In this document: positions 1-64,000 of the stretch, piece by piece
Position numbering within the stretch: position 1 is the first letter of the stretch
Layout: each line of letters begins with the position of its first letter
Source of the DNA: a virus
Virus record (IMG/VR): IMGVR_UViG_3300042465_008100
Coordinates: 1-64,000 of that record
Direction: 5' to 3' (one strand)
DNA length: 64,000 bases
Position numbers and translations under genes: made by a program
Notes under the pieces: generated by a model
What the model was told of the DNA's origin: nothing
Databases searched by the model: none
Seen by the model: only the letters and a program-made list of their open reading frames with translations

Positions 1-950
1 GTGATGATGAAATCGAAATCGTAGGCGATGAAATTCGTTTGAATGTTAGCGAGCCAGGAGAGTATGTAGTTAAACTTAACCAAACTTCAGAACCAATTGA
101 TGGTGATGAGGATGAATTAGATTTGGAACCAATGGGTGGTGATGATGAAGAAGAATTAGATTTGGAACCAATGGGTGACGAGGATGATGAAGATGAATTA
201 GGGCCAATGGGTGGTGAAGAAGAAGATGAAGAAGGTGATGATGTTGACTACGAAATAGAATTAGATGACGAATCTGATGATGAAGAAGAATCTGAAGAAG
301 AGGAAGAAGAATCTGAAGAAGAAGAATCTGAAGAAATGGAAGAAGAATCTGAAATTTCTGAAGAAATGGAAGAAGAAACTGATACTGTAGATGAAAGAAT
401 TGCAAACACAACTGCTGCTCGTTTGGGTGGTAATCGTGCTGTTCCTTCTTTTAAATCAACAGGTGCTCCTGAGAACCCTAAAAGAACAAATGAATCAATC
501 GTTGAGAAAGCTAAATCAATGGTTAACGAAGCTGCTAAAAAATATAATTCATTATTAAGTGAAGCTACTAAATTGAAAGCTGAGAATAATGAGTTTAAAA
601 GCGCTTTAAAAGAGTTCAGAACAAAATTAGTTGAAACAGTAGTATTTAATTCAAATCTTACTTATGTAACTAAATTGTTCATGGAACATTCAACCACAAA
701 AGCTGAAAAACAAAATATAATTAAAAGATTTGATGAAGAGGTAACAACTCTTAAAGAATCTAAAAAGTTGTACAAAACTATTGCTAACGAATTGGAAACA
801 AGAAAACCAATTAGTGAGTCAGTAGGAAATAAAATAATTAAGGAATCAACATCTAGCGTGTCAAAACAATTAAACGAAAGCACAGCTTATGTTGACCCGT
901 CAACTCAAAGAATTAAAGATTTAATTAGTAGAGTTGAAAATAGAGATTAA
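1..950 (+). CDS. Prohead core scaffolding protein (gp22-like), 5' partial
   Basis: The reading frame is open from the first bases of the window, so the start lies upstream. The first ~120 visible residues are extremely acidic, with repeated D/E-rich blocks containing LDLEPMG. A basic linker and a predicted coiled-coil of about 180 residues follow. An acidic, helical protein directly upstream of the major capsid gene is where T4-like phages encode the internal scaffold (gp22), which is assembled inside the prohead and then degraded by the prohead protease. Several LxE sites (LLSE, LNES) could be cleaved. The role is inferred from position and composition; I see no diagnostic motif. An acidic domain fused to a protease-like core is less likely because no catalytic motif is visible. 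Confidence 0.6.
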   Translation, partial: DDEIEIVGDEIRLNVSEPGEYVVKLNQTSEPIDGDEDELDLEPMGGDDEEELDLEPMGDEDDEDELGPMGGEEEDEEGDDVDYEIELDDESDDEEESEEEEEESEEEESEEMEEESEISEEMEEETDTVDERIANTTAARLGGNRAVPSFKSTGAPENPKRTNESIVEKAKSMVNEAAKKYNSLLSEATKLKAENNEFKSALKEFRTKLVETVVFNSNLTYVTKLFMEHSTTKAEKQNIIKRFDEEVTTLKESKKLYKTIANELETRKPISESVGNKIIKESTSSVSKQLNESTAYVDPSTQRIKDLISRVENRD

Positions 951-983
951 TAACAATAATAAAAAAACAAAAAACAAACAATT

Positions 984-2861
984 ATGTCACATTTATTAAC
1001 ATCTGGACAAGTTGGGAACATCGGATTAAACCACATGAAAGCAATCCGTAAAGAAACCCAATCAAAATGGGATAGCTTAGGCTTCCTAGACGGTCTTAAA
1101 GGACACGTTAAAGAAAACATCGCTCAGTTATTTGAAAACCAAGCGTCTACATTATTAACTGAAGCTACTAACGCAACATCTTCTGGTTCTTTTGAAACAG
1201 TTGTGTTCCCGATTGTACGTAGAGTTTTCTCTAAATTATTAGCTAACGATATCGTATCGGTACAAGCTATGAACATGCCAATTGGTAAATTGTTCTACTT
1301 CGTTCCATTGACTTCATCTCGTGTAGATGCTGCTGGTAACACTGGTAACGATTATGATGGTACTAGTGCAACTAATGCTACTTATGGTACAGCTTATTCA
1401 GCACACACTAGTATGGCTAACCAAGGAATCCCTTCTTGTGTATTGCCTGCTGCTGGTACATGTGTAACTACACCATGGATGGCTAAAAACTTGTATGATA
1501 TTTTCTACAACGATGGTATGTTTGATAACTCAAAAGGTACTCTTACTATTAGAACTTATACACTTCTTAACACAAATGCAATTGCTTTAGGTAACGGAAC
1601 TGTTACAACACCTACAACATGGGCAACAGCTGCTGACGGTACTGTTAGATATGCAATGTTTGCTATGAGTGGATTTACTGGTGGTGCTGGTTCACCTGCT
1701 GGTCGTGAAGTATTGACAGGTCCTGATGGAAACAACATGGATACTGAATCTTTCTTGGCTTCATTACATTGTGTTACTGCGGCTAACATTTATGACCGTG
1801 ATGGTAACGTTATCGTTGCTGCTGGACAAGAAGTTCCTTTCCGTATCGTAACACAACAATATGGTAAAGCAATTGTTCAAACAACAAATAATAACGCTAG
1901 TGGTTACCCAGTATTGACTACACCAAATGGTGTTATGTATGTTGAATTAGACCTTTCTCACCCAGTTGGTACAACTGCAACAGGAACGGCTAACGCTGGT
2001 ACATCAACTTACGATGGTTATGTAGGTGCTTCTGCAACAACTGTTACAGCTATCACGACTGGTAATAACTTAGTATTTGGATGGGCTGAATATGCAACAT
2101 TAGAATTCGAAACTGAATTGGCTGAAGTGTCTTTCAGATTGGATGAAGTTGTTGTAGCTGTTGAAGAAAGAAAATTACGTGCTACTTGGTCACCAGAATT
2201 GGCTCAAGATGTTAGTGCATTCCACAACATCGATGCTGAAGCTGAATTGACAGCTATGTTGTCAGAGCAAGTTGCTGCTGAGATTGACCGTGAGATTTTA
2301 CGTGACTTACGTAAAGCTGCTGCATGGCAAATGCGTTGGGATTACAATGGTTGGAGAAAAGCTCAAACTGCTAGTACCCCATATACACAAAAAGACTGGA
2401 ATCAAACACTTATCACTAAGTTGAACCAAATTTCAGCACAAATCCACAAATCTACATTGAGAGGTGGTGCTAACTTTATCGTGGTTTCTTCTGAAATCTC
2501 AGCTATTTTTGATGATTTAGAATACTTCCACGTATCTGATGCTAATCCAGAGCAAGACCAATACAACATGGGTATTGAGAGAATTGGTTCATTAAGCGGA
2601 CGTTACCAAGTGTACCGTGACCCTTATGCACCAGCTTACTCAGTAATCATCGGTCATAAAGGTAAATCATTGTTAGATACAGGTTATATTTACGCACCAT
2701 ACGTGCCGTTACAATTAACTCCAACAATGTACAATCCATTTAACTTTGCTCCAGTTAAAGGTATCATGACACGTTATGCTAAAAAAGTGGTTAACAATCG
2801 TTTCTACGGTGCAATCCGTGTAGATGGTGTTCCAACATTTAACATCAACGAATTAAGATAA
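984..2861 (+). CDS. Major capsid protein (T4 gp23-like)
   Basis: This 625-residue protein forms the capsid shell. The segment IVRRVFSKLLANDIVSVQAM (about residues 70-90) matches the gp23 block that follows the maturation cleavage (MVRRAIPNLIAFDICGVQPM in T4). It follows ENIAQLFENQ and LLTE|A, which places prohead protease cleavage after Glu60, close to the T4 site after Glu65. It is longer than T4 gp23 (521 aa); the excess is a Gly/Thr/Ala-rich insertion around residues 115-360, probably a surface-exposed domain. The gene is 33 nt downstream of the scaffold gene and is followed by a strong terminator. Its codons are more GC-rich than those of its neighbours (many -C and -G endings), as expected for a highly expressed gene. 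Confidence 0.93.
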   Translation: MSHLLTSGQVGNIGLNHMKAIRKETQSKWDSLGFLDGLKGHVKENIAQLFENQASTLLTEATNATSSGSFETVVFPIVRRVFSKLLANDIVSVQAMNMPIGKLFYFVPLTSSRVDAAGNTGNDYDGTSATNATYGTAYSAHTSMANQGIPSCVLPAAGTCVTTPWMAKNLYDIFYNDGMFDNSKGTLTIRTYTLLNTNAIALGNGTVTTPTTWATAADGTVRYAMFAMSGFTGGAGSPAGREVLTGPDGNNMDTESFLASLHCVTAANIYDRDGNVIVAAGQEVPFRIVTQQYGKAIVQTTNNNASGYPVLTTPNGVMYVELDLSHPVGTTATGTANAGTSTYDGYVGASATTVTAITTGNNLVFGWAEYATLEFETELAEVSFRLDEVVVAVEERKLRATWSPELAQDVSAFHNIDAEAELTAMLSEQVAAEIDREILRDLRKAAAWQMRWDYNGWRKAQTASTPYTQKDWNQTLITKLNQISAQIHKSTLRGGANFIVVSSEISAIFDDLEYFHVSDANPEQDQYNMGIERIGSLSGRYQVYRDPYAPAYSVIIGHKGKSLLDTGYIYAPYVPLQLTPTMYNPFNFAPVKGIMTRYAKKVVNNRFYGAIRVDGVPTFNINELR

Positions 2862-2881
2862 TCATAATCTTATATAAACTT

Positions 2882-2915
2882 AAAAGTCTAATCGAAAGGT
2901 TAGACTTTTTTGTTT
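2882..2915 (+). terminator. Intrinsic terminator after the capsid gene
   Basis: A 12-bp stem (AAAAGTCTAATC paired with GGTTAGACTTTT, one T-G pair) closes a GAAA tetraloop and is followed by a T-rich tract. It lies 20 nt after the capsid stop and should end the capsid transcript. Confidence 0.9.
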
Positions 2916-2934
2916 TATGCAAATATTTATAGAT

Positions 2935-4329
2935 ATGAAAGTAGTTATACAAAAGTTATTAAGAGAATGGTTGATTAATGAGGCCGCTTCACCAATAGTT
3001 TACCATTTTACAAGTGTTAATAGGTTGTCTAATATTTTATCAAAAAATGAAATGTTTTTAACTCCAACAATTTCTAGTAGTAATGAGAAAAAAATGTCTG
3101 GTAATAAATTCTATTTTTTATCATTAAGTAGAACTAAAAGTATAACTCATGGTTACGGTACTAAATTTACAAACCCTAATTCAGTAAGAATTAAATTTAA
3201 TGGAAACAAATTAAATAGTAAATATAAAATTAAACCTATTGATTATTGGCAATACCCTAGAACTAAAGATTTTATGGGTGGTATTGGGGATGAAATGGAA
3301 GATAGACTAATGAGTGATAAGAGTAGCATCCCAAATATTAATAATTATATAATTTCTATAGACATTTTTATTGATGAGTCTGGTATTGATGGTAAAATAA
3401 TTTCTTTAGCTAAATCATTAGGGGTTAAACTTAACTTTTTTGATAATAAAAAAGATTTTGCTAGTGGTAATGAGAGTAAAACAATTAACCCTAATATAAA
3501 ATCATCTGATAACAGTGATGACTATAATTCTAGGTTATCTAACAATGATTTAGTCAAAACATTGGCTTCATTATCTTATAAAAACGAAAAATTATTGCAA
3601 GATATAATTTTAAAATTAACAACTGAATTTAATGTAGGAACTGATTTTTCAAATAAACTATATAATAACGTTAAAGAATACCAAGATAAATTAGAATATT
3701 ATTTAAAACCATATAATGGTATGTATGTTGATGATTTTTCTCAATCATTAAGTAGTGAGTTACATAATAGTAAAACTAGTAGTAATGAAGTTGTTAGATA
3801 TTTGACGAATGAATTTATTAAACGATATAAAAGTTTGGGTGCTACTAGTATTAAAGATTTTTTACAAAAATTAATGTATATGGGTAAAAAATCTCAACAA
3901 GATTTTAATAAACAATTTAATAATGACATAATTAAACTGATTGATAAATCATATGTTGAATATTTAGATACATTTAAAACTAGTGGTCACGATTATGATA
4001 ATTACTATGAAAATTTATTTGAGTTACCTCAAATAAAGCAATATTTAGATAGTAAAATAAATGAAATAAAAAAATACGTATCAAATTATATACTAAATAA
4101 TGACGATATGTATCACTATAGTTATGTTTTAAATGACCGTGAGATTTCAGATGCAATTAATTTAAAAGATGATAATAAATTAAAACAAATATTAAATAAA
4201 TTTGAAGATGTTCAATATAATGAAATAATTAAACCAATACAATTTGTTTTGTATGATATTGACGAATTTTACTATAAAGAAGTTAAAAAGTTACAAGACG
4301 AAAATATGAATCAATGGAATAGCAATTAA
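2935..4329 (+). CDS. Putative head-packaged ADP-ribosyltransferase-like protein
   Basis: This protein has 464 residues if it starts at MKVVIQ; an in-frame ATG six codons earlier overlaps the AT-rich motif. The first 16 residues (MKVVIQKLLREWLINE) form an amphipathic helix ending in INE|A, which fits the T4 prohead-protease rule (L/I)xE|A and resembles a capsid-targeting sequence. Next comes YHFTS, a SLSRT segment, VDYW-like IDYWQYP and EMEDR (residues about 18-130). This resembles a phage family with an H-Y-E-type ADP-ribosyltransferase fold (H in YHFTS, E in EMEDR). The remaining ~300 residues are helical and unrecognised. T4 Alt is an unrelated ADP-ribosyltransferase packaged in the same way. 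The fold assignment is tentative, and an inactive ligand-binding relative is possible. Confidence 0.45.
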   Translation: MKVVIQKLLREWLINEAASPIVYHFTSVNRLSNILSKNEMFLTPTISSSNEKKMSGNKFYFLSLSRTKSITHGYGTKFTNPNSVRIKFNGNKLNSKYKIKPIDYWQYPRTKDFMGGIGDEMEDRLMSDKSSIPNINNYIISIDIFIDESGIDGKIISLAKSLGVKLNFFDNKKDFASGNESKTINPNIKSSDNSDDYNSRLSNNDLVKTLASLSYKNEKLLQDIILKLTTEFNVGTDFSNKLYNNVKEYQDKLEYYLKPYNGMYVDDFSQSLSSELHNSKTSSNEVVRYLTNEFIKRYKSLGATSIKDFLQKLMYMGKKSQQDFNKQFNNDIIKLIDKSYVEYLDTFKTSGHDYDNYYENLFELPQIKQYLDSKINEIKKYVSNYILNNDDMYHYSYVLNDREISDAINLKDDNKLKQILNKFEDVQYNEIIKPIQFVLYDIDEFYYKEVKKLQDENMNQWNSN

Positions 4330-4341
4330 TAAAAACCACGT

Positions 4342-4506
4342 TTAATCTTTTTTATTTTCATCAATATCTTTTAATAATTTTACTGCGGCATTATCTATTT
4401 CCAATAGATATTCTCTGACTTTACCACCAAAATCCATATCATTAGGATATTGTTTAGCTAAATTTCTGATGTCTGCGTGAAACGCTTGTATTAATTTTTC
4501 GTACAT
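4342..4506 (-). CDS. Small conserved phage protein, 54 aa
   Basis: Starts at MYEKLIQAFHADIRN. An upstream in-frame extension would run through the promoter and is not used. The protein is short, helical and charged (C-terminus DIDENKKD), with no recognised domain. It has its own Bacteroidota-type promoter 15 nt upstream, so it is probably expressed early or constitutively, unlike the structural genes around it. It converges with the ADP-ribosyltransferase-like gene; only 12 nt separate the two stops. Confidence 0.6.
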   Translation of the reverse strand: MYEKLIQAFHADIRNLAKQYPNDMDFGGKVREYLLEIDNAAVKLLKDIDENKKD

Positions 4507-4521
4507 AATAATATTTTTTAA

Positions 4522-4552
4522 CAAATATACACAAAAAAACCGAAAATGCAAA
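4522..4552 (-). promoter_or_regulatory. Bacteroidota-type promoter (TTTG-N19-TATATTTG)
   Basis: On the minus strand TTTG (4552-4549) is followed by 19 nt and TATATTTG (4529-4522), a perfect match to the Bacteroidota sigma-A consensus. The start codon of the 54-aa gene lies 15 nt beyond the -7 box, giving a leader of only about 8 nt. The -33 element sits in the loop of the upstream terminator. Confidence 0.75.
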
Positions 4553-4560
4553 TCTTCGGT
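4533..4560 (-). terminator. Terminator of the zinc-ribbon gene
   Basis: Minus strand: ACCGAAGA, loop TTTGCA, TTTTCGGT (8 pairs including one G-T), then a run of T. It lies 30 nt downstream of the zinc-ribbon gene stop and overlaps the next promoter. Confidence 0.75.
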
Positions 4561-4589
4561 TTAAATTATACGTTAACTATTATTTTTAT

Positions 4590-5378
4590 TTAGGCTTTTG
4601 TACCGCAGCTAGAACAAAATTTATGCCCTTTACCTAATTTGGTACCACAGTTTGTACAATAAACTTTTACGTTTAAATCATCAGCTGTGTTTATTTTTTG
4701 TGATATCGGAAGAAGTTTATACTCTACAGTATGGAAAGCATAAAAACTAAAAGAATTATTAACTTCTTGAAATTTTTGATTTGATTCTGACCCTTCTCCT
4801 ACTCTACCAGTTTCAATTTTATTTGATTGGATTGATAAACTGGTATTTCCAATTGTTGATGTTAATGATACATTGTTATTGTAATATGTGCATGTTGTTG
4901 TTAAATTAGCATTATAAGCACCAGAAGTACCCTTAATAGACCAACTTGGGTTATTAAAATATGGGCGATTATATGTTGTAGAACCAGCCCAATTACCCAT
5001 ATTCAAAATAATATTCTCTTTAAAGAATTCTATTTTAACATTACCATTATTTTTTATCGCTTTTTTTACTTCATTTGTATTTGATACTTCATAAGTTTCA
5101 AATTTGAATTTTTTTGCAACATCTAAATAACGGTCCAAGAAAACTCTTTGGCCAGGATTTAAAACCAAACCACCTTGAGAAATTAATTTGTTATTGAGTG
5201 TTATTTTTGCTAATACAGGCTCTGTTGTTGGATTAAAGATTTCAATTTGAAATTCTTGTCCGTCTTGTAAATAGCAAGTTGGCGATTCGCCATTTTTGTT
5301 GTAGAGTTTAACTCTAGATTTGTTTACAGCAATGTTAGCTGTAGGGGTTGATTCCAACCCATAGATTTTTTGTTTCAT
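4590..5378 (-). CDS. Virion-type protein with C-terminal double zinc ribbon half
   Basis: A 262-residue protein. The first ~120 residues look like a beta-rich jelly-roll or decoration-type domain (LNNKLISQGGLVLNPGQRVFLDRYLD), followed by an Asn/Thr-rich stretch. The C-terminus is a zinc ribbon: CTNCG (Cys-x2-Cys), nine residues later CSSCG (Cys-x2-Cys). Similar proteins recur in large phages, but I do not know their function. It could be a capsid or tail decoration protein. It has its own terminator and a long (~110 nt) leader with a late-type motif far upstream, so it is expressed as a single gene. Confidence 0.55.
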   Translation of the reverse strand: MKQKIYGLESTPTANIAVNKSRVKLYNKNGESPTCYLQDGQEFQIEIFNPTTEPVLAKITLNNKLISQGGLVLNPGQRVFLDRYLDVAKKFKFETYEVSNTNEVKKAIKNNGNVKIEFFKENIILNMGNWAGSTTYNRPYFNNPSWSIKGTSGAYNANLTTTCTYYNNNVSLTSTIGNTSLSIQSNKIETGRVGEGSESNQKFQEVNNSFSFYAFHTVEYKLLPISQKINTADDLNVKVYCTNCGTKLGKGHKFCSSCGTKA

Positions 5379-5520
5379 AATTTTAACTTTTTAATAATTG
5401 TTATTAATGTACCAATTTCTTTGTTACCTAGATAACTCTAAAGCCATATAATGACTCGAAACCAATACGTAGTCAACGTATACTTATAAATATAAACAAA
5501 AAATATTTTTTGTAAAGTTT
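5379..5520 (-). promoter_or_regulatory. Leader region with late-type motif and hairpin
   Basis: This 142-nt gap holds, in minus-strand order, a perfect 18-nt A/T palindrome (5496-5513, half-site ACAAAAAAT), the late-type motif ATATTTATAAG (5493-5486 core) and a hairpin (ATACGT, loop TGACT, ACGTAT, about 5465-5481). About 85 nt of leader then runs to the zinc-ribbon gene. It is the longest structured leader in the minus-strand block. No small gene is visible. Confidence 0.4.
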
Positions 5521-5859
5521 TTATTCAAAATCTGAACCTTGTTCACAAATTGTTGATTGTATTTGATGCCAATATGTATCAGCTTCATCTGGTAATGAAT
5601 CACCAGACATATGATAATATCTTACTTCATCTCGAATCTTTTTTTGTTCTTGTTTTAAATTAAATAATGGTGCATGTATTTTTTGCATTATTGTTCTTCT
5701 TTTTTCAGGTGTTGCATCTTTCAACGATTCTTCAACATAATGCATAGCTTCTTCATAAGTATTAATGGTCATTTTATTACAAATAGTTTGTGTAGCTTCA
5801 TTCATTTCTTGACCATCAATTATTTGTTCTCTTAATTTTTGTTTTATAAAACTTTTCAT
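5521..5859 (-). CDS. Small protein with putative capsid-targeting leader
   Basis: A 112-residue protein. I chose the ATG one nt after the preceding stop; an ATG eight codons upstream would overlap the tail gene by 23 nt. The N-terminus MKSFIKQKLREQII is amphipathic and resembles the leader of the ADP-ribosyltransferase-like protein. It ends near MNE|A, a plausible T4-type protease site after residue 21. The rest is helical and charged (EEAMHYVEESLKDATPEKR), with no known domain. It is probably a small virion or internal head protein cotranscribed with the tail genes. The function is unknown. Confidence 0.5.
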   Translation of the reverse strand: MKSFIKQKLREQIIDGQEMNEATQTICNKMTINTYEEAMHYVEESLKDATPEKRRTIMQKIHAPLFNLKQEQKKIRDEVRYYHMSGDSLPDEADTYWHQIQSTICEQGSDFE

Positions 5860-5860
5860 A

Positions 5861-7267
5861 TTATTGCCCTTTACGTAATTCAACTTGATTTACTATTTCA
5901 AAAGAAACAACATTTTTTAATGTTGTTGTTTCAAGATTTGAAGTTGCCAATATATCAAGATAATAAATGTTTGGTATTAAACTAGCTGTATCTAATAGGA
6001 AATAATAATTATTATTCGCCATTTCAACTGGTTGAAAATCAATAACTGTTAACTCAGCAGTACCTTCATTTACATAAATTCTATATTGTAAATCACTTAT
6101 GTTTTGTGTTTGTTCAACAGTATAAGGTATTCTGGCAGATACAATTACTTTTTTAATATCACCTCTTTTAATTTTTTCTCTATTTTGTAAACCACCAATA
6201 CTAACACCAACTTTTTTAGGTAATGAATCACTAGTACCAATATTATAATACTCCATAGAATCTTTTAATACAAAATCTAATGGGATTTCAGGTCTAGTAA
6301 CACCATTAATTATAATATCGTCCCAAACATCACTAAACATTTCATTTTTAGACCCATCAGAACTAGAAACCATGATGTCTATTGAGTACACACCTTTTGT
6401 AACGTGTGTTACATCATTCATAGTGTATGCTGATAATAAACTACCATCACTTTTATAAATGTTCACAATAGGGTTTTGGTCTAAATTCGTTGGATTTCCC
6501 GCAAGATTTACATAAAGATATAGTTTGTTAGGTTTATCTAGGTAAAAGTTGTTCCTATCGTCTCTAATGTGGTTAGAATAGATTGTTTCTACATATGGTT
6601 CGTAGAATGTTTGTGTATTGTTGGTAAAAAATCCAACATATTTAATAAATGATGTGCTTAATTGTTCAAAAGCTCTAGCATAGGCGATACCTAAACCATA
6701 ATTTGTGTCACCAGTTAATAAACCATTTACATAATCGGTAATATCCATTTCAATATTTTCATTACCTTTATCAAAATGTTGTGTTGTGACTGTTATACCA
6801 CTAGGTGAACCAGAATAAACACCAGTACCACCACTCCAAAAGTCACCAGTTCTAGGGTTAGCCCAGTTTGATGGTCCATTTGAAAACGCTGCTTCTCCAT
6901 AAGCTAGGATTGGAATCTCGTAATCATATCCAACACCATTATCCCAATTTTGTGATATTTTGAAAGCTATTAAATCGAATGATGTTGCTCTATCTTTGGT
7001 GCCAAAGGATGTGTTTAACAAATCTTTATCAAATGAGCCAGTATTGGTTATTCTAAGTGTATGCGTAAGTTTTGTTAAGTCTGTAAATGTTCCCCCAGTG
7101 TATAGTTCTTTTAATCTAGTTTCATCAAAATGAAATAAGAATCTACTATACTTTTCTTGTCCTACATTACCACCATAAAATAATTCAGTTACAGGGTTTA
7201 AACCTGTATTAACTGGTGAGTTACTAACAATAGTGTTATTTTTATTAAAATACGTTCTAATTACCAT
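5861..7267 (-). CDS. Large baseplate or tail structural protein
   Basis: A 468-residue beta-rich protein. The first ~220 residues (FLFHFDETRLKELY, ITDYVNGLLTG, YGLGIAYARAFE) look like the DNRLRE/carbohydrate-binding type of beta-sandwich found in phage and surface proteins. The C-terminal half has Ig-like segments (KLYLYVNLAGNP, VVSFEIVNQVEL). It heads a minus-strand late transcript with an ATATTTAT motif 13 nt upstream of its ATG and lies directly downstream of the gp5-like spike gene, so a baseplate or tail-tip role is likely. I cannot assign a specific T4 counterpart. Confidence 0.5.
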   Translation of the reverse strand: MVIRTYFNKNNTIVSNSPVNTGLNPVTELFYGGNVGQEKYSRFLFHFDETRLKELYTGGTFTDLTKLTHTLRITNTGSFDKDLLNTSFGTKDRATSFDLIAFKISQNWDNGVGYDYEIPILAYGEAAFSNGPSNWANPRTGDFWSGGTGVYSGSPSGITVTTQHFDKGNENIEMDITDYVNGLLTGDTNYGLGIAYARAFEQLSTSFIKYVGFFTNNTQTFYEPYVETIYSNHIRDDRNNFYLDKPNKLYLYVNLAGNPTNLDQNPIVNIYKSDGSLLSAYTMNDVTHVTKGVYSIDIMVSSSDGSKNEMFSDVWDDIIINGVTRPEIPLDFVLKDSMEYYNIGTSDSLPKKVGVSIGGLQNREKIKRGDIKKVIVSARIPYTVEQTQNISDLQYRIYVNEGTAELTVIDFQPVEMANNNYYFLLDTASLIPNIYYLDILATSNLETTTLKNVVSFEIVNQVELRKGQ

Positions 7268-7280
7268 GATATTTTTATTA

Positions 7281-7288
7281 ATAAATAT
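7281..7288 (-). promoter_or_regulatory. Putative late promoter core
   Basis: Minus strand GATATTTATTAATAAAAAT, with the core ATATTTAT ending 13 nt before the ATG of the tail gene. No TTG is found at the -33 position. Confidence 0.5.
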
Positions 7289-7297
7289 CTAAAAATA

Positions 7298-8245
7298 TCA
7301 ATTAATTTTAATGTTTTTAGATAACATGGCTTTTTCTAAATCTTCAGCTTTATTTTTGAATATAGTTAATGATTGTTGGTTTCCAGATGCAGTTAAATCT
7401 GTTGCTGGATTTCCATTACCATTGTGAACGTGAGAAAATAAAGCTTGTTTTAATAGTATTAAATATTCTATTAAAACATCACCAAAAGGTATAGGGTGTG
7501 CTTCTGTTAATATTTTATTTAATTCACTACTAGTTATTAAATCATCTTTATCTGCAAGGTTGAATATTGGTGAGCCGTCTTTATATGTCAATAAATTAAT
7601 TTTGTTTGCAACAATGTTTGCAACACTTCCTTTTTCGTTATTAATATCAACACCATTTTTTAATTGTAAATATGCTTGTGTTTTAGTGTTAAATGATATA
7701 CCAAATGGATTGTTAGGTGATTTATTTACTGTAACAAATTTACCAGCCCTTAAAACTATTTCATTGTTTTTTTGTGTGATATCTGTATTATATCTACCTT
7801 GTATTGATACCTCGTCTTTTTTCGGGAAAACACCTAATACATCACTAATACGTTCTGGGTTTACTGACGGTTCTTGTGGTCCAAAAGTAAATGGTGCCAT
7901 AGCAGAGCTTGGACCATTATCAAATTCTAATTTTGTTTCTTGGGAGATTATTGGGCCTATATATAACCTATCGACATGTTGTTTAGCTTTTTCAAAAACA
8001 AAAACAAAAACATTTTCACCAATTTTTGGTACAACAGATAAATGTTTTGGTAACAATGGGTAAGACCATGGCAAATCAGAATCAGATTTTCCATCGTCAC
8101 CACCTATTGTTTGTGTACCCTTAATTCTAACTTTAATTCTACCTAAACCCTTTTCATCATTTATTGATACAACGGTTCCGTAATTAACAAAAGTTATTGG
8201 TGTATTATCATAGGCTGAATCTAGTCTTCTAACGTTTTCGTACAT
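7298..8245 (-). CDS. Baseplate central spike protein with gp5-like OB fold
   Basis: A 315-residue protein. Residues ~18-105 (GTVVSINDEKGLGRIKVRI, DLPWSYPLLPKHLSVVPKIGENVFVF) are the classic N-terminal OB-fold pattern of gp5/VgrG baseplate spikes, where the DxxGxGRIKVRI and P..GE.V.V motifs define the barrel. The middle and C-terminus contain short beta repeats (NNEIVLRAGKFVTV, AYLQLKNGVDI) that may form a beta-helical needle, then a histidine-containing tail (FSHVHNGNG). There is no lysozyme domain, so unlike T4 gp5 it would puncture without cutting murein. It belongs to the minus-strand baseplate operon. Confidence 0.75.
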   Translation of the reverse strand: MYENVRRLDSAYDNTPITFVNYGTVVSINDEKGLGRIKVRIKGTQTIGGDDGKSDSDLPWSYPLLPKHLSVVPKIGENVFVFVFEKAKQHVDRLYIGPIISQETKLEFDNGPSSAMAPFTFGPQEPSVNPERISDVLGVFPKKDEVSIQGRYNTDITQKNNEIVLRAGKFVTVNKSPNNPFGISFNTKTQAYLQLKNGVDINNEKGSVANIVANKINLLTYKDGSPIFNLADKDDLITSSELNKILTEAHPIPFGDVLIEYLILLKQALFSHVHNGNGNPATDLTASGNQQSLTIFKNKAEDLEKAMLSKNIKIN

Positions 8246-8246
8246 A

Positions 8247-8426
8247 TTATTCCCCTTTTAACCTTTTAACCAATATATTATTAGCGATTGAAAATCTCTT
8301 TTCAATTTGTTCCATCTCATCATACAATTTTAGCATTCTTATCTTAATTGATTCATAGTCCGCTTCCATTTGTTTGATGTCAAATAAAATCTCATTGTTT
8401 GATTTTTGTTCTAATTCTTCTAACAT
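8247..8426 (-). CDS. Small coiled-coil protein, 59 aa
   Basis: The start is MLEELEQKSN and the stop lies 1 nt before the spike gene's ATG. The whole protein reads as a heptad-like helix (FDIKQMEADYESIKIRMLKLYDEMEQ). It fills an otherwise empty 190-nt gap between two baseplate genes, in the same direction, with a purine-rich stretch (AAAGGGGAAT) just before the next start. That position suggests a baseplate assembly chaperone or small structural subunit, but no family is recognised. It is easy to miss because it is shorter than 60 codons. Confidence 0.65.
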   Translation of the reverse strand: MLEELEQKSNNEILFDIKQMEADYESIKIRMLKLYDEMEQIEKRFSIANNILVKRLKGE

Positions 8427-8436
8427 ATAAAAATTT

Positions 8437-8907
8437 TTATCTTACTACACCATCAGCTATCCCCATACCAGTTGTAGCACCTTCTGATATAACTGGTATA
8501 CCTAAATTACCAATACCAACGGTTCTTATTGCTACTCCTGGTGGAACAACAATTTCTACTTTGGCTTCTGTTTGTATAGCATTTATTATTTCTTCTATTC
8601 TAATCACTTCCATAGTTTCTTCAGTATTTGGACCATCAGCAAAAACATCACCAACTTGTCTTCCAGATTCTGATTGTCTAGATATTATTCTGGCCGCTAT
8701 TGATTGTGCTGATAGGCCTGGCCTTAATTTAGCACCAGTCATGATTAATGGTGGTGGTAAAGGAGTTAACGGCACATCTGGTACAGAAAATGCGGTTAAA
8801 ATTAAATTTAAAACACCACTAATGGTTGATATATCAAACCCATTTGATGGGTTTTTTGGGTCAATACTTGAACCATCTAATGCATCTTGTCTTTCACATG
8901 AACTCAT
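8437..8907 (-). CDS. Baseplate-region protein, 156 aa
   Basis: A Pro/Gly/Ile-rich protein with a hydrophobic central stretch (ISGVLNLILTAFSVPDVPLTPLPPPLI) and a C-terminus rich in glycine and valine (VPPGVAIRTVGIGNLGIPVISEG). No transmembrane helix is clear enough to call. Its start overlaps the preceding stop by 4 nt, so it is translationally coupled to the 485-residue baseplate-region gene. Structural role inferred from the operon only. Confidence 0.45.
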   Translation of the reverse strand: MSSCERQDALDGSSIDPKNPSNGFDISTISGVLNLILTAFSVPDVPLTPLPPPLIMTGAKLRPGLSAQSIAARIISRQSESGRQVGDVFADGPNTEETMEVIRIEEIINAIQTEAKVEIVVPPGVAIRTVGIGNLGIPVISEGATTGMGIADGVVR

Positions 8908-10361
8908 TTTGTTAAACCTTTAATTACTCTTATAGCTTCTTGTGATGTCCCTAATAAACTTAATATTTGAGCTATTTTATTTTTATTTTTTTCAATTTGT
9001 TTCTTTTCTTGTTGTTTTGCAACTAACTTTGATATTTCAATTAAGGCTATTTGTATTAAAACTTTTGTTATTTCACCCGTTATTTTCTTTACAATTTTTT
9101 TAATCAAGTTTTTATTTTGTTTTATAAAATCAGATGGGTCATCATATGTTGCTGCTGGTCCATAAACTATTTTATAATTTATTAAATACAACATAATAAC
9201 TTTTGGTGATAAGACAACATTAACGATAGATTTTGTTAATGCGTCTATTATATTTTGAATAAAATCTAATTTAACCGTTACTTTATCTACAGGGTTTGTT
9301 AAGTTGACTGTGTTTTCATCAGCCATTGAGTTTAAACCGTCATATAATACATCTTTTTTCTGTTGTGTTGTTGATGCTGTATCAATGTTATTATTTAAAT
9401 TTACTAATGTTGATTGTTGTATGCTAGTGTTAATTTCTTCTTCAGTGTTTAATCTTTTTATACCTTTTTGTCTATCCTCAGCATTTCTTTCAATTTCAGC
9501 AATTTCATTATTGTCAAATGTAAAATATGAATCACATAAATCATCACCATTATCAGCATTTATTATTTTTTCAACAATTTTATTAACTTTATCTTCCCTT
9601 TCTAATTGTTTTAAAGTTTTATTTAAATAAGATGATACAGTACCATATATTATATCAATTATTTTGTTTATAACTACATTTGGATTTAAAGTTGGTGTTG
9701 TTGGTGATGCTACACTTGGGAATTTGAATAATGCTAGAGTATCTATAAAATCATTATTTAAATCTGTCAATTTTTTGTTATTATAAGCTGCTGTTGCTTT
9801 TATAGTAAAAGTATTATTTGGTTGACCAGCTAAAATATCATTAAAAGTTATTGTTAATATACCTTTCCATGTTTGTGGGATTCCTGGGTTTTGTATTGCG
9901 TTGTATAAAAAAGTATTAAAATCACTTGAATTTGACAATGGTGATGTAACATCATTGTATAATAATTTACCGCCAATTGAAGTTGGGTCTTCTTTGAATA
10001 TATCAAAAAAGTCTATTTTTTTGACTTCAATTATAACCCCACTACCAGTTGATTTTAAAAAAGCTGGTATACTAGGGTCAACACCACAACTAACAATACT
10101 TTTTATTTCAAATTTAAGAGTTGTTTTAATTTCAGTTTCAATCTTATCTAGTGAATTTGTTAGAAAATCAACTACGCTTTTAATTAAAGCTGAAAACCCA
10201 ATTAAACTTTTAATCAAATCCGTTAAAAAAGTTATGGTTTGTTTTTTATTGTTAATTGACGGGAATGAGTAGTTTAACTTTAACTTAGGCATATTTTCAG
10301 TTAAAGTTCTGGCAGCAGCTATGTTACCAAATATTTTTCTTTTTTTGTCTACAATACCCAT
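8904..10361 (-). CDS. Large baseplate-region structural protein
   Basis: A 485-residue protein rich in Ile, Lys and Asn, with long helical regions at both ends. The N-terminal helix has TFLTDLIKSLIGFSALIKSVVDFL; the C-terminus has KKITGEITKVLIQIALIEISKLVAKQ. A beta-rich centre (ILTITFNDILAGQPNNTFTIKATAAY) separates them. It overlaps the upstream gene by 1 nt and the downstream gene by 4 nt. Location between the spike and late sigma genes suggests a baseplate wedge or hub component. No T4 counterpart is recognised. Confidence 0.45.
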   Translation of the reverse strand: MGIVDKKRKIFGNIAAARTLTENMPKLKLNYSFPSINNKKQTITFLTDLIKSLIGFSALIKSVVDFLTNSLDKIETEIKTTLKFEIKSIVSCGVDPSIPAFLKSTGSGVIIEVKKIDFFDIFKEDPTSIGGKLLYNDVTSPLSNSSDFNTFLYNAIQNPGIPQTWKGILTITFNDILAGQPNNTFTIKATAAYNNKKLTDLNNDFIDTLALFKFPSVASPTTPTLNPNVVINKIIDIIYGTVSSYLNKTLKQLEREDKVNKIVEKIINADNGDDLCDSYFTFDNNEIAEIERNAEDRQKGIKRLNTEEEINTSIQQSTLVNLNNNIDTASTTQQKKDVLYDGLNSMADENTVNLTNPVDKVTVKLDFIQNIIDALTKSIVNVVLSPKVIMLYLINYKIVYGPAATYDDPSDFIKQNKNLIKKIVKKITGEITKVLIQIALIEISKLVAKQQEKKQIEKNKNKIAQILSLLGTSQEAIRVIKGLTK

Positions 10362-10756
10362 TATTCATTTTCTGTTTCTTCACCACTTTGAAAATTAACA
10401 CCGTTTTTAATCATTTCTCTAACAGATTTAAAATCATCAAGTGATGCTTTACCATTACTTCTTTGTACTAACGCAGCTTCTGCGTCTCCACTATTCTTTA
10501 TGATATCGCTTTGTAATTTAGCTATTTCAAGTTTTATTTTAATAGCAGAGTCTTTAACTTTTAATAAGTTACCTTTTTCTTTAGCGATTTTAGTTAAATC
10601 GTCAACATCTTCAGGTACTGCACTACTAGATAGCTCATTAATTGTTTTTTGAGCATCGTTAATTTGTAAGCAAGCGTCATTATATGTTTCTTGCATTAAT
10701 CCTTCTAACGAATCGGTATTATTTACCCTTACGTCTTGTTTTCTTTTCCTAGGCAT
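10361..10756 (-). CDS. Small coiled-coil protein (131 aa), function unknown
   Basis: It starts with a basic patch (MPRKRKQ). A helical body follows with two heptad-rich segments (NDACLQINDAQKTINELSS and KEKGNLLKVKDSAIKIKLEI) and an acidic tail. The size and coiled-coil character are reminiscent of T4-type small terminase subunits, but no DNA-binding motif can be identified and this is only a possibility. It heads the baseplate transcript, preceded by an ATATTTAT motif at 16 nt. Confidence 0.45.
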   Translation of the reverse strand: MPRKRKQDVRVNNTDSLEGLMQETYNDACLQINDAQKTINELSSSAVPEDVDDLTKIAKEKGNLLKVKDSAIKIKLEIAKLQSDIIKNSGDAEAALVQRSNGKASLDDFKSVREMIKNGVNFQSGEETENE

Positions 10757-10772
10757 GATTAGTATTTTTACT

Positions 10773-10780
10773 ATAAATAT
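10773..10780 (-). promoter_or_regulatory. Putative late promoter core
   Basis: Minus strand AAATATTTATAGTAAAAATAC. The core ATATTTAT ends 16 nt before the ATG of the 131-aa gene, in the gap after the late sigma gene. Confidence 0.5.
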
Positions 10781-10809
10781 TTAGAAATACATAAATTTTC
10801 ACTAGTATT

Positions 10810-11538
10810 TTATAAACCATGATATTTTAATACTTCATAAAGGTCTTTAAATTTCTTCATTGCTATTCTAATATCTTTAGTTGATAAATTTGTATAGTTC
10901 CTCATTGTTTCTAAAACAGAGTTTTTATTATATTTTGAACCACCATCCATTGCTTGGAATGATGTCTCCCAATTATCTAAGATATCTATTAAAGCATAAC
11001 CAACTTTTTTCTCATTTTCGTTCATTCTTTTCTTGATTGGTAAATGCTCATCATCCAATTCATTTTTAATACCATCACAAAGTTTTCTAATAAATTCATC
11101 CATGACAATATTATCACTATCGATAACATAAGTTAAATCTTCTCTTTCTTCTAAATTAGATGAGATATCTTCATATGATGAAGTTTGTTTTAAATACTTT
11201 TCGTCTTTAATTAACAAACCTAAGATATAGTTTTTACTTATAGTCCCAAAATAAGAATAAGCTTTTTTACCTCTACCTGATTCAAATTTGTGGACTTTTG
11301 TCATTAGAAAAGAAACAGTGTCACTGTGAAGTTCTTCAAAAGTGACACCTTTTCTATATAATTTATACTTTCTAATTATTGACTCAATCATTTTATTGAG
11401 TGGTGCGTTTAACCATTCATTAAAAATTGAATTCCTTTCATTCTGGTCAGTAGATTCTAAAAATTTAATTGCAGCTTCTTCTTCATCGGGACCGAAATAC
11501 ATATCATTTTTTCGTTTTCGCCCTCTTTTGTTAGCCAT
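10810..11538 (-). CDS. Late-transcription sigma factor (T4 gp55-like)
   Basis: A 242-residue protein. Residues ~45-115 match sigma-70 region 2 as in gp55: a helix for core binding (LNKMIESIIRKYKLY), GVTFEELHSDTVSFLMTKVHKFE, then the -10 recognition helix with an aromatic patch (KKAYSYFGTISKNYILGLLI). No clear region 4 is present, as in gp55, which recognises only a -10-type element and needs a clamp and co-activator. The N-terminus is basic (KRGRKRKND). The C-terminus (IAMKKFKDLYEVLKYHGL) may contact the sliding clamp. It lies in the same minus-strand block as many genes bearing the putative late motif. Confidence 0.75.
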   Translation of the reverse strand: MANKRGRKRKNDMYFGPDEEEAAIKFLESTDQNERNSIFNEWLNAPLNKMIESIIRKYKLYRKGVTFEELHSDTVSFLMTKVHKFESGRGKKAYSYFGTISKNYILGLLIKDEKYLKQTSSYEDISSNLEEREDLTYVIDSDNIVMDEFIRKLCDGIKNELDDEHLPIKKRMNENEKKVGYALIDILDNWETSFQAMDGGSKYNKNSVLETMRNYTNLSTKDIRIAMKKFKDLYEVLKYHGL

Positions 11539-11541
11539 TTA

Positions 11542-12342
11542 TTAAACTTGTGCTTCATACGTTATATTTCTATCTTTAGGAAAATAGTATTCTTTTTTTG
11601 CTGTTGATAACCACCATTTAGCTTCAACTGGGTCCAATGTTTCTTTGTATTTTGCAAACAATGAATCTGGTCGTTGATTAACGTGTTTGTAACCAAATCT
11701 TGGGATTGTCATAACTCTAGCATCTTTGAATGTCATTCTCAATAAGAATTCATAAATGAATGTTAATTTAATGCTAGGTTTAAAACCACCAAATTCTTCA
11801 TACATTGATTTTTTCATTACGATACCATCAATGTTAAAGTTTTGATATGCTAATAGAGCGTTGTTATCCAAAATACCTAATTCATCAGAAAAACTATTAG
11901 CCCAAACAGCTTCATTTGTTAAACCAACAAACAAACCTTCTGCACTAACATCTACAATGATTGGCATAAATATATCGACATTTTGATGCGCTTTTTTATA
12001 TTCTACAACATTTTTAAACCAAATGTTAGCATATTCATCATCATATTCTAAAATACTAAACCATTCTGTTTTACAATTTTCAACACCAAAATTCATTTGT
12101 GAACAAAAATCTGTTTGACCATCATTTTCAGCAATGGTTATTTTCATGTCTGTTTTTTCAAATGTTAATGATTTAACATATTCACTAGCTTCGCTACCCT
12201 TAGGTACAACAATAATTAATTCATCTGGTAATACTTGTTGTGTTAAGACGCTTTGAACAGCATTTGTAAACATAGTTTTTGTGCCGTCATTTAATTCGTG
12301 TACTGGTAAAATTACGCTGATATCTGTTGTTTCTTTTTTCAT
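11542..12342 (-). CDS. Family 2 (GT-A) glycosyltransferase
   Basis: A 266-residue protein. The N-terminal fold is typical of GT2 enzymes: ISVILPVHELND, LTQQVLPDELIIVVPKG, a conserved N in GQTDFCSQMNFGVENC, and the metal-binding triad within LEYDDEY (DDE). An acceptor-side motif (FGGFKPSIKLTFIYEFLLRM) follows. It transfers a sugar from a nucleotide donor; neither substrate can be predicted. It is immediately upstream of the late sigma gene (3-nt gap) and downstream of a GT4 gene, so the two transferases probably act together. Confidence 0.75.
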   Translation of the reverse strand: MKKETTDISVILPVHELNDGTKTMFTNAVQSVLTQQVLPDELIIVVPKGSEASEYVKSLTFEKTDMKITIAENDGQTDFCSQMNFGVENCKTEWFSILEYDDEYANIWFKNVVEYKKAHQNVDIFMPIIVDVSAEGLFVGLTNEAVWANSFSDELGILDNNALLAYQNFNIDGIVMKKSMYEEFGGFKPSIKLTFIYEFLLRMTFKDARVMTIPRFGYKHVNQRPDSLFAKYKETLDPVEAKWWLSTAKKEYYFPKDRNITYEAQV

Positions 12343-12343
12343 A

Positions 12344-13504
12344 TTAATTTTTTTGATGTATGTTAGTTAATTCGCTATAAGAGGTTTCTAAACTTTCTTT
12401 AGTTATTTTAAATTCATTAACTCTATTTTCAGTTAAAGAATCAAAAACTGTTTTAATTGATTCCACTTGTTTTTCACTAGTATATCGACCTTTAGTGTCA
12501 TTCATACCTTCATATAAATCTGAAGGGACTGAATCTTCCAACCAAATTTTCAAATACGTAGCAATAAGTTCTGGTATGTTAATAGTTGTGTTAGTCCAAA
12601 CACCATTGTTTTTAATGATTGAATTTCCATCACTATCTTTACCTTCAAGCCATTCTGGGATTAAATTAGGTATTTTACCAATTACAGGTGTGTTACACTC
12701 CATAGCTTCCAATGGGAAAGTACCAAAACCAGCTGTATCATCTAACCAAACAGCTAAACAAGAGTTTGATAAATCTTCAGCGAATTTTTTTCTAGGGATA
12801 CCTCTAAGTTCTTTAAATGTTATCCATTTATAAAGAGGATATTGTAGATAGAATGATTTAGCAATCTTAGCCGCATCTCCAGGTGTTCTAGTCACAATAG
12901 AAACAATAGGCATTTTAGGTTTTTCATTAGGTTTAAAATATTCTGGAATAGACACTGGGATAATATGTGTGTTAATTGACGGGAATAATGTTTTCAAATA
13001 TTCAGCTTGTCTATTACTTGTAGTAATGACATCATTAAACCCATAATCAAGGTTCCATTTTTTACCAATTGGTAATAAATCTAATAAATAATCATAACAT
13101 TGTGATATCACAATTTTTTTACATGGGAAACCTTTAATTTGGTCCATTATACTAGAAAAAATTTCTGGGATAATGATAAAATCAGAAGGTCCAATATTTA
13201 ATTGTTGTGATTCAATTGAAACGTGTGGCAATGCAGCATATTCTTCACCTAGCCATTCACTAATACCTTGCCCTTCAGCATTCCCTTTAAGTTTATAATC
13301 ATTTTTCTCATGTAAAATACATGCTTTATAACCAAGTTGGTTTAAAACTTTAACATGTTCATAAATGTTTGCAACCCCAGCTGTTGGGTTCCCTTTAGTA
13401 TCCAAAGTGAAAAAATAAATAGAAAAGTTTTTACTTTCCAAATTATTAATCGCATTTGTTACTTGTTCGATTTGACTTTCGATTTGTTTTGTTTGTTCAC
13501 TCAT
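12344..13504 (-). CDS. GT-B (family 4-like) glycosyltransferase
   Basis: A 386-residue protein with two Rossmann-like halves. The N-terminal half has FSIYFFTLDTKGNPTAGVANIYEHVKVL. The C-terminal half has the donor-binding region: VSIVTRTPGDAAKIAKSF, then AVWLDDTAGFGTFPLEAMECNTPVIG, equivalent to the E-x7-E motif of GT4. A short coiled N-terminus (residues 1-25) precedes the fold. The 1-nt spacing to the GT2 gene suggests a common pathway. Confidence 0.7.
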   Translation of the reverse strand: MSEQTKQIESQIEQVTNAINNLESKNFSIYFFTLDTKGNPTAGVANIYEHVKVLNQLGYKACILHEKNDYKLKGNAEGQGISEWLGEEYAALPHVSIESQQLNIGPSDFIIIPEIFSSIMDQIKGFPCKKIVISQCYDYLLDLLPIGKKWNLDYGFNDVITTSNRQAEYLKTLFPSINTHIIPVSIPEYFKPNEKPKMPIVSIVTRTPGDAAKIAKSFYLQYPLYKWITFKELRGIPRKKFAEDLSNSCLAVWLDDTAGFGTFPLEAMECNTPVIGKIPNLIPEWLEGKDSDGNSIIKNNGVWTNTTINIPELIATYLKIWLEDSVPSDLYEGMNDTKGRYTSEKQVESIKTVFDSLTENRVNEFKITKESLETSYSELTNIHQKN

Positions 13505-13531
13505 TTTTTTTAATTGTTATTAAATTTATAA

Positions 13532-13888
13532 TTATTCCACTTCTTTTAAAACACCATAATTGTATAATGTGTTAAAAGCTATCTTATACGCCAATGAAGC
13601 TTTCTCAAGAGCTCTATTAGCCCCTAAACTATCATCACTAACATCTTCCATGTCAGCTAAGACAATATCTAGCATGGTTCTAATAGTTTCATATTTTGTG
13701 CTATCAATCGTGTAATCTCTATCACTAAATGTTTCAACAATTTCTGTGCTTACAACATTGTTATTTTCATCCAAAATTGTTTTTTTTGCTGTTTCTACGT
13801 TTTTCTCATCATAATCTTTTGAAATCATTATCGCTTCGCTTAATGCTTCAATATCTATAATGTAGTAAGTACCTCCAAAGTCTATCAT
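13532..13888 (-). CDS. Conserved phage protein of unknown function, 118 aa
   Basis: An acidic protein. It begins MIDFGGTYYIIDIEAL, has a central DENNNVVSTEIVETF segment, then a helical C-terminus (LEKASLAYKIAFNTLYNYGVL). No motif recognised. It starts 2 nt after the 200-aa gene, so the two form a translational unit and may be partners. Confidence 0.45.
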   Translation of the reverse strand: MIDFGGTYYIIDIEALSEAIMISKDYDEKNVETAKKTILDENNNVVSTEIVETFSDRDYTIDSTKYETIRTMLDIVLADMEDVSDDSLGANRALEKASLAYKIAFNTLYNYGVLKEVE

Positions 13889-13890
13889 AA

Positions 13891-14493
13891 TTAAATTTCT
13901 TCGTATGTTGTTATAATTGTGTTTAAAATTTTATCTCTTAATTTATCATTATTTATGAAATCTAGGATAGAATCAATTTCAAAGTCAGCACTAGCATTTT
14001 TATTATATGGTGCTTTAACTTTAACACTTATTTTACCGTGTGGTTTATTCTCTAACGCAATTGGGTTTGCTGTGATTAAAACATCTGAATCTCCCCATTC
14101 TTCTTCACTGGTCATGACAAATCTAATTTTGTCTATTTTACAACCAGTTTTTGATAAAAAGAAAAATGTTGATGGGATGCTTTTATCTACTTCTTTACTA
14201 ACCAATTCAATAACGTGTTCTTCTTCATCTTTAATATCGGAAAGAAATGTATTGAAATGGTTCATTAAATTTTCATGTAATTGGTCCGCATGGCCAAAAA
14301 TTTCCAGAGGTGCTTCTAGGTAAACAAATGAATTAAATTTATTAATATCATCAAACTTAAAATGTTCGATTAAATTAAAATTTGTGATTTCATCTGTTTT
14401 AATATCGATTTCATTGATATACTTATCATAAGTATAAGCTAATTGTGTTAGGAAATCGCGTAATACTTCGTTAATACTAATACTTATCTTCAT
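13891..14493 (-). CDS. Unknown phage protein, 200 aa
   Basis: An acidic protein with a helical N-terminus (MKISISINEVLRDFLTQLAYTYDKYINEID) and a beta-rich C-terminal half (KISVKVKAPYNKNASADFEI). No family recognised. A TAAGTTTG sequence ends 4 nt before its ATG, which could serve as a leaderless promoter, but no convincing -33 box accompanies it. It lies between PhoH and the glycosyltransferase pair. Confidence 0.45.
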   Translation of the reverse strand: MKISISINEVLRDFLTQLAYTYDKYINEIDIKTDEITNFNLIEHFKFDDINKFNSFVYLEAPLEIFGHADQLHENLMNHFNTFLSDIKDEEEHVIELVSKEVDKSIPSTFFFLSKTGCKIDKIRFVMTSEEEWGDSDVLITANPIALENKPHGKISVKVKAPYNKNASADFEIDSILDFINNDKLRDKILNTIITTYEEI

Positions 14494-14537
14494 AACACAA
14501 ACTTAATGCTTGTATTGTCATAAGTAAAGTAAAAAAA

Positions 14538-15392
14538 TTAAAAATTTTTCAAAAACTTAAAAAACCTTTGTTTAATAGTTAATTTTCTTTTTTTATGTAT
14601 TTGCTTTGGTGTATTATGTTCTTTAACCTTATTAGCTTCATTGACTCTATCAAATACATCTTCAATAACTTTAATCAGTGGATGTCTAATAATATCTTCT
14701 TTATGAAACTCTACCAAACCAATATGTTCAATATCTTTGAAGTGTGTCAATAAAAAAGCCAATGCGCTATCGCTTTTATTTTTTGAATCTATTTGTTTAA
14801 TATCACCTAAGAAAACCATTTTACTGTTTTCACCTAATCTTGTGAGAATCGTTCTTATGTTATCTATTGAGATATTTTGAACCTCATCGATGATTATGAT
14901 TGAGTTATCAATATTAACACCTCTAAGGTAAGCTATCGGTTGTATTTCGATAAGGTTTTCTTGTTTTAATCTATCAAACAAATAATCACCAACTATTTTT
15001 TTAAAGTTACCAGTAAATGAATACATAAAAGGCTCCATTTTTTCTTCCATGGTACCTTTCAAAAACCCAATTTCTTCAGTCTTCAATGTTGTAACTGATT
15101 TAACCAAAACAATTTTTTTGATTAGTTCGTTGTTTTTAAGTTCACTTATTGCTTGCAGACAAGACAAATATGTTTTACCAGTACCAGCTGGGCCAGTACA
15201 AACTGTGACATCATTGTTTTTAATCGATTGCGTTAATTTTTTTTGGGTTTCGTTTTTGTGTTTGACTTCAATTTTTATTTCATTTAGCAGTCTTGTGTTG
15301 GCTCTTTGCGATATCATATCTGTTTTATCTTCTTTACTTGCTTTATTTGTTTTTGTTGTGGCTGTTTTGGTTACTTGAGCTTTTCTTGGCAT
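14538..15392 (-). CDS. phoH: PhoH-like P-loop ATPase
   Basis: A 284-residue protein. Walker A is GPAGTGKTY (about residues 68-76), preceded by the PhoH hallmark QKKLTQSIKNNDVTVCTGPAG. A GFLKG segment follows, then Walker B IIIIDEVQN and the sensor-like LTRLGENSKMVFLGDIKQID. The family is an ATPase or helicase related to the N-terminal half of superfamily 1 and is common in marine and large phages. Its role is probably in RNA or phosphate-stress metabolism. The first ~30 residues are a Lys/Thr-rich disordered extension and the C-terminus is very basic (KKRKLTIKQRFFKFLKNF), suggesting nucleic-acid binding. Confidence 0.85.
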   Translation of the reverse strand: MPRKAQVTKTATTKTNKASKEDKTDMISQRANTRLLNEIKIEVKHKNETQKKLTQSIKNNDVTVCTGPAGTGKTYLSCLQAISELKNNELIKKIVLVKSVTTLKTEEIGFLKGTMEEKMEPFMYSFTGNFKKIVGDYLFDRLKQENLIEIQPIAYLRGVNIDNSIIIIDEVQNISIDNIRTILTRLGENSKMVFLGDIKQIDSKNKSDSALAFLLTHFKDIEHIGLVEFHKEDIIRHPLIKVIEDVFDRVNEANKVKEHNTPKQIHKKRKLTIKQRFFKFLKNF

Positions 15393-15407
15393 AAATCTTT
15401 TTTATTA

Positions 15408-15415
15408 ATAAATAT
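15408..15415 (-). promoter_or_regulatory. Putative late promoter core upstream of phoH
   Basis: Minus strand AAATATTTATTAATAAAAAAG. The core ATATTTAT ends 15 nt before the phoH start codon. The sequence is nearly identical to that before the tail gene at 7267. Confidence 0.5.
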
Positions 15416-15433
15416 TTTGTCTTTAGGCAAAAT

Positions 15434-16375
15434 TTATTTTTTAGCTTTTTGTTCGTACTTTTTATCTAGTTCTTCCATTTTATGTTTTTCTAAAATGTTC
15501 TTACCGTTCAGTTTAACATCAGCAAAAAATTTAACGACATAATTACCATTAAATTCTATAATCTTGTCAAATACTATGTTTTCATAATTGAATTCTAAAA
15601 AGTCTTCAATACCGATACATTTATATGTGACAAATTCAATACCATTCATATCAAAAATGGTTGTTGGTTTATTTTCTTCAAGTATCTTACTTAAATGGTT
15701 AATGAATAATTTACTGTTTTTATTATCATTATGATATTTGCTAAAATAAAACTCTAATAACTTTTTCTTTTTAGTTATTTTTTTAACATTCATTTTTTTA
15801 GCAAAATTTTCAATATAAAATTTTGGTGGTGCATCTCTTAAAATTTTTATAGGCCTTTCAGTTTTGTTTGAAGCTAAGAACTCATCACCAGAAATTTCAG
15901 CAATACTTACACTAGTTAAATTACCTTTATCATCATAATTTTCAATAGTTTCGTCTAATATATTTAGATAATCATTATCTATAGCTTCATTTGCACTTAA
16001 AGATATCTCATCATTTATAATAACCATTTCTAGTGGGTATTCATCATGTTCATCTGTTTTAACTTTTTTAAGCGCAGTTTTTAAGTTTCTTTTTCTAGAA
16101 CTAACTATTGGGTAACCATCATTATCATAACCAACTACTGTTGCAGTAACTTTTTGTGTCTGTTGTAAGATTTTATATGTTCTCCATTTTAAATTTAAAA
16201 CTTCTTCAGTTACTTCACCATGTACTAATGAATCAGCTAACTGTCCTTGTGTGTGTCTTTGGTGTTGACCAACTTCGACATCTAACGTATTATCAGATTG
16301 TGATAATGCATTTTTTTCAACATTACCAATTGACAACATTAAATTTGTTATTTGTTTTTTAAACCAATTTTTCAT
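15434..16375 (-). CDS. Conserved phage protein (313 aa), function unknown
   Basis: The N-terminus is MKNWFKKQITNLMLSIGNVE, followed by a polar segment with QHQRHTQGQLADSLVHGEVTEEVLNLKWR. The middle is beta-rich (VTATVVGYDNDGYPIV) and the C-terminus is lysine-rich (KKYEQKAKK). I believe it belongs to a family seen in large phages, often near PhoH, but no enzymatic motif is visible. Its start overlaps the end of the GMD gene by 17 nt, so it is coupled to the glycan island while probably serving a core phage role. Confidence 0.5.
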   Translation of the reverse strand: MKNWFKKQITNLMLSIGNVEKNALSQSDNTLDVEVGQHQRHTQGQLADSLVHGEVTEEVLNLKWRTYKILQQTQKVTATVVGYDNDGYPIVSSRKRNLKTALKKVKTDEHDEYPLEMVIINDEISLSANEAIDNDYLNILDETIENYDDKGNLTSVSIAEISGDEFLASNKTERPIKILRDAPPKFYIENFAKKMNVKKITKKKKLLEFYFSKYHNDNKNSKLFINHLSKILEENKPTTIFDMNGIEFVTYKCIGIEDFLEFNYENIVFDKIIEFNGNYVVKFFADVKLNGKNILEKHKMEELDKKYEQKAKK

Positions 16376-17372
16376 TTTCTAATATTTTATTTTCACGCAT
16401 TAAATTATTTAACCAATAATTAATCATTTCATCAATCATGGTTTCAAATGTATATTCTGGGGACCACCCTAATATTTTTCTAGCTTTCGATGAATCACCT
16501 TTTAAATAATGTAATTCTTCAGGTCTTTCAAATTTGCCATCCGTTTTAACATAATTATTAGGGTCTAATTCTAACTTATTAAATACATAATTTACTAATT
16601 CAGAAACACTTTTAGAAATACCAGTCGCTAAAACATAATCATCTGGAGTTTCTTGTTGTAACATAAGCCACATTCCTTTTACATAATCTTTAGCGTGACC
16701 CCAATCTCTAAAAGCACTTAAGTTACCTAGGGTTAATTCATTGGATAAACCTAATTTTATTTTAACCGCTTCTAAAACAACTTTATTTGTAACAAAATTA
16801 ATACCCCTTCTTGGGCTTTCATGATTAAATAAAATACCAGAACAAATGAACATGTCATATGCGTTTCTATAGTTACTGCAAAGACTATGCGCATAAAGTT
16901 TGCTACAACCATATGGGCTTACTGGTTTTAATGGTGTTGTTTCTCTTTGGTGCATATCATCATCAAATGAATTACCAAACATTTCTGATGTTGCAGCATG
17001 ATAAACTTTAGATTTGGGTGAAAATTTTCTAACACCTTCTAATATAGCTAAAGTACCACCAGCATTAACATCAAGCGTATATTTTGGTAAATCAAAACTT
17101 ATTTGGACATGACTTTGAGCCGCTAGATGATATATTTCATCTGGTTTTATTTCATTAATAACTGATTCCACACTAATAGGGTCAGTTAAATCCATATAAT
17201 GTAATGTGATTAAATTTTTTGAACGCAAGTGTTCAATTCTTGATGTTTGTGACTCAGGAACTGAATTCCTTCTTATTGTTCCATGAACTTCATAATTTTT
17301 TTCGATTAGCAGTTCACATAAGTAAGAAGCGTCTTGCCCATTTGCCCCAATGATTAATGCTTTTTTTGTCAT
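16359..17372 (-). CDS. gmd: GDP-mannose 4,6-dehydratase
   Basis: A 337-residue short-chain dehydrogenase. The NADP-binding Gly motif is GANGQDASYL at residue 8 (typical GMD: GITGQDGSYL). RRNS at ~36-39 matches the GMD NADP-binding RRSS. The catalytic site is TSEMFG (Ser/Thr and Glu) plus YGCSK (Tyr-x3-Lys). NHESPRRG is the GMD substrate loop. It converts GDP-D-mannose to GDP-4-keto-6-deoxymannose, the precursor of GDP-fucose, GDP-rhamnose and GDP-perosamine. No GDP-fucose synthase, RMD or PerA gene is in the window, so the last step must come from the host or from elsewhere in the genome. It is the last-transcribed enzyme of the island. Confidence 0.9.
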   Translation of the reverse strand: MTKKALIIGANGQDASYLCELLIEKNYEVHGTIRRNSVPESQTSRIEHLRSKNLITLHYMDLTDPISVESVINEIKPDEIYHLAAQSHVQISFDLPKYTLDVNAGGTLAILEGVRKFSPKSKVYHAATSEMFGNSFDDDMHQRETTPLKPVSPYGCSKLYAHSLCSNYRNAYDMFICSGILFNHESPRRGINFVTNKVVLEAVKIKLGLSNELTLGNLSAFRDWGHAKDYVKGMWLMLQQETPDDYVLATGISKSVSELVNYVFNKLELDPNNYVKTDGKFERPEELHYLKGDSSKARKILGWSPEYTFETMIDEMINYWLNNLMRENKILENEKLV

Positions 17373-17414
17373 GTTTTTAATTAAAGATATATTATTTATA
17401 ATATAAAGTGAAGA

Positions 17415-17852
17415 TTATTTGTATTTTTCTATAAAGTCACTGCAAATACCTATAGCTAATGATAAATCATCATTAAATATTTCTGGCATAACAGCTATTG
17501 ATTTTTGTATTGGTTGTTTACCTGGAAAAGCCCAGATATTATTTAAACTAGTTAACGTTATTGTATCATTTTCATGCCAAAAATAATTAAATTTATAATC
17601 ACATGTTTGAAAATAATTAACAGCTTCAATATTTTTACAGTGAACCCAAAGTTTGTTTATTCTATCAACAAACCATTTAAAATCAACACCGTATTGTGGT
17701 TCGTCATGACCTAAAAATAATAAACCATCTTTGTACCAAACATCTATTTCAACATCATATCCTTTAGATATTGCTAAATCAATATACATTGGCTCATTTT
17801 CATAAGATTCAAATCGACCATTTATATTTCCTCTATGTGCTATTAATATCAT
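17415..17852 (-). CDS. GDPD-like phosphodiesterase, compact form
   Basis: A 145-residue protein, much shorter than the usual 240-300 residues of glycerophosphodiester phosphodiesterases. The catalytic elements are present: HRGN (His6-Arg7), VEIDVW (the Glu/Asp metal ligands) and GHDEP (second catalytic His). The C-terminal half keeps a shortened barrel (LWVHCKNIEAVNYF). This compact HRGN family is found in polysaccharide clusters and might hydrolyse or transfer a glycerol-phosphate or similar diester during glycan decoration. It overlaps the SGNH gene by 4 nt. Confidence 0.65.
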   Translation of the reverse strand: MILIAHRGNINGRFESYENEPMYIDLAISKGYDVEIDVWYKDGLLFLGHDEPQYGVDFKWFVDRINKLWVHCKNIEAVNYFQTCDYKFNYFWHENDTITLTSLNNIWAFPGKQPIQKSIAVMPEIFNDDLSLAIGICSDFIEKYK

Positions 17853-18493
17853 ATTAAATTTTTATCTGAAAAAGATTCTATGATAAGTGGCATTGATGTT
17901 TGGCTTAGGTGCATATGTGAACCTTCCCAGTTATCTAAATATTCTGGCTTTGTTAATTTATTTTCGTCTATCATTTTATAAAAAATTGTAACAAAATGTA
18001 TATCGTTTTTATTACATAATTCTTCTAAATAACGATTAAATTCTTCAGTTACTAAATTTCTTTCTAGACAGGTACCAAATGATGGTCCACCAGTATATTT
18101 TTTAGATTCATGCCATGAAGCTATTGGTCCCCACGCAATTACATTTACACCTTTGTTTTTATATTCTAATAATACGGAAAAATATCTATCAACACATTCT
18201 TTAACTATTTCCTCTTTTGGTCTATTTTGAACTTCCATTTGTTTAATCAAATGGGCTCTAATATCTACTTCACCAAAACAAAATAAAACTAAATCATTTA
18301 AAACATCAACATTAAAATTTATTATTTCATCAATAATATATTTTTTATTTTCTAATTGATAAGCGGTTGCTGGGCCAATTCTATAGCTTTTAAAAAATGG
18401 TGTTTTATCGTCAGACCTTTGGGGCCAAATTGGTTGCATTTCTTCTTTGCCGCTAAAAACAGCTGAGTGGCTATCACCTATACAATGTATCAT
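17849..18493 (-). CDS. SGNH/GDSL-type hydrolase
   Basis: A 214-residue protein. Block I is IGDSHS (nucleophile Ser in GDSH form), a block III-like CFGEVDIRAH carries the oxyanion region, and the C-terminal GSHMHLS supplies the catalytic His. These features fit the SGNH family of O-acetyl or other esterases. In a sugar-transfer cluster it would remove or move acyl groups on the glycan. It overlaps both neighbours (4 nt and 20 nt). Confidence 0.6.
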   Translation of the reverse strand: MIHCIGDSHSAVFSGKEEMQPIWPQRSDDKTPFFKSYRIGPATAYQLENKKYIIDEIINFNVDVLNDLVLFCFGEVDIRAHLIKQMEVQNRPKEEIVKECVDRYFSVLLEYKNKGVNVIAWGPIASWHESKKYTGGPSFGTCLERNLVTEEFNRYLEELCNKNDIHFVTIFYKMIDENKLTKPEYLDNWEGSHMHLSQTSMPLIIESFSDKNLI

Positions 18494-19457
18494 ATTTTAA
18501 TATATCACTACTTAAATTGTTATAAAATTGAAATTCATCTTGTTCACCATTTTCACCACCAATACCCCATTGATTTTGATTAGCATAAACAGTATTAAAC
18601 ATAGGGTGAATACCAAAACCGTTTTTAACAAATAAAAATTTTTTATTGTTATCCCTTTTATATTTATTTAGAGCTATTTCATCGTATACATCTACGGTTG
18701 GTTGTGATAAAACATTAATCCACTCAGACGTTTTAATAAAAAATAAACTGTTGGTAAAATACGGTGAATTTATTTCAAACAGTTCAAATTTATTGTGAGA
18801 AATAAATTTATCAATATTTTTTAAAATATAATTATTAATTTCCATCTGAGCTTCATATGAAATCCTAAGTGGGTGTATTCCTTTTGTATTTGTATTTAAA
18901 CAATTTAACCCTTCATAAAATTTAATAGCATCCCATTTTGTTGAATTAATTGTAAATTTATTTAACGGTGTGTAATCAACACCCCATAAACCATTTGGCA
19001 TTTGTCTATTTAAAAAATGATTATATACTTTATTTTTAACTAACTCATCATTTATAAAATCTTCAATAAAATAATCACATGATGGTATATTATTTGACAT
19101 TACTGGTGATAATGTAAGCACATCATTTTTTTGTAATACATCAACATTTTCAATTAAAAAATCCCAAACGTGGTTATTAATAAAACAATCTTCATCTAAT
19201 TTAACTGAGTACTCGGTACTGCTTGAAATCGCTATTCTAATTTTATCCAAATAATTATGGTATGTGTTTATAACACGTATTGTATAATCAATACCTAATG
19301 TTTTACATTTATTTTCCCAATCATTTTCATGTGTCGCTAAAATGTTAAAGTTTACTTTAATTTTATTTTCTGGTTTTATTTTAGATAAAAAATAAAATGT
19401 TAAATTTGAATAGTCTAATCTGTTATGTGATAAATAATTTATTGTAATTGTTTTCAT
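18474..19457 (-). CDS. Putative GT-A glycosyltransferase
   Basis: A 327-residue protein. It starts ITINYLSHNRLDYSNLTFYFL, the first strand of a GT-A-like fold, and carries a DxD-like LDEDCFINN near residue 95. The rest (GLWGVDYTPLNKFTI, FVKNGFGIHPMF) is not recognised. Context supports a transferase: it overlaps the SGNH gene by 20 nt and the next gene by 4 nt. Substrate unknown. Confidence 0.5.
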   Translation of the reverse strand: MKTITINYLSHNRLDYSNLTFYFLSKIKPENKIKVNFNILATHENDWENKCKTLGIDYTIRVINTYHNYLDKIRIAISSSTEYSVKLDEDCFINNHVWDFLIENVDVLQKNDVLTLSPVMSNNIPSCDYFIEDFINDELVKNKVYNHFLNRQMPNGLWGVDYTPLNKFTINSTKWDAIKFYEGLNCLNTNTKGIHPLRISYEAQMEINNYILKNIDKFISHNKFELFEINSPYFTNSLFFIKTSEWINVLSQPTVDVYDEIALNKYKRDNNKKFLFVKNGFGIHPMFNTVYANQNQWGIGGENGEQDEFQFYNNLSSDILKYDTLYR

Positions 19458-20245
19458 TTCATATAATTTTCTCTAATGAATTGTTTTAATTCACAATCTT
19501 TATGGTAATTAACTCTTTTAACAGAAAAATAACCTTGATTGTGTTTTTCAACAATTTGATTTATTGTTATTACCCAATTATAATTAGGTTTATTTGATGG
19601 GTCGTAAGTCCCAAAATAAGGAGGGAATTCCCATGGCTGTTTACTTAATAAAATCATATAAGGTAAAAAAATATTCATCATATCATCATTTGGGTAATAT
19701 TCTAAACATTTATCCAAATGTTGTTTAGCCAATAGCATAACTTCTTTTGTTACAGTCATACATTCCCAATTAGCACTCATTGGTAATTTTATGTTGTATT
19801 CTAAATATAAATCTTTAGCGTCCCAACGACCATATGGTTGTTGTAAAGGAAACCCAACTATTGTTTTGTCTGAATCTTTTCCATTATATGTCGAAACCCA
19901 ATCTTCAGTATTTAAAAATTGTGCATAATTAACACCTTTTTTAAAATTAATATTGTTAATAAAATATTGATTGGCAGACACTAAACAAAAATGGTCAAAA
20001 GAATCGATTTCTTCATGACTAATATTTCTAATTAAATCAACTAACGCACCAAAAATAAAATTAGAATGATTTAATTGACCTGGCATATGTCTCATTTTAA
20101 TTTTAGAGTGGTTTAATGTAGGATGGTTAACCATAAAATCGCAATTATCGTGAAAATAAGATATGTTAGATATCATATCATCAATGTCTTCAATAGTTTG
20201 AGCTGTTGAATGCGCAAAAATTATAAACGATGTTTTAGGTTTCAT
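19454..20245 (-). CDS. Putative glycosyltransferase (core-2 branching-like)
   Basis: A 263-residue protein. It begins TSFIIFAHSTAQTIEDIDDMI and has HFCLVSANQYFI in the position of the DxD-equivalent of beta-1,6-N-acetylglucosaminyltransferase-like enzymes (they typically read LSGxDxPI), but without clear acidic residues. WGFP-like GFPLQQPYGRWDAKD and SANWECMTVTKEV follow. The assignment is weak; the operon context supports a role in glycan assembly. Confidence 0.35.
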   Translation of the reverse strand: MKPKTSFIIFAHSTAQTIEDIDDMISNISYFHDNCDFMVNHPTLNHSKIKMRHMPGQLNHSNFIFGALVDLIRNISHEEIDSFDHFCLVSANQYFINNINFKKGVNYAQFLNTEDWVSTYNGKDSDKTIVGFPLQQPYGRWDAKDLYLEYNIKLPMSANWECMTVTKEVMLLAKQHLDKCLEYYPNDDMMNIFLPYMILLSKQPWEFPPYFGTYDPSNKPNYNWVITINQIVEKHNQGYFSVKRVNYHKDCELKQFIRENYMK

Positions 20246-21552
20246 CCTTTATATGCTTTAATGGAAATTATTTTATTATTTTTAAATTTAATTATATCAA
20301 CAACATCTATTTTTTCTGTTTCGTTTATTGTTATAATTAATTGACAAGAAAATTCATTTTCTTTTTCAAAAATATTAATAACGTTAACTTTAATAGTATC
20401 AACATTATTGAAAATGTTTTGATTAGCTTTAATTACAGCTTCTTTACCATCTGCCGATATTTCCCAATCAACTAATTTTATATTTTCATCAAAAATTTTT
20501 GATAATTTTTCAATATTTTTGTTTGAAAATAATTCAAAATATGAATTTAAAATTTCTGTTTTATTGATTTCAATGTTAGAAATAAACCTATCAATTCTTT
20601 CTATTATTTTATTTTTAATTTTTACATCTATATCTGAATTTATAGATTTTTTAATTTCTATGAAATCTGGATTTGAAAAAACATAATGACCACAAATATT
20701 AATTAATTCTAATTTGTTTTCTGAAGGAATAAAATCTGAGGAAACCCATTTTACCCATCTTTTAGAATCATAACATATTTGATAAAATTTATCTATCAAT
20801 TCTTGATTATTTTTAATTTCGTCTAAAATAATTTTAGTTTCTAATTGACCAAATTCTGGTGCAACATTAATAGAATTTAAACCAGAAGTAAATTTATCTT
20901 TTAATATATAATCGTCAATATAATCACCATTATGTTCTTTTGAAATTAACCCATGTTTTTTAACTACGTCTAACATTTTGATTAATCTACTATTATCATA
21001 TTTACCTATGTTTTTATTACCTTTTAACGCAGTTCCAGATTGTATAACTACGTACATTACTTTATCATATATTTCTTTTGGTAGTTTAGATTTTAAATCA
21101 GTGATTAAATTATCCAATTCATCTGGTGTGAATGGACGAATAGCTTCTTCAGTGCCTATTTCATAAGATAAATTCGGGTTTTCATTGTAGCCAATTGTTA
21201 TCATATCAATTGTGGCTTTTAACCCATCTTCATAAGTTTTATTTTTTTTCCAAACATCTACATGTACTACGTCAAAAAACTTACAATCTTCTTTAAATGA
21301 TTCAATACCGTCATCTTCACTATACCCTTGTGATGGACCAGCATGGTCTCTTACTAATAAAACATTTTCTGATTTTTTTTTGATGTAATTGCAGAAATCT
21401 TTAGTAGTCCAATTATTAACATAACCACCATCTATTTCTATTTGCCTTCTAGATGGTATTATACCTAATTGTGTGTTTTTATTGTTTGAGTATTCTATAA
21501 TCGCATCTACAATATTTTTACTCATTGGTCCTATAAATAATTTTGCTTTCAT
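20242..21552 (-). CDS. Class II aldolase-like TIM barrel fused to NTF2/SnoaL-like domain
   Basis: A 436-residue protein. Residues 1-~320 resemble the GatZ/KbaZ branch of class II sugar-phosphate aldolases: LGIIPSRRQIE, VLLVRDHAGPSQGY (DHxGP), DVVHVDVWK, MYVVIQSGTAL and NVAPEFGQLET in barrel order. Residues ~325-436 form an NTF2/SnoaL-like cone (LNSYFELFSNKNIEKLSKIF ... WEISADGKEAVIKAN). The first part probably makes or cleaves a sugar phosphate for the island; the second may bind a small ligand or act as an isomerase. The fusion is unusual. The start overlaps nothing upstream, with a late-like ATATTTAT 3 nt before the ATG. Confidence 0.5.
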   Translation of the reverse strand: MKAKLFIGPMSKNIVDAIIEYSNNKNTQLGIIPSRRQIEIDGGYVNNWTTKDFCNYIKKKSENVLLVRDHAGPSQGYSEDDGIESFKEDCKFFDVVHVDVWKKNKTYEDGLKATIDMITIGYNENPNLSYEIGTEEAIRPFTPDELDNLITDLKSKLPKEIYDKVMYVVIQSGTALKGNKNIGKYDNSRLIKMLDVVKKHGLISKEHNGDYIDDYILKDKFTSGLNSINVAPEFGQLETKIILDEIKNNQELIDKFYQICYDSKRWVKWVSSDFIPSENKLELINICGHYVFSNPDFIEIKKSINSDIDVKIKNKIIERIDRFISNIEINKTEILNSYFELFSNKNIEKLSKIFDENIKLVDWEISADGKEAVIKANQNIFNNVDTIKVNVINIFEKENEFSCQLIITINETEKIDVVDIIKFKNNKIISIKAYKG

Positions 21553-21564
21553 AGGATAAATATA

Positions 21565-23115
21565 TTACATATAAAAGTTTTTGTAAAGATTAAGGCGGCC
21601 AAAATAATATAAAAACTCACCCATTTTATAATCATGTAATGGTGCCATGTTTAACCATATAATACATGTTAGTGTTTGAACCTTTCTCAAATCAAAACCA
21701 TTATCAAAAATCCATTTATGTAATTTTTCCCTACAATTAGTTAATATATCACTTCTTAAAATATCACATTTAACACCATTTTTTGATTTATTTACTGAGA
21801 ATAAACCTTGGTGTACTATGTTGTGGTTAAATAATAAATTGTGGTTTAATTTAGCTAAATCATAATATATATCACCATTTCTTAAGTCACCACCAAAATC
21901 TTGTCTCCAGTCTAACAAAACAAAATCATTTTTGTCTTTATATATTATATTATCTAAAATATAATCACCATGGAATTGATAATAAGTGTCTGAGCATAAC
22001 CAGTTTTTATTTATTTCTTTTATCATATCCATAACTGGAGGTACAGTCATACCGTTTATGTTGATTGTTTCATCACTTATTTTGTTATCATTAAATAATT
22101 TTTCCAAACGTTCATATGTTTTATCAAAATAAAACTTTTTAGTAATTAATTTAAAATTTTCTGAACTACCATGTTTAACCCATAAATTATTTTTACTCCA
22201 CTCTAAAAAAGAATCAAAAATTGTTTCATCAACAGCTGTTGCTAATAAATCACCAACAGCATATTCATATTTATAAAAGTTATCAGTATAATCAATAAGT
22301 TTTGGTGTTAGGCCAGATAGTTCTTTACATCTTTCAACTCTATTTGAACATATTGTTTTGTTATAGAAAAATTTAATAACAAATTCATCAAATAAGAATA
22401 TTGATTCATCCACTTTATCTAATAATTCAAATTTATCATAAATTACATCTCTTGCATGTTTTAATTCAGACACATTACCTATGTCTAACCAATTATTATA
22501 TTCAATGACATCCCATTTACTATTCATTTTATTTATCGCATGGCAGTCACTTATTGTTGTATCATTGATATTATTTACATACTCGTATTCTAACGCATCC
22601 CAAAATTTTTCATAATCATTAATACCAGCCAAACCAATATATGCAAATTTAGATTCTAAATCACCCTTTTCATTTATCATCCTATTTGGTATGAAAGAAA
22701 TTGTTCTATATTGGGCATTGTTTTCTTTATATTGGCAAGCTAACCAGTTTTCAGTAGGTGGTTTTATTTCTTCAGTTATTATAGTATCGGCAGCGTGAAA
22801 AATAAAAGGACATTGTAGTTCGTTTTTAGCTTGTAACATAGAATAACCTAAACTAGAGCCATTGCCTTCAAATTTATCAACATCAATAAATGTAAAAATT
22901 CTATCTGGATAAGCTAAAGTTAAAAAATCTTTAACTTGTTTTCCAAAATAACCTATTGTTATTACAATATCAACATCTTTTGGATATTTCTCAACAATAT
23001 AAGAAATCGCTGGTTTTTTACCAATTCTAACTAAACATTTATTAGTGTATTTGGTTAAATCTCCTAATCTTGAGCCAACGCCGCTTGTTGTAATTAAAAC
23101 TTTATACTCGCCCAT
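21565..23115 (-). CDS. Nucleotidyltransferase-kinase fusion (NTP-transferase + APH/choline-kinase-like)
   Basis: A 516-residue protein. The N-terminal ~235 residues form a sugar-phosphate or choline-phosphate nucleotidyltransferase: TTSGVGSRLG with TKYTNKCLVRIGKKP (G-x-G-x-R...K signature) and FIFHAADTII carrying the metal-binding Asp. The C-terminal ~280 residues are a phosphotransferase of the aminoglycoside/choline kinase fold: FHGDYILDNII (Brenner motif HxDxxxxN) and LLDWRQDFGGD (metal Asp). The pairing suggests one polypeptide that phosphorylates and then activates the same substrate, as LicA plus LicC do in separate proteins. It overlaps the cupin gene by 14 nt. Confidence 0.75.
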   Translation of the reverse strand: MGEYKVLITTSGVGSRLGDLTKYTNKCLVRIGKKPAISYIVEKYPKDVDIVITIGYFGKQVKDFLTLAYPDRIFTFIDVDKFEGNGSSLGYSMLQAKNELQCPFIFHAADTIITEEIKPPTENWLACQYKENNAQYRTISFIPNRMINEKGDLESKFAYIGLAGINDYEKFWDALEYEYVNNINDTTISDCHAINKMNSKWDVIEYNNWLDIGNVSELKHARDVIYDKFELLDKVDESIFLFDEFVIKFFYNKTICSNRVERCKELSGLTPKLIDYTDNFYKYEYAVGDLLATAVDETIFDSFLEWSKNNLWVKHGSSENFKLITKKFYFDKTYERLEKLFNDNKISDETININGMTVPPVMDMIKEINKNWLCSDTYYQFHGDYILDNIIYKDKNDFVLLDWRQDFGGDLRNGDIYYDLAKLNHNLLFNHNIVHQGLFSVNKSKNGVKCDILRSDILTNCREKLHKWIFDNGFDLRKVQTLTCIIWLNMAPLHDYKMGEFLYYFGRLNLYKNFYM

Positions 23116-23455
23116 ATTTGTCTTCTAATCTTATAACGTCATCTAAAAAATTAGTAGAACTTTCTAAGTATAAACTATCAACTATTGCCGACATTCTGTG
23201 AACAACAAATGGTTCAATTGTGTAAAATTCACCTTCGTTTAATGTCATTTCGGTTAAATTATCTTTGTCTGGCCCTATTTCAAATTTAATTTGTCCTTTT
23301 AAAACATAAAAAGATTCATGTTTTTTTTCATGATATTGCAAACTACAACTATTACCAGCAGTCATAAACAACTCTTTAACTACATAATTTTCGTTAACTT
23401 CAATCCATTTTTCCCAACCCCATGGTTTATCTATTTTAGTAATTTTTTTTTCCAT
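23102..23455 (-). CDS. Cupin, mannose-6-phosphate isomerase-like
   Basis: A 117-residue protein from MEKKITKIDK (an ATG four codons upstream is also possible). The motifs are KPWGWEKW, then the cupin metal box SLQYHEKKHESFYVLKG (H-x-H-like and E) and IEPFVVHRMSAI (second His). LESST and DDVIRLEDKYGR complete the C-terminal signature of type II phosphomannose isomerase/ManC-like cupins. It probably isomerises a ketose/aldose phosphate for the nucleotidyltransferase encoded next to it, but stand-alone cupins of this type may be non-catalytic. Confidence 0.65.
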   Translation of the reverse strand: MEKKITKIDKPWGWEKWIEVNENYVVKELFMTAGNSCSLQYHEKKHESFYVLKGQIKFEIGPDKDNLTEMTLNEGEFYTIEPFVVHRMSAIVDSLYLESSTNFLDDVIRLEDKYGRV

Positions 23456-23456
23456 A

Positions 23457-23819
23457 TTATAAATCATTTATTGTTCCTATACCTTCATTTCTTTTAAGGT
23501 TTATCGCTATCGCTGTATCGTGTTCTTTATCTTTTTTTCTGTCATTAATAACAACTCTTATACCACCACCTAAGCCCATAATTAATTGGTCATAAAAAAT
23601 CCCTAATTCAGCTAATTGTTTAACTGTTATGTCTCTAACACCTTCACGCCTTCCAGTTGTTAAAATAATGTTATAACCTTTTCTATCCCATTCAGCTAAT
23701 TTTGTTAGCGTACCGTCTAATAGTTTAGGTGTTTTAGTAAATTGTTCTACTATTTTTTCAGAATGTTCTATTAATGTTCCATCAATATCTAAAAAAATTG
23801 TTTTTGGTCTATTATCCAT
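23457..23819 (-). CDS. HAD-superfamily phosphatase (capsule type)
   Basis: A 120-residue minimal HAD enzyme. Motif I is FLDIDGTLIE (nucleophile Asp and acid/base Asp), motif II is ILTTGRRE, motif III Lys is around RKKDKEH, and VVINDRK holds the C-terminal Asp of motif IV. It has no cap domain. Such small HADs in polysaccharide clusters dephosphorylate sugar phosphates. It is adjacent to the cupin (1-2 nt gap). Confidence 0.75.
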   Translation of the reverse strand: MDNRPKTIFLDIDGTLIEHSEKIVEQFTKTPKLLDGTLTKLAEWDRKGYNIILTTGRREGVRDITVKQLAELGIFYDQLIMGLGGGIRVVINDRKKDKEHDTAIAINLKRNEGIGTINDL

Positions 23820-23843
23820 TTTTTATTTATTATTTTAAATTAT

Positions 23844-24536
23844 CTATAATCTATTACTATCTACGTGAGACGCGTAAAATTTCTCAACTGGATATTGCCA
23901 ATCAGTTTTATGTGGCGGTAATCCAGATTTACCATTTGGGCTATGTACCTCAAAGACATCTCCGAATAATGAACATTCTATCAGGTTAAAACCTTGGTCT
24001 TCTATAAAGAACCCATAACAACCTTCGCAGTAACCAGTTTCTTGTTTACTATTTGGTAATAATTTGTCAACACCCATTTTTAGCATTTTTTCCATGATTT
24101 CATTTTGACAAAAAAATATTGGCCCAAAACAACCTAAACCATCATACTTATAGTTATATTCTGTCTCATTGTTTATTCTTTTGCCCCATGTGTTAAAATT
24201 ACCACCATTCCTATTGAAGTGCATGAGTATTGTTATTTTTTTTTCTTTTAAATAATCTAAATTATCTTTTACTCTCATAGAATCATGCATAAAAAAATAA
24301 AAATCTTCTTTTGGGAATTTTTTAAAGGCATGCCAATAAGCACCAACCATCCAATTTTTGTTTTTAACATCTTCAACAATAACATCATATTCTTTTATTA
24401 TCTCAAAATAAGACTTGTCATCGGAGTCACTATCAACAACAACAATTTTTTCTTCTGGGTGAAATTTTCTAATATCTTTTATCAATTGTATGATAAAAGG
24501 AAAAGTAGGGTTATATTTACACGGAATTACAAACAT
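23844..24536 (-). CDS. Putative glycosyltransferase (GT-A-like)
   Basis: A 230-residue protein. It starts with a first strand (MFVIPCKYNPTFPFIIQLI) and KIVVVDSDSDDKSYF, which resemble the nucleotide-binding half of a GT-A fold. FYFFMHDSMRV follows in the DxD position (HDS). The C-terminal half has an unusual GCFGPIFFCQNEIM and an acidic GYCEGCYGFFIEDQG. The family assignment is by analogy only; substrate unknown. It overlaps the FkbM methyltransferase gene by 1 nt. Confidence 0.45.
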   Translation of the reverse strand: MFVIPCKYNPTFPFIIQLIKDIRKFHPEEKIVVVDSDSDDKSYFEIIKEYDVIVEDVKNKNWMVGAYWHAFKKFPKEDFYFFMHDSMRVKDNLDYLKEKKITILMHFNRNGGNFNTWGKRINNETEYNYKYDGLGCFGPIFFCQNEIMEKMLKMGVDKLLPNSKQETGYCEGCYGFFIEDQGFNLIECSLFGDVFEVHSPNGKSGLPPHKTDWQYPVEKFYASHVDSNRL

Positions 24537-25237
24537 TATATCTTTTTTAAAAACATAAAATCACCTTCATAACTATCATGATGCGTTTCTGAAACTAACT
24601 CAAAATTATATTCGTTTAAATATTCAATAACTTCATTTTTATGCGACGCACCTTTATAATAAGGTATCATAGAGCATTCAACATAAATAACCTTAACATC
24701 ATTTAAGATATCACCCATACCTTTAAAAATATTTAATTCACTACCTTGAACATCCATCCATAAAACGTGCACGTTATTTATATTATTTTCAACACAAAAT
24801 TCGTCTAATCTAATAACATCAACAGTAGTTTTTGAAATATTAGGCCCAGTTTTATGTATAATACTTGGTTCTAATAATGATGAACCACCCATATTATCAT
24901 ATGTGATATAAAAATCTGATTTACCTTTAAAATCAGATGCAGCAAGATTATGCACTTTAATATTATCAATACCTTCAGTACTAATTAAAACATTATTGTA
25001 CGATTCTGGGTTTGGTTCAAAAGTATGTACATTACAATTAATTAATTTTTCAGTAAATTTAACACTTTCAATACCATTTAGTGAACCAATATCTAAAATA
25101 GTTTTTATTTCTTGCAAATCAAATCTTTCACCAATTTTATTTAAAAACCAATCAACTAAATCATCTATTGCTGTTTGCATTACATTTGGGTAACCTTCTG
25201 GGAAATGTCTGTCTTTTATATGGTTAAATGTTCTCAT
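24536..25237 (-). CDS. FkbM-family methyltransferase
   Basis: A 233-residue class I SAM-dependent methyltransferase. I chose MRTFNHIKD, which follows an A/T-rich leader and gives a 14-nt overlap like other genes here; an ATG 14 codons upstream would overlap the next gene by 56 nt. Motif I is ILDIGSLNGIESVKF, motif II VHTFEPNPESY, then AASDFKG, and the FkbM hallmark TVDVIRLDEFC followed by LWMDVQGSELNIFKG. It probably O-methylates a sugar hydroxyl of the glycan. Confidence 0.8.
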   Translation of the reverse strand: MRTFNHIKDRHFPEGYPNVMQTAIDDLVDWFLNKIGERFDLQEIKTILDIGSLNGIESVKFTEKLINCNVHTFEPNPESYNNVLISTEGIDNIKVHNLAASDFKGKSDFYITYDNMGGSSLLEPSIIHKTGPNISKTTVDVIRLDEFCVENNINNVHVLWMDVQGSELNIFKGMGDILNDVKVIYVECSMIPYYKGASHKNEVIEYLNEYNFELVSETHHDSYEGDFMFLKKI

Positions 25238-25892
25238 TAATATATTTATTTTTTTCGTATCTATGTAAGTGTCTTTCATAGACGTTTATATTTGAATTAT
25301 GCGCTGATTTATTGTTACCATCTACCATCATTAACCAAAATTCAGCATTGTGTCTAACAGTTAATATAGCTTTAGAGTTAGGTTTAGATATGTCATCAAT
25401 TGACGGTAATTTCTTAATATGGTTAGAGTTAGACCACCAAAAATTACCAGAATAATGTTTTGTTGGTTCTGTTACTAAGTCAACACCATATGTATCATAA
25501 AATTCTAGTTGTTTGATGGCTTGTTCGTGTTGTTCAACATTAAAATATAACATATATTTACGCCAATCATTTATACATTCATTATTAGGTGATGTAACAC
25601 CTTTTGTGTGAATATACAAAATCTTATCATTACTCATAGTTTTTTTAGAATAGTTTTCAATTTGTTTTAAAGTGTAAAACTCACCAAAATTAACGTCTGA
25701 AATTTTATTAGTTTTAATGTTAAAGTTTTTAGGGATTGTTAATTCACCATCACCAACTACACACACATTTATTAAATCAGCCAAATTAATTAAATTAGAT
25801 TTATTTAACGAATCGAATATTTCATTAACTACTTGTTGGTAATTACCAATGGTTGCTACATGAATATACACTATTATCTTATCCTTTAACAT
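25224..25892 (-). CDS. Putative glycosyltransferase, 222 aa
   Basis: I place the start at MLKDKIIVYIHVATIGN; earlier in-frame ATGs would extend into the upstream methyltransferase by 70 nt. The fold begins with a beta strand and HVATIGNYQQVVNEIF. DKILYIHTKGVTSPN and GVDLVTEPTKHYSGNFWWSNSNHI resemble the GT family that acts on surface glycans (an HTKG motif followed by GNFWW), which is common in phage and capsule clusters. Substrate unknown. Overlaps its neighbours by 14 nt on both sides. Confidence 0.5.
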   Translation of the reverse strand: MLKDKIIVYIHVATIGNYQQVVNEIFDSLNKSNLINLADLINVCVVGDGELTIPKNFNIKTNKISDVNFGEFYTLKQIENYSKKTMSNDKILYIHTKGVTSPNNECINDWRKYMLYFNVEQHEQAIKQLEFYDTYGVDLVTEPTKHYSGNFWWSNSNHIKKLPSIDDISKPNSKAILTVRHNAEFWLMMVDGNNKSAHNSNINVYERHLHRYEKNKYINENI

Positions 25893-26523
25893 AACGATAA
25901 ACAGAAATACCTTTTTTGTAAATAGTTTGACTAATAAAATCTTTTTCATGTGTTAACTCTTTAATTAAACCATTTTTTAATTTTCTATCAAATTCATCAG
26001 AACCAACATTAATAACTGTGTCATGATAAATAACATATGCATTATCATCTAAAAAGGGTAAAACTAATTCAGTATCTAATTTAATACCTTCTTCAGTGTG
26101 GTCCCCATCAATAAAAACCATTTGAAACTTAATATTTAACCCTTCTAACCATTTCCTAGCCTCTTCTGAATGGCTATCACCAAAAAAACTTTTTAATTCA
26201 CCAGAGTTTTTTAAATTGGTAAAATTGTTATCTCTAGCGTTTGGGTTACCTTCATAGTTAATCGATGGGTGTACGTCTAAATCCATAATGTACACATCTT
26301 TAATTTTTAAAAAATCAGTAAAAATTCTAGTGTTGCCACCAGCGGCCACACCTATTTCTAAAAAATTATTAATTGGTGTTTCTTGATACTTCGTTAAGAA
26401 ATCTGTAATTTCTTCAGGACATTGTTGTAATTCGTACCCACCTTTAAAACGGCCACCAAATACTTCTGTACTATCTGAACCAGCGTTTAATACGAATTCT
26501 AAAATTTCTTCTTCTGTTTTCAT
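25879..26523 (-). CDS. SAM-dependent methyltransferase or CmcI/TylF-like enzyme
   Basis: A 214-residue protein. Motif I is FLEIGVAAGGNTRIF, MDLDVHP follows, then FFGDSHSEEA, and the metal-binding FIDGDHTEEGIKLDTELVLPFL is typical of TylF/CmcI-like sugar O-methyltransferases. YVIYHDT is the conserved Tyr-His-Asp block. It probably methylates a glycan hydroxyl. A 3-nt gap separates it from the cupin gene. Confidence 0.7.
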   Translation of the reverse strand: MKTEEEILEFVLNAGSDSTEVFGGRFKGGYELQQCPEEITDFLTKYQETPINNFLEIGVAAGGNTRIFTDFLKIKDVYIMDLDVHPSINYEGNPNARDNNFTNLKNSGELKSFFGDSHSEEARKWLEGLNIKFQMVFIDGDHTEEGIKLDTELVLPFLDDNAYVIYHDTVINVGSDEFDRKLKNGLIKELTHEKDFISQTIYKKGISVYRYVKG

Positions 26524-26526
26524 AAT

Positions 26527-26847
26527 TTAATCTATATATTTATCGTTATTTACAGATGGAGTTTTTACAACAACTGTTATAACATCTGTTATGCATTTAA
26601 AATCGGTTGATTCATTTGGTTGAATGGTTATAATATCATCTTTTGTATATTTTATTCCATTCATTTCAACTTCACCTTCAACAATTACAGTTATTTCACT
26701 TGCTATTTTATGGTGGTGTTTTTCTTCATAATCACCAGCTTTGTATCTTTTAACAGCAACTTCAAAATCTTCAGTTATGTTTAATGTTGGTTCAAAATTA
26801 CCAACAAACCAACCTTTAAAAAATTTGTTTAAATTTGTTATTGTCAT
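26527..26847 (-). CDS. Small cupin protein
   Basis: A 106-residue single-domain cupin. KAGDYEEKHHHKIASEITVIVEGEVEMNG holds the first cupin motif (three His and a Glu), and IIQP-like IITIQPNESTDFKCI the second. It is probably a metal-dependent sugar isomerase or binding protein of the glycan pathway, but the second motif lacks the usual His. Start and end lie 1-3 nt from its neighbours, which are both methyltransferase-type genes. Confidence 0.6.
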   Translation of the reverse strand: MTITNLNKFFKGWFVGNFEPTLNITEDFEVAVKRYKAGDYEEKHHHKIASEITVIVEGEVEMNGIKYTKDDIITIQPNESTDFKCITDVITVVVKTPSVNNDKYID

Positions 26848-26848
26848 T

Positions 26849-27556
26849 TTAATAAGTTAATAAAATACCAGTATCTTGAACCATAGTCCTGTTAGCATCG
26901 TTCCATTCTTCAAAATCCCATTTGTTTGTTGTTATATCATCATAAAAACGTCTAACTTCTTTTAATCTAATATCCCAAATATTATCAATAACAATTAACG
27001 TTTCTTTATGTGAAAACTTTAACGCATGTTCCCAGTCTTTTTTAGCGCCTTCATATGAATGGTCGCCATCAATAAATATTAAATCGTAACCAAATTTTGG
27101 TGCTATACTTTCTAATATATTATGGTTAATCTCAAATAATTCTTCGTTGGTGTAGTTTAAAAAATCTTTAAAAACAATACCTTCGTCAGTTAATTTCCAT
27201 TCATCATAATCAGTTTTATAAGGATACCAATACATTGGTTTAATTCTACTTGCTAAATGATTCGTCAAACCTAATCCGTCATAACCACCTTTTTTAATAT
27301 CAAAAGTGTGAATTAAACCTTCTTCTGGTGTTAAATAAGTGTCCATACCGTTAGACATCGATATAGTACTATCATAATGATATGACCCAATTTCTAATAT
27401 GCTATTAGGTTTTACCATTCTTACTAGTGTATTTAAACACGCTCTACAATGTGTTGCGCATCCAGCATATTTTGTACCTTGTAATATACCATTTTCTGGT
27501 CCTTTATCGATATAAAAATCTTTAAAGTTTTCTTTAATAAATTCAATTTTATTCAT
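26849..27556 (-). CDS. Class I SAM-dependent methyltransferase
   Basis: A 235-residue protein. Motif I is ILEIGSYHYDSTISM, and LIFIDGDHSYEGAKKDWEHALKF is the acidic metal/substrate block shared with the TylF/CmcI-type neighbour. VIDNIWDIRLKEVRRFYDD follows. GCATHCRACLN gives an unusual Cys-rich N-terminus (three Cys in about ten residues) that could bind a metal. It follows the gene remnant at 27587-27755 and starts this coupled stretch. Confidence 0.65.
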   Translation of the reverse strand: MNKIEFIKENFKDFYIDKGPENGILQGTKYAGCATHCRACLNTLVRMVKPNSILEIGSYHYDSTISMSNGMDTYLTPEEGLIHTFDIKKGGYDGLGLTNHLASRIKPMYWYPYKTDYDEWKLTDEGIVFKDFLNYTNEELFEINHNILESIAPKFGYDLIFIDGDHSYEGAKKDWEHALKFSHKETLIVIDNIWDIRLKEVRRFYDDITTNKWDFEEWNDANRTMVQDTGILLTY

Positions 27557-27586
27557 ATTTATTTGTTTGTTTATTTATTGTTATAA

Positions 27587-27755
27587 TTATTTAGAATTGT
27601 CATATAAAGTTTTAACATTTAGCAACACTTCATGTGAGTATTTACTATAGTTTATTTTATTTGTTATTTTTATCACATAAATCTTAAATTTTATTAAAAT
27701 TGTTTAAATTTGATGAATCACCTAAAGACCCATAAAACACAATACAAATTTTCAT
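27587..27755 (-). pseudogene. Frameshifted gene remnant in the glycan island
   Basis: The remnant begins with an ATG 1 nt after the preceding stop: MKICIVFYGSLGDSSNLNNF, then a stop after NKI. In the next frame the text continues without interruption as FKIYVIKITNKINYSKYSHE ... KTLYDNSK with a stop at 27587. The two parts look like one ~55-codon coding sequence split by a +1 shift in an A/T-rich run. The N-terminus resembles the first strand of glycosyltransferase-type proteins. Either it is a decayed 5' fragment of a lost transferase, or an assembly error; it may also be noise. Confidence 0.4.
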
Positions 27756-27756
27756 G

Positions 27757-29130
27757 TTAATCAATAAAACGTTCTAAATAATTTTTTAAATCTTCTGGTG
27801 TGCCTAAACCCCACATTTTTTCAATGTTATACGGTTTAAATTTAAAACCATCTAAAATTGCTTCGTTGTAAACTGGTGCAACATAAAATTCGTTATTAAC
27901 TCTAATATTTTTTTTAATCATTTGTTCAGCATATTTAATATAATCTGAACCTTTGTTCCAATAATATACACCAACTGTTGCAACATCACTAATAGGTTTC
28001 TTTTCAGCAATTTCAGAGATAAAACCATTTTCATCTAATTTAGCAAAAGACCATTTAGGGTGTGTTGCTTTAAATGTTAATATACCACCATCTAAATTAT
28101 CGTTGGTCATTGAATAATAAAAACTATTGCTATCCCATTCAATAAATTGGTCTGAATTAGCAATCAACAAGTGTTTATCATCATTAATATATTGTTTAGC
28201 TAAAAGTGTTGTACACGCAGCACCTTCAGTGACACCATTAACTTGGATAATTTCGCAATCGGGTGTTATTAGATTAAGTAAATATTTTAAATTATATTTT
28301 TCATAATGTTCTTTTTGAACAATATAGATGAATTTAGCTTTAATGTTAAGATTTTCAACAACAACTTGAATCATGGGTTTATTTTCAACCTCAATCAATG
28401 GTTTTGGAAAAGTATAACCAGCATTGCTAAATCTAGAGCCAGCACCAGCCATTGGTATCAAGATATTAAAATCGTCTGATTCCCATTTATGTTTTATTTT
28501 AACTGTCTGTGTTAAATTTTCAATTAAATTATTTAATTTATCATATGTAACATCGTTTGGTGTTTCTACAGCACATAAATAAGCTCCAGAATCTAATGCT
28601 GATTGCCTACCGTGAAAACTATCTTCAACAACAACTGTTTCACTTGGTTTAACGCCAGCATGAACCATAGCTTTTAAATAAATTTCTGGGTTTGGTTTTG
28701 AATTTTTTACGTCTTCATTACCAAAATATTCGTCAATATATTCAATTAAACCAGTTTTATATAACATTAATTTTATTGATTCTCTAATAGAATTTGATGC
28801 AACATAAATTTTATAACCATCTTCTTTAAGTAACTTTAAAACTTTTTTTAATCTTTTATCTTCGATTAAATTTTCTTTTATTACGTCAAAGGTTAATTCT
28901 TGTTTTAAAGCCCATATTTTTTCATGTAAAGAAACTGATAATCCTTTATCAACAGTTAATAAATTTAATTTTGTTTTAGTAGTTAACCCATCATATTTAG
29001 TTAAATGTTCTTCTCTAGTGATAACATATTCATCACCAATTTGTTTTAACGCTTTGTTTAAAGATTCATAATGGATTTCTTTAGCATCAACTAACACCCC
29101 ATCTAAATCAAAAATTATCAATCTAACCAT
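27757..29130 (-). CDS. HAD phosphatase-nucleotidyltransferase fusion
   Basis: A 457-residue bifunctional protein. Residues 1-~205 are a beta-phosphoglucomutase-like HAD: FDLDGVLVD (motif I), VASNSIRE (motif II), SKPNPEIYLKA (motif III, Lys) and VVVEDSFHGRQSALDSGA (motif IV). Residues ~220-457 are a sugar-1-phosphate nucleotidyltransferase: LIPMAGAGSRFSNAGYTFPKPLIEV (GxGxRF and PKP), IANSDQFIEW (Asp), and the C-terminal MWGLGTPEDL of sugar nucleotidyltransferases. It may convert a sugar phosphate by mutase or phosphatase action and then activate it. Fusions of this order are uncommon outside phage and capsule clusters. Confidence 0.8.
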   Translation of the reverse strand: MVRLIIFDLDGVLVDAKEIHYESLNKALKQIGDEYVITREEHLTKYDGLTTKTKLNLLTVDKGLSVSLHEKIWALKQELTFDVIKENLIEDKRLKKVLKLLKEDGYKIYVASNSIRESIKLMLYKTGLIEYIDEYFGNEDVKNSKPNPEIYLKAMVHAGVKPSETVVVEDSFHGRQSALDSGAYLCAVETPNDVTYDKLNNLIENLTQTVKIKHKWESDDFNILIPMAGAGSRFSNAGYTFPKPLIEVENKPMIQVVVENLNIKAKFIYIVQKEHYEKYNLKYLLNLITPDCEIIQVNGVTEGAACTTLLAKQYINDDKHLLIANSDQFIEWDSNSFYYSMTNDNLDGGILTFKATHPKWSFAKLDENGFISEIAEKKPISDVATVGVYYWNKGSDYIKYAEQMIKKNIRVNNEFYVAPVYNEAILDGFKFKPYNIEKMWGLGTPEDLKNYLERFID

Positions 29131-29813
29131 AAGTTTTTATCATTTAAAATTTCTATTTTATCATCACTAGTTTCATTAAAAACTCTATCTTTGTTTGGTT
29201 TTATTATTTTAACACTTGAATTAGTATTCATATTAAAATCATGTTTAAGTCTAACTTGTTTTGACCATAACACATCCTCGCCTTGACCCCATATTAATTC
29301 TTCATTTAGTGGGTATTCTAACATGACTTCTTTTTTAGCAATCCAATAAGCACCAGAAATATACATATATTTAGATAAATGTGTAATATTATATGGGATT
29401 AAACATTCTCTTTCAATAAAATTATCCATTTTATTATGGTTATGTGGCCAGATACACCAATCCCTGAAACGTTCACCATTTAAATTAATGATTTTATCCA
29501 TTCTAATTTTAAAATCGTTGCCAGCCGTTAATTGACCCTCATACCAACCTTCATTTAATTTAATATAATCATGAAAATAAACAATGTTTTCAAATTTAGC
29601 TTCATGTGTAATTAAATTTTTTTTTGCTGTAATCCACATTGGTTTTATATTCTCATTAAAAATGAGAACTCTTGTATTTTTTCTACTTATGTTTGAATCA
29701 CCTACAATTATTATTTCATAATTTGGTATATTTTCGTATTCGATTGAATCTATGATTTCATTAATCATAGGTTCATTATCACCACTTGTAATTATACCGA
29801 AAGTAAAATCCAT
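29118..29813 (-). CDS. Family 2-like glycosyltransferase
   Basis: A 231-residue GT-A protein: FTFGIITSGDNEPMINEIIDSI, NYEIIIVGDSN, then ARRN-like WITAKKNLI and IVYFHDYIKLNEGWYEG with a His-Asp in the DxD position. EELIWGQGEDVLWSKQVR is the conserved GEDxxW acceptor block of GT2/GT27-type transferases. It overlaps the fusion enzyme's start by 13 nt. Substrates unknown. Confidence 0.65.
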   Translation of the reverse strand: MDFTFGIITSGDNEPMINEIIDSIEYENIPNYEIIIVGDSNISRKNTRVLIFNENIKPMWITAKKNLITHEAKFENIVYFHDYIKLNEGWYEGQLTAGNDFKIRMDKIINLNGERFRDWCIWPHNHNKMDNFIERECLIPYNITHLSKYMYISGAYWIAKKEVMLEYPLNEELIWGQGEDVLWSKQVRLKHDFNMNTNSSVKIIKPNKDRVFNETSDDKIEILNDKNLWLD

Positions 29814-30640
29814 TATTTAAATATTTTAGTGTTGTTATAAATCCAATCTTCAGCTATTAAAAATTCTTTTGATTTTTCAAAATTTTCTTTAATCGCTGGG
29901 AGCATGGTCATATATTTTTCTAAAGATAAATCTTTTATTTTAATAAGTAAATCTTCTACATCTTCAAAAATTATCATACCATCTAAATTAAAAAAATCAC
30001 CAATAGAAGGGCAACCCCAATATATTGGCACCGTGCCTGTAATAAATGAATCAATAAGTTTTTCAGTAAAATAATAATCGTTACGACTGTTTTCAATAAC
30101 TAAAGAAAACGAATAATCTCTTAAACATTCAAGTTTGTAATCAACGGGTTGATATCCTCTACCAAATACATCTAAATTAACACTATTTTCTTTTAAAACA
30201 TTAATGCTAATGTGTCTTAATCTATGACCTTCTGTTTGTCTTTTATCTGATGCTATGATTGATAATAATTTAGATTTATCATAAATTATTTGGTCCTCTT
30301 CTTTTATCCAACAACCACAATGTGGGTAGAACATAGCGTTACTACAATTTTCTAATATTTTTTTATCATATGTTAAAACTTTTTTGAAATCATTGTGATT
30401 ATTTAAAACCCAATCATAGATATATGGATTCATAGCTCTTGGCTCCATCAACATAGCTATCTTATTTGAATTGTTTATCTTAGCATTACTAAGCATAGAG
30501 TTATCTGTAATAAAGACCAATTCTTCTTCATTAATATTGCTATCACGATTCCATTCAATGTACTTTGATTCTTGGTAATCGGTTGTATATTTTGCATGGG
30601 CAAAATTTATATCAACTATTTTAATATTTTTTAAAGACAT
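29813..30640 (-). CDS. GT10-family (alpha-1,3-fucosyltransferase-like) glycosyltransferase
   Basis: A 275-residue protein. The C-terminal half carries the hallmark of family GT10: RDYSFSLVIENSRNDYYFTE then KLIDSFITGTVPIYWG (FxFxxxxENS...YxTEKLxxxxxxGTVPIxWG). VDVFGRGYQ precedes it. The N-terminal half is shorter than in bacterial FutA. GT10 enzymes transfer fucose or related 6-deoxysugars from GDP-sugars. That fits the phage GMD, whose product feeds GDP-fucose synthesis. It is coupled by 1 nt to the gene downstream. Confidence 0.75.
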   Translation of the reverse strand: MSLKNIKIVDINFAHAKYTTDYQESKYIEWNRDSNINEEELVFITDNSMLSNAKINNSNKIAMLMEPRAMNPYIYDWVLNNHNDFKKVLTYDKKILENCSNAMFYPHCGCWIKEEDQIIYDKSKLLSIIASDKRQTEGHRLRHISINVLKENSVNLDVFGRGYQPVDYKLECLRDYSFSLVIENSRNDYYFTEKLIDSFITGTVPIYWGCPSIGDFFNLDGMIIFEDVEDLLIKIKDLSLEKYMTMLPAIKENFEKSKEFLIAEDWIYNNTKIFK

Positions 30641-31445
30641 ATTCTATTTCTTTATGTGGACCATTTATATTTGAAAAATCAATAGTTTGCAAATCTATTT
30701 TCTCGCCAGATATAAATTTATCGTTTAATTCTTTTTCTGATATCCCAAATTCTAGACCATGTCTATTTTTAAAAGTATCATTAACCAAATTAACTGGAAT
30801 ACTAACTAATTTTGAAGACTTAAAACATTTTATAATTTTTGGTATTAAATTTAAAACAACAAATCTTTGTAAAAAAGCTTCTAGCGTATTAGGGTTATTA
30901 AAGTCTGTTTCTATTAATAAATCTTTTATGAATTTAGTATTGTAAATATGTCCGTCAGTTGAAAGTGGGTAATTAAAATCTCCAGCTTGTTGTTTTGTAT
31001 AATCAAATATAATATATTCACCATTAACTTCATGCTCACCTAAGTTATAATGTAAATTAGCTGGGTGCGAGTAAACACAATTTTCACCTAATCTTAACGA
31101 GAAAATAACAAAATCGTTAACTACTGGTTTAATTATGTCTATTTTTCTAGCCATTATTTTATCATAAACAACAGCGTCATCTACCATAAACGTAGTAGCT
31201 TCTATATCATCATCTATAAGTTTAAATAAATCTCTTCTAAAATTATTCTCTTTATAGAAGTTAATTGATGGGTATTCTAAAATTAATTTTTCATAACCAG
31301 AAATATATTCTTCATCAGATTTATACAAAACATTTATGTTATCAAATAATAACGGTGCATTATTTTTAATGGAATCCAATAAAAGATTTAACTGACATGC
31401 TCTATTTTTAGAAAAAATTATTAACTGGTTTTTATATTTTTCCAT
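30621..31445 (-). CDS. Putative glycosyltransferase (GT-A-like, 274 aa)
   Basis: It starts QLIIFSKNRACQLNLLLDSI, a GT-A-like first strand and helix. TTFMVDDAVVYDKIM holds a DDA in the metal-binding place, and LGENCVYSH, TDGHIYN and TLEAFLQRF follow. The protein resembles a family of hypothetical phage/capsule transferases. It overlaps the fucosyltransferase-like gene by 20 nt. Confidence 0.5.
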   Translation of the reverse strand: MEKYKNQLIIFSKNRACQLNLLLDSIKNNAPLLFDNINVLYKSDEEYISGYEKLILEYPSINFYKENNFRRDLFKLIDDDIEATTFMVDDAVVYDKIMARKIDIIKPVVNDFVIFSLRLGENCVYSHPANLHYNLGEHEVNGEYIIFDYTKQQAGDFNYPLSTDGHIYNTKFIKDLLIETDFNNPNTLEAFLQRFVVLNLIPKIIKCFKSSKLVSIPVNLVNDTFKNRHGLEFGISEKELNDKFISGEKIDLQTIDFSNINGPHKEIEYVFKKY

Positions 31446-32068
31446 TAATCAGTAAAAAAATTAGTGTAATCAACCATTCTATTTTGTATATCGCTAAAAC
31501 CAAGTTTTTGTTTTGCCATATTTGGATAAAACCCGTAAGCACTAAATCGATTATGTAACTCAGCATAATAAGCATCGACTTGTTTTTCCATTTTTGATAA
31601 AATAATCTCAATAACATCAAAAACACTATTATTTATTGCCACACATTGTAAAGCAACTGTATAATTTAATTTTATTATTTTATCGTTAATTAATTGTGGT
31701 GGTTGTCCATATTTATGATTACCACCAAAATATATAAAATCCCAATCGTTTGGTGTGTTACTCATGTATTCATCTAGATTATTTATTTCATCAGTAAAAC
31801 ATACATCATCTTCTAATATTAAAACGTTTTTAACCTTTTCTTCTTTACATTTTTTTATTATTTCTAGATGTGACATTAACACACCTAACTCACCAGCTAA
31901 TAGTTTTTCATTTTTATCAATAAAACCATTACCATCAATAGCAGAAAAACGTTCTACAACATCTATCTTATGTTTAACCAATTCAGTTATAAACTCATCA
32001 TACCTATCTGGTCTTCTATCTAAGTTTATAACATATACTTTTTCAAAATGTTTTTTTAGGTCTATCAT
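31445..32068 (-). CDS. GT25-family glycosyltransferase
   Basis: A 207-residue enzyme of the LPS galactosyltransferase (GT25) type: VYVINLDRRPDRYDEF, RFSAIDGNGF, the ELGVLMSHLEIIKKC block, and NVLILEDDVCF with the metal-binding EDD. These are the four diagnostic blocks of GT25. It transfers galactose or another hexose onto a lipopolysaccharide-like acceptor in relatives. Coupled to the GT-A neighbour by 1 nt. Confidence 0.8.
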   Translation of the reverse strand: MIDLKKHFEKVYVINLDRRPDRYDEFITELVKHKIDVVERFSAIDGNGFIDKNEKLLAGELGVLMSHLEIIKKCKEEKVKNVLILEDDVCFTDEINNLDEYMSNTPNDWDFIYFGGNHKYGQPPQLINDKIIKLNYTVALQCVAINNSVFDVIEIILSKMEKQVDAYYAELHNRFSAYGFYPNMAKQKLGFSDIQNRMVDYTNFFTD

Positions 32069-32073
32069 TCTAA

Positions 32074-33720
32074 TTAATTTAAAACTAACATATATGTATC
32101 TATTATTTTATTAACAACATTTGTGCTTTTAAATTTATCAACGTCTTTTGGTATTTCATGTAGTTTTTTGCTATTTATATTACCTTGCTCATCAACATCA
32201 TAAATCCAACCTTTTTTACCACACAACCAACCTTCTATTGTTGTTCTACCTAATAAAATACCAGCCGTTTCATCACATTTGTTTATATATTCTTCGACAT
32301 TATAAGTAGCACCAAAATATTTAACATGTGGTTGGTTTTCTATAATGTCATTAAGATAATTATCATTATTTTTACCAACTAACCATAATTCTTCATTATC
32401 GTTTTTTGTTTTTTGTACTAAATCATATATAGTGTTTTTTCTCAAATAATCTATAGTACCAACAAATAAAATAACTTTTTTATTGTTTTTAACATTATTT
32501 TTTGGTTTGAACTTGTTTTCATCAATAGGGTTATATATTATCTCGATTTTATCTTCTGAGATGTTATGGTTTTCTATAATATGTTTTTTTATCTCTGGTC
32601 TTATCGCAATATATTTTTTTATCTGTTCAGATATAACAGGTTCTTCTAAACTAATAACCTCCGAATGTATAGAACATATTACAGGTACATCTGGATATAA
32701 TCTAAGTAAATGTTCAGTAACTGGTTTATGGTTTAAGTGTATTAAATCAAATTTTGTGTCAGAAAGTTTATATAAAGTATTTTCTTGGGATACTATATCA
32801 CCTTGCTCAGTTTTTAATAACCATTTACCGTCACCTAATTTAAAACCAGGTGGCTCATTTAGCGTATATAGTTTAATCCCTAAATTTTTAGCTTTTTTAG
32901 CCAATGGTTCACCTATATTAGAACAAACGCTAACATTATGACCGAATTTAACTAAATTTTTTGCTAATTCAAAAACATACATTTCAGAACCAGTATAATT
33001 AGCAAAACTTAAACAGCCAATTAATATATTTAATTTTTCACCCTTTCTTAAAGTCCTTTTTATATTTACTGGTAAATTTTCTTTAAATTTTTCAGCAAAC
33101 TCAGCTCTATTTGTTTCCCATTGCTCATTGGTCATACCAATTGACATGTGGTTAACTCTAATCATTGTTGTAACACCTATTTTAACACCTTTTAAAAAGT
33201 TTTCAAAACAAAAAGTTATCTCATAAAAATGAAAACCTTTTACTGATTCATTAAATTTTGTTTTAATTTTTGTTTTATCAATAGCAAAAAACAAACCATC
33301 AACAATTACAGCTTCTTCAATGTTTTGACCTAAATCATCTGAATATGTAGACAACCAAGTTTTACCTTCATGTGTGTGGGCTACTCGACCATACATTTTT
33401 GACCTATCTTCCCACCATTGGCCGCTAACTGGCATATTTTTAGTTCCAGCAACACCTATTACACCATACTCTTGATTTCTTTCAAATAATTTAATTAATT
33501 TTTGACCCCAATTTTTGGTCTCAATAATTATGTCATCATGACAAAAGATAACTATATCATTTTTAGATTTTTTTAAACCTTTGTTGTAAGATTTTGTTAA
33601 ATCTTCACCATTATTTATTATTTCAATAACTTCCAAATGTTTATGTAAACCAGAACTTTTAATCAAATGTTCTTTATGTTCTGGATTTGAGTTTCTCGTG
33701 CAATATACTACTGAAATCAT
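32074..33720 (-). CDS. Two-domain glycosyltransferase (GT2-like plus GT4)
   Basis: A 548-residue protein. The N-terminal ~225 residues form a GT-A domain: ISVVYCTRNSNPEHKEHL, NNGEDLTKSYNKGLKKSKND and IVIFCHDDIII (DDI), ending near TMIRVNHMSIGM. The C-terminal ~310 residues are a GT-B/GT4 domain: GCLSFANYTGSEMYVFELAKNL, then VILFVGTIDYLRKNTI, and TTIEGWLCGKKGWIYD in the donor site. Two transferases in one chain could build a disaccharide without release. It starts the longest coupled block and overlaps the next gene by 4 nt. Confidence 0.75.
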   Translation of the reverse strand: MISVVYCTRNSNPEHKEHLIKSSGLHKHLEVIEIINNGEDLTKSYNKGLKKSKNDIVIFCHDDIIIETKNWGQKLIKLFERNQEYGVIGVAGTKNMPVSGQWWEDRSKMYGRVAHTHEGKTWLSTYSDDLGQNIEEAVIVDGLFFAIDKTKIKTKFNESVKGFHFYEITFCFENFLKGVKIGVTTMIRVNHMSIGMTNEQWETNRAEFAEKFKENLPVNIKRTLRKGEKLNILIGCLSFANYTGSEMYVFELAKNLVKFGHNVSVCSNIGEPLAKKAKNLGIKLYTLNEPPGFKLGDGKWLLKTEQGDIVSQENTLYKLSDTKFDLIHLNHKPVTEHLLRLYPDVPVICSIHSEVISLEEPVISEQIKKYIAIRPEIKKHIIENHNISEDKIEIIYNPIDENKFKPKNNVKNNKKVILFVGTIDYLRKNTIYDLVQKTKNDNEELWLVGKNNDNYLNDIIENQPHVKYFGATYNVEEYINKCDETAGILLGRTTIEGWLCGKKGWIYDVDEQGNINSKKLHEIPKDVDKFKSTNVVNKIIDTYMLVLN

Positions 33721-33962
33721 TTTATAAGATTAAATTTTTTTATTATTTCATCAAAGGTTAACTTTGTTTTTTCGTTTTCATTAAAAAATTCTTTAACAAT
33801 TTCAACACAATCATCATTAATTATGATATATTGATTATAAGTTTCAACTGCTGGTATTTCCCATTTGAATTTATTTTCTTCTATTTTTACAAATCTACCA
33901 TCAAATATATTTGCAAATTTAGAGTGTGATTCTACTATTGATATAAAATCTTCTTTTATCAT
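33717..33962 (-). CDS. Small protein of unknown function, 81 aa
   Basis: Acidic/basic mixed helical protein (MIKEDFISIVESHSKFANIF ... TFDEIIKKFNLIK), with a possible beta hairpin in the middle. It overlaps the IMPDH-like gene and the two-domain transferase by 4 nt each, so it belongs to the same transcript. No family recognised. Confidence 0.45.
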   Translation of the reverse strand: MIKEDFISIVESHSKFANIFDGRFVKIEENKFKWEIPAVETYNQYIIINDDCVEIVKEFFNENEKTKLTFDEIIKKFNLIK

Positions 33963-34957
33963 TTTTTGAATCGATTATATGCGTTATCTGTTATTTTAAT
34001 TATTTTAGGTCTACCTATAAATTCTTCTAAATTTTTAGCATTTGAATAGCTCATTGATGACCTTAGATAAGCTTCAAAATTTTCAACCCATTGTGGTATA
34101 GTATATCCAACTTTTCTATATCTTATAACACCTTCAGAAGTAGTTAAAGTTTCTTTACCCCATTTTTTCTGGACTTCTTTAGTACTCATACCTCTGAATT
34201 TCTTATACACAGGTATCTTAAGGTTGTAAGCCATTTTAGCTATTTTTTGGTCTACTTTAATTTTACCCCATAAATAATTGTCACCACATGATTCTAAACC
34301 TTTATTAAATAAACTACCGACCATAACATAATCAGCACCTAATGCTAATGCTTTGATGATATCACTGTAATTTTGCATACCACCATCAGCAACAATTTTT
34401 GCTGGGTTATCTAAACCACATGAAATAGTATAACATTCTTCAATTAATGATGCCATGGGAAACCCAACTCCAGTATGAACGGTAGTCGAACAACCACCAC
34501 CATTCCCAATACCAACTCTAATATAATCAGCTCCAGCTTCAGATAAAACAGCATATGTTTCTGGGTTTGCAATATTACCAACCATTAGCGTTATATTTGG
34601 AAAAGTTTTCTTAACAAATTTAATAGCTTCAACCATTTTTTCCATATGCCCATTAGCAACATCAATAAGATATTTACCTTCTGGATATAGTGTTTTCATT
34701 TTGGTATAACTATATATTTCATCTAAAGAATAAGATGTAAAACCACCAAATATTTCTTCACCTCTAGGTAAACATAGATTGATTTTTAGTTCTTCAAAAA
34801 CATCTTTGTTGAGCATATCAACGACTGTGTCCATAGGTGCGGTAATCAAAGGTAGGTTACCATCCTCATAAAAAGGATTTATATCTTTTCGACTACCAAT
34901 TTCAGAAATAACTGCTGGCTCAATCAATATATCGTTAAAATCGTATTTTTGAATCAT
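33959..34957 (-). CDS. IMP dehydrogenase/GMP reductase-family enzyme
   Basis: A 332-residue (beta/alpha)8 protein from MIQKYDFNDILIEP. There are no CBS domains. Motifs: LPLITAPMDTV, IRVGIGNGGGCSTTVHTGVGFP (active-site loop with the catalytic Cys), VADGGMQNYSDIIKALALGADYVMVGS (phosphate site) and a flap with FRGMSTKEVQ. The canonical loop reads GSxCTTR; here GGGCSTT lacks the Arg. It acts on IMP, XMP or GMP, so it could shift the guanine nucleotide pool or feed an altered purine to DNA. It is directly downstream of the dUTPase gene (10-nt gap) in one transcript. Confidence 0.75.
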   Translation of the reverse strand: MIQKYDFNDILIEPAVISEIGSRKDINPFYEDGNLPLITAPMDTVVDMLNKDVFEELKINLCLPRGEEIFGGFTSYSLDEIYSYTKMKTLYPEGKYLIDVANGHMEKMVEAIKFVKKTFPNITLMVGNIANPETYAVLSEAGADYIRVGIGNGGGCSTTVHTGVGFPMASLIEECYTISCGLDNPAKIVADGGMQNYSDIIKALALGADYVMVGSLFNKGLESCGDNYLWGKIKVDQKIAKMAYNLKIPVYKKFRGMSTKEVQKKWGKETLTTSEGVIRYRKVGYTIPQWVENFEAYLRSSMSYSNAKNLEEFIGRPKIIKITDNAYNRFKK

Positions 34958-34967
34958 TTTGTATTTT

Positions 34968-35561
34968 TTAATTTTTGCCAGTGCTTCCAAAGCCACCGTC
35001 CCCTCTTTCAGTATCATTGTTTATTTCTTTAATTTTATTTAACGTAATGTTGTTCTTAGCATATACAAAAGAAACAACTGCTTGTGCTATTCTATCACCA
35101 TGGTTAATTACAAATTCACTTGAGCCATGATTAATTAATATAACTTTGATTTCACCTCTATAATCAGAATCCACCGTACCAGGTGAGTTCAAAACAGTTA
35201 CTTGGTTTTTAGCCGCCAAACCACTTCTAGGTCTTACTTGTATTTCAAAGTTATCAGGAATTTCAAAAAATAAACCAGTTGGCACCATAGCAAAACCACC
35301 ATGTGGATTCAATGTCATAGGTTCATCTAAATTAGCCCTTAAATCAAAACCAGATGAGCCAGATGTCGCATATTCTGGGTCTTGGTTTGTTGATTTATTA
35401 ACAAAATTGATTTTTATTTTTGTATCAGTTTCTTCAGCGAAAAAACTATCTCTACTAAACTCTTTATCAAAATCTTCTTGTGTATAACCACTATTAGGGT
35501 CAGCAACATCTAGAATTCGCATTCTAATGTATTCCGTGTCTTTATTGGATAAATTACTCAT
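34968..35561 (-). CDS. dut: dUTPase (deoxyuridine 5'-triphosphate nucleotidohydrolase)
   Basis: A 197-residue protein starting at MSNLSNKDTEYIRMRI (8-nt overlap with the HD-domain gene). The five conserved dUTPase motifs are all present: TSGSSGFDLRA, PRSGLAAK, GTVDSDYRGEI, GDRIAQAVV and ERGDGGFGSTG at the C-terminus. The ~60 residues before motif 1 are a phage-specific N-terminal extension. It hydrolyses dUTP to dUMP and pyrophosphate, keeping uracil out of DNA and supplying dTMP synthesis. Confidence 0.93.
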   Translation of the reverse strand: MSNLSNKDTEYIRMRILDVADPNSGYTQEDFDKEFSRDSFFAEETDTKIKINFVNKSTNQDPEYATSGSSGFDLRANLDEPMTLNPHGGFAMVPTGLFFEIPDNFEIQVRPRSGLAAKNQVTVLNSPGTVDSDYRGEIKVILINHGSSEFVINHGDRIAQAVVSFVYAKNNITLNKIKEINNDTERGDGGFGSTGKN

Positions 35562-36123
35562 CGTTTTTGTTTTTCTCGTGTTTAATCGCAAAATTATTAC
35601 CCATTTTAAGTAACTCACCCAAAACTGAATTATGGTATTCAGCCATCTTATCATCGCTTTTGTCAAACATAATAATAGCAGAGTATTCTTCTTCAGTAAA
35701 AGTAATACCATGACTCATGGCATAATATAAACTACGTTCACTAACTCTCATTGAAACCAAGTTGTTATTGTATTCATACATTTTACCTTGATTTTTTCTA
35801 TGCCACTCTGATTCACATGGGTTATACAGATTTGCTTTACCAATTTGGTGTAATAAACAAACTTTTAATAAAGAAGATTGCTCAACTTTTTCATCTTCTG
35901 GTAAAGCTTCATTGAACTTAACAGCATAAAAAGCTACCCTTAACAAATGTTCGATTAAACCACCTTCAAAAGCGTTATACATATCCAACATTGTGGATGC
36001 TGGAGCCTTAATGAAATCTTCACCTAAAAATTCCATAAGTGAATCAGTCATAAATCCATGTTTGTTAGCCGTTTCAAAATACTTCTTAGTATTTGAAAGA
36101 ATTTTTTTCTGGTCGATTGCCAT
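35554..36123 (-). CDS. HD-domain phosphohydrolase-like protein
   Basis: A 189-residue helical protein. GGLIEHLLRVAFYAVKF supplies the first His, and SLLKVCLLHQIGKANLY matches the HD signature (LLHDIxK) with Gln in place of the metal-binding Asp. MSHGITFTEEEYSAIIMFDKS contains the next His block. Related phage proteins are annotated as HD hydrolases or nucleotidases. It is the first gene of the transcript from the host-type promoter at 36186-36156, followed by dUTPase and the IMPDH-like gene, so it probably affects nucleotides. Activity is uncertain because of the Asp-to-Gln change. Confidence 0.6.
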   Translation of the reverse strand: MAIDQKKILSNTKKYFETANKHGFMTDSLMEFLGEDFIKAPASTMLDMYNAFEGGLIEHLLRVAFYAVKFNEALPEDEKVEQSSLLKVCLLHQIGKANLYNPCESEWHRKNQGKMYEYNNNLVSMRVSERSLYYAMSHGITFTEEEYSAIIMFDKSDDKMAEYHNSVLGELLKMGNNFAIKHEKNKNDE

Positions 36124-36155
36124 GTTTTACTTATTTTTAATTAATGTTATTTTCG

Positions 36156-36186
36156 CAAACTTACAACTTAAATAAAAATAAAGCAA
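36156..36186 (-). promoter_or_regulatory. Bacteroidota-type promoter (TTG-N20-TAAGTTTG)
   Basis: Minus strand TTG (36186-36184), 20 nt, TAAGTTTG (36163-36156), 32 nt before the ATG of the HD-domain gene. It should drive the HD, dUTPase and IMPDH-like genes. Confidence 0.7.
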
Positions 36187-36203
36187 CGATTTCAGGCAAT
36201 TTT

Positions 36204-36500
36204 TTATAATAAAACACTTACTTTTGTTTCATCAGTTTCCTCACTATCTCTTTCTTCAGGAGGTACAACAATACTACCTTTACTTATTTTTGAAGTTTTT
36301 TCAATTTTCTCAGCTGATTTCATTATATTAAGAATTCGATTAACCTCTTTTTTCTTTTCTTCATCCAAAACAACTTTGTCATTTTCAACTTCAGATTTAT
36401 GTTCGACAACAGTATTATTGTTTTTTCCATCAGTATTTGATTCTGAAAGATAATCAGCAATAAAATCAAATACTATTTTTAATTTTTCTTTGTTTTCCAT
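36204..36500 (-). CDS. Small acidic protein of unknown function, 98 aa
   Basis: It starts MENKEKLKIVFDFIADYL, has a polar linker (DGKNNNTVVEHKSEV), a lysine-rich helix (DEEKKKEVNRILNIMKSAEKIEK) and an acidic tail. No domain recognised. It is separated by 1 nt from the GT4 gene and is the last gene before the HD promoter region. Confidence 0.45.
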   Translation of the reverse strand: MENKEKLKIVFDFIADYLSESNTDGKNNNTVVEHKSEVENDKVVLDEEKKKEVNRILNIMKSAEKIEKTSKISKGSIVVPPEERDSEETDETKVSVLL

Positions 36501-36501
36501 T

Positions 36502-37737
36502 TTAACTAATTTTATTTTTAACTAATTCATGATATAAATTTCTTCTATCTTCAGTCACCTTATCAATAGAATATAAATTTTTAATTGTTTCATTTAAATT
36601 GTTTTGCAACACTTTAATCATTTCTGGGTTGTTAACTAATTTTTTGATACTTGTGTACCAATCTTTATGGTTTTTAACGCTATCGATTAAAACACCATTA
36701 GCTGTTTCATCAAAATCACCACCTTTAATAAATGCATTTTTCAAATCAATTTTATACGGTCCAAAATTTTGTGCAATGATAACTTTTTTATGGAAACCAG
36801 CTTCAATCACTTTTAACTGACTTTTAACTTTATTAAATATGTTTTCCTCAATTGGTGCCAATGATATATCAAATAAATTGTAATTTGAAGCGTATGTTGA
36901 AATTGGTTTAGTCCAAACTCTTCTATATGCTTCATTTTTAATGTCTGGATATTCTTCTTGAGTAAATTTCATTAAGTATTCTTTATACTCTGGGCTAACA
37001 ATTTTATAATCATCAGTAAATATTCTTTCATATTGATACCAAACACTTTCCATTGGTTGTATTTGTCTAACTCTTTGTTCACCAGTATTTTGGTCAATTT
37101 CTGTATGCGTACCTCTGGTATCAAAACCACAAAGAACGAATTGTATTTTATCCATTAAACCATCTGCTCTTAATTTAGATACTAAACCTTTAAGTATTTC
37201 TAAGTCTTTTAAGTGTGATGAACCACCAAGCCATCCGATTCTTATTCTATCAGAAGGTTCTGGGTTATGAACAAATTGTTTTTCGTTAGGGTCAATAGCA
37301 TTTGGTAAGACATAAACATTTTTATTGTACTTAGCTATTTCATCAGCAAAAATACTAGTAGTTGTTGTTACATTTTCTGCACATTTAATGTTATCTAAGA
37401 TTTTTTCATCTAACTTATTGTTTTTAATAATTAGATAAGCTGGGTGGTGTTTTCCTGGTGACCAATAATCATCTAAATCCATAATTGTGATTACACCCAA
37501 TGATTTTAATCTATTAATTAAATTTTTAGTTTCCTCAAAAGGACCTAATGCTCTGTGATAATGGATTATGTCATATTGTTTAACCCATTCATCATTATAA
37601 ACTTGTGGTTCATAATCAATATCGATATGGAATTCATCTGGATAATTCTCTTCTAATGCAATGTGTGGTCTGGTAGAACGAAAATAACCTACACCAGTAC
37701 GGTCGCTAGGTACAACTAAAACCTTTAATTTTTTCAT
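36502..37737 (-). CDS. GT4-type glycosyltransferase
   Basis: A 411-residue GT-B protein: LKVLVVPSDRTGVGYFRSTRPHIALEE, WVKQYDIIHYHRALG, TIMDLDDYW, RIRIGWLGGSSHLKDLEILKGLV, and donor-binding IAQNFGPYKIDLKN. It resembles phage-encoded transferases of the family 4 type. It stands apart from the main glycan island but in the same direction. A late-like ATATTTAT lies 30 nt upstream. Confidence 0.75.
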   Translation of the reverse strand: MKKLKVLVVPSDRTGVGYFRSTRPHIALEENYPDEFHIDIDYEPQVYNDEWVKQYDIIHYHRALGPFEETKNLINRLKSLGVITIMDLDDYWSPGKHHPAYLIIKNNKLDEKILDNIKCAENVTTTTSIFADEIAKYNKNVYVLPNAIDPNEKQFVHNPEPSDRIRIGWLGGSSHLKDLEILKGLVSKLRADGLMDKIQFVLCGFDTRGTHTEIDQNTGEQRVRQIQPMESVWYQYERIFTDDYKIVSPEYKEYLMKFTQEEYPDIKNEAYRRVWTKPISTYASNYNLFDISLAPIEENIFNKVKSQLKVIEAGFHKKVIIAQNFGPYKIDLKNAFIKGGDFDETANGVLIDSVKNHKDWYTSIKKLVNNPEMIKVLQNNLNETIKNLYSIDKVTEDRRNLYHELVKNKIS

Positions 37738-37767
37738 AAATTATATTTTTTACTTTTTATTAGTGAA

Positions 37768-37797
37768 ATAAATATAATTACAAGAAAATAATTGTAA
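37768..37797 (-). promoter_or_regulatory. Late-type motif and inverted repeat upstream of the GT4 gene
   Basis: Minus strand TTATATTTATTTCAC (core 37775-37768) 30 nt before the ATG, preceded by an imperfectly spaced inverted repeat TTACAA-N8-TTGTAA (37797-37778). Weaker than the 12-17 nt cases. Confidence 0.3.
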
Positions 37798-37799
37798 AT

Positions 37800-37822
37800 A
37801 AAAAAAGGGGTTACCCCCTTTA
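37800..37822 (-). terminator. Intrinsic terminator of the 37.8-40.3 kb operon
   Basis: Minus strand AAAGGGG, loop GTAA, CCCCTTT followed by more T residues. A 7-bp stem with a GNRA tetraloop, 3 nt after the stop of the 201-aa gene. Confidence 0.8.
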
Positions 37823-37825
37823 TTT

Positions 37826-38431
37826 TTATATTGTTTTTTTCTTAACTGCTAACTTACCTTCTTTTATTAACATGTTTATTGTCTTTTTTATTGTTTGTTC
37901 AGTTAAAGTTTTATCGTATGTTTGTTTAAAGAAATTATTTATTGATTCATTAATCATTTCTTGTAATTCTGTTCGACTTAATGTAATCAAATCTGAATTA
38001 TTTCTGGCGGTTTCTCTTATCATTTGTTTAGGTTGTTCTTGTTTAGGTTGTTTTAATGGTGCACCAGTTATTTTTGATATTTCTTCAGCTGTAAATCTAG
38101 ATGGTGGACTAGTTAATCTAGGTATTTTGTTTTTTATCATAGCTTCTTTAACCATTGGTGGCAAATTTGAATTCATAACTTGCTCATCGGTATAATCAGT
38201 GATTTCAGACGGTGTATAAGTAGCTTGACTTGGTTGATAATTTTCATAAATTGGTTCTCTTTCGTCATAATCATTATACATTTCTGATGGGTATGAGTCA
38301 TTAGATTCACTATAGTCTGGTTTTGAATTTGTATTAATAGGGTTTTTATTCTCAACAACATTCATAACTTGTTTTGACTTTGCTAAAATAGCACTTAATG
38401 CGCTTAAATTTACTGGAGCTGGGGTTTCCAT
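37826..38431 (-). CDS. Virion-region protein, 201 aa, function unknown
   Basis: Residues 1-~100 are polar and low-complexity (Asn/Ser/Tyr/Glu/Pro, many DYDE and YTPSE segments). The C-terminus contains RFTAEEISKITGAPLKQPK, then a helical region (LTEQTIKKTINMLIKEGKLAVKKK). No domain recognised. Last gene of the 37.8-40.3 kb transcript before a strong terminator, so probably a structural accessory. Confidence 0.45.
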   Translation of the reverse strand: METPAPVNLSALSAILAKSKQVMNVVENKNPINTNSKPDYSESNDSYPSEMYNDYDEREPIYENYQPSQATYTPSEITDYTDEQVMNSNLPPMVKEAMIKNKIPRLTSPPSRFTAEEISKITGAPLKQPKQEQPKQMIRETARNNSDLITLSRTELQEMINESINNFFKQTYDKTLTEQTIKKTINMLIKEGKLAVKKKTI

Positions 38432-38443
38432 ACTTTATTATTT

Positions 38444-38920
38444 TTATAAATTATTATTCGGTTTTTGACTAATATCACTTCTTTGTCTGGTAAATGTATC
38501 TGGCTTTACTAAATCAATAACGGTTGCCATCGATTTATCACCAGTTTGATTATATGATGGTATATCAACACTATAATCGGAAACTGGATTGTACCATTTA
38601 ACGTTTGTAGGGTACCACCCTTCTATCCTATCGAGCCTAAATATTTTCCAAGCACCAGTTTTTGGTGTTGTTTTGGACCCACCAAATATTTGATACGCTC
38701 TTATTGCCTTATTACCACCTTTAGTAATACTAAAATTATATACTTGTATATAACGTTTACTAGGTGGCTTTTTTTTATAATCTCGATACAATATATTCAC
38801 ATTATATTTACCATTAATAGCTTCTATTACTGATTCTTCTGAAACACTTTCAGTTAGAACAGTTTTAGCGTTATTAATCTCTTCAAATATAATTTGTTCG
38901 TATATATTGTAAAGTTTCAT
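38444..38920 (-). CDS. WYL-like domain protein with possible capsid-targeting leader
   Basis: A 158-residue protein. Residues ~25-115 have the WYL pattern: AINGKYNVNILYRDY, RYIQVYNFSITKGGNKAIRAYQ and GAWKIFRLDRIEGWYP (compare xFRLDRI, the WYL C-terminal hallmark). The N-terminus (MKLYNIYEQIIFEEI) is an amphipathic helix ending near LTE|S and could be a T4-type capsid-targeting leader. WYL domains bind ligands or nucleic acids and regulate transcription, including anti-phage systems. The domain match is by pattern only. Confidence 0.45.
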   Translation of the reverse strand: MKLYNIYEQIIFEEINNAKTVLTESVSEESVIEAINGKYNVNILYRDYKKKPPSKRYIQVYNFSITKGGNKAIRAYQIFGGSKTTPKTGAWKIFRLDRIEGWYPTNVKWYNPVSDYSVDIPSYNQTGDKSMATVIDLVKPDTFTRQRSDISQKPNNNL

Positions 38921-38932
38921 AAAAAAATTTTA

Positions 38933-39391
38933 TTAAATTATTACTTGACCAACATTAGCTGAAGTGTCTGGGTGTTCATAATCAGAACCAGCAATAACTG
39001 ATGGTCCATATCCCCATGTCGCAGCATTTACAATTATTTGTGGGTTACGTCCTGAACCTGGTTGAGATATCGCCCCATTGATGTCTTCAGTGTTACCCCC
39101 ATTATAATTAGTTATTGCAGCATAAACACCTTGTGAAACACCGTCACCAGTACCTCTACCATTGTATGGTGATAAAGTATCAGCAATTGCGTTTGTATGC
39201 ATTGCACCATATGCATCACTAGGGTTATTTGTAATAACAGGGTTTTTGTATGGACCTTGGAAAGCGTATTTACCAGTACCGATTTTTGTTTGACCGATAT
39301 TTGCGATTCTACCAGAACCAGGATACAAAGGATTACCATTAAGCGCGTAATATTCAAGTGGTGATTGCCCACCGTTATAAATCTGTGGCAT
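38933..39391 (-). CDS. Gly/Asn-rich virion-region protein, 152 aa
   Basis: It starts MPQIYNGGQSPLEYY. Gly/Asn/Pro-rich with few charged residues (GSGRIANIGQTKIGTGKYAF, GTGDGVSQGVYAAITNYNG), consistent with a beta-rich surface or structural protein. No domain recognised. It lies 3 nt after the 146-aa gene. Confidence 0.4.
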   Translation of the reverse strand: MPQIYNGGQSPLEYYALNGNPLYPGSGRIANIGQTKIGTGKYAFQGPYKNPVITNNPSDAYGAMHTNAIADTLSPYNGRGTGDGVSQGVYAAITNYNGGNTEDINGAISQPGSGRNPQIIVNAATWGYGPSVIAGSDYEHPDTSANVGQVII

Positions 39392-39394
39392 AGT

Positions 39395-39835
39395 TTATAA
39401 GTTTTGTTTTTTGTTATTATTCATATATTCTATTAAATATCTTATTTCAGATATTTCTTTATCTAAACCTTCACTAAGTGACGATTTTGTGTTTATTTTT
39501 TTATGTTTTTCACCCCCATTATGGTTTGCATCTCTAGAGAGATTTGGCACACCTACTTCTGTTGGGTCTTTTTCTTTTTGATACGTATTGTTTGGGTTTG
39601 TATCTTTTTGTGTTTTTCTTCTAAGTTCATCAACTTTTCTTGTGTTATCAACTAACGTTTTAACTTCATTCATTCTTGAATCACCACCTAACCTATTATA
39701 CTCAAAACAGTTTTTACTCTCAACACATGTTTTTTGTGCTTCTTTTAATCTAGATAACTCCATAGCATAGGCTTGGTGTTTTTTTATGTCACCATCCGAT
39801 GTTTTAATTTGTTTATCTTTTATATTACTGTTCAT
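39395..39835 (-). CDS. Small polar protein, 146 aa, function unknown
   Basis: Lysine-, glutamate- and asparagine-rich, with Cys at KTCVESKNCFEYNR and a helical C-terminus (LDKEISEIRYLIEYM). It overlaps the upstream gene by 1 nt (ATG/TAA), so translation is coupled. No domain recognised. Confidence 0.4.
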   Translation of the reverse strand: MNSNIKDKQIKTSDGDIKKHQAYAMELSRLKEAQKTCVESKNCFEYNRLGGDSRMNEVKTLVDNTRKVDELRRKTQKDTNPNNTYQKEKDPTEVGVPNLSRDANHNGGEKHKKINTKSSLSEGLDKEISEIRYLIEYMNNNKKQNL

Positions 39836-40329
39836 TATATATTTTTTGTTTTATTTTCGTGTTTGTTAGAAATAGCTCTCATTATTTCATCAATTTGTGA
39901 ATCGTTTAAATCCATTTCTGATAAACTATCCATTAACTTAGAAAATTTAGGATTATAGTTTTTTTCATTAATATCCGAATTCTTTCCTTTTTTAACCAAA
40001 ACTTCCATTACTTCTTCTTCCAACTCTCTTTTTGTTTTCACAGTTTTTAAATCTGAAGAATCATCTTCGTATAATCCAGTTAATGGTAATCCACTTCTGT
40101 TACCACCAAATGAATAAACAGCAAACCATGGGATATTTTGTCTGTATCTACTAAAAACTTTATCACCAGTTGTTGGAAAACCTTTTTTATAATTAGAATA
40201 ATCATTAAATGGTTTATCAACTGGGCCAGTTTCAATTTCACTATCCCAAGTAGCATTTCTGTCACCCCCACTAGAATAGATATCACCACCAGCAAGTTCA
40301 GTCAATTCTTTTTTTGTCAATATTGCCAT
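39835..40329 (-). CDS. Virion-region protein, 164 aa, function unknown
   Basis: It starts MAILTKKELTELAGGDIYSSGG. The first half is polar and Gly/Asp-rich (TTGDKVFSRYRQNIPWFAVYSFGGNRSGLP), the second half helical (KRELEEEVMEVLVKKGKN, LSEMDLNDSQIDEIMRAISN). It heads the minus-strand operon from the divergent late-type promoter. No domain recognised. Confidence 0.45.
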   Translation of the reverse strand: MAILTKKELTELAGGDIYSSGGDRNATWDSEIETGPVDKPFNDYSNYKKGFPTTGDKVFSRYRQNIPWFAVYSFGGNRSGLPLTGLYEDDSSDLKTVKTKRELEEEVMEVLVKKGKNSDINEKNYNPKFSKLMDSLSEMDLNDSQIDEIMRAISNKHENKTKNI

Positions 40330-40344
40330 AAATTCTTTTTTATT

Positions 40345-40374
40345 ATAAATATATTGAAAACATAGAATATTTAT
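40345..40374. promoter_or_regulatory. Divergent pair of putative late promoters
   Basis: Minus: ATATTTATAATAAAA core 40352-40345, 15 nt before the minus ATG. Plus: AATATTTATAATAAAAA core 40367-40374, 17 nt before the fibre ATG. The two cores lie 14 nt apart and point away from each other, which would coordinate two virion operons. Confidence 0.55.
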
Positions 40375-40391
40375 AATAAAAATAATAAAAG

Positions 40392-42473
40392 ATGGCTTTT
40401 AGAACAAAATTAGACTATTCAAGTAATAGACAAATAAAACAACACCTTGAAACTTTCACTTATTTATCTGGTGGAACCATATTTGGGCTACCATTTGACC
40501 AACTTCCAAGTGGTGCAAATTTAGAAACTAGTGCTATAACACAAACATATAATAATTATGTCAGTACTTTTTCTGGTAATAGTACAACAACTGTTTATAC
40601 ATGGTATGACAATGTAATGCAATTAGGTGCTTCTTCTTTAAGTGCTATAACACCATCAAATTCTGGTGTAACACAAAACACTGGGCCAGTATTTACAGCT
40701 AATACAACAACTACAATTGATGGTAATGTTGTTGCTTTAAATTATAGTGGTGTTAGTTTTGATGTTACATGTCTTGCAATTTATGATTTAGGTGGTGGTG
40801 CTTATAGTGGTACTGTTAACACACCTACTTTATACATATTATCAGCAGAAACAACAGATTTTACTGGTAGAACAATATGGGTAGATGTTTCAGGGTTTAC
40901 AAGAACACAAGATTTAATAATAACAAATAACCCTACAATTGGTTATGTTTGGACATGTGCTGATTCTGAAGGTAAAGGTTATTGGGCAGCTGGTGTGGCT
41001 GGTTCATCACTTTGGACAGCTGGTACAGGTAGTAATGCTGTGGTACTAGCAAATAGTATTGGTTACGCTAATGGTAATTTTTCAGTTTCTGAAGGATACA
41101 ATACAAGTGCTTATGGTAATTTTTCACATGCTGAGGGGTTACAAACAACAGCTAATGGTGCTTCTTCACACGCTGAAGGGGGTACTACAACCGCTATTGG
41201 TGCTCAATCACACGCTGAAGGGGCTTATACCATAGCTGAAGGGTTGTCATCACATGCTGAGGGCAATGTTACCTACGCTAAAGGTACTCATTCACACGCT
41301 GAAGGTAGTGGTACTAGGGCTAGTGGTAACACGTCACATTCTGAAGGAACTAATACAACGGCTATTGGTACCGCTTCACACTCTGAAGGTAGTGGTACAA
41401 CATCTAGTGGTAATTATTCACATAGTGAAGGTTGGGCAACAATTGCAAGTGGAAATTATTCGCATGCTGAAGGAGGGTATTCAACTAGTGGTACATACCC
41501 AACAAGAGCTGTTGGTAATGGCTCTCATGCTGAAGGGGCTTCTACGTATGCTTTTGGTACTGCTTCACACTCTGAGGGTTTTGAAACAACTGCATATGGT
41601 AATAATTCACACGCTGAGGGTCAAAACACAACAGCTTTAGGTAGTGATTCACATGCTGGTGGTTATCTATCAGTTGCTAGTGGTAACACATCTTTTGTTC
41701 ATGGTAGTGGTAGTACAGCTGGTGGTGTAAACACAATAGTTTTGGGTGCTAATATAACTGGTATAACAGATAACACAACATATGTTGATTATTTGAATGT
41801 AAGTCGTGTCTTATCAACAGCTTTTGCTAATGATATTAGAATTGATGCAAGCGGTAATTTAACAACTAATACATCAGATGAAAGACTTAAAGAAAATATT
41901 AACCATTTAACTGGTGCTTTAGATAAAGTTAAAAGCTTACAAGGCGTTACTTATCAATGGAAAGATAGAAATGCTGGTGGTGACGCTGTTAGGTTAGGTT
42001 TTATCGCACAGCAAGTTGAACAAGTGGAACCACTTCTTGTTTTTACAAATAATAATGATGAAAATAAATATAAAGGTTTACATATTGACGGTATAATACC
42101 TTTATTAGTTGAGGCTGTAAAAGAATTGTCTAGTGGTTCAACAATTAATAATGGTATCGAAACACAAACAATATTAGCTGAAGATAATAATATCGATTTA
42201 AACTACAACGGAACACAACAAACTGCTATTGATGGTGGTATTAGAGTTTTACACGCAAAAGGTGTTGATTTATCAGCAGATTTTATAACTGATGAAAATG
42301 GTGATTGGGTTACAAATAACGATTTAAAACCAAATTCACTAACAATACCAGAATACACACCAATATCGTCAAGTGATACAAATGGTAATGTTGGTAATAT
42401 AACTAGAGATGATGATTATTTATATGTAAAAACAGTAAATGGTTGGAAACGAACTAATTTAGAAAGCTTTTAA
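40392..42473 (+). CDS. Tail fibre or adhesin with YadA-like head repeats and S74 chaperone
   Basis: A 693-residue protein. Residues ~225-445 are tandem left-handed beta-roll repeats of the YadA-head type (GxxSHAEGxxTTAxG, about 14 residues each). Residues ~495-575 form an intramolecular chaperone: TSDERLKENINHL, then VTYQWKDR and LGFIAQQVEQVEP, as in peptidase S74; self-cleavage is expected just before Ser of SDER. About 110 more residues follow the chaperone, ending in GNI...DDYLYVKTVNGWKR. Trimeric receptor-binding fibre is inferred. It starts the plus-strand late block. Confidence 0.8.
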   Translation: MAFRTKLDYSSNRQIKQHLETFTYLSGGTIFGLPFDQLPSGANLETSAITQTYNNYVSTFSGNSTTTVYTWYDNVMQLGASSLSAITPSNSGVTQNTGPVFTANTTTTIDGNVVALNYSGVSFDVTCLAIYDLGGGAYSGTVNTPTLYILSAETTDFTGRTIWVDVSGFTRTQDLIITNNPTIGYVWTCADSEGKGYWAAGVAGSSLWTAGTGSNAVVLANSIGYANGNFSVSEGYNTSAYGNFSHAEGLQTTANGASSHAEGGTTTAIGAQSHAEGAYTIAEGLSSHAEGNVTYAKGTHSHAEGSGTRASGNTSHSEGTNTTAIGTASHSEGSGTTSSGNYSHSEGWATIASGNYSHAEGGYSTSGTYPTRAVGNGSHAEGASTYAFGTASHSEGFETTAYGNNSHAEGQNTTALGSDSHAGGYLSVASGNTSFVHGSGSTAGGVNTIVLGANITGITDNTTYVDYLNVSRVLSTAFANDIRIDASGNLTTNTSDERLKENINHLTGALDKVKSLQGVTYQWKDRNAGGDAVRLGFIAQQVEQVEPLLVFTNNNDENKYKGLHIDGIIPLLVEAVKELSSGSTINNGIETQTILAEDNNIDLNYNGTQQTAIDGGIRVLHAKGVDLSADFITDENGDWVTNNDLKPNSLTIPEYTPISSSDTNGNVGNITRDDDYLYVKTVNGWKRTNLESF
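41670..41710 (+). repeat. 41-nt block identical to 57908-57948 in another fibre gene
   Basis: The same 41 bases, beginning TCAGTTGCTAGTGG and ending CATGGTAGTGG, occur at 57908-57948. Both encode SVASGNTSFVHGSG at the end of the YadA-like repeats. The identity at nucleotide level in two genes 16 kb apart suggests recent exchange or conversion. Confidence 0.85.
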
Positions 42474-42475
42474 TA

Positions 42476-44443
42476 ATGGGTAATATTAAAAATTATGAAT
42501 TTAGAAGAATTGATTTAAGATTATCACATAGTGATTATTGGGATTTCTTCTTAGCAAACGATAAAGGTTCGCCAAATACTGATATTATAACAAGTGGTGA
42601 TTGTTTTGTTGTTTGGTATGACTTTAATAACCCAAATATTTACGAAAATAGTAATACTGATACGATATACAGTTTAGTACATTGGACTGGTGCCACAAAT
42701 ACTGGTTATACATTTGACACAATAGGTTTAACGGGTATTGATAATGGGTTAATAACTTTTGAGAAAGACCCTTCAGATTTAACAAATCAAGCATTAGTTA
42801 ATGCTTTGACTGGTTCAACTCTTTTTATAACATCTGGTGATACTAGAATGGTTATGAATAGAGTTACTGGCACCACTGGAGATTTTATTTACCCAATTGA
42901 TTTGGTTTCGGATGTTTCTGGTTCATATGCTCAATTATGTGGTGGTTTTTATCAAGGATATTATAAAATAGATGGTTATGATTATGAAGTATTACCAACA
43001 AGAGTTAATCAATCATGGTCAGCAGAATTTTGGTTAAAACCAAGTGATGTTTGTTCTGGTTATACCGCAACAACATTAAATGATGAATACCCAAATAATA
43101 AAGGATTTTTCTTTTATATGGGTACAAGAGCTGAAAACAAATTTTGGGATATATGGTATGGTGCTGATACTGGTTGTACGAGTGCTTGTACCACAACATA
43201 TTGTACTAGTGGTGAAACTGTTAGTGAATGGTGTACAATACCAAAAGAAAATGAAGTATCGATAATTGGTGACTATAATGTTTTGATACCATTAGACCCA
43301 CCACAAGTTGAGATTGATTTAGTTACAAATCCATTTTTGATTTATGGTAGAGCATGTGATACTGGTTATCAAGCATTTGGTAGAGAAGGTGTTTCTTTCT
43401 TAACTGATGAAAATGGTGATTTTGTTATATCTGAAGATGGGTTTAATATTGCTTTATCAGATTATGACCCATATGTTTATTCAGATACACCAAACCCTAA
43501 TTCTGGTAGTACATCATGTTCATGTAGTCGTGGTTGTTCAGCTTGTAAAAGAAATCATGATGGTTTAGGTACAAAAAATGTATATACATATAGTGGTGGT
43601 GGTATTGTAGTTGTTACAACAGCAAAAGAAAAAGTGAATTTCCAAAACCCATTTTTAATTTATGGTCGTGGTGGTAATGGTTCTTGTTTATATTATAGAT
43701 GCACTGGACCAAATGATGGTCTTGCAAAAGATACTGTTTGTAGTTTTAGTGGATTTACTGAACCTTTAGACCGAATAGATTATAATTTAGATATCATTGA
43801 CAACGCAATTGGTTTTAGAATAAAAGATGATGGTAGTATTGGTTATAGATTATTAACAGTTACTGGTAGTTGTGTGACAAATAGTGATGGCAACAGAACA
43901 TATGTTAGCGGTGCAACAATTGAAGAGAATTATTCTCTTTCTGGTATGGTTAAACCTAATGAATGGTCTTATGTTGTTGTTAAATTTGTAACTGATTATA
44001 AAGATGATTGTGATTTGAAAATTTCAAAACCTAGAAAAGGAAAATTATTGTTTTATGTTAACGCAAAATTAAAACACGTTGTTAATGATTTTGATGAATT
44101 TATCGCAAGAAGATTAAACGAATATAAAGATAAACAAATAGGTGTACCATTTAATTTTAGTTTAGGTGGTGGTAGTCAAGGTTTAGTTGAAAGTCAAACA
44201 TTTGGTGGTTTAGATTTAAATGATAGGGGGTTACCAATACAAGAAAATTTTGCTGGAACATTTATAGGTGGTATATCTCAATTCAAATTTAATATTTGTG
44301 ACTTAAACTATTACAATATTGTAGAAAATTACAATAATGATTCAGGAAAATATAGCCCACAACCAATAAATCCATCGGTTCTTACTGATGAAGATGGAAA
44401 TGTTATAATTTCTGAAGACGGAAACCCTATTTTAATCCCATAA
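42476..44443 (+). CDS. Large virion protein, lectin-like and Cys-rich
   Basis: A 655-residue protein. QSWSAEFWLKPSDVCSGY resembles a LamG/concanavalin-like strand pair, and SYVVVKFVTDYKDDCDLKIS and KLLFYVNAKLKHVVNDFDE match the later strands. A Cys-rich stretch (SSCSCSRGCSACKRNHDG, about residue 345) and TGCTSACTTTYCTSG are unusual for a cytoplasmic virion protein and may bind metal. The motif LTDENGDFVISEDG recurs at the C-terminus as LTDEDGNVIISEDGNPI, hinting at an internal repeat. It starts 2 nt after the fibre gene; probably a tail or fibre-associated protein. Confidence 0.5.
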   Translation: MGNIKNYEFRRIDLRLSHSDYWDFFLANDKGSPNTDIITSGDCFVVWYDFNNPNIYENSNTDTIYSLVHWTGATNTGYTFDTIGLTGIDNGLITFEKDPSDLTNQALVNALTGSTLFITSGDTRMVMNRVTGTTGDFIYPIDLVSDVSGSYAQLCGGFYQGYYKIDGYDYEVLPTRVNQSWSAEFWLKPSDVCSGYTATTLNDEYPNNKGFFFYMGTRAENKFWDIWYGADTGCTSACTTTYCTSGETVSEWCTIPKENEVSIIGDYNVLIPLDPPQVEIDLVTNPFLIYGRACDTGYQAFGREGVSFLTDENGDFVISEDGFNIALSDYDPYVYSDTPNPNSGSTSCSCSRGCSACKRNHDGLGTKNVYTYSGGGIVVVTTAKEKVNFQNPFLIYGRGGNGSCLYYRCTGPNDGLAKDTVCSFSGFTEPLDRIDYNLDIIDNAIGFRIKDDGSIGYRLLTVTGSCVTNSDGNRTYVSGATIEENYSLSGMVKPNEWSYVVVKFVTDYKDDCDLKISKPRKGKLLFYVNAKLKHVVNDFDEFIARRLNEYKDKQIGVPFNFSLGGGSQGLVESQTFGGLDLNDRGLPIQENFAGTFIGGISQFKFNICDLNYYNIVENYNNDSGKYSPQPINPSVLTDEDGNVIISEDGNPILIP

Positions 44444-44446
44444 GAT

Positions 44447-44454
44447 ATATTTAT
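44447..44454 (+). promoter_or_regulatory. Putative late promoter core
   Basis: TATATTTATAAATAAAAAAG, core 44447-44454, 13 nt before the ATG of the 148-aa fibre gene. The motif also contains the T4 late sequence TATAAATA. Confidence 0.5.
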
Positions 44455-44467
44455 AAATAAAAAAGAC

Positions 44468-44914
44468 ATGGCAAATAAAACAATTTCTCAATTTAGTTCT
44501 GATTCTGGATTAACAGGTACTGAATTATTTCTTATAATGGATAGTGGTGTCACTAAAAATGTTGTTCTTAGCTCAGTTAAAACATTTGTTTTAAGTGGTT
44601 CATCATTTAGTGGTGGTACTGTTAGTGGTTCTACAAATTTTATAAGTGGTCTATCAGCAACCACAGTATCAGCTACTACTTATCAAAATTTACCTATAAG
44701 TGGGTTAACAGCTGGGTCAAATATTAGTATAAGCGGAAATAATGGTAATCAAACTATATCATTTACAGGTTCAACCAGTTTAACATTTATTGGTGGCAAC
44801 GCACCAACACAATCTAGTAGTAGTGGTAACGAGGGTAATATAATAGTTAATAATGGCTTTTTATATTATTATTCAAATGGTGGTTGGTTACGTTTAACTG
44901 GTTCAATATTTTAA
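44468..44914 (+). CDS. Short fibre-like protein, 148 aa
   Basis: The body contains the repeat ATTYQNLPISGLTAGSNISI followed by SGNNGNQTISFTG, also found in the 1486-residue fibre, so it is a short member of the same adhesin family. The N-terminus is a small globular region (KTISQFSSDSGLTGTELFLIMD). The C-terminus SSGNEGNIIVNNGFLYYYSN ... GGWLRLTG resembles the end of the S74 fibre. Probably a short fibre or a cap for the longer one. Confidence 0.6.
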   Translation: MANKTISQFSSDSGLTGTELFLIMDSGVTKNVVLSSVKTFVLSGSSFSGGTVSGSTNFISGLSATTVSATTYQNLPISGLTAGSNISISGNNGNQTISFTGSTSLTFIGGNAPTQSSSSGNEGNIIVNNGFLYYYSNGGWLRLTGSIF

Positions 44915-44926
44915 TTATTAACAGAT

Positions 44927-45298
44927 ATGGAGTTCAACATAAATAAAGATTCTACGCTTCCTGTGTTAAAATTAGAGTTAATACAGGATGGTAGAAATGA
45001 CTTTTATAAGTTTCACGAAAAGATACAAAATGCTAATATATATTTTAGCATGGCTGATGTTATTACAGGTGTTAGAAGGATATCAAAAAAAATAACTTCT
45101 ATCGAGCAAGTACAACCAGATAGTTGTGTTGGTCCAGAATTTTATATTACTTATCAATTCACAACAAAAGATACATCAGTTGCTGGTAGATATGTCGGGC
45201 AATTTGAAATTGTTTTCTTAGACGGTTCAGGGACGCTATTAGTCCCAATACAAGAAGAACTATTTATTAACATTTTGGAGGGTTCAATTAAAAAATAG
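44927..45298 (+). CDS. Small beta-sandwich virion protein (baseplate upper protein-like)
   Basis: A 123-residue protein with an Ig/BppU-like pattern: LPVLKLELIQDGRNDFYKF, NIYFSMADVITGVRRI, and GRYVGQFEIVFLDGSGTLLVPIQE at the C-terminus. Such domains attach fibres or receptor-binding proteins to the baseplate. It is the last gene before the host-type promoters of DNA polymerase. Confidence 0.5.
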   Translation: MEFNINKDSTLPVLKLELIQDGRNDFYKFHEKIQNANIYFSMADVITGVRRISKKITSIEQVQPDSCVGPEFYITYQFTTKDTSVAGRYVGQFEIVFLDGSGTLLVPIQEELFINILEGSIKK

Positions 45299-45345
45299 TT
45301 GCAACTTAAAAAATAAAAATGTAACTTTGTATATATACAAAGTTA
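45299..45345 (+). promoter_or_regulatory. Bacteroidota promoter P1 with perfect 24-nt palindrome
   Basis: TTG (45299-45301), 20 nt, TAACTTTG (45322-45329). The -7 box is one arm of a perfect 24-nt palindrome (45322-45345, half-site TAACTTTGTATA), which has a second TAACTTTG on the other strand. It is likely an operator or a face-to-face promoter. The -33 TTG also lies in a 10-nt palindrome, AGTTGCAACT (45297-45306). Confidence 0.65.
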
Positions 45346-45366
45346 AAAAAATATATCCCAATTTTA

Positions 45367-45397
45367 TTGTTAAAAAATAATATGCAACGTATATTTG
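45367..45397 (+). promoter_or_regulatory. Bacteroidota promoter P2 (TTG-N20-TATATTTG)
   Basis: TTG (45367-45369), 20 nt, TATATTTG (45390-45397), 15 nt before the DNA polymerase ATG. It gives a very short leader, like the promoter before the 54-aa gene. Confidence 0.7.
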
Positions 45398-45412
45398 TAT
45401 AAAAAAATTAAT

Positions 45413-48400
45413 ATGCCTAAAAGTAAAGTTAGTAATGAAAGGATTGAATCTTTCTTACAGGGTACTGACCCTCAAATGTACATAGTTGCAATAGAATCTT
45501 ACTACGATAAACCAGAAGTAACTTTAATTATTAATGAACCAGATTCAGAAAAAAGATTAGAAACAGCTTATTATAAGCCATTCTTATGGTTTAAAGAAGA
45601 GGTTACAACATTGTTATATGGTGGTAGTAGACAAAAAATAATCCAACAACAAACTAAATACGGTGTTAAGTTAAAAAAATTAACAACATCAAATGAAGAT
45701 GGTTATACACCAGATAGAATGGAAAATGGTTATAAGTTTTTGGCAACATGCACAAAATCATATAATGATTTAATATATTTCTTTAAAGAGGGTGGTATCG
45801 ATATTTTCCATGCAGATTTTTCTAAATTATTTGTTATGTTCAGCCCAACTGAACAATTTATGATTCAAACAGGTAAAAGATTATTTAAAGGGTTTGAAGA
45901 TTATGATGATTTGCATAGATTCCAGTTTGACTTGGAAACAGAAGGATTATTTGCTAGCAAAAATGCAATATTCCAAATAGGTGTTAGGGATAACAAAGGT
46001 TTTGAGGGTGTGCTCGAAACAATTGGTGAAGACGGGTATGAAAGAAGAAACGCTGAACGTAAAAATATTAGTAATTTCTTTAAAATAATCGATGAAATTA
46101 AACCAGACATTATAACTGGTTATAACTCTGAAAACTTTGACTGGCCTTTTATATTTGAAAGAGCCGAAAGATTATCAATGTCAATAACGAGTGTCGCAAG
46201 GACATTGCATATGGCATCAAAAATAAAAAGAAAGCCATCAACATTAAAATTAGGTGGTGAAACTGAATCGTATAATCAAACACATATGTTTGGGTATAAC
46301 ATTCTTGATGTGTCACATGCTGTTAGACGAGCAATGGCTATTAACTCAGAAATTAAAGGTTGGGGTTTGAAATACATTACCAAGTATTCTGAAATAGCAA
46401 AACCAAACAGGGTCTATGTTCCAGGTGATAAAATCAATTCAACATGGGCTGATAAAGTCAATCAATACGCTTTTAATGAATCAAATGGTGATTGGTATAA
46501 GATAACAACCAAAACCCCGTTAAAAGAAGGATATGTTATTAAAACAGGTGCCTTTATTGTACAAAGGTATCTATGTGATGACTTATGGGAAACAGAACAA
46601 ATTGATAACATATATAATCAGGCAAGTTTCTTGATTTCAAAAATGTTACCAACATCATTTATGCGTTCATCTACAATGGGTACAGCTGGTCAATGGAAAT
46701 TAATCATGGCCGCATGGTCATATGAAAATGGTTTGGCCATACCAGAAACACAGAAAAAAAGAGAATTTACTGGTGGTCTTTCTAGGTTATTAGAAGTAGG
46801 TTACGCAAAAAACGTTGTTAAATTAGACTTTGCTGCACTATACCCTAAAACACAGCTAACACACGATATATTCCCAGATTTGGATATATCTGGGGTTATG
46901 GAAGGTATGCTTACATATGTTGTTGATACAAGGGATAAGTTTAAATTCTTAACAGGTTCTGAAAAGAAAAAAGCAAAAAAGTTACAATCATATCTTGAAG
47001 AGAATAAAGACTCATTATCAAAAGAGGAAATCGAAAAAATAAAAAAAGAAATATCAGAACATAAAGCATTAGCTAATTTATATGATAAAAAACAATTACC
47101 TTTGAAGATATTAGCAAACTCATGGTTTGGTTCATATGGTGCACCTTATATCTTTAATTGGGGTGACACGGATTCAGCTGAAGAAACAACATGTCGTGGT
47201 CGTCAATATTTAAGGTTGATGGTTAAGCACTTCACAGAAAAACATGGTTTTAGAGCACTAGTTGGTGATACCGATGGTTTTAACTTTGCATTTCCAGATA
47301 ATATCGATGATATTAAATATTTAGCAAAAGGTAATCACTGGAAAACTGAAAATGATGGTGGTAAAGAATTAGTTGGGTTAGATGCTGTATTAGCCGAATT
47401 TAATGAAAACTACATGGAAGGCAGAATGGGTCTTGATATTGATGATATCTGTAACTCAACAATTAACTTTGCCAGAAAAAACTATGCAAATGATATTGGC
47501 GGTAAAATTAAATTAGTTGGTAACTCTGTGAAATCTAAAAAAATGTCGGTTTATATTGAAGAATTTTTAGGTAAGGGTATTAGGATGTTATTAGATGGTG
47601 ATGGGTATTCATTTATTAAGTTTTATTATGAATACGTTGATAAAATATATAATTATCAAATCCCATTGGTTAAAATAGCATCAAAGGCTAAGATTAAATC
47701 AAATGTACAAGACTATTTGAAGAAATCTAAAATGAAAAATAAAGCTGGTAATCCAATGCCAAAACAAGCGCATATGGAATTAGCAATAAGAAATAATTTA
47801 GATATTACTTTAGGGGATGTGTTGTATTATATCAATATAGGTACATCAAAATCACATGGTGATTTAAAAACTGTTGATAAAAATAAAATGACCAAAAAAG
47901 AAAGGGAAGAATATTTTAAACAACACGGTGAATACCCAGCGCCAAATAAAGTGGTTGAATTAAATTGTAAGTTAATCAATCCAGATATCGTTGAACGTGA
48001 TTTTGAATTAATCAAAGAACACGAAATGATGAAAAAAGCGTTAGATAAGTCTGATGAAATGAAAGAGGATGAAATCGCAGATATTAAGAAAAGAATTAAT
48101 GATATTGATTCTCAATTGTATACTGATGAATATAATGTTGCTAGATATTTGGATGCGTTTAATAAAAAAGTAAAACCATTATTGGTTTGTTTTTCACCTG
48201 AAATAAGAGATAACATATTGTTAACGATTGTAAAAGTAAAAGACAAAGCAACCAAAAAAACATATGAAGTATTAAAAGAGCGTAATTTTTTCACAAAGAA
48301 AGATTGTGAACTTGTTTCTGGTAAACCATTTAAAGAAACTGACCAAGATTCATATGCGGAACTTATGACAATGGAAGATAAGGAGATTAAATTCTGGGAT

Positions 48401-49105
48401 AAAGTTAATAAGATTCCAAATAACATGGATGAAGAAACATGGTATGCGTTAAGAGATGATTATCGTGAAAGAATGGAAATCGAAAAGGCAGAGGGTATTG
48501 CTCATGAAAAAGAAAGATTAGATGAAATATTTAAACGATTAGAGGTTTATGATTTTGAAAACGAAAATTTACCATTAGAAATTAAATTAACATGTGACAT
48601 AAGTGAAGACTCTTACTTTGTTTCTAAAAAATGGGGTGAAAAATTATGTCCAATAACAGATTTGTTTAAATACGAAAAAGATGCTATCGAGAGAGATAAA
48701 TATTATAAGTTATCCAACACTGAAAAAGATGATGATAGATATGAGCAATGGTTAATGTATTTGTCAGAAATGGAAGTATTGACTGGTAAAACACAAAATG
48801 ATTTAATGTCTAAAAAAATTATAGACAAAGAAAAAATATCTAAAACTATTATCAAAACAATAAACGAATTCAAACCAGAAACTGTAGAGAAAAAGAAAAA
48901 AGTATACAGTGAAAACGGTGATGAAGACGAAGATGGTTTAGAAGAAGATGAAGATGGTAATATCATCAGAAAAGATGAAGAATTATTCTTAGATGATGAA
49001 TTTGACGATACATTCGCTGAAATGCCAGATGACTATATCATTGAAGAACAATCAACGGAATTAATCGAAGAAGAAAAAGAAGAAGAGGATGAATGGGGTT
49101 TTTAG
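45413..49105 (+). CDS. Family B DNA polymerase (T4 gp43-like)
   Basis: A 1230-residue protein from MPKSKVSNER (an upstream TTG in frame lies within the promoter). Exonuclease motifs: I at DLETEG (~173), II at NSENFDWPFIFERA, III at YLCDDLWETE. Polymerase motifs: A at LDFAALYP (~474), B at KILANSWFGSYG (~568), C at GDTDG (~616). It replicates the phage genome with proofreading. It is longer than T4 gp43 (898 aa); extra sequence includes a Lys/Glu-rich insertion between motifs A and B, and the C-terminus ends in a ~65-residue acidic tail closing with DEWGF. Two host-type promoters precede it. Confidence 0.95.
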   Translation: MPKSKVSNERIESFLQGTDPQMYIVAIESYYDKPEVTLIINEPDSEKRLETAYYKPFLWFKEEVTTLLYGGSRQKIIQQQTKYGVKLKKLTTSNEDGYTPDRMENGYKFLATCTKSYNDLIYFFKEGGIDIFHADFSKLFVMFSPTEQFMIQTGKRLFKGFEDYDDLHRFQFDLETEGLFASKNAIFQIGVRDNKGFEGVLETIGEDGYERRNAERKNISNFFKIIDEIKPDIITGYNSENFDWPFIFERAERLSMSITSVARTLHMASKIKRKPSTLKLGGETESYNQTHMFGYNILDVSHAVRRAMAINSEIKGWGLKYITKYSEIAKPNRVYVPGDKINSTWADKVNQYAFNESNGDWYKITTKTPLKEGYVIKTGAFIVQRYLCDDLWETEQIDNIYNQASFLISKMLPTSFMRSSTMGTAGQWKLIMAAWSYENGLAIPETQKKREFTGGLSRLLEVGYAKNVVKLDFAALYPKTQLTHDIFPDLDISGVMEGMLTYVVDTRDKFKFLTGSEKKKAKKLQSYLEENKDSLSKEEIEKIKKEISEHKALANLYDKKQLPLKILANSWFGSYGAPYIFNWGDTDSAEETTCRGRQYLRLMVKHFTEKHGFRALVGDTDGFNFAFPDNIDDIKYLAKGNHWKTENDGGKELVGLDAVLAEFNENYMEGRMGLDIDDICNSTINFARKNYANDIGGKIKLVGNSVKSKKMSVYIEEFLGKGIRMLLDGDGYSFIKFYYEYVDKIYNYQIPLVKIASKAKIKSNVQDYLKKSKMKNKAGNPMPKQAHMELAIRNNLDITLGDVLYYINIGTSKSHGDLKTVDKNKMTKKEREEYFKQHGEYPAPNKVVELNCKLINPDIVERDFELIKEHEMMKKALDKSDEMKEDEIADIKKRINDIDSQLYTDEYNVARYLDAFNKKVKPLLVCFSPEIRDNILLTIVKVKDKATKKTYEVLKERNFFTKKDCELVSGKPFKETDQDSYAELMTMEDKEIKFWDKVNKIPNNMDEETWYALRDDYRERMEIEKAEGIAHEKERLDEIFKRLEVYDFENENLPLEIKLTCDISEDSYFVSKKWGEKLCPITDLFKYEKDAIERDKYYKLSNTEKDDDRYEQWLMYLSEMEVLTGKTQNDLMSKKIIDKEKISKTIIKTINEFKPETVEKKKKVYSENGDEDEDGLEEDEDGNIIRKDEELFLDDEFDDTFAEMPDDYIIEEQSTELIEEEKEEEDEWGF

Positions 49106-50241
49106 TAAACCCAGAACCCTAATGGTCTGTAAGTTAATTGTTTATTTAAATTTTCAGCCTCACTAGCACCTCTTTCAAGCTGTTTTGTACTAGATAAACG
49201 CTCTAATCTTGCGTCTAATCTTTCCAGAACAGCTTTTTTCTCTTCATTACCTTCAGAGATAAGTGTTTCATAATCCATTGTTCTTTCAGCTTCAGGCGGT
49301 CCAACAATACCACCAAATTTACCTCTTGTTCTACCTAAAGCTCTTTTAGCTTCAGCGATAAACAATTGACGTATTAATGTTTTTGTTGGTTCGTTAAAAT
49401 CAGCATAATCTAATTTAGATAGCGGTACTTGGTTTGGCATTTTAATGATGTCTGGATTATCTGTTTTACAAGCATCTAGATTTTCTGGTGTTGTTTCATA
49501 ATAATGGTACCATACTTGACAACCAGCAATGTTAATGCTACTACCAACACCGCCAATACCTTGTCCAAATGAAAGTTTAGAACCAGGTGTACTCAATAAA
49601 TGTAACAATTTAGTACCGTTTGGCCCAGCAGTTACTTTATAAACCAATTCACTTCTAACAATCCTGTTTTTAAGGTTCATATCAGCAGCTGTTAATAAGA
49701 TATCAAATGCTGGTGCAATATAATAACCCATTCTTCCGTTAGGACCACCAGTACCAACACCACCACCTACTTGTGAAAAACCACCACCAAAACCATAATC
49801 AATACCGCCATAGTTAGCTAATAATGCTTGGCTAGTTGCTGGGGGTGTTATCCATAAAACTTCATTTATTTCTCTATTTGCTGGTATTTGATATACTTGT
49901 CTTCCAGCTTCTAATTCAACATAATCTTTTTTAAGTTCCCATGGTCCATTTATTTGTAGACCAACTTGTTTTGAGTAAGCGTAAGTGTATTGTGTCATGA
50001 AGTCAAAGCTTCTAACACTTAGAGCAAAGGCCATATCAATCGTATCAATATTATGACCTAATAGAGATTGCCATTGATGTTCAATAAGCCATTCTTGCAC
50101 ATATTGTGCGTAATCTTCTATTGAGATTTCTAACAAAGTACAAAGTTGTTCATCAGTTAATTCAATCTGACGAATAGGTGCACCTACTGAATGTCTAAAT
50201 TGTCTAAATAATTTATCACGAGATTCTGAATCCACTGCCAT
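49102..50241 (-). CDS. Neck protein (T4 gp13-like)
   Basis: A 379-residue protein. The N-terminus VGAPIRQIELTDEQLCTLLEISIEDYAQYVQEW matches the gp13 family opening. A Gly-rich insertion (GFGGGFSQVGGGVGTGGPNG) lies in the middle. The C-terminus FIAEAKRALGRTRGKFGG and MDYETLISEGNEEKKAVLERLDARL fits gp13 helices that contact the connector. It should sit between the portal and the tail. Its stop overlaps the polymerase stop by 3 nt in convergent orientation. Confidence 0.6.
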   Translation of the reverse strand: MAVDSESRDKLFRQFRHSVGAPIRQIELTDEQLCTLLEISIEDYAQYVQEWLIEHQWQSLLGHNIDTIDMAFALSVRSFDFMTQYTYAYSKQVGLQINGPWELKKDYVELEAGRQVYQIPANREINEVLWITPPATSQALLANYGGIDYGFGGGFSQVGGGVGTGGPNGRMGYYIAPAFDILLTAADMNLKNRIVRSELVYKVTAGPNGTKLLHLLSTPGSKLSFGQGIGGVGSSINIAGCQVWYHYYETTPENLDACKTDNPDIIKMPNQVPLSKLDYADFNEPTKTLIRQLFIAEAKRALGRTRGKFGGIVGPPEAERTMDYETLISEGNEEKKAVLERLDARLERLSSTKQLERGASEAENLNKQLTYRPLGFWVY

Positions 50242-50256
50242 AATAATCTTTTATAT

Positions 50257-50264
50257 ATAAATAT
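50257..50264 (-). promoter_or_regulatory. Putative late promoter core
   Basis: Minus strand GATATTTATATATAAAAG, core ending 15 nt before the neck gene ATG, in the gap after the glutaredoxin gene. Confidence 0.5.
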
Positions 50265-50278
50265 CAATAAAAAAAGAA

Positions 50279-50533
50279 TTATCCTAAAAATCTCTTTGTT
50301 ATTTCTAAACACTCATTTATTGATTGAAAAGAAACATCGGGAACTAGTAACTGAGCGCCAACTCTTACAATTGGAACTTGGTCAGCTTTTGATATTTCCA
50401 TTACTTTATCTACTTCTTCTTTATAGTTTTCATCGTAGATATCTATTTCGTTAAATTCTATTTCATTTTCTTTTAACAATCCTTTTAATTCACTGCAATA
50501 AGGACAATCTTTAATTGTGTATACTGTTACCAT
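50279..50533 (-). CDS. Glutaredoxin (NrdC-like)
   Basis: An 84-residue thiol-disulfide oxidoreductase. The active site DCPYC is at residues 9-13, QVPIVRVG supplies the cis-Pro (~53), and VPDVSFQSINECL ends the fold. It reduces disulfides, in T4-like phages chiefly ribonucleotide reductase; no reductase gene is in the window. It is 2-3 nt from the helicase gene stop. Confidence 0.9.
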   Translation of the reverse strand: MVTVYTIKDCPYCSELKGLLKENEIEFNEIDIYDENYKEEVDKVMEISKADQVPIVRVGAQLLVPDVSFQSINECLEITKRFLG

Positions 50534-50535
50534 AA

Positions 50536-52374
50536 TTATTCTATTAAATTATTTATTAATGCTGTTATAATTTCATCTTCAGTTTTTATTTCATCACCAA
50601 CTATTGTGGAAATAACATCTTTTTTATATTTTAACGTTTCCCACATTCTTGTTGATATTGTATTTTCAAATAACTGATAATAAATATTCACATCATTTTT
50701 TTGTCCAATACGATATGCTCTATCTTCTGCCTGTTCGTTCATACCTGGAACCCAATCAAAGGAATTAAATATAACAACAGTTGCTTCAGTTAACGTAATA
50801 CCCACACCAGCAGATTTTAAGTTACCCACAAAAACTTTAATTTTATCATTATTTTGAAAATCATCAACAGATTCTTGTTTTCTTGTTGTTGACATCGGGC
50901 CATTGTGTTTAACAGCTATTTTATTAAAATGAGAATAAATCGCTTCCAACTCTTCAGTAAAAGATGTAAAGACAATAACTTTTTTACCAGTTTCAATAGC
51001 ATTTTCAACCATTTCAATAGTGTGTGGTATTGCTTCCATTGCGATGAATTGTCTTAATAAAATAAGTTCAACCAAATCTTTTTGCAGATTACCATTTTTC
51101 TTACCTTCAATTTCCCTTTTTAATAAATAATCTTCCCACAAATCATAATATTTTACCCAACCTTTTGTGTTTAATTTATGATAAGTTGGTGTGACAACTT
51201 TATCTGGCATATCCAAAACATCTGTTTTCAAACGTCTAAGTAATATGTTTCTGGTCTTATTAGATAACTCATCTAAATTACTTGCACCATCTGTTAACCA
51301 AATTTGTCTTTTTTGTCCATTTTTAAGCGTTTTAAAGAACTTTTTACCTTCACAATATCTAACAGCAAAGTGTTTCCAATTATTTGCAATTGGGGACTTA
51401 ATTAGCTTTAACAAATTGAAGAAGTCCATTGGTCTGTTAGCTACTGGTGTACCAGTTAAAAGCCAAACTTTTGGTATTTTATTTTTAACACATAACTCAA
51501 CCATAATCTTACCTCTAATACTGTCGTTGTTTTTTAGGTTATGAGCTTCATCAACAATACACAAATCAAACTTTGCATTAACCATGTTTCTGATTAATTC
51601 TTTTTTAGGTTCGTTTGGTTTTGGTTTTTTTGTTGGCTCTAAAGAATGGAAGTTTTTAAGGATATCAAAATTAATTATAGTGAATTTAGATTCATCCCAT
51701 TTCTTACCATCGATGATTGTTGTTTGGTCGCAAAAAACATTTATTTCCCGTTCCCAATTTATTTTTGTTGATGACGGGCATACGATTAATATTTTTTCAG
51801 CACCACTTTCTAATGCCGCAATGATTGATTGGATACTTTTACCAAGCCCCATATCGTCAGATAATATACAACCATTTCTTGACAATAAGAACTTAATACC
51901 TTCTTCTTGGTGTTTGTATAATTTCTTACCATATTTGGCCAACACATTATTATATTTATCAAAATCAACATCTACCTCAATTTCTTCAAAATATGGGTCA
52001 TCATTAACTTGTGTTTTTGGTAACCAATACATTTTTGATTCTTTTTGTTTCGTTGTTAGTTTACCGTAAACGTGAAATGATTTATCAGTTTCAGCTAACA
52101 TAAATTCTATTAACACTTTTTCTGGTGTGAATGATAATTCTTCATTTTTTTTTAATTCTTCACCCAAATAAGGTGTTATACTAACAATTTTATTTAAAAA
52201 TTGTGGCTCAGTATTGTAATTATCAATAATATAACTTACTTGGTTTTCAGTTAAAACAAGTTTATTATTTTTATTGTATTGGTTTCTTAATCTTAGTAAA
52301 TAAGGGTTAACACCTTCATATTTCTCCAATAATGAAATTGCTGACCTTCCTTTAATATCATTTAAATTTATCAA
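50536..52374 (-). CDS. SNF2-family DNA helicase (UvsW/SMARCAL1-like)
   Basis: A 612-residue superfamily 2 ATPase. Motif I SDDMGLGKS (~172-180), motif II DEAH (~275-278), motif III LLTGTPVANRP, motif V GITLTEATVVIF and motif VI DRAYRIGQ are all readable. The C-terminal half carries the SNF2 helical insertions. The N-terminal ~150 residues are phage-specific. It probably remodels forks or Holliday structures, like T4 UvsW. Expression is from the host-type promoter at 52434-52404. Confidence 0.88.
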   Translation of the reverse strand: MINLNDIKGRSAISLLEKYEGVNPYLLRLRNQYNKNNKLVLTENQVSYIIDNYNTEPQFLNKIVSITPYLGEELKKNEELSFTPEKVLIEFMLAETDKSFHVYGKLTTKQKESKMYWLPKTQVNDDPYFEEIEVDVDFDKYNNVLAKYGKKLYKHQEEGIKFLLSRNGCILSDDMGLGKSIQSIIAALESGAEKILIVCPSSTKINWEREINVFCDQTTIIDGKKWDESKFTIINFDILKNFHSLEPTKKPKPNEPKKELIRNMVNAKFDLCIVDEAHNLKNNDSIRGKIMVELCVKNKIPKVWLLTGTPVANRPMDFFNLLKLIKSPIANNWKHFAVRYCEGKKFFKTLKNGQKRQIWLTDGASNLDELSNKTRNILLRRLKTDVLDMPDKVVTPTYHKLNTKGWVKYYDLWEDYLLKREIEGKKNGNLQKDLVELILLRQFIAMEAIPHTIEMVENAIETGKKVIVFTSFTEELEAIYSHFNKIAVKHNGPMSTTRKQESVDDFQNNDKIKVFVGNLKSAGVGITLTEATVVIFNSFDWVPGMNEQAEDRAYRIGQKNDVNIYYQLFENTISTRMWETLKYKKDVISTIVGDEIKTEDEIITALINNLIE

Positions 52375-52403
52375 AACATACTCTATTTATATTTTGTTAT
52401 GAT

Positions 52404-52434
52404 TAAATATACTCATTTTTTTTATAAAAATCAA
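52404..52434 (-). promoter_or_regulatory. Bacteroidota-type promoter for the helicase (TTG-N20-TATATTTA)
   Basis: Minus strand TTG (52434-52432), 20 nt, TATATTTA (52411-52404). The last base of the -7 box is A instead of G. It lies 29 nt before the helicase start codon. Confidence 0.6.
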
Positions 52435-52463
52435 GACTATATGGCATATTAATGAATTTACAA

Positions 52464-52471
52464 ATATTTAT
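52464..52471 (+). promoter_or_regulatory. Putative late promoter core
   Basis: CAAATATTTATAAAATAAAAAG, core 52464-52471, 12 nt before the ATG of the gp14-like gene. It points opposite to the host-type helicase promoter in the same 109-nt gap. Confidence 0.5.
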
Positions 52472-52483
52472 AAAATAAAAAGA

Positions 52484-53008
52484 ATGGAAAACAAAAAAAT
52501 AACACCAATTACACGCATAAATAAATTTTTTTCTGAAGATGATTTTCGTTTAGAAATTGAGATGGGTCGTGAAGCTATTGAGGGTGACGGTAATTTCACA
52601 ATTATCCTTTATCGAGTAAATAGAGAGTTGAGTGAGTTTGACAATGTGTATGGTGAAGCTTCAAAAGATGGTATAAAATATTATCCACCTGTTGAGCTGA
52701 AAGTTATTCCAATAATGGCTGAACCAGAAAATAAAGCATATAACTCTGGTGTTGGTAGTTTGAGATACATTCAGGATGGTCAATTCACGTTTGGTATATA
52801 TGATATGCAATTATCTGAATTAGATTCTGAAATAAGTTATGGTGATTATATTGGGTACCCAGTTACAGAAACTGAAATAAGATATTTTAGTGTTGTTAAT
52901 GATGGTATCAAAAATTACGATAACAAACATACTATAATGGGATATAAAGGGGCGTTTAGAACAATTGTTTGTGCTAGTGTAGATGCTTCTGAATTTAGAG
53001 GTTTATAA
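52484..53008 (+). CDS. Neck protein (T4 gp14-like)
   Basis: A 174-residue protein. Reading against gp14: an early structural block (TIILYRVNRELSEFDNVYGEA), YYPPVELKVIPIMAE, then FGIYDMQLSELDSEISYGDYIGYP and IRYFSVVNDGIKNYD, ending TIVCASVDASEFRG. The order and strand pattern resemble gp14 (fold and length close, identity low). In T4 gp13 and gp14 close the head before tail joining; here gp13 is on the other strand. Assignment is tentative. Confidence 0.45.
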   Translation: MENKKITPITRINKFFSEDDFRLEIEMGREAIEGDGNFTIILYRVNRELSEFDNVYGEASKDGIKYYPPVELKVIPIMAEPENKAYNSGVGSLRYIQDGQFTFGIYDMQLSELDSEISYGDYIGYPVTETEIRYFSVVNDGIKNYDNKHTIMGYKGAFRTIVCASVDASEFRGL

Positions 53009-53018
53009 ATTTTTAATT

Positions 53019-54080
53019 ATGGCAATGCCTAAGGGATATAGAACAAATATTGACATCGTAAACCATAAGATTGGTCCAGAGCGTAGACAAGAAATCCTTG
53101 ACGATATCGCTGATAATGGGACATTCTTACCAAGAGGTGTTCTGGAAGAAGATATGGACCAAAGTTTTATTGACTTTGTTGGTTCTAAAGATGGTTTTTT
53201 ATTAACAATTGACGGTGAAAAGGTTCCAGTAATATTTTTAACAATACAAAGATGGACAGAATTTACCAAAACATGGCAATTTTCTGATAAATATAAAAAC
53301 ATTACTTTACCATTTATCACAGTAGTTAGAAAACCAGATATACAACAAGGTCAAAATCAAGCAGGTTTATGGAATATACCAGGTAATAGAACCTATACCT
53401 ATATGAAAGTCCCAACATTTGATGGTGTTAGAAGGGGTGTTGATTTGTACAAGGTTCCACAACCAACATCTGTGGATTTAATGTATGAGGTTAGATTATT
53501 TACAAATAAAATGAAAGATTTAAATAAGTTTAATAGAATTATTCAAAGAGCATTCCAATCAAGACAATGCTATTTAAATGTAAATGGTCACCCAATGCCT
53601 TTGCATTTGGAAACAATAGGTGATGAAAGTAATGTTGAGGACTTTGAAAACAGACGTTTTTATGTTCAACTTTTTGAAATGAAATTATTAGGTTATTTAT
53701 TGGATGAGGAAGATTATGAAATTGTCCCAACAATAAATAGAAGTGTTATATCAACAGAAATTGATGAGAGAAAACTTTATACTGATGTTATATTTGACCC
53801 TATTATAAGGGGTGCTGTGGTAACTTATAGTTTTGTTTTTAAACCAAGAGCTGAAGCTTCTTTTACATATACAGCACAATATGATGCTAATTTTACTCAA
53901 TTAGTTGACGTAGAAAATTTAAATAGGATAGTTATATCTATAAATGGGGTTGTTGTGTTTGATGGTTTAATATTAACTTCTCCAATAATGATATACGCAA
54001 ATGATATTATAAACATAAGAGTGTACAAAAGTTTTTATACTGAAGGTGCATTTAAATTAATAGGTAGTACAACTTCATAA
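53019..54080 (+). CDS. Tail terminator / sheath stabiliser (T4 gp15-like)
   Basis: A 353-residue protein from MAMPKGYRTN (10 nt after the gp14-like stop). VPVIFLTIQRWTEFTKTWQFSD, ITLPFITVVRKPDIQQG, then PTSVDLMYEVRLFTNKMKDL and IIQRAFQSRQCYLNVNG, ending RFYVQLFEMKLLGYLL, follow the gp15 order (T4: INLHLVDFSYNAP, IKMIYELSIFTRYEDD, RRRIEWSLTFEVNGWMY). gp15 caps the tail tube and sheath and meets the neck. The C-terminal ~110 residues are extra beta-rich sequence. Confidence 0.55.
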   Translation: MAMPKGYRTNIDIVNHKIGPERRQEILDDIADNGTFLPRGVLEEDMDQSFIDFVGSKDGFLLTIDGEKVPVIFLTIQRWTEFTKTWQFSDKYKNITLPFITVVRKPDIQQGQNQAGLWNIPGNRTYTYMKVPTFDGVRRGVDLYKVPQPTSVDLMYEVRLFTNKMKDLNKFNRIIQRAFQSRQCYLNVNGHPMPLHLETIGDESNVEDFENRRFYVQLFEMKLLGYLLDEEDYEIVPTINRSVISTEIDERKLYTDVIFDPIIRGAVVTYSFVFKPRAEASFTYTAQYDANFTQLVDVENLNRIVISINGVVVFDGLILTSPIMIYANDIINIRVYKSFYTEGAFKLIGSTTS

Positions 54081-57000
54081 TGGCATATTATTCTAATTCA
54101 TCAGATATTAATCAAACGTTCATAATTGAACCGTTATCACTAACTGGTGGTGCACCAACCGTATCCGCATGTACTGCTGTTTTTACGAATAATGTTGTTT
54201 CTTGTGATTATAATACAACAATATTTTTAGGTGACGGTGTTATAAATTTTGATGGTAATTTATATACAAATGATAATTTAACCGCAAATACTATTAACGC
54301 TTCAACATATTATAGTGGTGGTACTAATTTATTTGACATTATTAGCCAAAAGACAATTACTGGTGGTACTTTTAATAACAATACAGATGTATTAACTTTA
54401 ACTAAAGTAGATAATACAAATATAGTAGTTACTGGTTTTACTGATTATTATACCACAGGTGCCACATTAATTGGTAACACAATATATTTTGATAGAAACG
54501 ACACATTAAGTGCGTATACAGTAAATTTAAGCAAATATACAGCTGATACATATGTTACTGGTGTTTCATTCACAAACAATCAAATAATAATTACTAGAAA
54601 CGATAATTTCAGTACTGGTGCATTTATTAACACAATGACTGGATTAACAATAAATGGTTTATTGTCTTCTAGTAATATTTCTGCAACAACTATTTCCACA
54701 ATAAGTTTAAATAGTGATTCGATTACCGCTTTAACACTAACATCTAATACGATAAACAGTAATAATATTAATGCACAAACAATTAGTGCGACAACATATT
54801 ATGGTGATGGTAGTAATTTATCTGGTGTAAAATATACTGGTGGTACAGTAACTGGAAATACTTTATTTCAAGGTGTTATAACAGCTAGTACATTAATTGT
54901 TACTGGAAGTACAATATTAAATACATTAACAGCTAATACAATATCAGCGACAACATATCAAAACTTACCAGTTAGCGGTTTAACTTCTGGGTCAAATATT
55001 GATATATCTGGTTTAAATGGTAATTATACAATATCATTTACAGGTGGTAATGTTAACCATCCTACCATTTTTAATAATGGTTTAAGTGGTAATACGATAA
55101 GTGCGACAACAATAACAGCAACAAACTATAATAATCTACCTTTAGATGTAAAAGTAACTGGGTTTACATACTCATCAAACACTTTTATTGTTTATGATAA
55201 TTCAGGACAAACATTCCCAGCAACATTTAACGTTGTTACTGGATTAACAGTTAATGGTGGGTTAACAGCTACAACTATATATGGTAATGGTTCTAATATA
55301 TCTAATATACAAATTAGCAATGTAGACAACTTACAATCAGAATTAAACAATAAATTTGATAAAAGTGGTGGTACAGTTAGTGGTAATGTATTAGTGACTG
55401 GTAATGTGACAATATTGGGTACTGCAACGACAATTAATACGGATACGTTAAATGTTAAAGATAATATAATAACTTTAAATTCAAACGCTACTGGTAATAC
55501 AGTTCCATACCCTATAAATAGTGGTATTGAAATTCTTAGAAATTCGGCAACAACAGCAACTTTATTGTGGAATGAAACTAGTGGTTATTGGATGGCTGGT
55601 TTAAGTGGTTCATCTAAACAAATAATATTATCTGGTGATAGTTTATCATTGTTAAATAGTGGTCACACACATCCAATAAGTGAAATTGTAGATTTACAAT
55701 TAAATTTAAACAACAAATTAGATACAAGTGGTGGTACAATAAATGGTGGTTTAAATGTTACAAATGGTTTAACAGCTACAACTTATTATGGTAACGGAAG
55801 TAATTTAACTGGTATATCTAAAGGTGGTGGCGGTGGAGGTCAATTATATTATTTTAATATTTCAAACACACAAGGCCCATATTATGAGTTTTCAACCAGT
55901 GCAACTTCAGTTGGTCAACAATCAATAACTGTTAGTACTGGCGCAAGTCAAACTGCGTATATAGGTGGTTTTATGACACCAAGTAATTTACCTAATGTTA
56001 GTGAATTACCAGCTGGGATAACATCTTTTTATGTTAATGCTTATACTAACAATAGTAGCGCAACATTTAATTTATATTGCGAATTCTATAAAAGAACAAC
56101 AGGTGGTGCTGAAACATTGTTATTAACATCTGACCCAATAATAGTTGTTGGTACATCACCGACAATGTATGTTACTGATACTTTTTTTAGTGGTACTAGT
56201 TTAAACAATACAGATAGATTAGTCGTAAAAGTTTATGCAACAAATACTTCAGTTCTTACTAGAAGTATTACAATGTTAAGTGAAGGTAATGCTAGTTATA
56301 GTTTTTCTTATACGACAATACCAACTTCTAGTGATACATATGTAACTGGTTTTACGTATTCAAACAATACATTAACAATAAAACAAAATAATGACCAATC
56401 TGATTATAGTCAAACAATTAATCAATTTACTGGTTTAACAATAAATGGTGATTTTAATGTTATTGGAAATGCAACATTAAGTGCTTTAACATCAAACACA
56501 ATATCCGCAACAACATACCAAAACTTACCTATAAGTGCTTTAACTGGTGGTTCAAATATCAGTATAACTGGTGCTAATGGTAGCTATGCTATTTCATTTA
56601 CAGGGACCACAGGTTCTAATTTCACTGGTGGTACAGTTACTGGTGCTACTAACTTTACTAGTGGATTAACGGCAAATACAATATCTGCTACAACATATCA
56701 GAACTTACCTATAAGTGGGTTAACAGCTGGTTCAAATATCAGTATAACTGGTTCTAATGGTAATTATACTGTTTCATTTACAGGTACAACAGGTTCTAAT
56801 TTCACTGGTGGTACAGTTACTGGTGCAACTATATATACTGGTGGTTTATCTGCTAACACATTAAATGTTAGTGGTGTAACAATATTAGATGGTACAACAG
56901 CATCTACAATTTCAGCAACAACTATAAATGCGGTTAATTATTTAAATTTACCATATCCAAATTATATAACAACAGGTTCTAGTGGTACATATTCATTAAA

Positions 57001-58540
57001 AACAGCAAATGGTAGTGCTAATAACGCAACAGCTGATTATGCAATATCTTTTGGTTATAACACAATAGCTAGTGGTCAATATTCACATGCTGAAGGTAAC
57101 ACAACAATAGCTAGTGGGATTACATCACATGCTGAAGGTTATCAAACATACGCGTATGGGGATTATTCACATGTTGAGGGGTATCAAACTTATGCTTATG
57201 GGGCTTATTCACATGCTGAAGGGTTTAATTCTATTGCTATAGGGACAGGTTCAACAGCAAAAGGGTATTATTCTGTAGCTGGTTTTCAATATATATGGCC
57301 AGAATATACTGCTTTTACTTCTTCAAATAAATTAATAATAAGGGGGTATGATTACAGGAATCAGTTTATTATTAATACTGACGGTTTAGTTGTTGATTTT
57401 AATAATGTAATATACAAATTAAAAATTACAGGAGCAACAACATACACTCAGTTATCAACGGGTGTTAGTGGTACGACAATTTCGTTTTCTGGCGGTAATT
57501 TAAGTGGTTTGGGGTCTTCAATAGTTAGAATAATTTCTACAACTAGTGGCGGTACTGGTTCGCATGCTGAAAGCAATGGTAATGCAGTTGGTGATTATTC
57601 ACATGCTGAAGGTATTGGTGTTGCAATCGGGTCTTATTCACACGCTGAAGGTCTTGGTGTTGCAATCGGGTCTTATTCACACGCTGAAGGTAATGGTTCA
57701 ACTGCTAGTAATGAATTTTCACATGCTGAAGGTGTTGGGGCTATAGCCAGTGGTGTTATTTCACATAGTGAGGGTCAAAATACAATAGCTAGTGGTGCTA
57801 TATCACACGCTGAAGGTGATTCAACAACAGCTAGTGGTTTTGGTTCACATTCAGAAGGTGGGTATACAACAGCTGCTGGTGCTTATTCTTATGCTAGCGG
57901 TTATTATTCAGTTGCTAGTGGTAACACATCTTTTGTTCATGGTAGTGGGTCAACTGCTTTGGGTTTTGGTACTATGGTTTTTGGTAGTAATATAACTGGT
58001 ACGCTAAGCAATACAGCTTATTTTGAAAGGGGTAGATTTATTGGTACTGGTACAACATCACCTATTTTACAAGTTAGTGGTTCAGTTGGTAGTTTATTAC
58101 AAGTTAATGATGAAATAACAGCAGATATATTTAATGTTGTTGATGTAAATAGCCATGCTATATTTCAAGTATTTTCAGGTGATGTTGTTACAATGGGTAA
58201 TTATGCTTATCCATCATATAATACAACATCTGGAATGACAATAACCGCTTCTAGTTTGATGAATATTGTTTCAGTTCCAACATATTACAATAATAATGGT
58301 ATTTCTTACGATTCAGTATTTGTTGATTATTCAGTTAAATATAGTGGTGGTGCTAGAGCTGGAAACATTATGATAATTCAAAGTGGTAGCACGGTTCAAT
58401 TTAGTGAAACATCAACAAATGATATTGGTAACACTTCAGTATTTACTTTTTCTGCAAATACTGCTAATAATTATATTAATTTATATTTGTCATCAACTAC
58501 AAATACAGGAACCATAAAAACTATAGTAAGAGCAATATAA
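54080..58540 (+). CDS. Giant adhesin/fibre with beta-roll repeats
   Basis: A 1486-residue fibre. A repeated ~50-residue unit (GGTVTGAT-FTSGLTANTISATTYQNLP, then ISGLTAGSNISITG and NGNYTISFTG) occurs at least four times along residues ~250-900. A Gly-rich hinge (SKGGGGGG, ~580) precedes a globular block. Residues ~985-1295 are YadA-type head repeats with SHAEG boxes, including two nearly identical 39-nt tandem units. The C-terminus is a small beta domain without an S74 chaperone, so another protein may be needed for trimerisation. It shares a 41-nt identical stretch with the S74 fibre gene. It follows the gp15-like gene with a 1-nt overlap. Confidence 0.75.
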   Translation: MAYYSNSSDINQTFIIEPLSLTGGAPTVSACTAVFTNNVVSCDYNTTIFLGDGVINFDGNLYTNDNLTANTINASTYYSGGTNLFDIISQKTITGGTFNNNTDVLTLTKVDNTNIVVTGFTDYYTTGATLIGNTIYFDRNDTLSAYTVNLSKYTADTYVTGVSFTNNQIIITRNDNFSTGAFINTMTGLTINGLLSSSNISATTISTISLNSDSITALTLTSNTINSNNINAQTISATTYYGDGSNLSGVKYTGGTVTGNTLFQGVITASTLIVTGSTILNTLTANTISATTYQNLPVSGLTSGSNIDISGLNGNYTISFTGGNVNHPTIFNNGLSGNTISATTITATNYNNLPLDVKVTGFTYSSNTFIVYDNSGQTFPATFNVVTGLTVNGGLTATTIYGNGSNISNIQISNVDNLQSELNNKFDKSGGTVSGNVLVTGNVTILGTATTINTDTLNVKDNIITLNSNATGNTVPYPINSGIEILRNSATTATLLWNETSGYWMAGLSGSSKQIILSGDSLSLLNSGHTHPISEIVDLQLNLNNKLDTSGGTINGGLNVTNGLTATTYYGNGSNLTGISKGGGGGGQLYYFNISNTQGPYYEFSTSATSVGQQSITVSTGASQTAYIGGFMTPSNLPNVSELPAGITSFYVNAYTNNSSATFNLYCEFYKRTTGGAETLLLTSDPIIVVGTSPTMYVTDTFFSGTSLNNTDRLVVKVYATNTSVLTRSITMLSEGNASYSFSYTTIPTSSDTYVTGFTYSNNTLTIKQNNDQSDYSQTINQFTGLTINGDFNVIGNATLSALTSNTISATTYQNLPISALTGGSNISITGANGSYAISFTGTTGSNFTGGTVTGATNFTSGLTANTISATTYQNLPISGLTAGSNISITGSNGNYTVSFTGTTGSNFTGGTVTGATIYTGGLSANTLNVSGVTILDGTTASTISATTINAVNYLNLPYPNYITTGSSGTYSLKTANGSANNATADYAISFGYNTIASGQYSHAEGNTTIASGITSHAEGYQTYAYGDYSHVEGYQTYAYGAYSHAEGFNSIAIGTGSTAKGYYSVAGFQYIWPEYTAFTSSNKLIIRGYDYRNQFIINTDGLVVDFNNVIYKLKITGATTYTQLSTGVSGTTISFSGGNLSGLGSSIVRIISTTSGGTGSHAESNGNAVGDYSHAEGIGVAIGSYSHAEGLGVAIGSYSHAEGNGSTASNEFSHAEGVGAIASGVISHSEGQNTIASGAISHAEGDSTTASGFGSHSEGGYTTAAGAYSYASGYYSVASGNTSFVHGSGSTALGFGTMVFGSNITGTLSNTAYFERGRFIGTGTTSPILQVSGSVGSLLQVNDEITADIFNVVDVNSHAIFQVFSGDVVTMGNYAYPSYNTTSGMTITASSLMNIVSVPTYYNNNGISYDSVFVDYSVKYSGGARAGNIMIIQSGSTVQFSETSTNDIGNTSVFTFSANTANNYINLYLSSTTNTGTIKTIVRAI
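57615..57691 (+). repeat. 39-nt tandem repeat in the giant fibre
   Basis: Two adjacent copies of a 39-nt unit (starts TTGGTGTTGC, ends CGCTGAAGGT) differ at the last base only and encode VAIGSYSHAEGLG twice. It lies within the beta-roll repeats and looks like a recent duplication. Confidence 0.85.
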
Positions 58541-58541
58541 T

Positions 58542-59348
58542 ATGGGTATTACATTTTCAGCAAAAACAATTGTAAATAATTTAACAATAGGGCCAACACC
58601 TGCGTTTCTTTTACAAACTTTCCCGAACGCTTTAGTTGCTTTTTCTTTAAGAAGATTAAACAATAATTATACTGGACCTTTAATAACTGTTAGGCGTTCT
58701 TCTGATAACACACAAAAAGATATTTACACATTAAATGATTATTCATTAGAAAATTTTGTTGGTTCTTCTAGTGGTTTTGTTAGTAAATGGTATGACCAAA
58801 GTGGTAATGATAATCATTTAATACAAACAACAACAGCTAATCAACCTAGAATAGTTAATTCTGGGATTATTGATAAATCAGGTAATAAACCTTCATTATT
58901 TTTTAGTACAGGCGCAACCGCAAATGTTTTAAATTTAACTACTAGAGTTAGTACTATTGGTAGTGTGTTTTCTGTTGTTAAACCTTTATTTACCGCTGGG
59001 CAATTTAATTGTTATATTTTAGGTGACACAATTAATTATGATTATCATGGTGATACAAACCAATGGTTAGCTAATGCATACGCTGCAACGTATGTTAAGA
59101 ATGGAAATAATTACATAAATAGTATATTAACAAATTTTACAATAACAAATAAAACAACTAATTTGGCGCTATTAAGCATGATACATACAGCTTCAAGCGG
59201 TAGGTTTAATTCATTATCTACAGATAGGAATCTTAGTGGTAGGCAATGGAAGGGATATTATACCGAATTAGTATTGTATTCAAGTAATCAAACAACAAAT
59301 AGAGTAAATATAGAAAATAATATTAATAATTATTACAATATTTATTAA
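58542..59348 (+). CDS. Lectin-like virion protein (arabinofuranosidase-fold domain)
   Basis: A 268-residue protein. LVAFSLRRLNNNYTGPLITVRRSSDNTQKDIY then SKWYDQSGNDNHLIQTTTANQPRIV matches the beta-sandwich of the alpha-L-arabinofuranosidase B catalytic/LamG family often found in phage tail proteins. RQWKGYYTELVLYS is the closing strand. Catalysis cannot be confirmed; a sugar-binding role in adhesion is as likely. It starts 1 nt after the giant fibre gene. Confidence 0.6.
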   Translation: MGITFSAKTIVNNLTIGPTPAFLLQTFPNALVAFSLRRLNNNYTGPLITVRRSSDNTQKDIYTLNDYSLENFVGSSSGFVSKWYDQSGNDNHLIQTTTANQPRIVNSGIIDKSGNKPSLFFSTGATANVLNLTTRVSTIGSVFSVVKPLFTAGQFNCYILGDTINYDYHGDTNQWLANAYAATYVKNGNNYINSILTNFTITNKTTNLALLSMIHTASSGRFNSLSTDRNLSGRQWKGYYTELVLYSSNQTTNRVNIENNINNYYNIY

Positions 59349-59363
59349 TTTATGTTTTAAGTT

Positions 59364-59371
59364 ATATTTAT
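59364..59371 (+). promoter_or_regulatory. Late-type motif in the gap before the third fibre
   Basis: GTTATATTTATTATTAAAT, core 59364-59371, 37 nt before the ATG at 59409. The leader contains TAGGGAAAG, a possible purine-rich ribosome site. Spacing is longer than in the main set. Confidence 0.3.
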
Positions 59372-59408
59372 TATTAAATAACGTTACTGGATAGGGAAAG
59401 TAATTATT

Positions 59409-60563
59409 ATGAGCAATGAATTTAACATAAAGAATGGGTTTATATCCAACGATAACTCTCGTGTTATCGGTAATTTAACAGCATCAACATTTTATGGTAG
59501 TGGAGCAGGTTTAACTGGTGTACAAGCTGGTGATTGGACTGGTGGTACAGTAAGTGGTTTTGCAACATTTCAAGCTGGTTTATCAGCAACAACAATATCA
59601 GCAACAACATATTATGGTGATGGTAGTCAATTAAATGGTGTTGTAGCTACTAACTGGGCTGGTGGTAATGTACCTGACCCATCAACATTTGCTCAAATAA
59701 CAGTAACTGGTAACACATTTTTAAGTGTAGTTACGGCAACAACAATATCTGGTGTAACAACATTAAGGTCTGGTACAATATCAGCAACAACAATTACTGC
59801 AACAAATTATACTAATTTACCCACTGATATAAGAGTAACAGGTGGTACATATTCTGCATCAGTATCAACAATTATATTCACAAACAATACAGGTGGTACA
59901 TTTAATGTAACTGGTATAACAGCCACTGGTGGTGGTTCATTTACTGGGGGTACAGTAACAGGTGCAACTATATTTACAAATGGCTTAACAGCTAATACAA
60001 TAAATATTAGTTCTTTACAATCTGGCACATTTGCATCTAGTTTAGGTGTAGATAATACTGGTAGAATTGTTAGTGGTCAAACTACAAGTAACTTCACTGG
60101 TGGTACAGTAACTGGTGGAACCATATTTACAGGTGGGATAACTGCAAATACAATATCAGCGACTACTTATAATAACTTACCTATTACTGGGGTTAGTGGT
60201 GTTGGTGTTATTACTGTAACACCAACTGGTGGTGGCGGTTATGCGATATCACAAACTTCTACTTCAGCAATTAATGTAACTGGTGGTACATATAACCCAA
60301 GTACTAGAACAATTGGTTTTTCAGCTGACCCAATAACCTCTAGTTTTTCAGTCACAGGTTTTACATCTGATTATACAAGATTAAGTGATTGGGATTCAGT
60401 AAATTTATACCATTATTCTGGTTCAGCACCAAGTGGTACTTTGACTAGTGACCCTTATTGGACGATAAGACGTATTAGTTTTTCTGGTGCATCACCAACA
60501 ACAATGACCGCAAATGGTTCTTGGGATAATAGGCTTAGTTTACAATATTCAACATACCCTTAA
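59409..60563 (+). CDS. Short fibre / adhesin, 384 aa
   Basis: Repeats of NLTASTFYGSGAGLTGVQ, ATTISATTYYGDGSQLNGV and TGGTVTGATIFTNGLTANTI link it to the giant fibre family. The C-terminus is globular (TSDYTRLSDWDSVNLYHYSG, then LTSDPYWTIRRISF, SWDNRLSLQYSTYP). It has no YadA-head or S74 region. Probably a receptor-contacting or structural fibre. Confidence 0.6.
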   Translation: MSNEFNIKNGFISNDNSRVIGNLTASTFYGSGAGLTGVQAGDWTGGTVSGFATFQAGLSATTISATTYYGDGSQLNGVVATNWAGGNVPDPSTFAQITVTGNTFLSVVTATTISGVTTLRSGTISATTITATNYTNLPTDIRVTGGTYSASVSTIIFTNNTGGTFNVTGITATGGGSFTGGTVTGATIFTNGLTANTINISSLQSGTFASSLGVDNTGRIVSGQTTSNFTGGTVTGGTIFTGGITANTISATTYNNLPITGVSGVGVITVTPTGGGGYAISQTSTSAINVTGGTYNPSTRTIGFSADPITSSFSVTGFTSDYTRLSDWDSVNLYHYSGSAPSGTLTSDPYWTIRRISFSGASPTTMTANGSWDNRLSLQYSTYP

Positions 60564-60575
60564 AAACAATATATT

Positions 60576-60812
60576 ATGGAAAATAGAAATTACACTTTTA
60601 ATTTAATTAATATTAATGGTGACCAATATGAATTGGGTATAACATCATGGATTAATGAAACAATCGCTGTTGATGAGCAGATTAACGATAATGGAACTGA
60701 TGTTATAGTTAAAGTAGCAAAACAAGTTATGTCAGATGTTATTGAAGAAAAATTTTATGGTACTTTGTTAGAATGTACAAATTATATAAACAATTTTAGT
60801 AATTCAAATTAA
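60576..60812 (+). CDS. Small protein after fibre, 78 aa
   Basis: Acidic, mixed beta/alpha (NYTFNLININGDQYELGITSW, DVIVKVAKQVMSDVIEEKFY). No family recognised. Its place right after a fibre gene suggests a fibre assembly chaperone or small adhesin subunit. Confidence 0.4.
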   Translation: MENRNYTFNLININGDQYELGITSWINETIAVDEQINDNGTDVIVKVAKQVMSDVIEEKFYGTLLECTNYINNFSNSN

Positions 60813-60820
60813 TATTATAT

Positions 60821-61996
60821 ATGGCCATTAAATACATAACAGGGACATCAACAGCTGGCTTTTGGACAGCTGCAACGGCTGCTGGTACGTTTCAATGGAA
60901 TGATGGAACGTTACCAACGTCTGTTGATGACGTGTATGCTAATGGTAAAACAATTGGTATTAATATGGCTACAGGTATCACTGTTAATAGTTTAAATAAC
61001 GGTAAATTAGTATCACCATTAGTTCGGGAAGGTGGTACATTTTCATCAAACACAGCAAATATAACAATAACAGCTAGTGTTACAGGTATTACTGAATATA
61101 GAACAAATCCAATTTTAACATTAAATCATACTACTGGTACAATAACTTTTAATGGTAATATATATGGGTCGATGGGTACTTATTTAAGTGCAACAGGTGT
61201 GCTTACTGACCCAAGTTCAGCAGGTGCCGTTATTTCAAATAATAATGCTGGTGCTTTAAGAATAAATGGTAATATGAGTGGTGGTGTTAATACTTATTTG
61301 TATATTAATGGTAATAGTGTAAACACAATTTCAGGTAATGTTATAACTTCACAAACTAACATACCATCATTAGCTGTGGCTAGAGGTTCAATACACGCAA
61401 ATGCGGCAATAACATCGATTAACGTAATTGGAAATGTTTATGGTGGGAGTGAGGCTTATCGTTGCGGTATTTTTTTAAATAGTACTGGTACTGTTAATAT
61501 AACTGGAAATACTTATGCTGGAACTAGTAGTACAATATCTTCAGCAATTCATTCAACGGCAGTGGTTACGGTAAATGTTTCAGGAACAGCATTTTCAAGT
61601 AGTATATATCCAGCAATAACTTTAACTAACACGGCATCAAGAGTATTTATAACTGGTGGTACAGTATCAACTAATGGTATAAATCCAATTTTTGCCTATA
61701 GAGTTTTTTGTGGGCCATCAAATGCTGGTCAAACAATGGTTTTAACCACTACTGATAATACTAGTAGATATTTAATAACATCAGCACAAACGGCAACAAC
61801 ATCATCATTTATTGTTCCACCAATAACTAATGTTAGAAGTGGTACAACATATAATAACAACTCAAATATTGGGGCTATGTGTGTGCCAACATCGGCACAA
61901 ACAGCATATGGTGTTTCTGTGGATAACACAACTGGAACCGCATTATTTACAATACCATATTTTGGAGCATTATTACAATCATATACTACTAAATAA
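60821..61996 (+). CDS. Beta-solenoid adhesin paralogue 1
   Basis: A 391-residue protein. The N-terminus AIKYITGTSTAGFWTAATAAGTFQWNDGTLPTSVDDVYANGK is shared with the next two genes. The body is a low-complexity Gly/Asn/Thr/Ile beta repeat (GTITFNGNIYGSMGTYL), probably a solenoid. The C-terminus ends MCVPTSAQTAYGVSVDNTTG. A tail-associated adhesin role is inferred from context. Confidence 0.5.
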   Translation: MAIKYITGTSTAGFWTAATAAGTFQWNDGTLPTSVDDVYANGKTIGINMATGITVNSLNNGKLVSPLVREGGTFSSNTANITITASVTGITEYRTNPILTLNHTTGTITFNGNIYGSMGTYLSATGVLTDPSSAGAVISNNNAGALRINGNMSGGVNTYLYINGNSVNTISGNVITSQTNIPSLAVARGSIHANAAITSINVIGNVYGGSEAYRCGIFLNSTGTVNITGNTYAGTSSTISSAIHSTAVVTVNVSGTAFSSSIYPAITLTNTASRVFITGGTVSTNGINPIFAYRVFCGPSNAGQTMVLTTTDNTSRYLITSAQTATTSSFIVPPITNVRSGTTYNNNSNIGAMCVPTSAQTAYGVSVDNTTGTALFTIPYFGALLQSYTTK

Positions 61997-63100
61997 ATGG
62001 CAATAAAATACATATCAGCAGGTACTGTTGGGTCATTACAAATATGGTCCTCAGCAACTACTTGGAATAATAATACACTACCAACATCTGTTGATGATGT
62101 ATATGCTAATAATAGAAATGTTTGGGTTGATACTAGTTTCAATGTGAATATTTTATCAAATACTGCTAGTGGTGCTACTATTACCGCTGGTGGTACTTTT
62201 CACATATTGGATAATAATATATCAATAACAGCAACAATTATATCAGCTGGTAGTCCAACAACATTGATAAATGTTTACACACCACCAAATAGTAATACAA
62301 CAATAACTTCAAATATTATAAGTAGTACAGCTACTACTGGAAATATAATTGCTTTTACTGGGTCACCTTTTGCTACTTTAACAGTAAATGGAAATTTAAC
62401 AGGTGCTAGTAATACATATTTATTGAATAGTGTCAACGGTACTGTAAATATTTCAGGTATTACCGCACTTAAATCAGGTATTTCGGTGACTGGGGTAAGA
62501 AACACATCAATAGGTACGATAAATTTTTATGGTGAAATATCTGGTGGTACGGCAGCAAATTCTAGGACAGTTGCAAACGAAAGCACAGGGACTATTAATG
62601 TTTTTGGTAATGTATATGGTGGAACAAATATTACAAACGCACCAGCTATATCAAGTATAACAGCTAGTATTAATGCAATAAGTGGTAATGTTATTGCTAG
62701 TACTTTTCACCCAGCATTAATATCAACAAATGTTAGTGCAAGAAATATTATACTTAATGCAACTTATTCAACAAATGGAGTACCACCATATATTTGTGAA
62801 AGAATTTATGCTTATCAACCATCATCATCAGTACCTCAAACAATAACAATATATGATACAGGCTCAATTGCTAATATTTTAAATACATCGGGATATACCA
62901 ATTCATTACCATTAAATTATGATGTTAGAAGTGGTGTCACTTATGGGATAGCTGGTCAATCGATAGGCACTATGGTTGTCCCTGAATCAAGTGAGGTTAA
63001 AATAGGTGTTCAAGTAGATAATACAAGAGGTATTGCAATTGTAACTACAGCTGACACTTCGGCAATGTTAATATCATATAGAACTAAAAATATAACGTAA
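61997..63100 (+). CDS. Beta-solenoid adhesin paralogue 2
   Basis: A 367-residue protein beginning AIKYISAGTVGSLQIWSSATTWNNNTLPTSVDDVYANNRN, clearly paralogous to the preceding gene, and sharing the C-terminal MVVPESSEVKIGVQVDNTRG. The body is solenoid-like beta repeat. It starts immediately after the preceding stop. Confidence 0.5.
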   Translation: MAIKYISAGTVGSLQIWSSATTWNNNTLPTSVDDVYANNRNVWVDTSFNVNILSNTASGATITAGGTFHILDNNISITATIISAGSPTTLINVYTPPNSNTTITSNIISSTATTGNIIAFTGSPFATLTVNGNLTGASNTYLLNSVNGTVNISGITALKSGISVTGVRNTSIGTINFYGEISGGTAANSRTVANESTGTINVFGNVYGGTNITNAPAISSITASINAISGNVIASTFHPALISTNVSARNIILNATYSTNGVPPYICERIYAYQPSSSVPQTITIYDTGSIANILNTSGYTNSLPLNYDVRSGVTYGIAGQSIGTMVVPESSEVKIGVQVDNTRGIAIVTTADTSAMLISYRTKNIT

Positions 63101-63104
63101 AAAT

Positions 63105-64000
63105 ATGGCAGGTAATAGATATATAACAGGTGGTACATCTGGGGTTTGGACAGCAGCAACAACTGGTGCTTTTAAATGGAATGATTATGAAACATTGGGG
63201 TTACCAGTTTTTGATGATGATGTTTATGCTAATAATAAAACAGTTTATATTAATTCAAATATTAATGTTAAAAGTTTAAATACATTATCAGCTTCTGGTA
63301 TTTCTGCTGGAGGTGGATTTTCAATAAGTGCTGGTACACCAAGTATTACAATAACATCAACAACAATTAATGCTGGCACCTCATCATGTTTAAGTAATAA
63401 TATGACTAGTAATATTTTATATATAATTGGTAATTTTAGTGGTGCAACTTCTGGAGGTTTTCATTCATTTATTAATAATTCAAGTGGTACTGTTTATATA
63501 ACTGGAAATACAATTGGTAATTCAGGTAATGGGGTGTATAATCTTAGTACAGGTACTATTTATTTTTCAGGTAACTCTGTAACTTCAATAGGAACAAATA
63601 GTGGTCTTAGAAATGATAATATTGGAATTATTTATGCTATTGCAGATACTATTAGTGGTGGAACTAGTGGTGTTGGTATAAGTAATAATGGTGCAGGTAA
63701 TGTGTTTATAACAGGAAATACTAGAGGTGGTCCTAATGGTTCTGGTGTGAACAATAATTCAACTGGTAATGTGTTTATAGTAGGAACTGCTATAGGTGGT
63801 TCTGGTGCTTATGGTGTGAACAATGGTTCAACTGGAAATATTTTTTTTTCAGGTAATGTTTCTGGAGGGACAGTAATTAATTTTCCTGGTATAAATAGTG
63901 CTACTGCTGGTATAATTAATGTAACTGGTAACTGTTATTCTAGTTCAGTTTCAGCGGCAATTCAAAATACTAGTCAAAGTGGTTTATTAAATGTGGTTGG
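63105..64000 (+). CDS. Beta-solenoid adhesin paralogue 3, 3' partial
   Basis: It starts MAGNRYITGGTSGVWTAATTG and continues FDDDVYANNKTVY, matching the first two paralogues. The frame runs off the right edge of the window (at least 298 codons). Body repeats such as GNVFITGNTRGG and GNIFFSGNVSGG indicate a solenoid. It lies 4 nt after the preceding stop. Confidence 0.6.
   Translation, partial: MAGNRYITGGTSGVWTAATTGAFKWNDYETLGLPVFDDDVYANNKTVYINSNINVKSLNTLSASGISAGGGFSISAGTPSITITSTTINAGTSSCLSNNMTSNILYIIGNFSGATSGGFHSFINNSSGTVYITGNTIGNSGNGVYNLSTGTIYFSGNSVTSIGTNSGLRNDNIGIIYAIADTISGGTSGVGISNNGAGNVFITGNTRGGPNGSGVNNNSTGNVFIVGTAIGGSGAYGVNNGSTGNIFFSGNVSGGTVINFPGINSATAGIINVTGNCYSSSVSAAIQNTSQSGLLNVV

What the first reader, a model, noticed from the sequence alone, without database searches (positions are those of the whole stretch)
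2935..4329. Possible head-packaged ADP-ribosyltransferase, an analogue of T4 Alt
Seen: the first 16 residues, MKVVIQKLLREWLINE, are amphipathic and end in INE|A, which fits the T4 prohead protease rule. They precede YHFTS...EMEDR, which matches an ART-like (H-Y-E) pattern. The gene lies alone after the capsid terminator. Known: T4 Alt is packaged through a similar leader and modifies host RNA polymerase. Inference: a different ART family has taken the same ecological role here.
Basis: partly seen in the sequence, partly recalled or inferred. Interest (0 to 1): 0.65.

Follow-up and report, generated by a model that had tools for sequence, protein, structure and literature searches.

The report
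Predicted head-packaged phage ADP-ribosyltransferase, new family
A T4-like phage carries, next to its capsid gene, an enzyme-like protein with an ADP-ribosyltransferase fold and a short removable tag of the kind T4 uses to load proteins into its head, so it is probably injected with the DNA to modify the host cell, although neither packaging nor activity has yet been shown.

Summary
ORF 2935-4329 lies downstream of a gp23-type capsid gene and a strong terminator. Residues 17-190 form a confidently predicted ADP-ribosyltransferase (ART) fold, closest to DarT and Tpt1/KptA. Its conserved residues are H24, S63, E120-x-E122 and R124, so it is not a plain H-Y-E enzyme. The family occurs in at least 30 phage genomes. 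No Pfam, NCBIfam, PHROG or PADLOC model names it, and T4 Alt is not a sequence relative. The leader MKVVIQKLLREWLINE|A behaves like a T4 capsid-targeting sequence. A Glu sits eight residues before the active-site His in relatives from all 14 genomes with a T4-type (S77) prohead protease, and is missing in the named phages lacking that protease. Unrelated proteins of the same phages share the leader. In phage Atu_ph07, leader-bearing ORFs concentrate in published virion-protein gene clusters (23/140 against 7/191, p = 7e-5). Best reading: a new ART family, loaded into the head and injected, working like Alt. Virion presence, cleavage, NAD activity and target remain unshown, and RNA polymerase as target has no support here. 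The protease correlation has little phylogenetic power.

The parts
39..950 (+). gp22-like acidic scaffold/core gene (5' end cut by the contig start); contains six [LIV]xE|[AS] motifs (VNEA, LSEA, LKES, ISES, IKES, LNES)
   Evidence: position before gp23 and motif content; no family match
984..2861 (+). major capsid protein, T4 gp23 family; only [LI]xE[ASG] motif is LTE|A at residues 58-61, the place equivalent to T4 FLTE|A
   Evidence: Pfam Gp23 5.4e-74; motif; T4 comparison
2882..2909 (+). intrinsic terminator between capsid gene and the ART gene
   Evidence: z -6.4
2935..4329 (+). ART-fold gene, 464 aa (P0001)
   Evidence: family alignments
2935..2982 (+). leader peptide, residues 1-16, MKVVIQKLLREWLINE; predicted capsid-targeting sequence, predicted cut INE|A after 2982
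   Evidence: low-confidence helix outside the fold; shared with relatives and with unrelated neighbours
2983..3504 (+). ART domain, residues 17-190; H24 at 3004-3006, S63 at 3121-3123, R66 at 3130-3132, D103 at 3241-3243, E120 at 3292-3294, E122 at 3298-3300, R124 at 3304-3306
   Evidence: AF2 pLDDT 86.5, pTM 0.83; fold matches; conservation
3523..4326 (+). C-terminal mostly helical region, residues 197-464, shared full length by L011, L022 and L079; fold not assigned
5521..5859 (-). second window ORF with a similar N-terminus (MKSFIKQKLREQIIDGQEMNE|A), 112 aa, possible further packaged protein

Best explanation
The gene encodes a new family of phage ADP-ribosyltransferase that is loaded into the prohead by a 16-residue N-terminal capsid-targeting sequence. 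The T4-type prohead protease then trims it after INE-16, and it is injected with the genome, where the mature enzyme (from A17) uses NAD+ to modify a host macromolecule at the start of infection. Shown here: the gene, the ART fold at model level, the conserved active-site residues, and a leader that is modular and conserved among T4-headed phages. Inferred: packaging, cleavage, injection, catalysis and target. The DarT/KptA-like fold makes a nucleic acid a somewhat likelier substrate than a protein, but that last step is a guess.
For: Fold: domain model pLDDT 86.5, pTM 0.83. Foldseek's seven best hits are DarT (best E 3.4e-4, prob 1.00). VIA-align: Tpt1 7yw4 Z 10.6 (107 aligned, 2.1 A), DarT 7yk3 Z 9.6 (145 aligned, 3.5 A), and every one of the 50 rows is an ART. 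Active site: S63, D103, E120, E122, R124 invariant and H24, R66 at least 90% conserved over 28 sequences. Leader: the same-spaced Glu in all 14 S77-bearing genomes and in 4 of 11 others. Capsid proteins of the same genomes carry like sites at the T4 position: window LTE|A, LR756508 LKE|A, Vibrio LNE|A, SCTP-2 LKE|S, Slickus ISE|S. The leader is shared by unrelated proteins: in L079 and L022 the neighbouring gene also starts MK-LIK-LLRE, and in Slickus01 at least eight genes between 86.7 and 97.4 kb do so, several of this family plus one ART-PolyVal protein. Whole-genome enrichment at N-termini: Slickus 13.4% against about 5.5% at internal control positions, SCTP-2 9.5% against about 4.9%, Lu11 (no S77) 6.0% against 5.5%. 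Atu_ph07: 23/140 in clusters rich in MS-confirmed virion proteins against 7/191 outside, p 6.9e-5 (PMC6102473); S77 present. Precedent: T4 Alt is cut by gp21 at ITE-6 (PMC5694885).
Against: No direct evidence that this protein or any leader-bearing homologue is in a virion or is cut. The window contig starts inside the core gene, so its own protease was not seen. On the family tree the Glu changes only 4 times and only 3 independent supported pairs exist, so the leader-protease association has little phylogenetic power. Four S77-negative contigs keep the Glu; they may be fragments. P1' is K, R or I in several relatives, unlike typical T4 sites. Within the window, leader-type N-termini are not clearly enriched. 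Fold similarity does not show activity.
Confidence: 0.66

Rival explanations
1. An ART of this family that is made after infection (early or late gene product, like T4 ModA/ModB) and is not packaged; the N-terminal helix is simply part of the protein.
For: Homologues in Salmondvirus JA29, Sen-NF and RHph_I42 have no E-leader, so the enzyme works without one. DarT1 also has a short helix before its first strand. The Glu keeps a fixed spacing to the His, which a structural role could explain.
Against: The leader is modelled outside the fold with low confidence, is shared by unrelated proteins of the same phages and goes with the T4-type protease. The window gene lies right behind the capsid gene in the late head region.
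Confidence: 0.22
2. A toxin-antitoxin or superinfection-exclusion ART, paired with a neighbouring antidote.
For: Nearest folds include the toxin DarT; weak sub-threshold match to polymorphic-toxin Tox-ART-HYD1.
Against: No conserved partner gene next to the family; neighbourhoods differ among phages and no macro, NADAR or ARG gene is annotated beside it. Tandem arrays of the family do not fit a TA pair. Neighbours were not searched systematically with antitoxin profiles.
Confidence: 0.06
3. A structural or core protein that has an ART fold but is catalytically dead, for example a minor vertex or internal protein in the gp24 position behind gp23.
For: In T4 the structural gene behind gp23 is the vertex protein gp24, also with a short leader MAKINELLRE|S.
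Against: No similarity to gp24 or any head family; active-site residues are the most conserved positions of the family; in most relatives the gene is far from gp23.
Confidence: 0.06

Closest known systems
T4 Alt (phrog_802)
   Same: Short N-terminal leader ending in IxE (ITE-6 in Alt, INE-16 here), E-x-E motif with the same EME letters, T4-type head, predicted early delivery
   Different: No sequence similarity to phrog_802; motif I is His, not Arg; gene sits behind gp23 instead of in the alt region; no RNA polymerase evidence; 464 aa against 682 aa
DarT (PF14487), DarT1/DarT2 DNA ADP-ribosyltransferases
   Same: Closest full-domain fold (Foldseek E 3.4e-4, Z 8-9.6), HxT first motif, a conserved Ser where DarT1 also has Ser in place of the class Tyr (mapping inferred), catalytic-type Glu
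   Different: No match to the DarT profile; about 10% identity; phage gene with packaging leader and helical C-terminus; DNA as substrate untested
Tpt1/KptA tRNA 2'-phosphotransferase
   Same: Best VIA-align Z (10.6) over the core ART fold; HxT motif
   Different: Lacks the N-terminal lobe of Tpt1/KptA; has an invariant ExE; no RNA-repair context
T4 internal proteins IPI-IPIII and the capsid-targeting sequence
   Same: 10-20 residue leader with (L/I)xE cut shared by otherwise unrelated proteins; T4-type prohead protease and gp23 in the genomes of the family
   Different: Different leader letters; packaging and cleavage not yet shown
Head-packaged ARTs predicted by Iyer, Aravind and co-workers (PMC9503650; Pfam ART-PolyVal)
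   Same: Same general idea: ARTs carried in myovirus heads and injected
   Different: The families they name most often are N4-like, PART, ORF28, p0068, Alt/VIP2 and Mod; this family is not named in the text read, but the supplement could not be opened, so it might be listed there

Membership tests
ADP-ribosyltransferase superfamily | Split beta-sheet ART fold | tested here: met
   all 50 rows of the domain search are ARTs; best Foldseek E 3.4e-4
ADP-ribosyltransferase superfamily | Conserved motif I (H or R) and catalytic Glu at the start of the fifth core strand | tested here: met
   H24 at least 90% conserved, E120 and E122 invariant at the start of strand 122-127
ADP-ribosyltransferase superfamily | NAD+-dependent ADP-ribosyl transfer | not testable with these tools
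   needs purified protein
T4 Alt family (phrog_802) | Sequence match to the Alt profile | tested here: not met
   no phrog_802 at E <= 10; none in the window record; T4 control E 1.9e-264
T4 Alt family (phrog_802) | R-S-E active site | tested here: not met
   motif I is His in the family
T4 Alt family (phrog_802) | Packaged, cut by gp21 after a short leader | tested here: inconclusive
   leader and comparative evidence only
DarT (PF14487) | Match to DarT profile | tested here: not met
   no match in the window record (control genome rings); none
DarT (PF14487) | DarT-like fold over the whole domain | tested here: met
   Z 8.2-9.6 over 138-146 residues
DarT (PF14487) | Adjacent DarG macro or NADAR antitoxin | not tested
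   none annotated beside homologues, but not searched with profiles
Tpt1/KptA | N-terminal lobe preceding the ART domain | tested here: not met
   only about 20 residues precede the first ART strand; alignments to full-length Tpt1 chains start near their residue 85 or later
Tox-ART-HYD1 (PF15633) | Score above Pfam cut-off | tested here: not met
   17.8 bits against cut-off 25
T4-type capsid-targeting-sequence protein | 10-20 residue N-terminal leader ending in (L/I)xE | tested here: met
   MKVVIQKLLREWLINE, 16 residues; conserved in relatives
T4-type capsid-targeting-sequence protein | Genome encodes S77 prohead protease and gp23 | tested here: inconclusive
   gp23 present; contig begins too late to show gp21; both present in relative G001 (L011, 48% identical domain)
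T4-type capsid-targeting-sequence protein | Found processed in virions | not testable with these tools
   needs virion mass spectrometry

The most novel reading that the evidence does not exclude
T4-headed jumbo and environmental phages use a sequence-readable, lineage-specific N-terminal tag to load a whole arsenal of injected effectors. This protein belongs to a hitherto unnamed DarT-like ART family in that arsenal and ADP-ribosylates host nucleic acid, not RNA polymerase, in the first moments of infection.
Probability: 0.3. Interest if true: 0.75.

Novelty: new variant of a known kind. Interest (0 to 1): 0.57.

Why it matters
T4 Alt is the textbook head-packaged ART, and others have been predicted mainly from gene neighbourhood or MuF fusions. 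Here an unrelated ART family carries a T4-style leader, and the leader appears to be a general tag. If right, one can read from sequence alone which of the many unknown genes of T4-headed phages make proteins injected with the DNA, and one gets a new family of early host-modifying enzymes to assay.

Tried and rejected
Curated family libraries: Pfam, PHROGs, NCBIfam and PADLOC give nothing above cut-off for the window protein (one PADLOC hit PDC-M24A at 2e-5 for one member of the alignment was not found again in six members scanned singly). Profile search of the PDB by sequence: only a weak DarT1 match with one alignment (E 0.11) and none with the larger one, so kinship with DarT rests on fold. 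Synteny with gp23 as a family rule was rejected: close in the window and in L011, far in most others. Replacement of Alt in every genome was rejected: Vibrio phages have both. A phylogenetically corrected test of leader against protease is underpowered. Cellular relatives: the one genome-contig scan found none, but it used only two short patterns. Published virion proteome lists (supplements) could not be opened; only the cluster statement in the main text of PMC6102473 was used.

Full report
What is there. The window is the first 64,000 bases of a 65,760-base viral contig. It opens with an acidic core-like gene (39-950) and a capsid gene of the T4 gp23 family (984-2861; Pfam Gp23, E 5.4e-74). 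A strong terminator follows (2882-2909; z -6.4), then the gene in question, 2935-4329, 464 aa. The next genes run on the other strand.

The enzyme part. tblastn against phages found 35 records with a conserved N-terminal region: Salicola SCTP-2, Alishewanella Slickus01/Slicko01 (several adjacent copies), Vibrio 6E35-type, Pseudomonas Lu11 and HRDY3, Dickeya JA-type, Rhizobium, Salmonella Sen-NF and an uncultured huge phage. Scans of viral contigs added about 25 more loci, the nearest being L011 and L079 (48-50% identical in the domain) and L022 (36%). Over 28 sequences the domain keeps S63, D103, E120, E122 and R124 without exception, and H24 and R66 in at least 90% (L022 has no Arg at 66 and L013 has Tyr for His). 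AlphaFold2 gave a confident domain (pLDDT 86.5, pTM 0.83). Foldseek's best hits are DarT (E 3.4e-4). VIA-align ranks Tpt1 (Z 10.6) and DarT (Z 8.2-9.6) first, and all 50 rows are ARTs. The same came out with the full-length model. The fold is therefore settled at the level of prediction. The class is not H-Y-E: the middle motif is F/Y-L-S-x-x-R. In DarT1 the equivalent Tyr position also holds a Ser, and its H17-F18-T19 contacts NAD (PMC11543638), which resembles H24-F25-T26 here; that residue mapping is inference, because no residue-level structural alignment was printed.

Not a known family. No library model reaches its cut-off for the window protein. The Alt profile (phrog_802) finds T4 Alt (E 1.9e-264) and an Alt in both Vibrio phages, but nothing in the window record or in the other relatives tested, apart from a trace in RHph_I42 (E 0.0025). 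Hence the relation to Alt is one of likely role, not descent, and in the Vibrio phages both occur together.

The leader. Four lines of evidence make it look like a capsid-targeting sequence. (1) Position and sequence: in leader-bearing relatives a Glu lies exactly eight residues before the His, preceded by L/I/F-x and usually followed by A, S or G. The helix is modelled apart from the fold. (2) Protease: the T4-type prohead protease (S77) was found in 14 genomes and all have this Glu. Of 11 large genomes without a detectable S77, 7 lack it and 4 (metagenomic contigs) keep it (Fisher p 7e-4). In named phages the split is perfect (p 0.002 for 6 against 5). The tree shows only four changes, so the test is weak once descent is allowed for; no independent pair went the other way. 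Capsid proteins of the same genomes carry LxE/IxE sites at the T4 cleavage position. (3) Modularity: unrelated proteins of one phage share the same leader. L079 and L022 have a neighbour starting MK-LIK-LLRE; the window has a second ORF (5521-5859) starting MKSFIKQKLREQII; Slickus01 has an array including one ART-PolyVal protein (E 4e-11). The motif is enriched at N-termini in Slickus01 (13.4% against about 5.5% at internal positions) and SCTP-2 (9.5% against about 4.9%), but not in Lu11, which lacks S77 (6.0% against 5.5%). (4) Virion association: in Atu_ph07, which has S77, the paper reports that most MS-identified virion proteins lie in CDS 31-76, 170-215 and 284-329 (PMC6102473). Motif-bearing ORFs are 23 of 140 inside these clusters (the third searched only up to 250 kb) and 7 of 191 outside (p 6.9e-5), with no consistent difference at internal control positions. 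Precedent: T4 Alt loses its first six residues at ITE and the internal proteins carry 10-20 residue leaders (PMC5694885; PMC9958956).

How it probably works. Core assembly takes the protein into the prohead by the leader; gp21-like protease trims it after INE-16; DNA is packed around it; on infection it is ejected with the DNA and its ART domain modifies a host target using NAD+. Only the anatomy is shown. The target is open: nucleic acid (DarT/KptA-like fold) or a protein (as for Alt). The C-terminal 270 residues, mostly helical and shared full length only with L011, L022 and L079, may select the target; this is a guess.

Limits. No virion data for any member; the protease of this phage lies off the contig; ORFs for the statistics were called mechanically (first ATG, at least 60 aa); the leader regex has a background of about 5%; P1' residues K, R and I in some relatives are unusual for T4-type cleavage. 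The general idea that myoviruses package ARTs is published (PMC9503650). What is added here is an unnamed family and the leader as the sign of packaging. I could not check that paper's supplement for these genes.

Noticed in passing
window 5521-5859 (-): 112-aa ORF with the same type of N-terminus as the ART (MKSFIKQKLREQIIDGQEMNE|A); could be a second packaged protein.
   Followed up: partly
window 38444-38920 (-): 158-aa ORF starting MKLYNIYEQIIFEE with a just sub-threshold WYL match (E 7e-4, 20.0 bits against cut-off 21.8).
   Followed up: partly
window 11.5-37.7 kb (-): Long run of genes that read like glycosyltransferases and nucleotide-sugar enzymes (for example 16359-17372, MTKKALIIGANGQDASYLCELL) between structural gene blocks of a T4-like phage.
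   Followed up: no
L002 (Slickus01 86.6-97.4 kb): Array of adjacent genes beginning MKIDxLYESLLEE or similar with unlike bodies, including several copies of this ART family and one ART-PolyVal protein: looks like an injected-effector island.
   Followed up: partly
L136 (Atu_ph07 39.5-48.8 kb): Tandem paralogues starting M[KR]W[DEH]QLTE|[AS] with a YRG motif, plus a zeta-toxin-like kinase with the same kind of leader, inside a published virion-protein cluster.
   Followed up: partly
L105-L106 (SCTP-2 29.5-42.5 kb): Five or so paralogues starting MKVKHITQYLFESYKDAQ, again a shared leader ending LFE|S.
   Followed up: no
L003, L005, L020: In HRDY3/Lu11-type phages without S77 the ART proteins start M-x-x-x-LA[LV]AG before SSVLYH; possibly another protease's leader.
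   Followed up: no
L015 7158-8858: This ART domain is fused behind a domain with a LHELGH zinc-peptidase motif, and the fusion joint still carries LKE|S.
   Followed up: no
L018 7384-7983: Gene just upstream of the ART (MRVEDLFEGVSKTLYHFTTFDHASGIL) looks like a second, shorter ART-like protein with the same leader; no Pfam match.
   Followed up: partly
L021, L024: Two contigs hold this gene with a broken reading frame (L024 against the intact L022), either real decay or assembly error.
   Followed up: no
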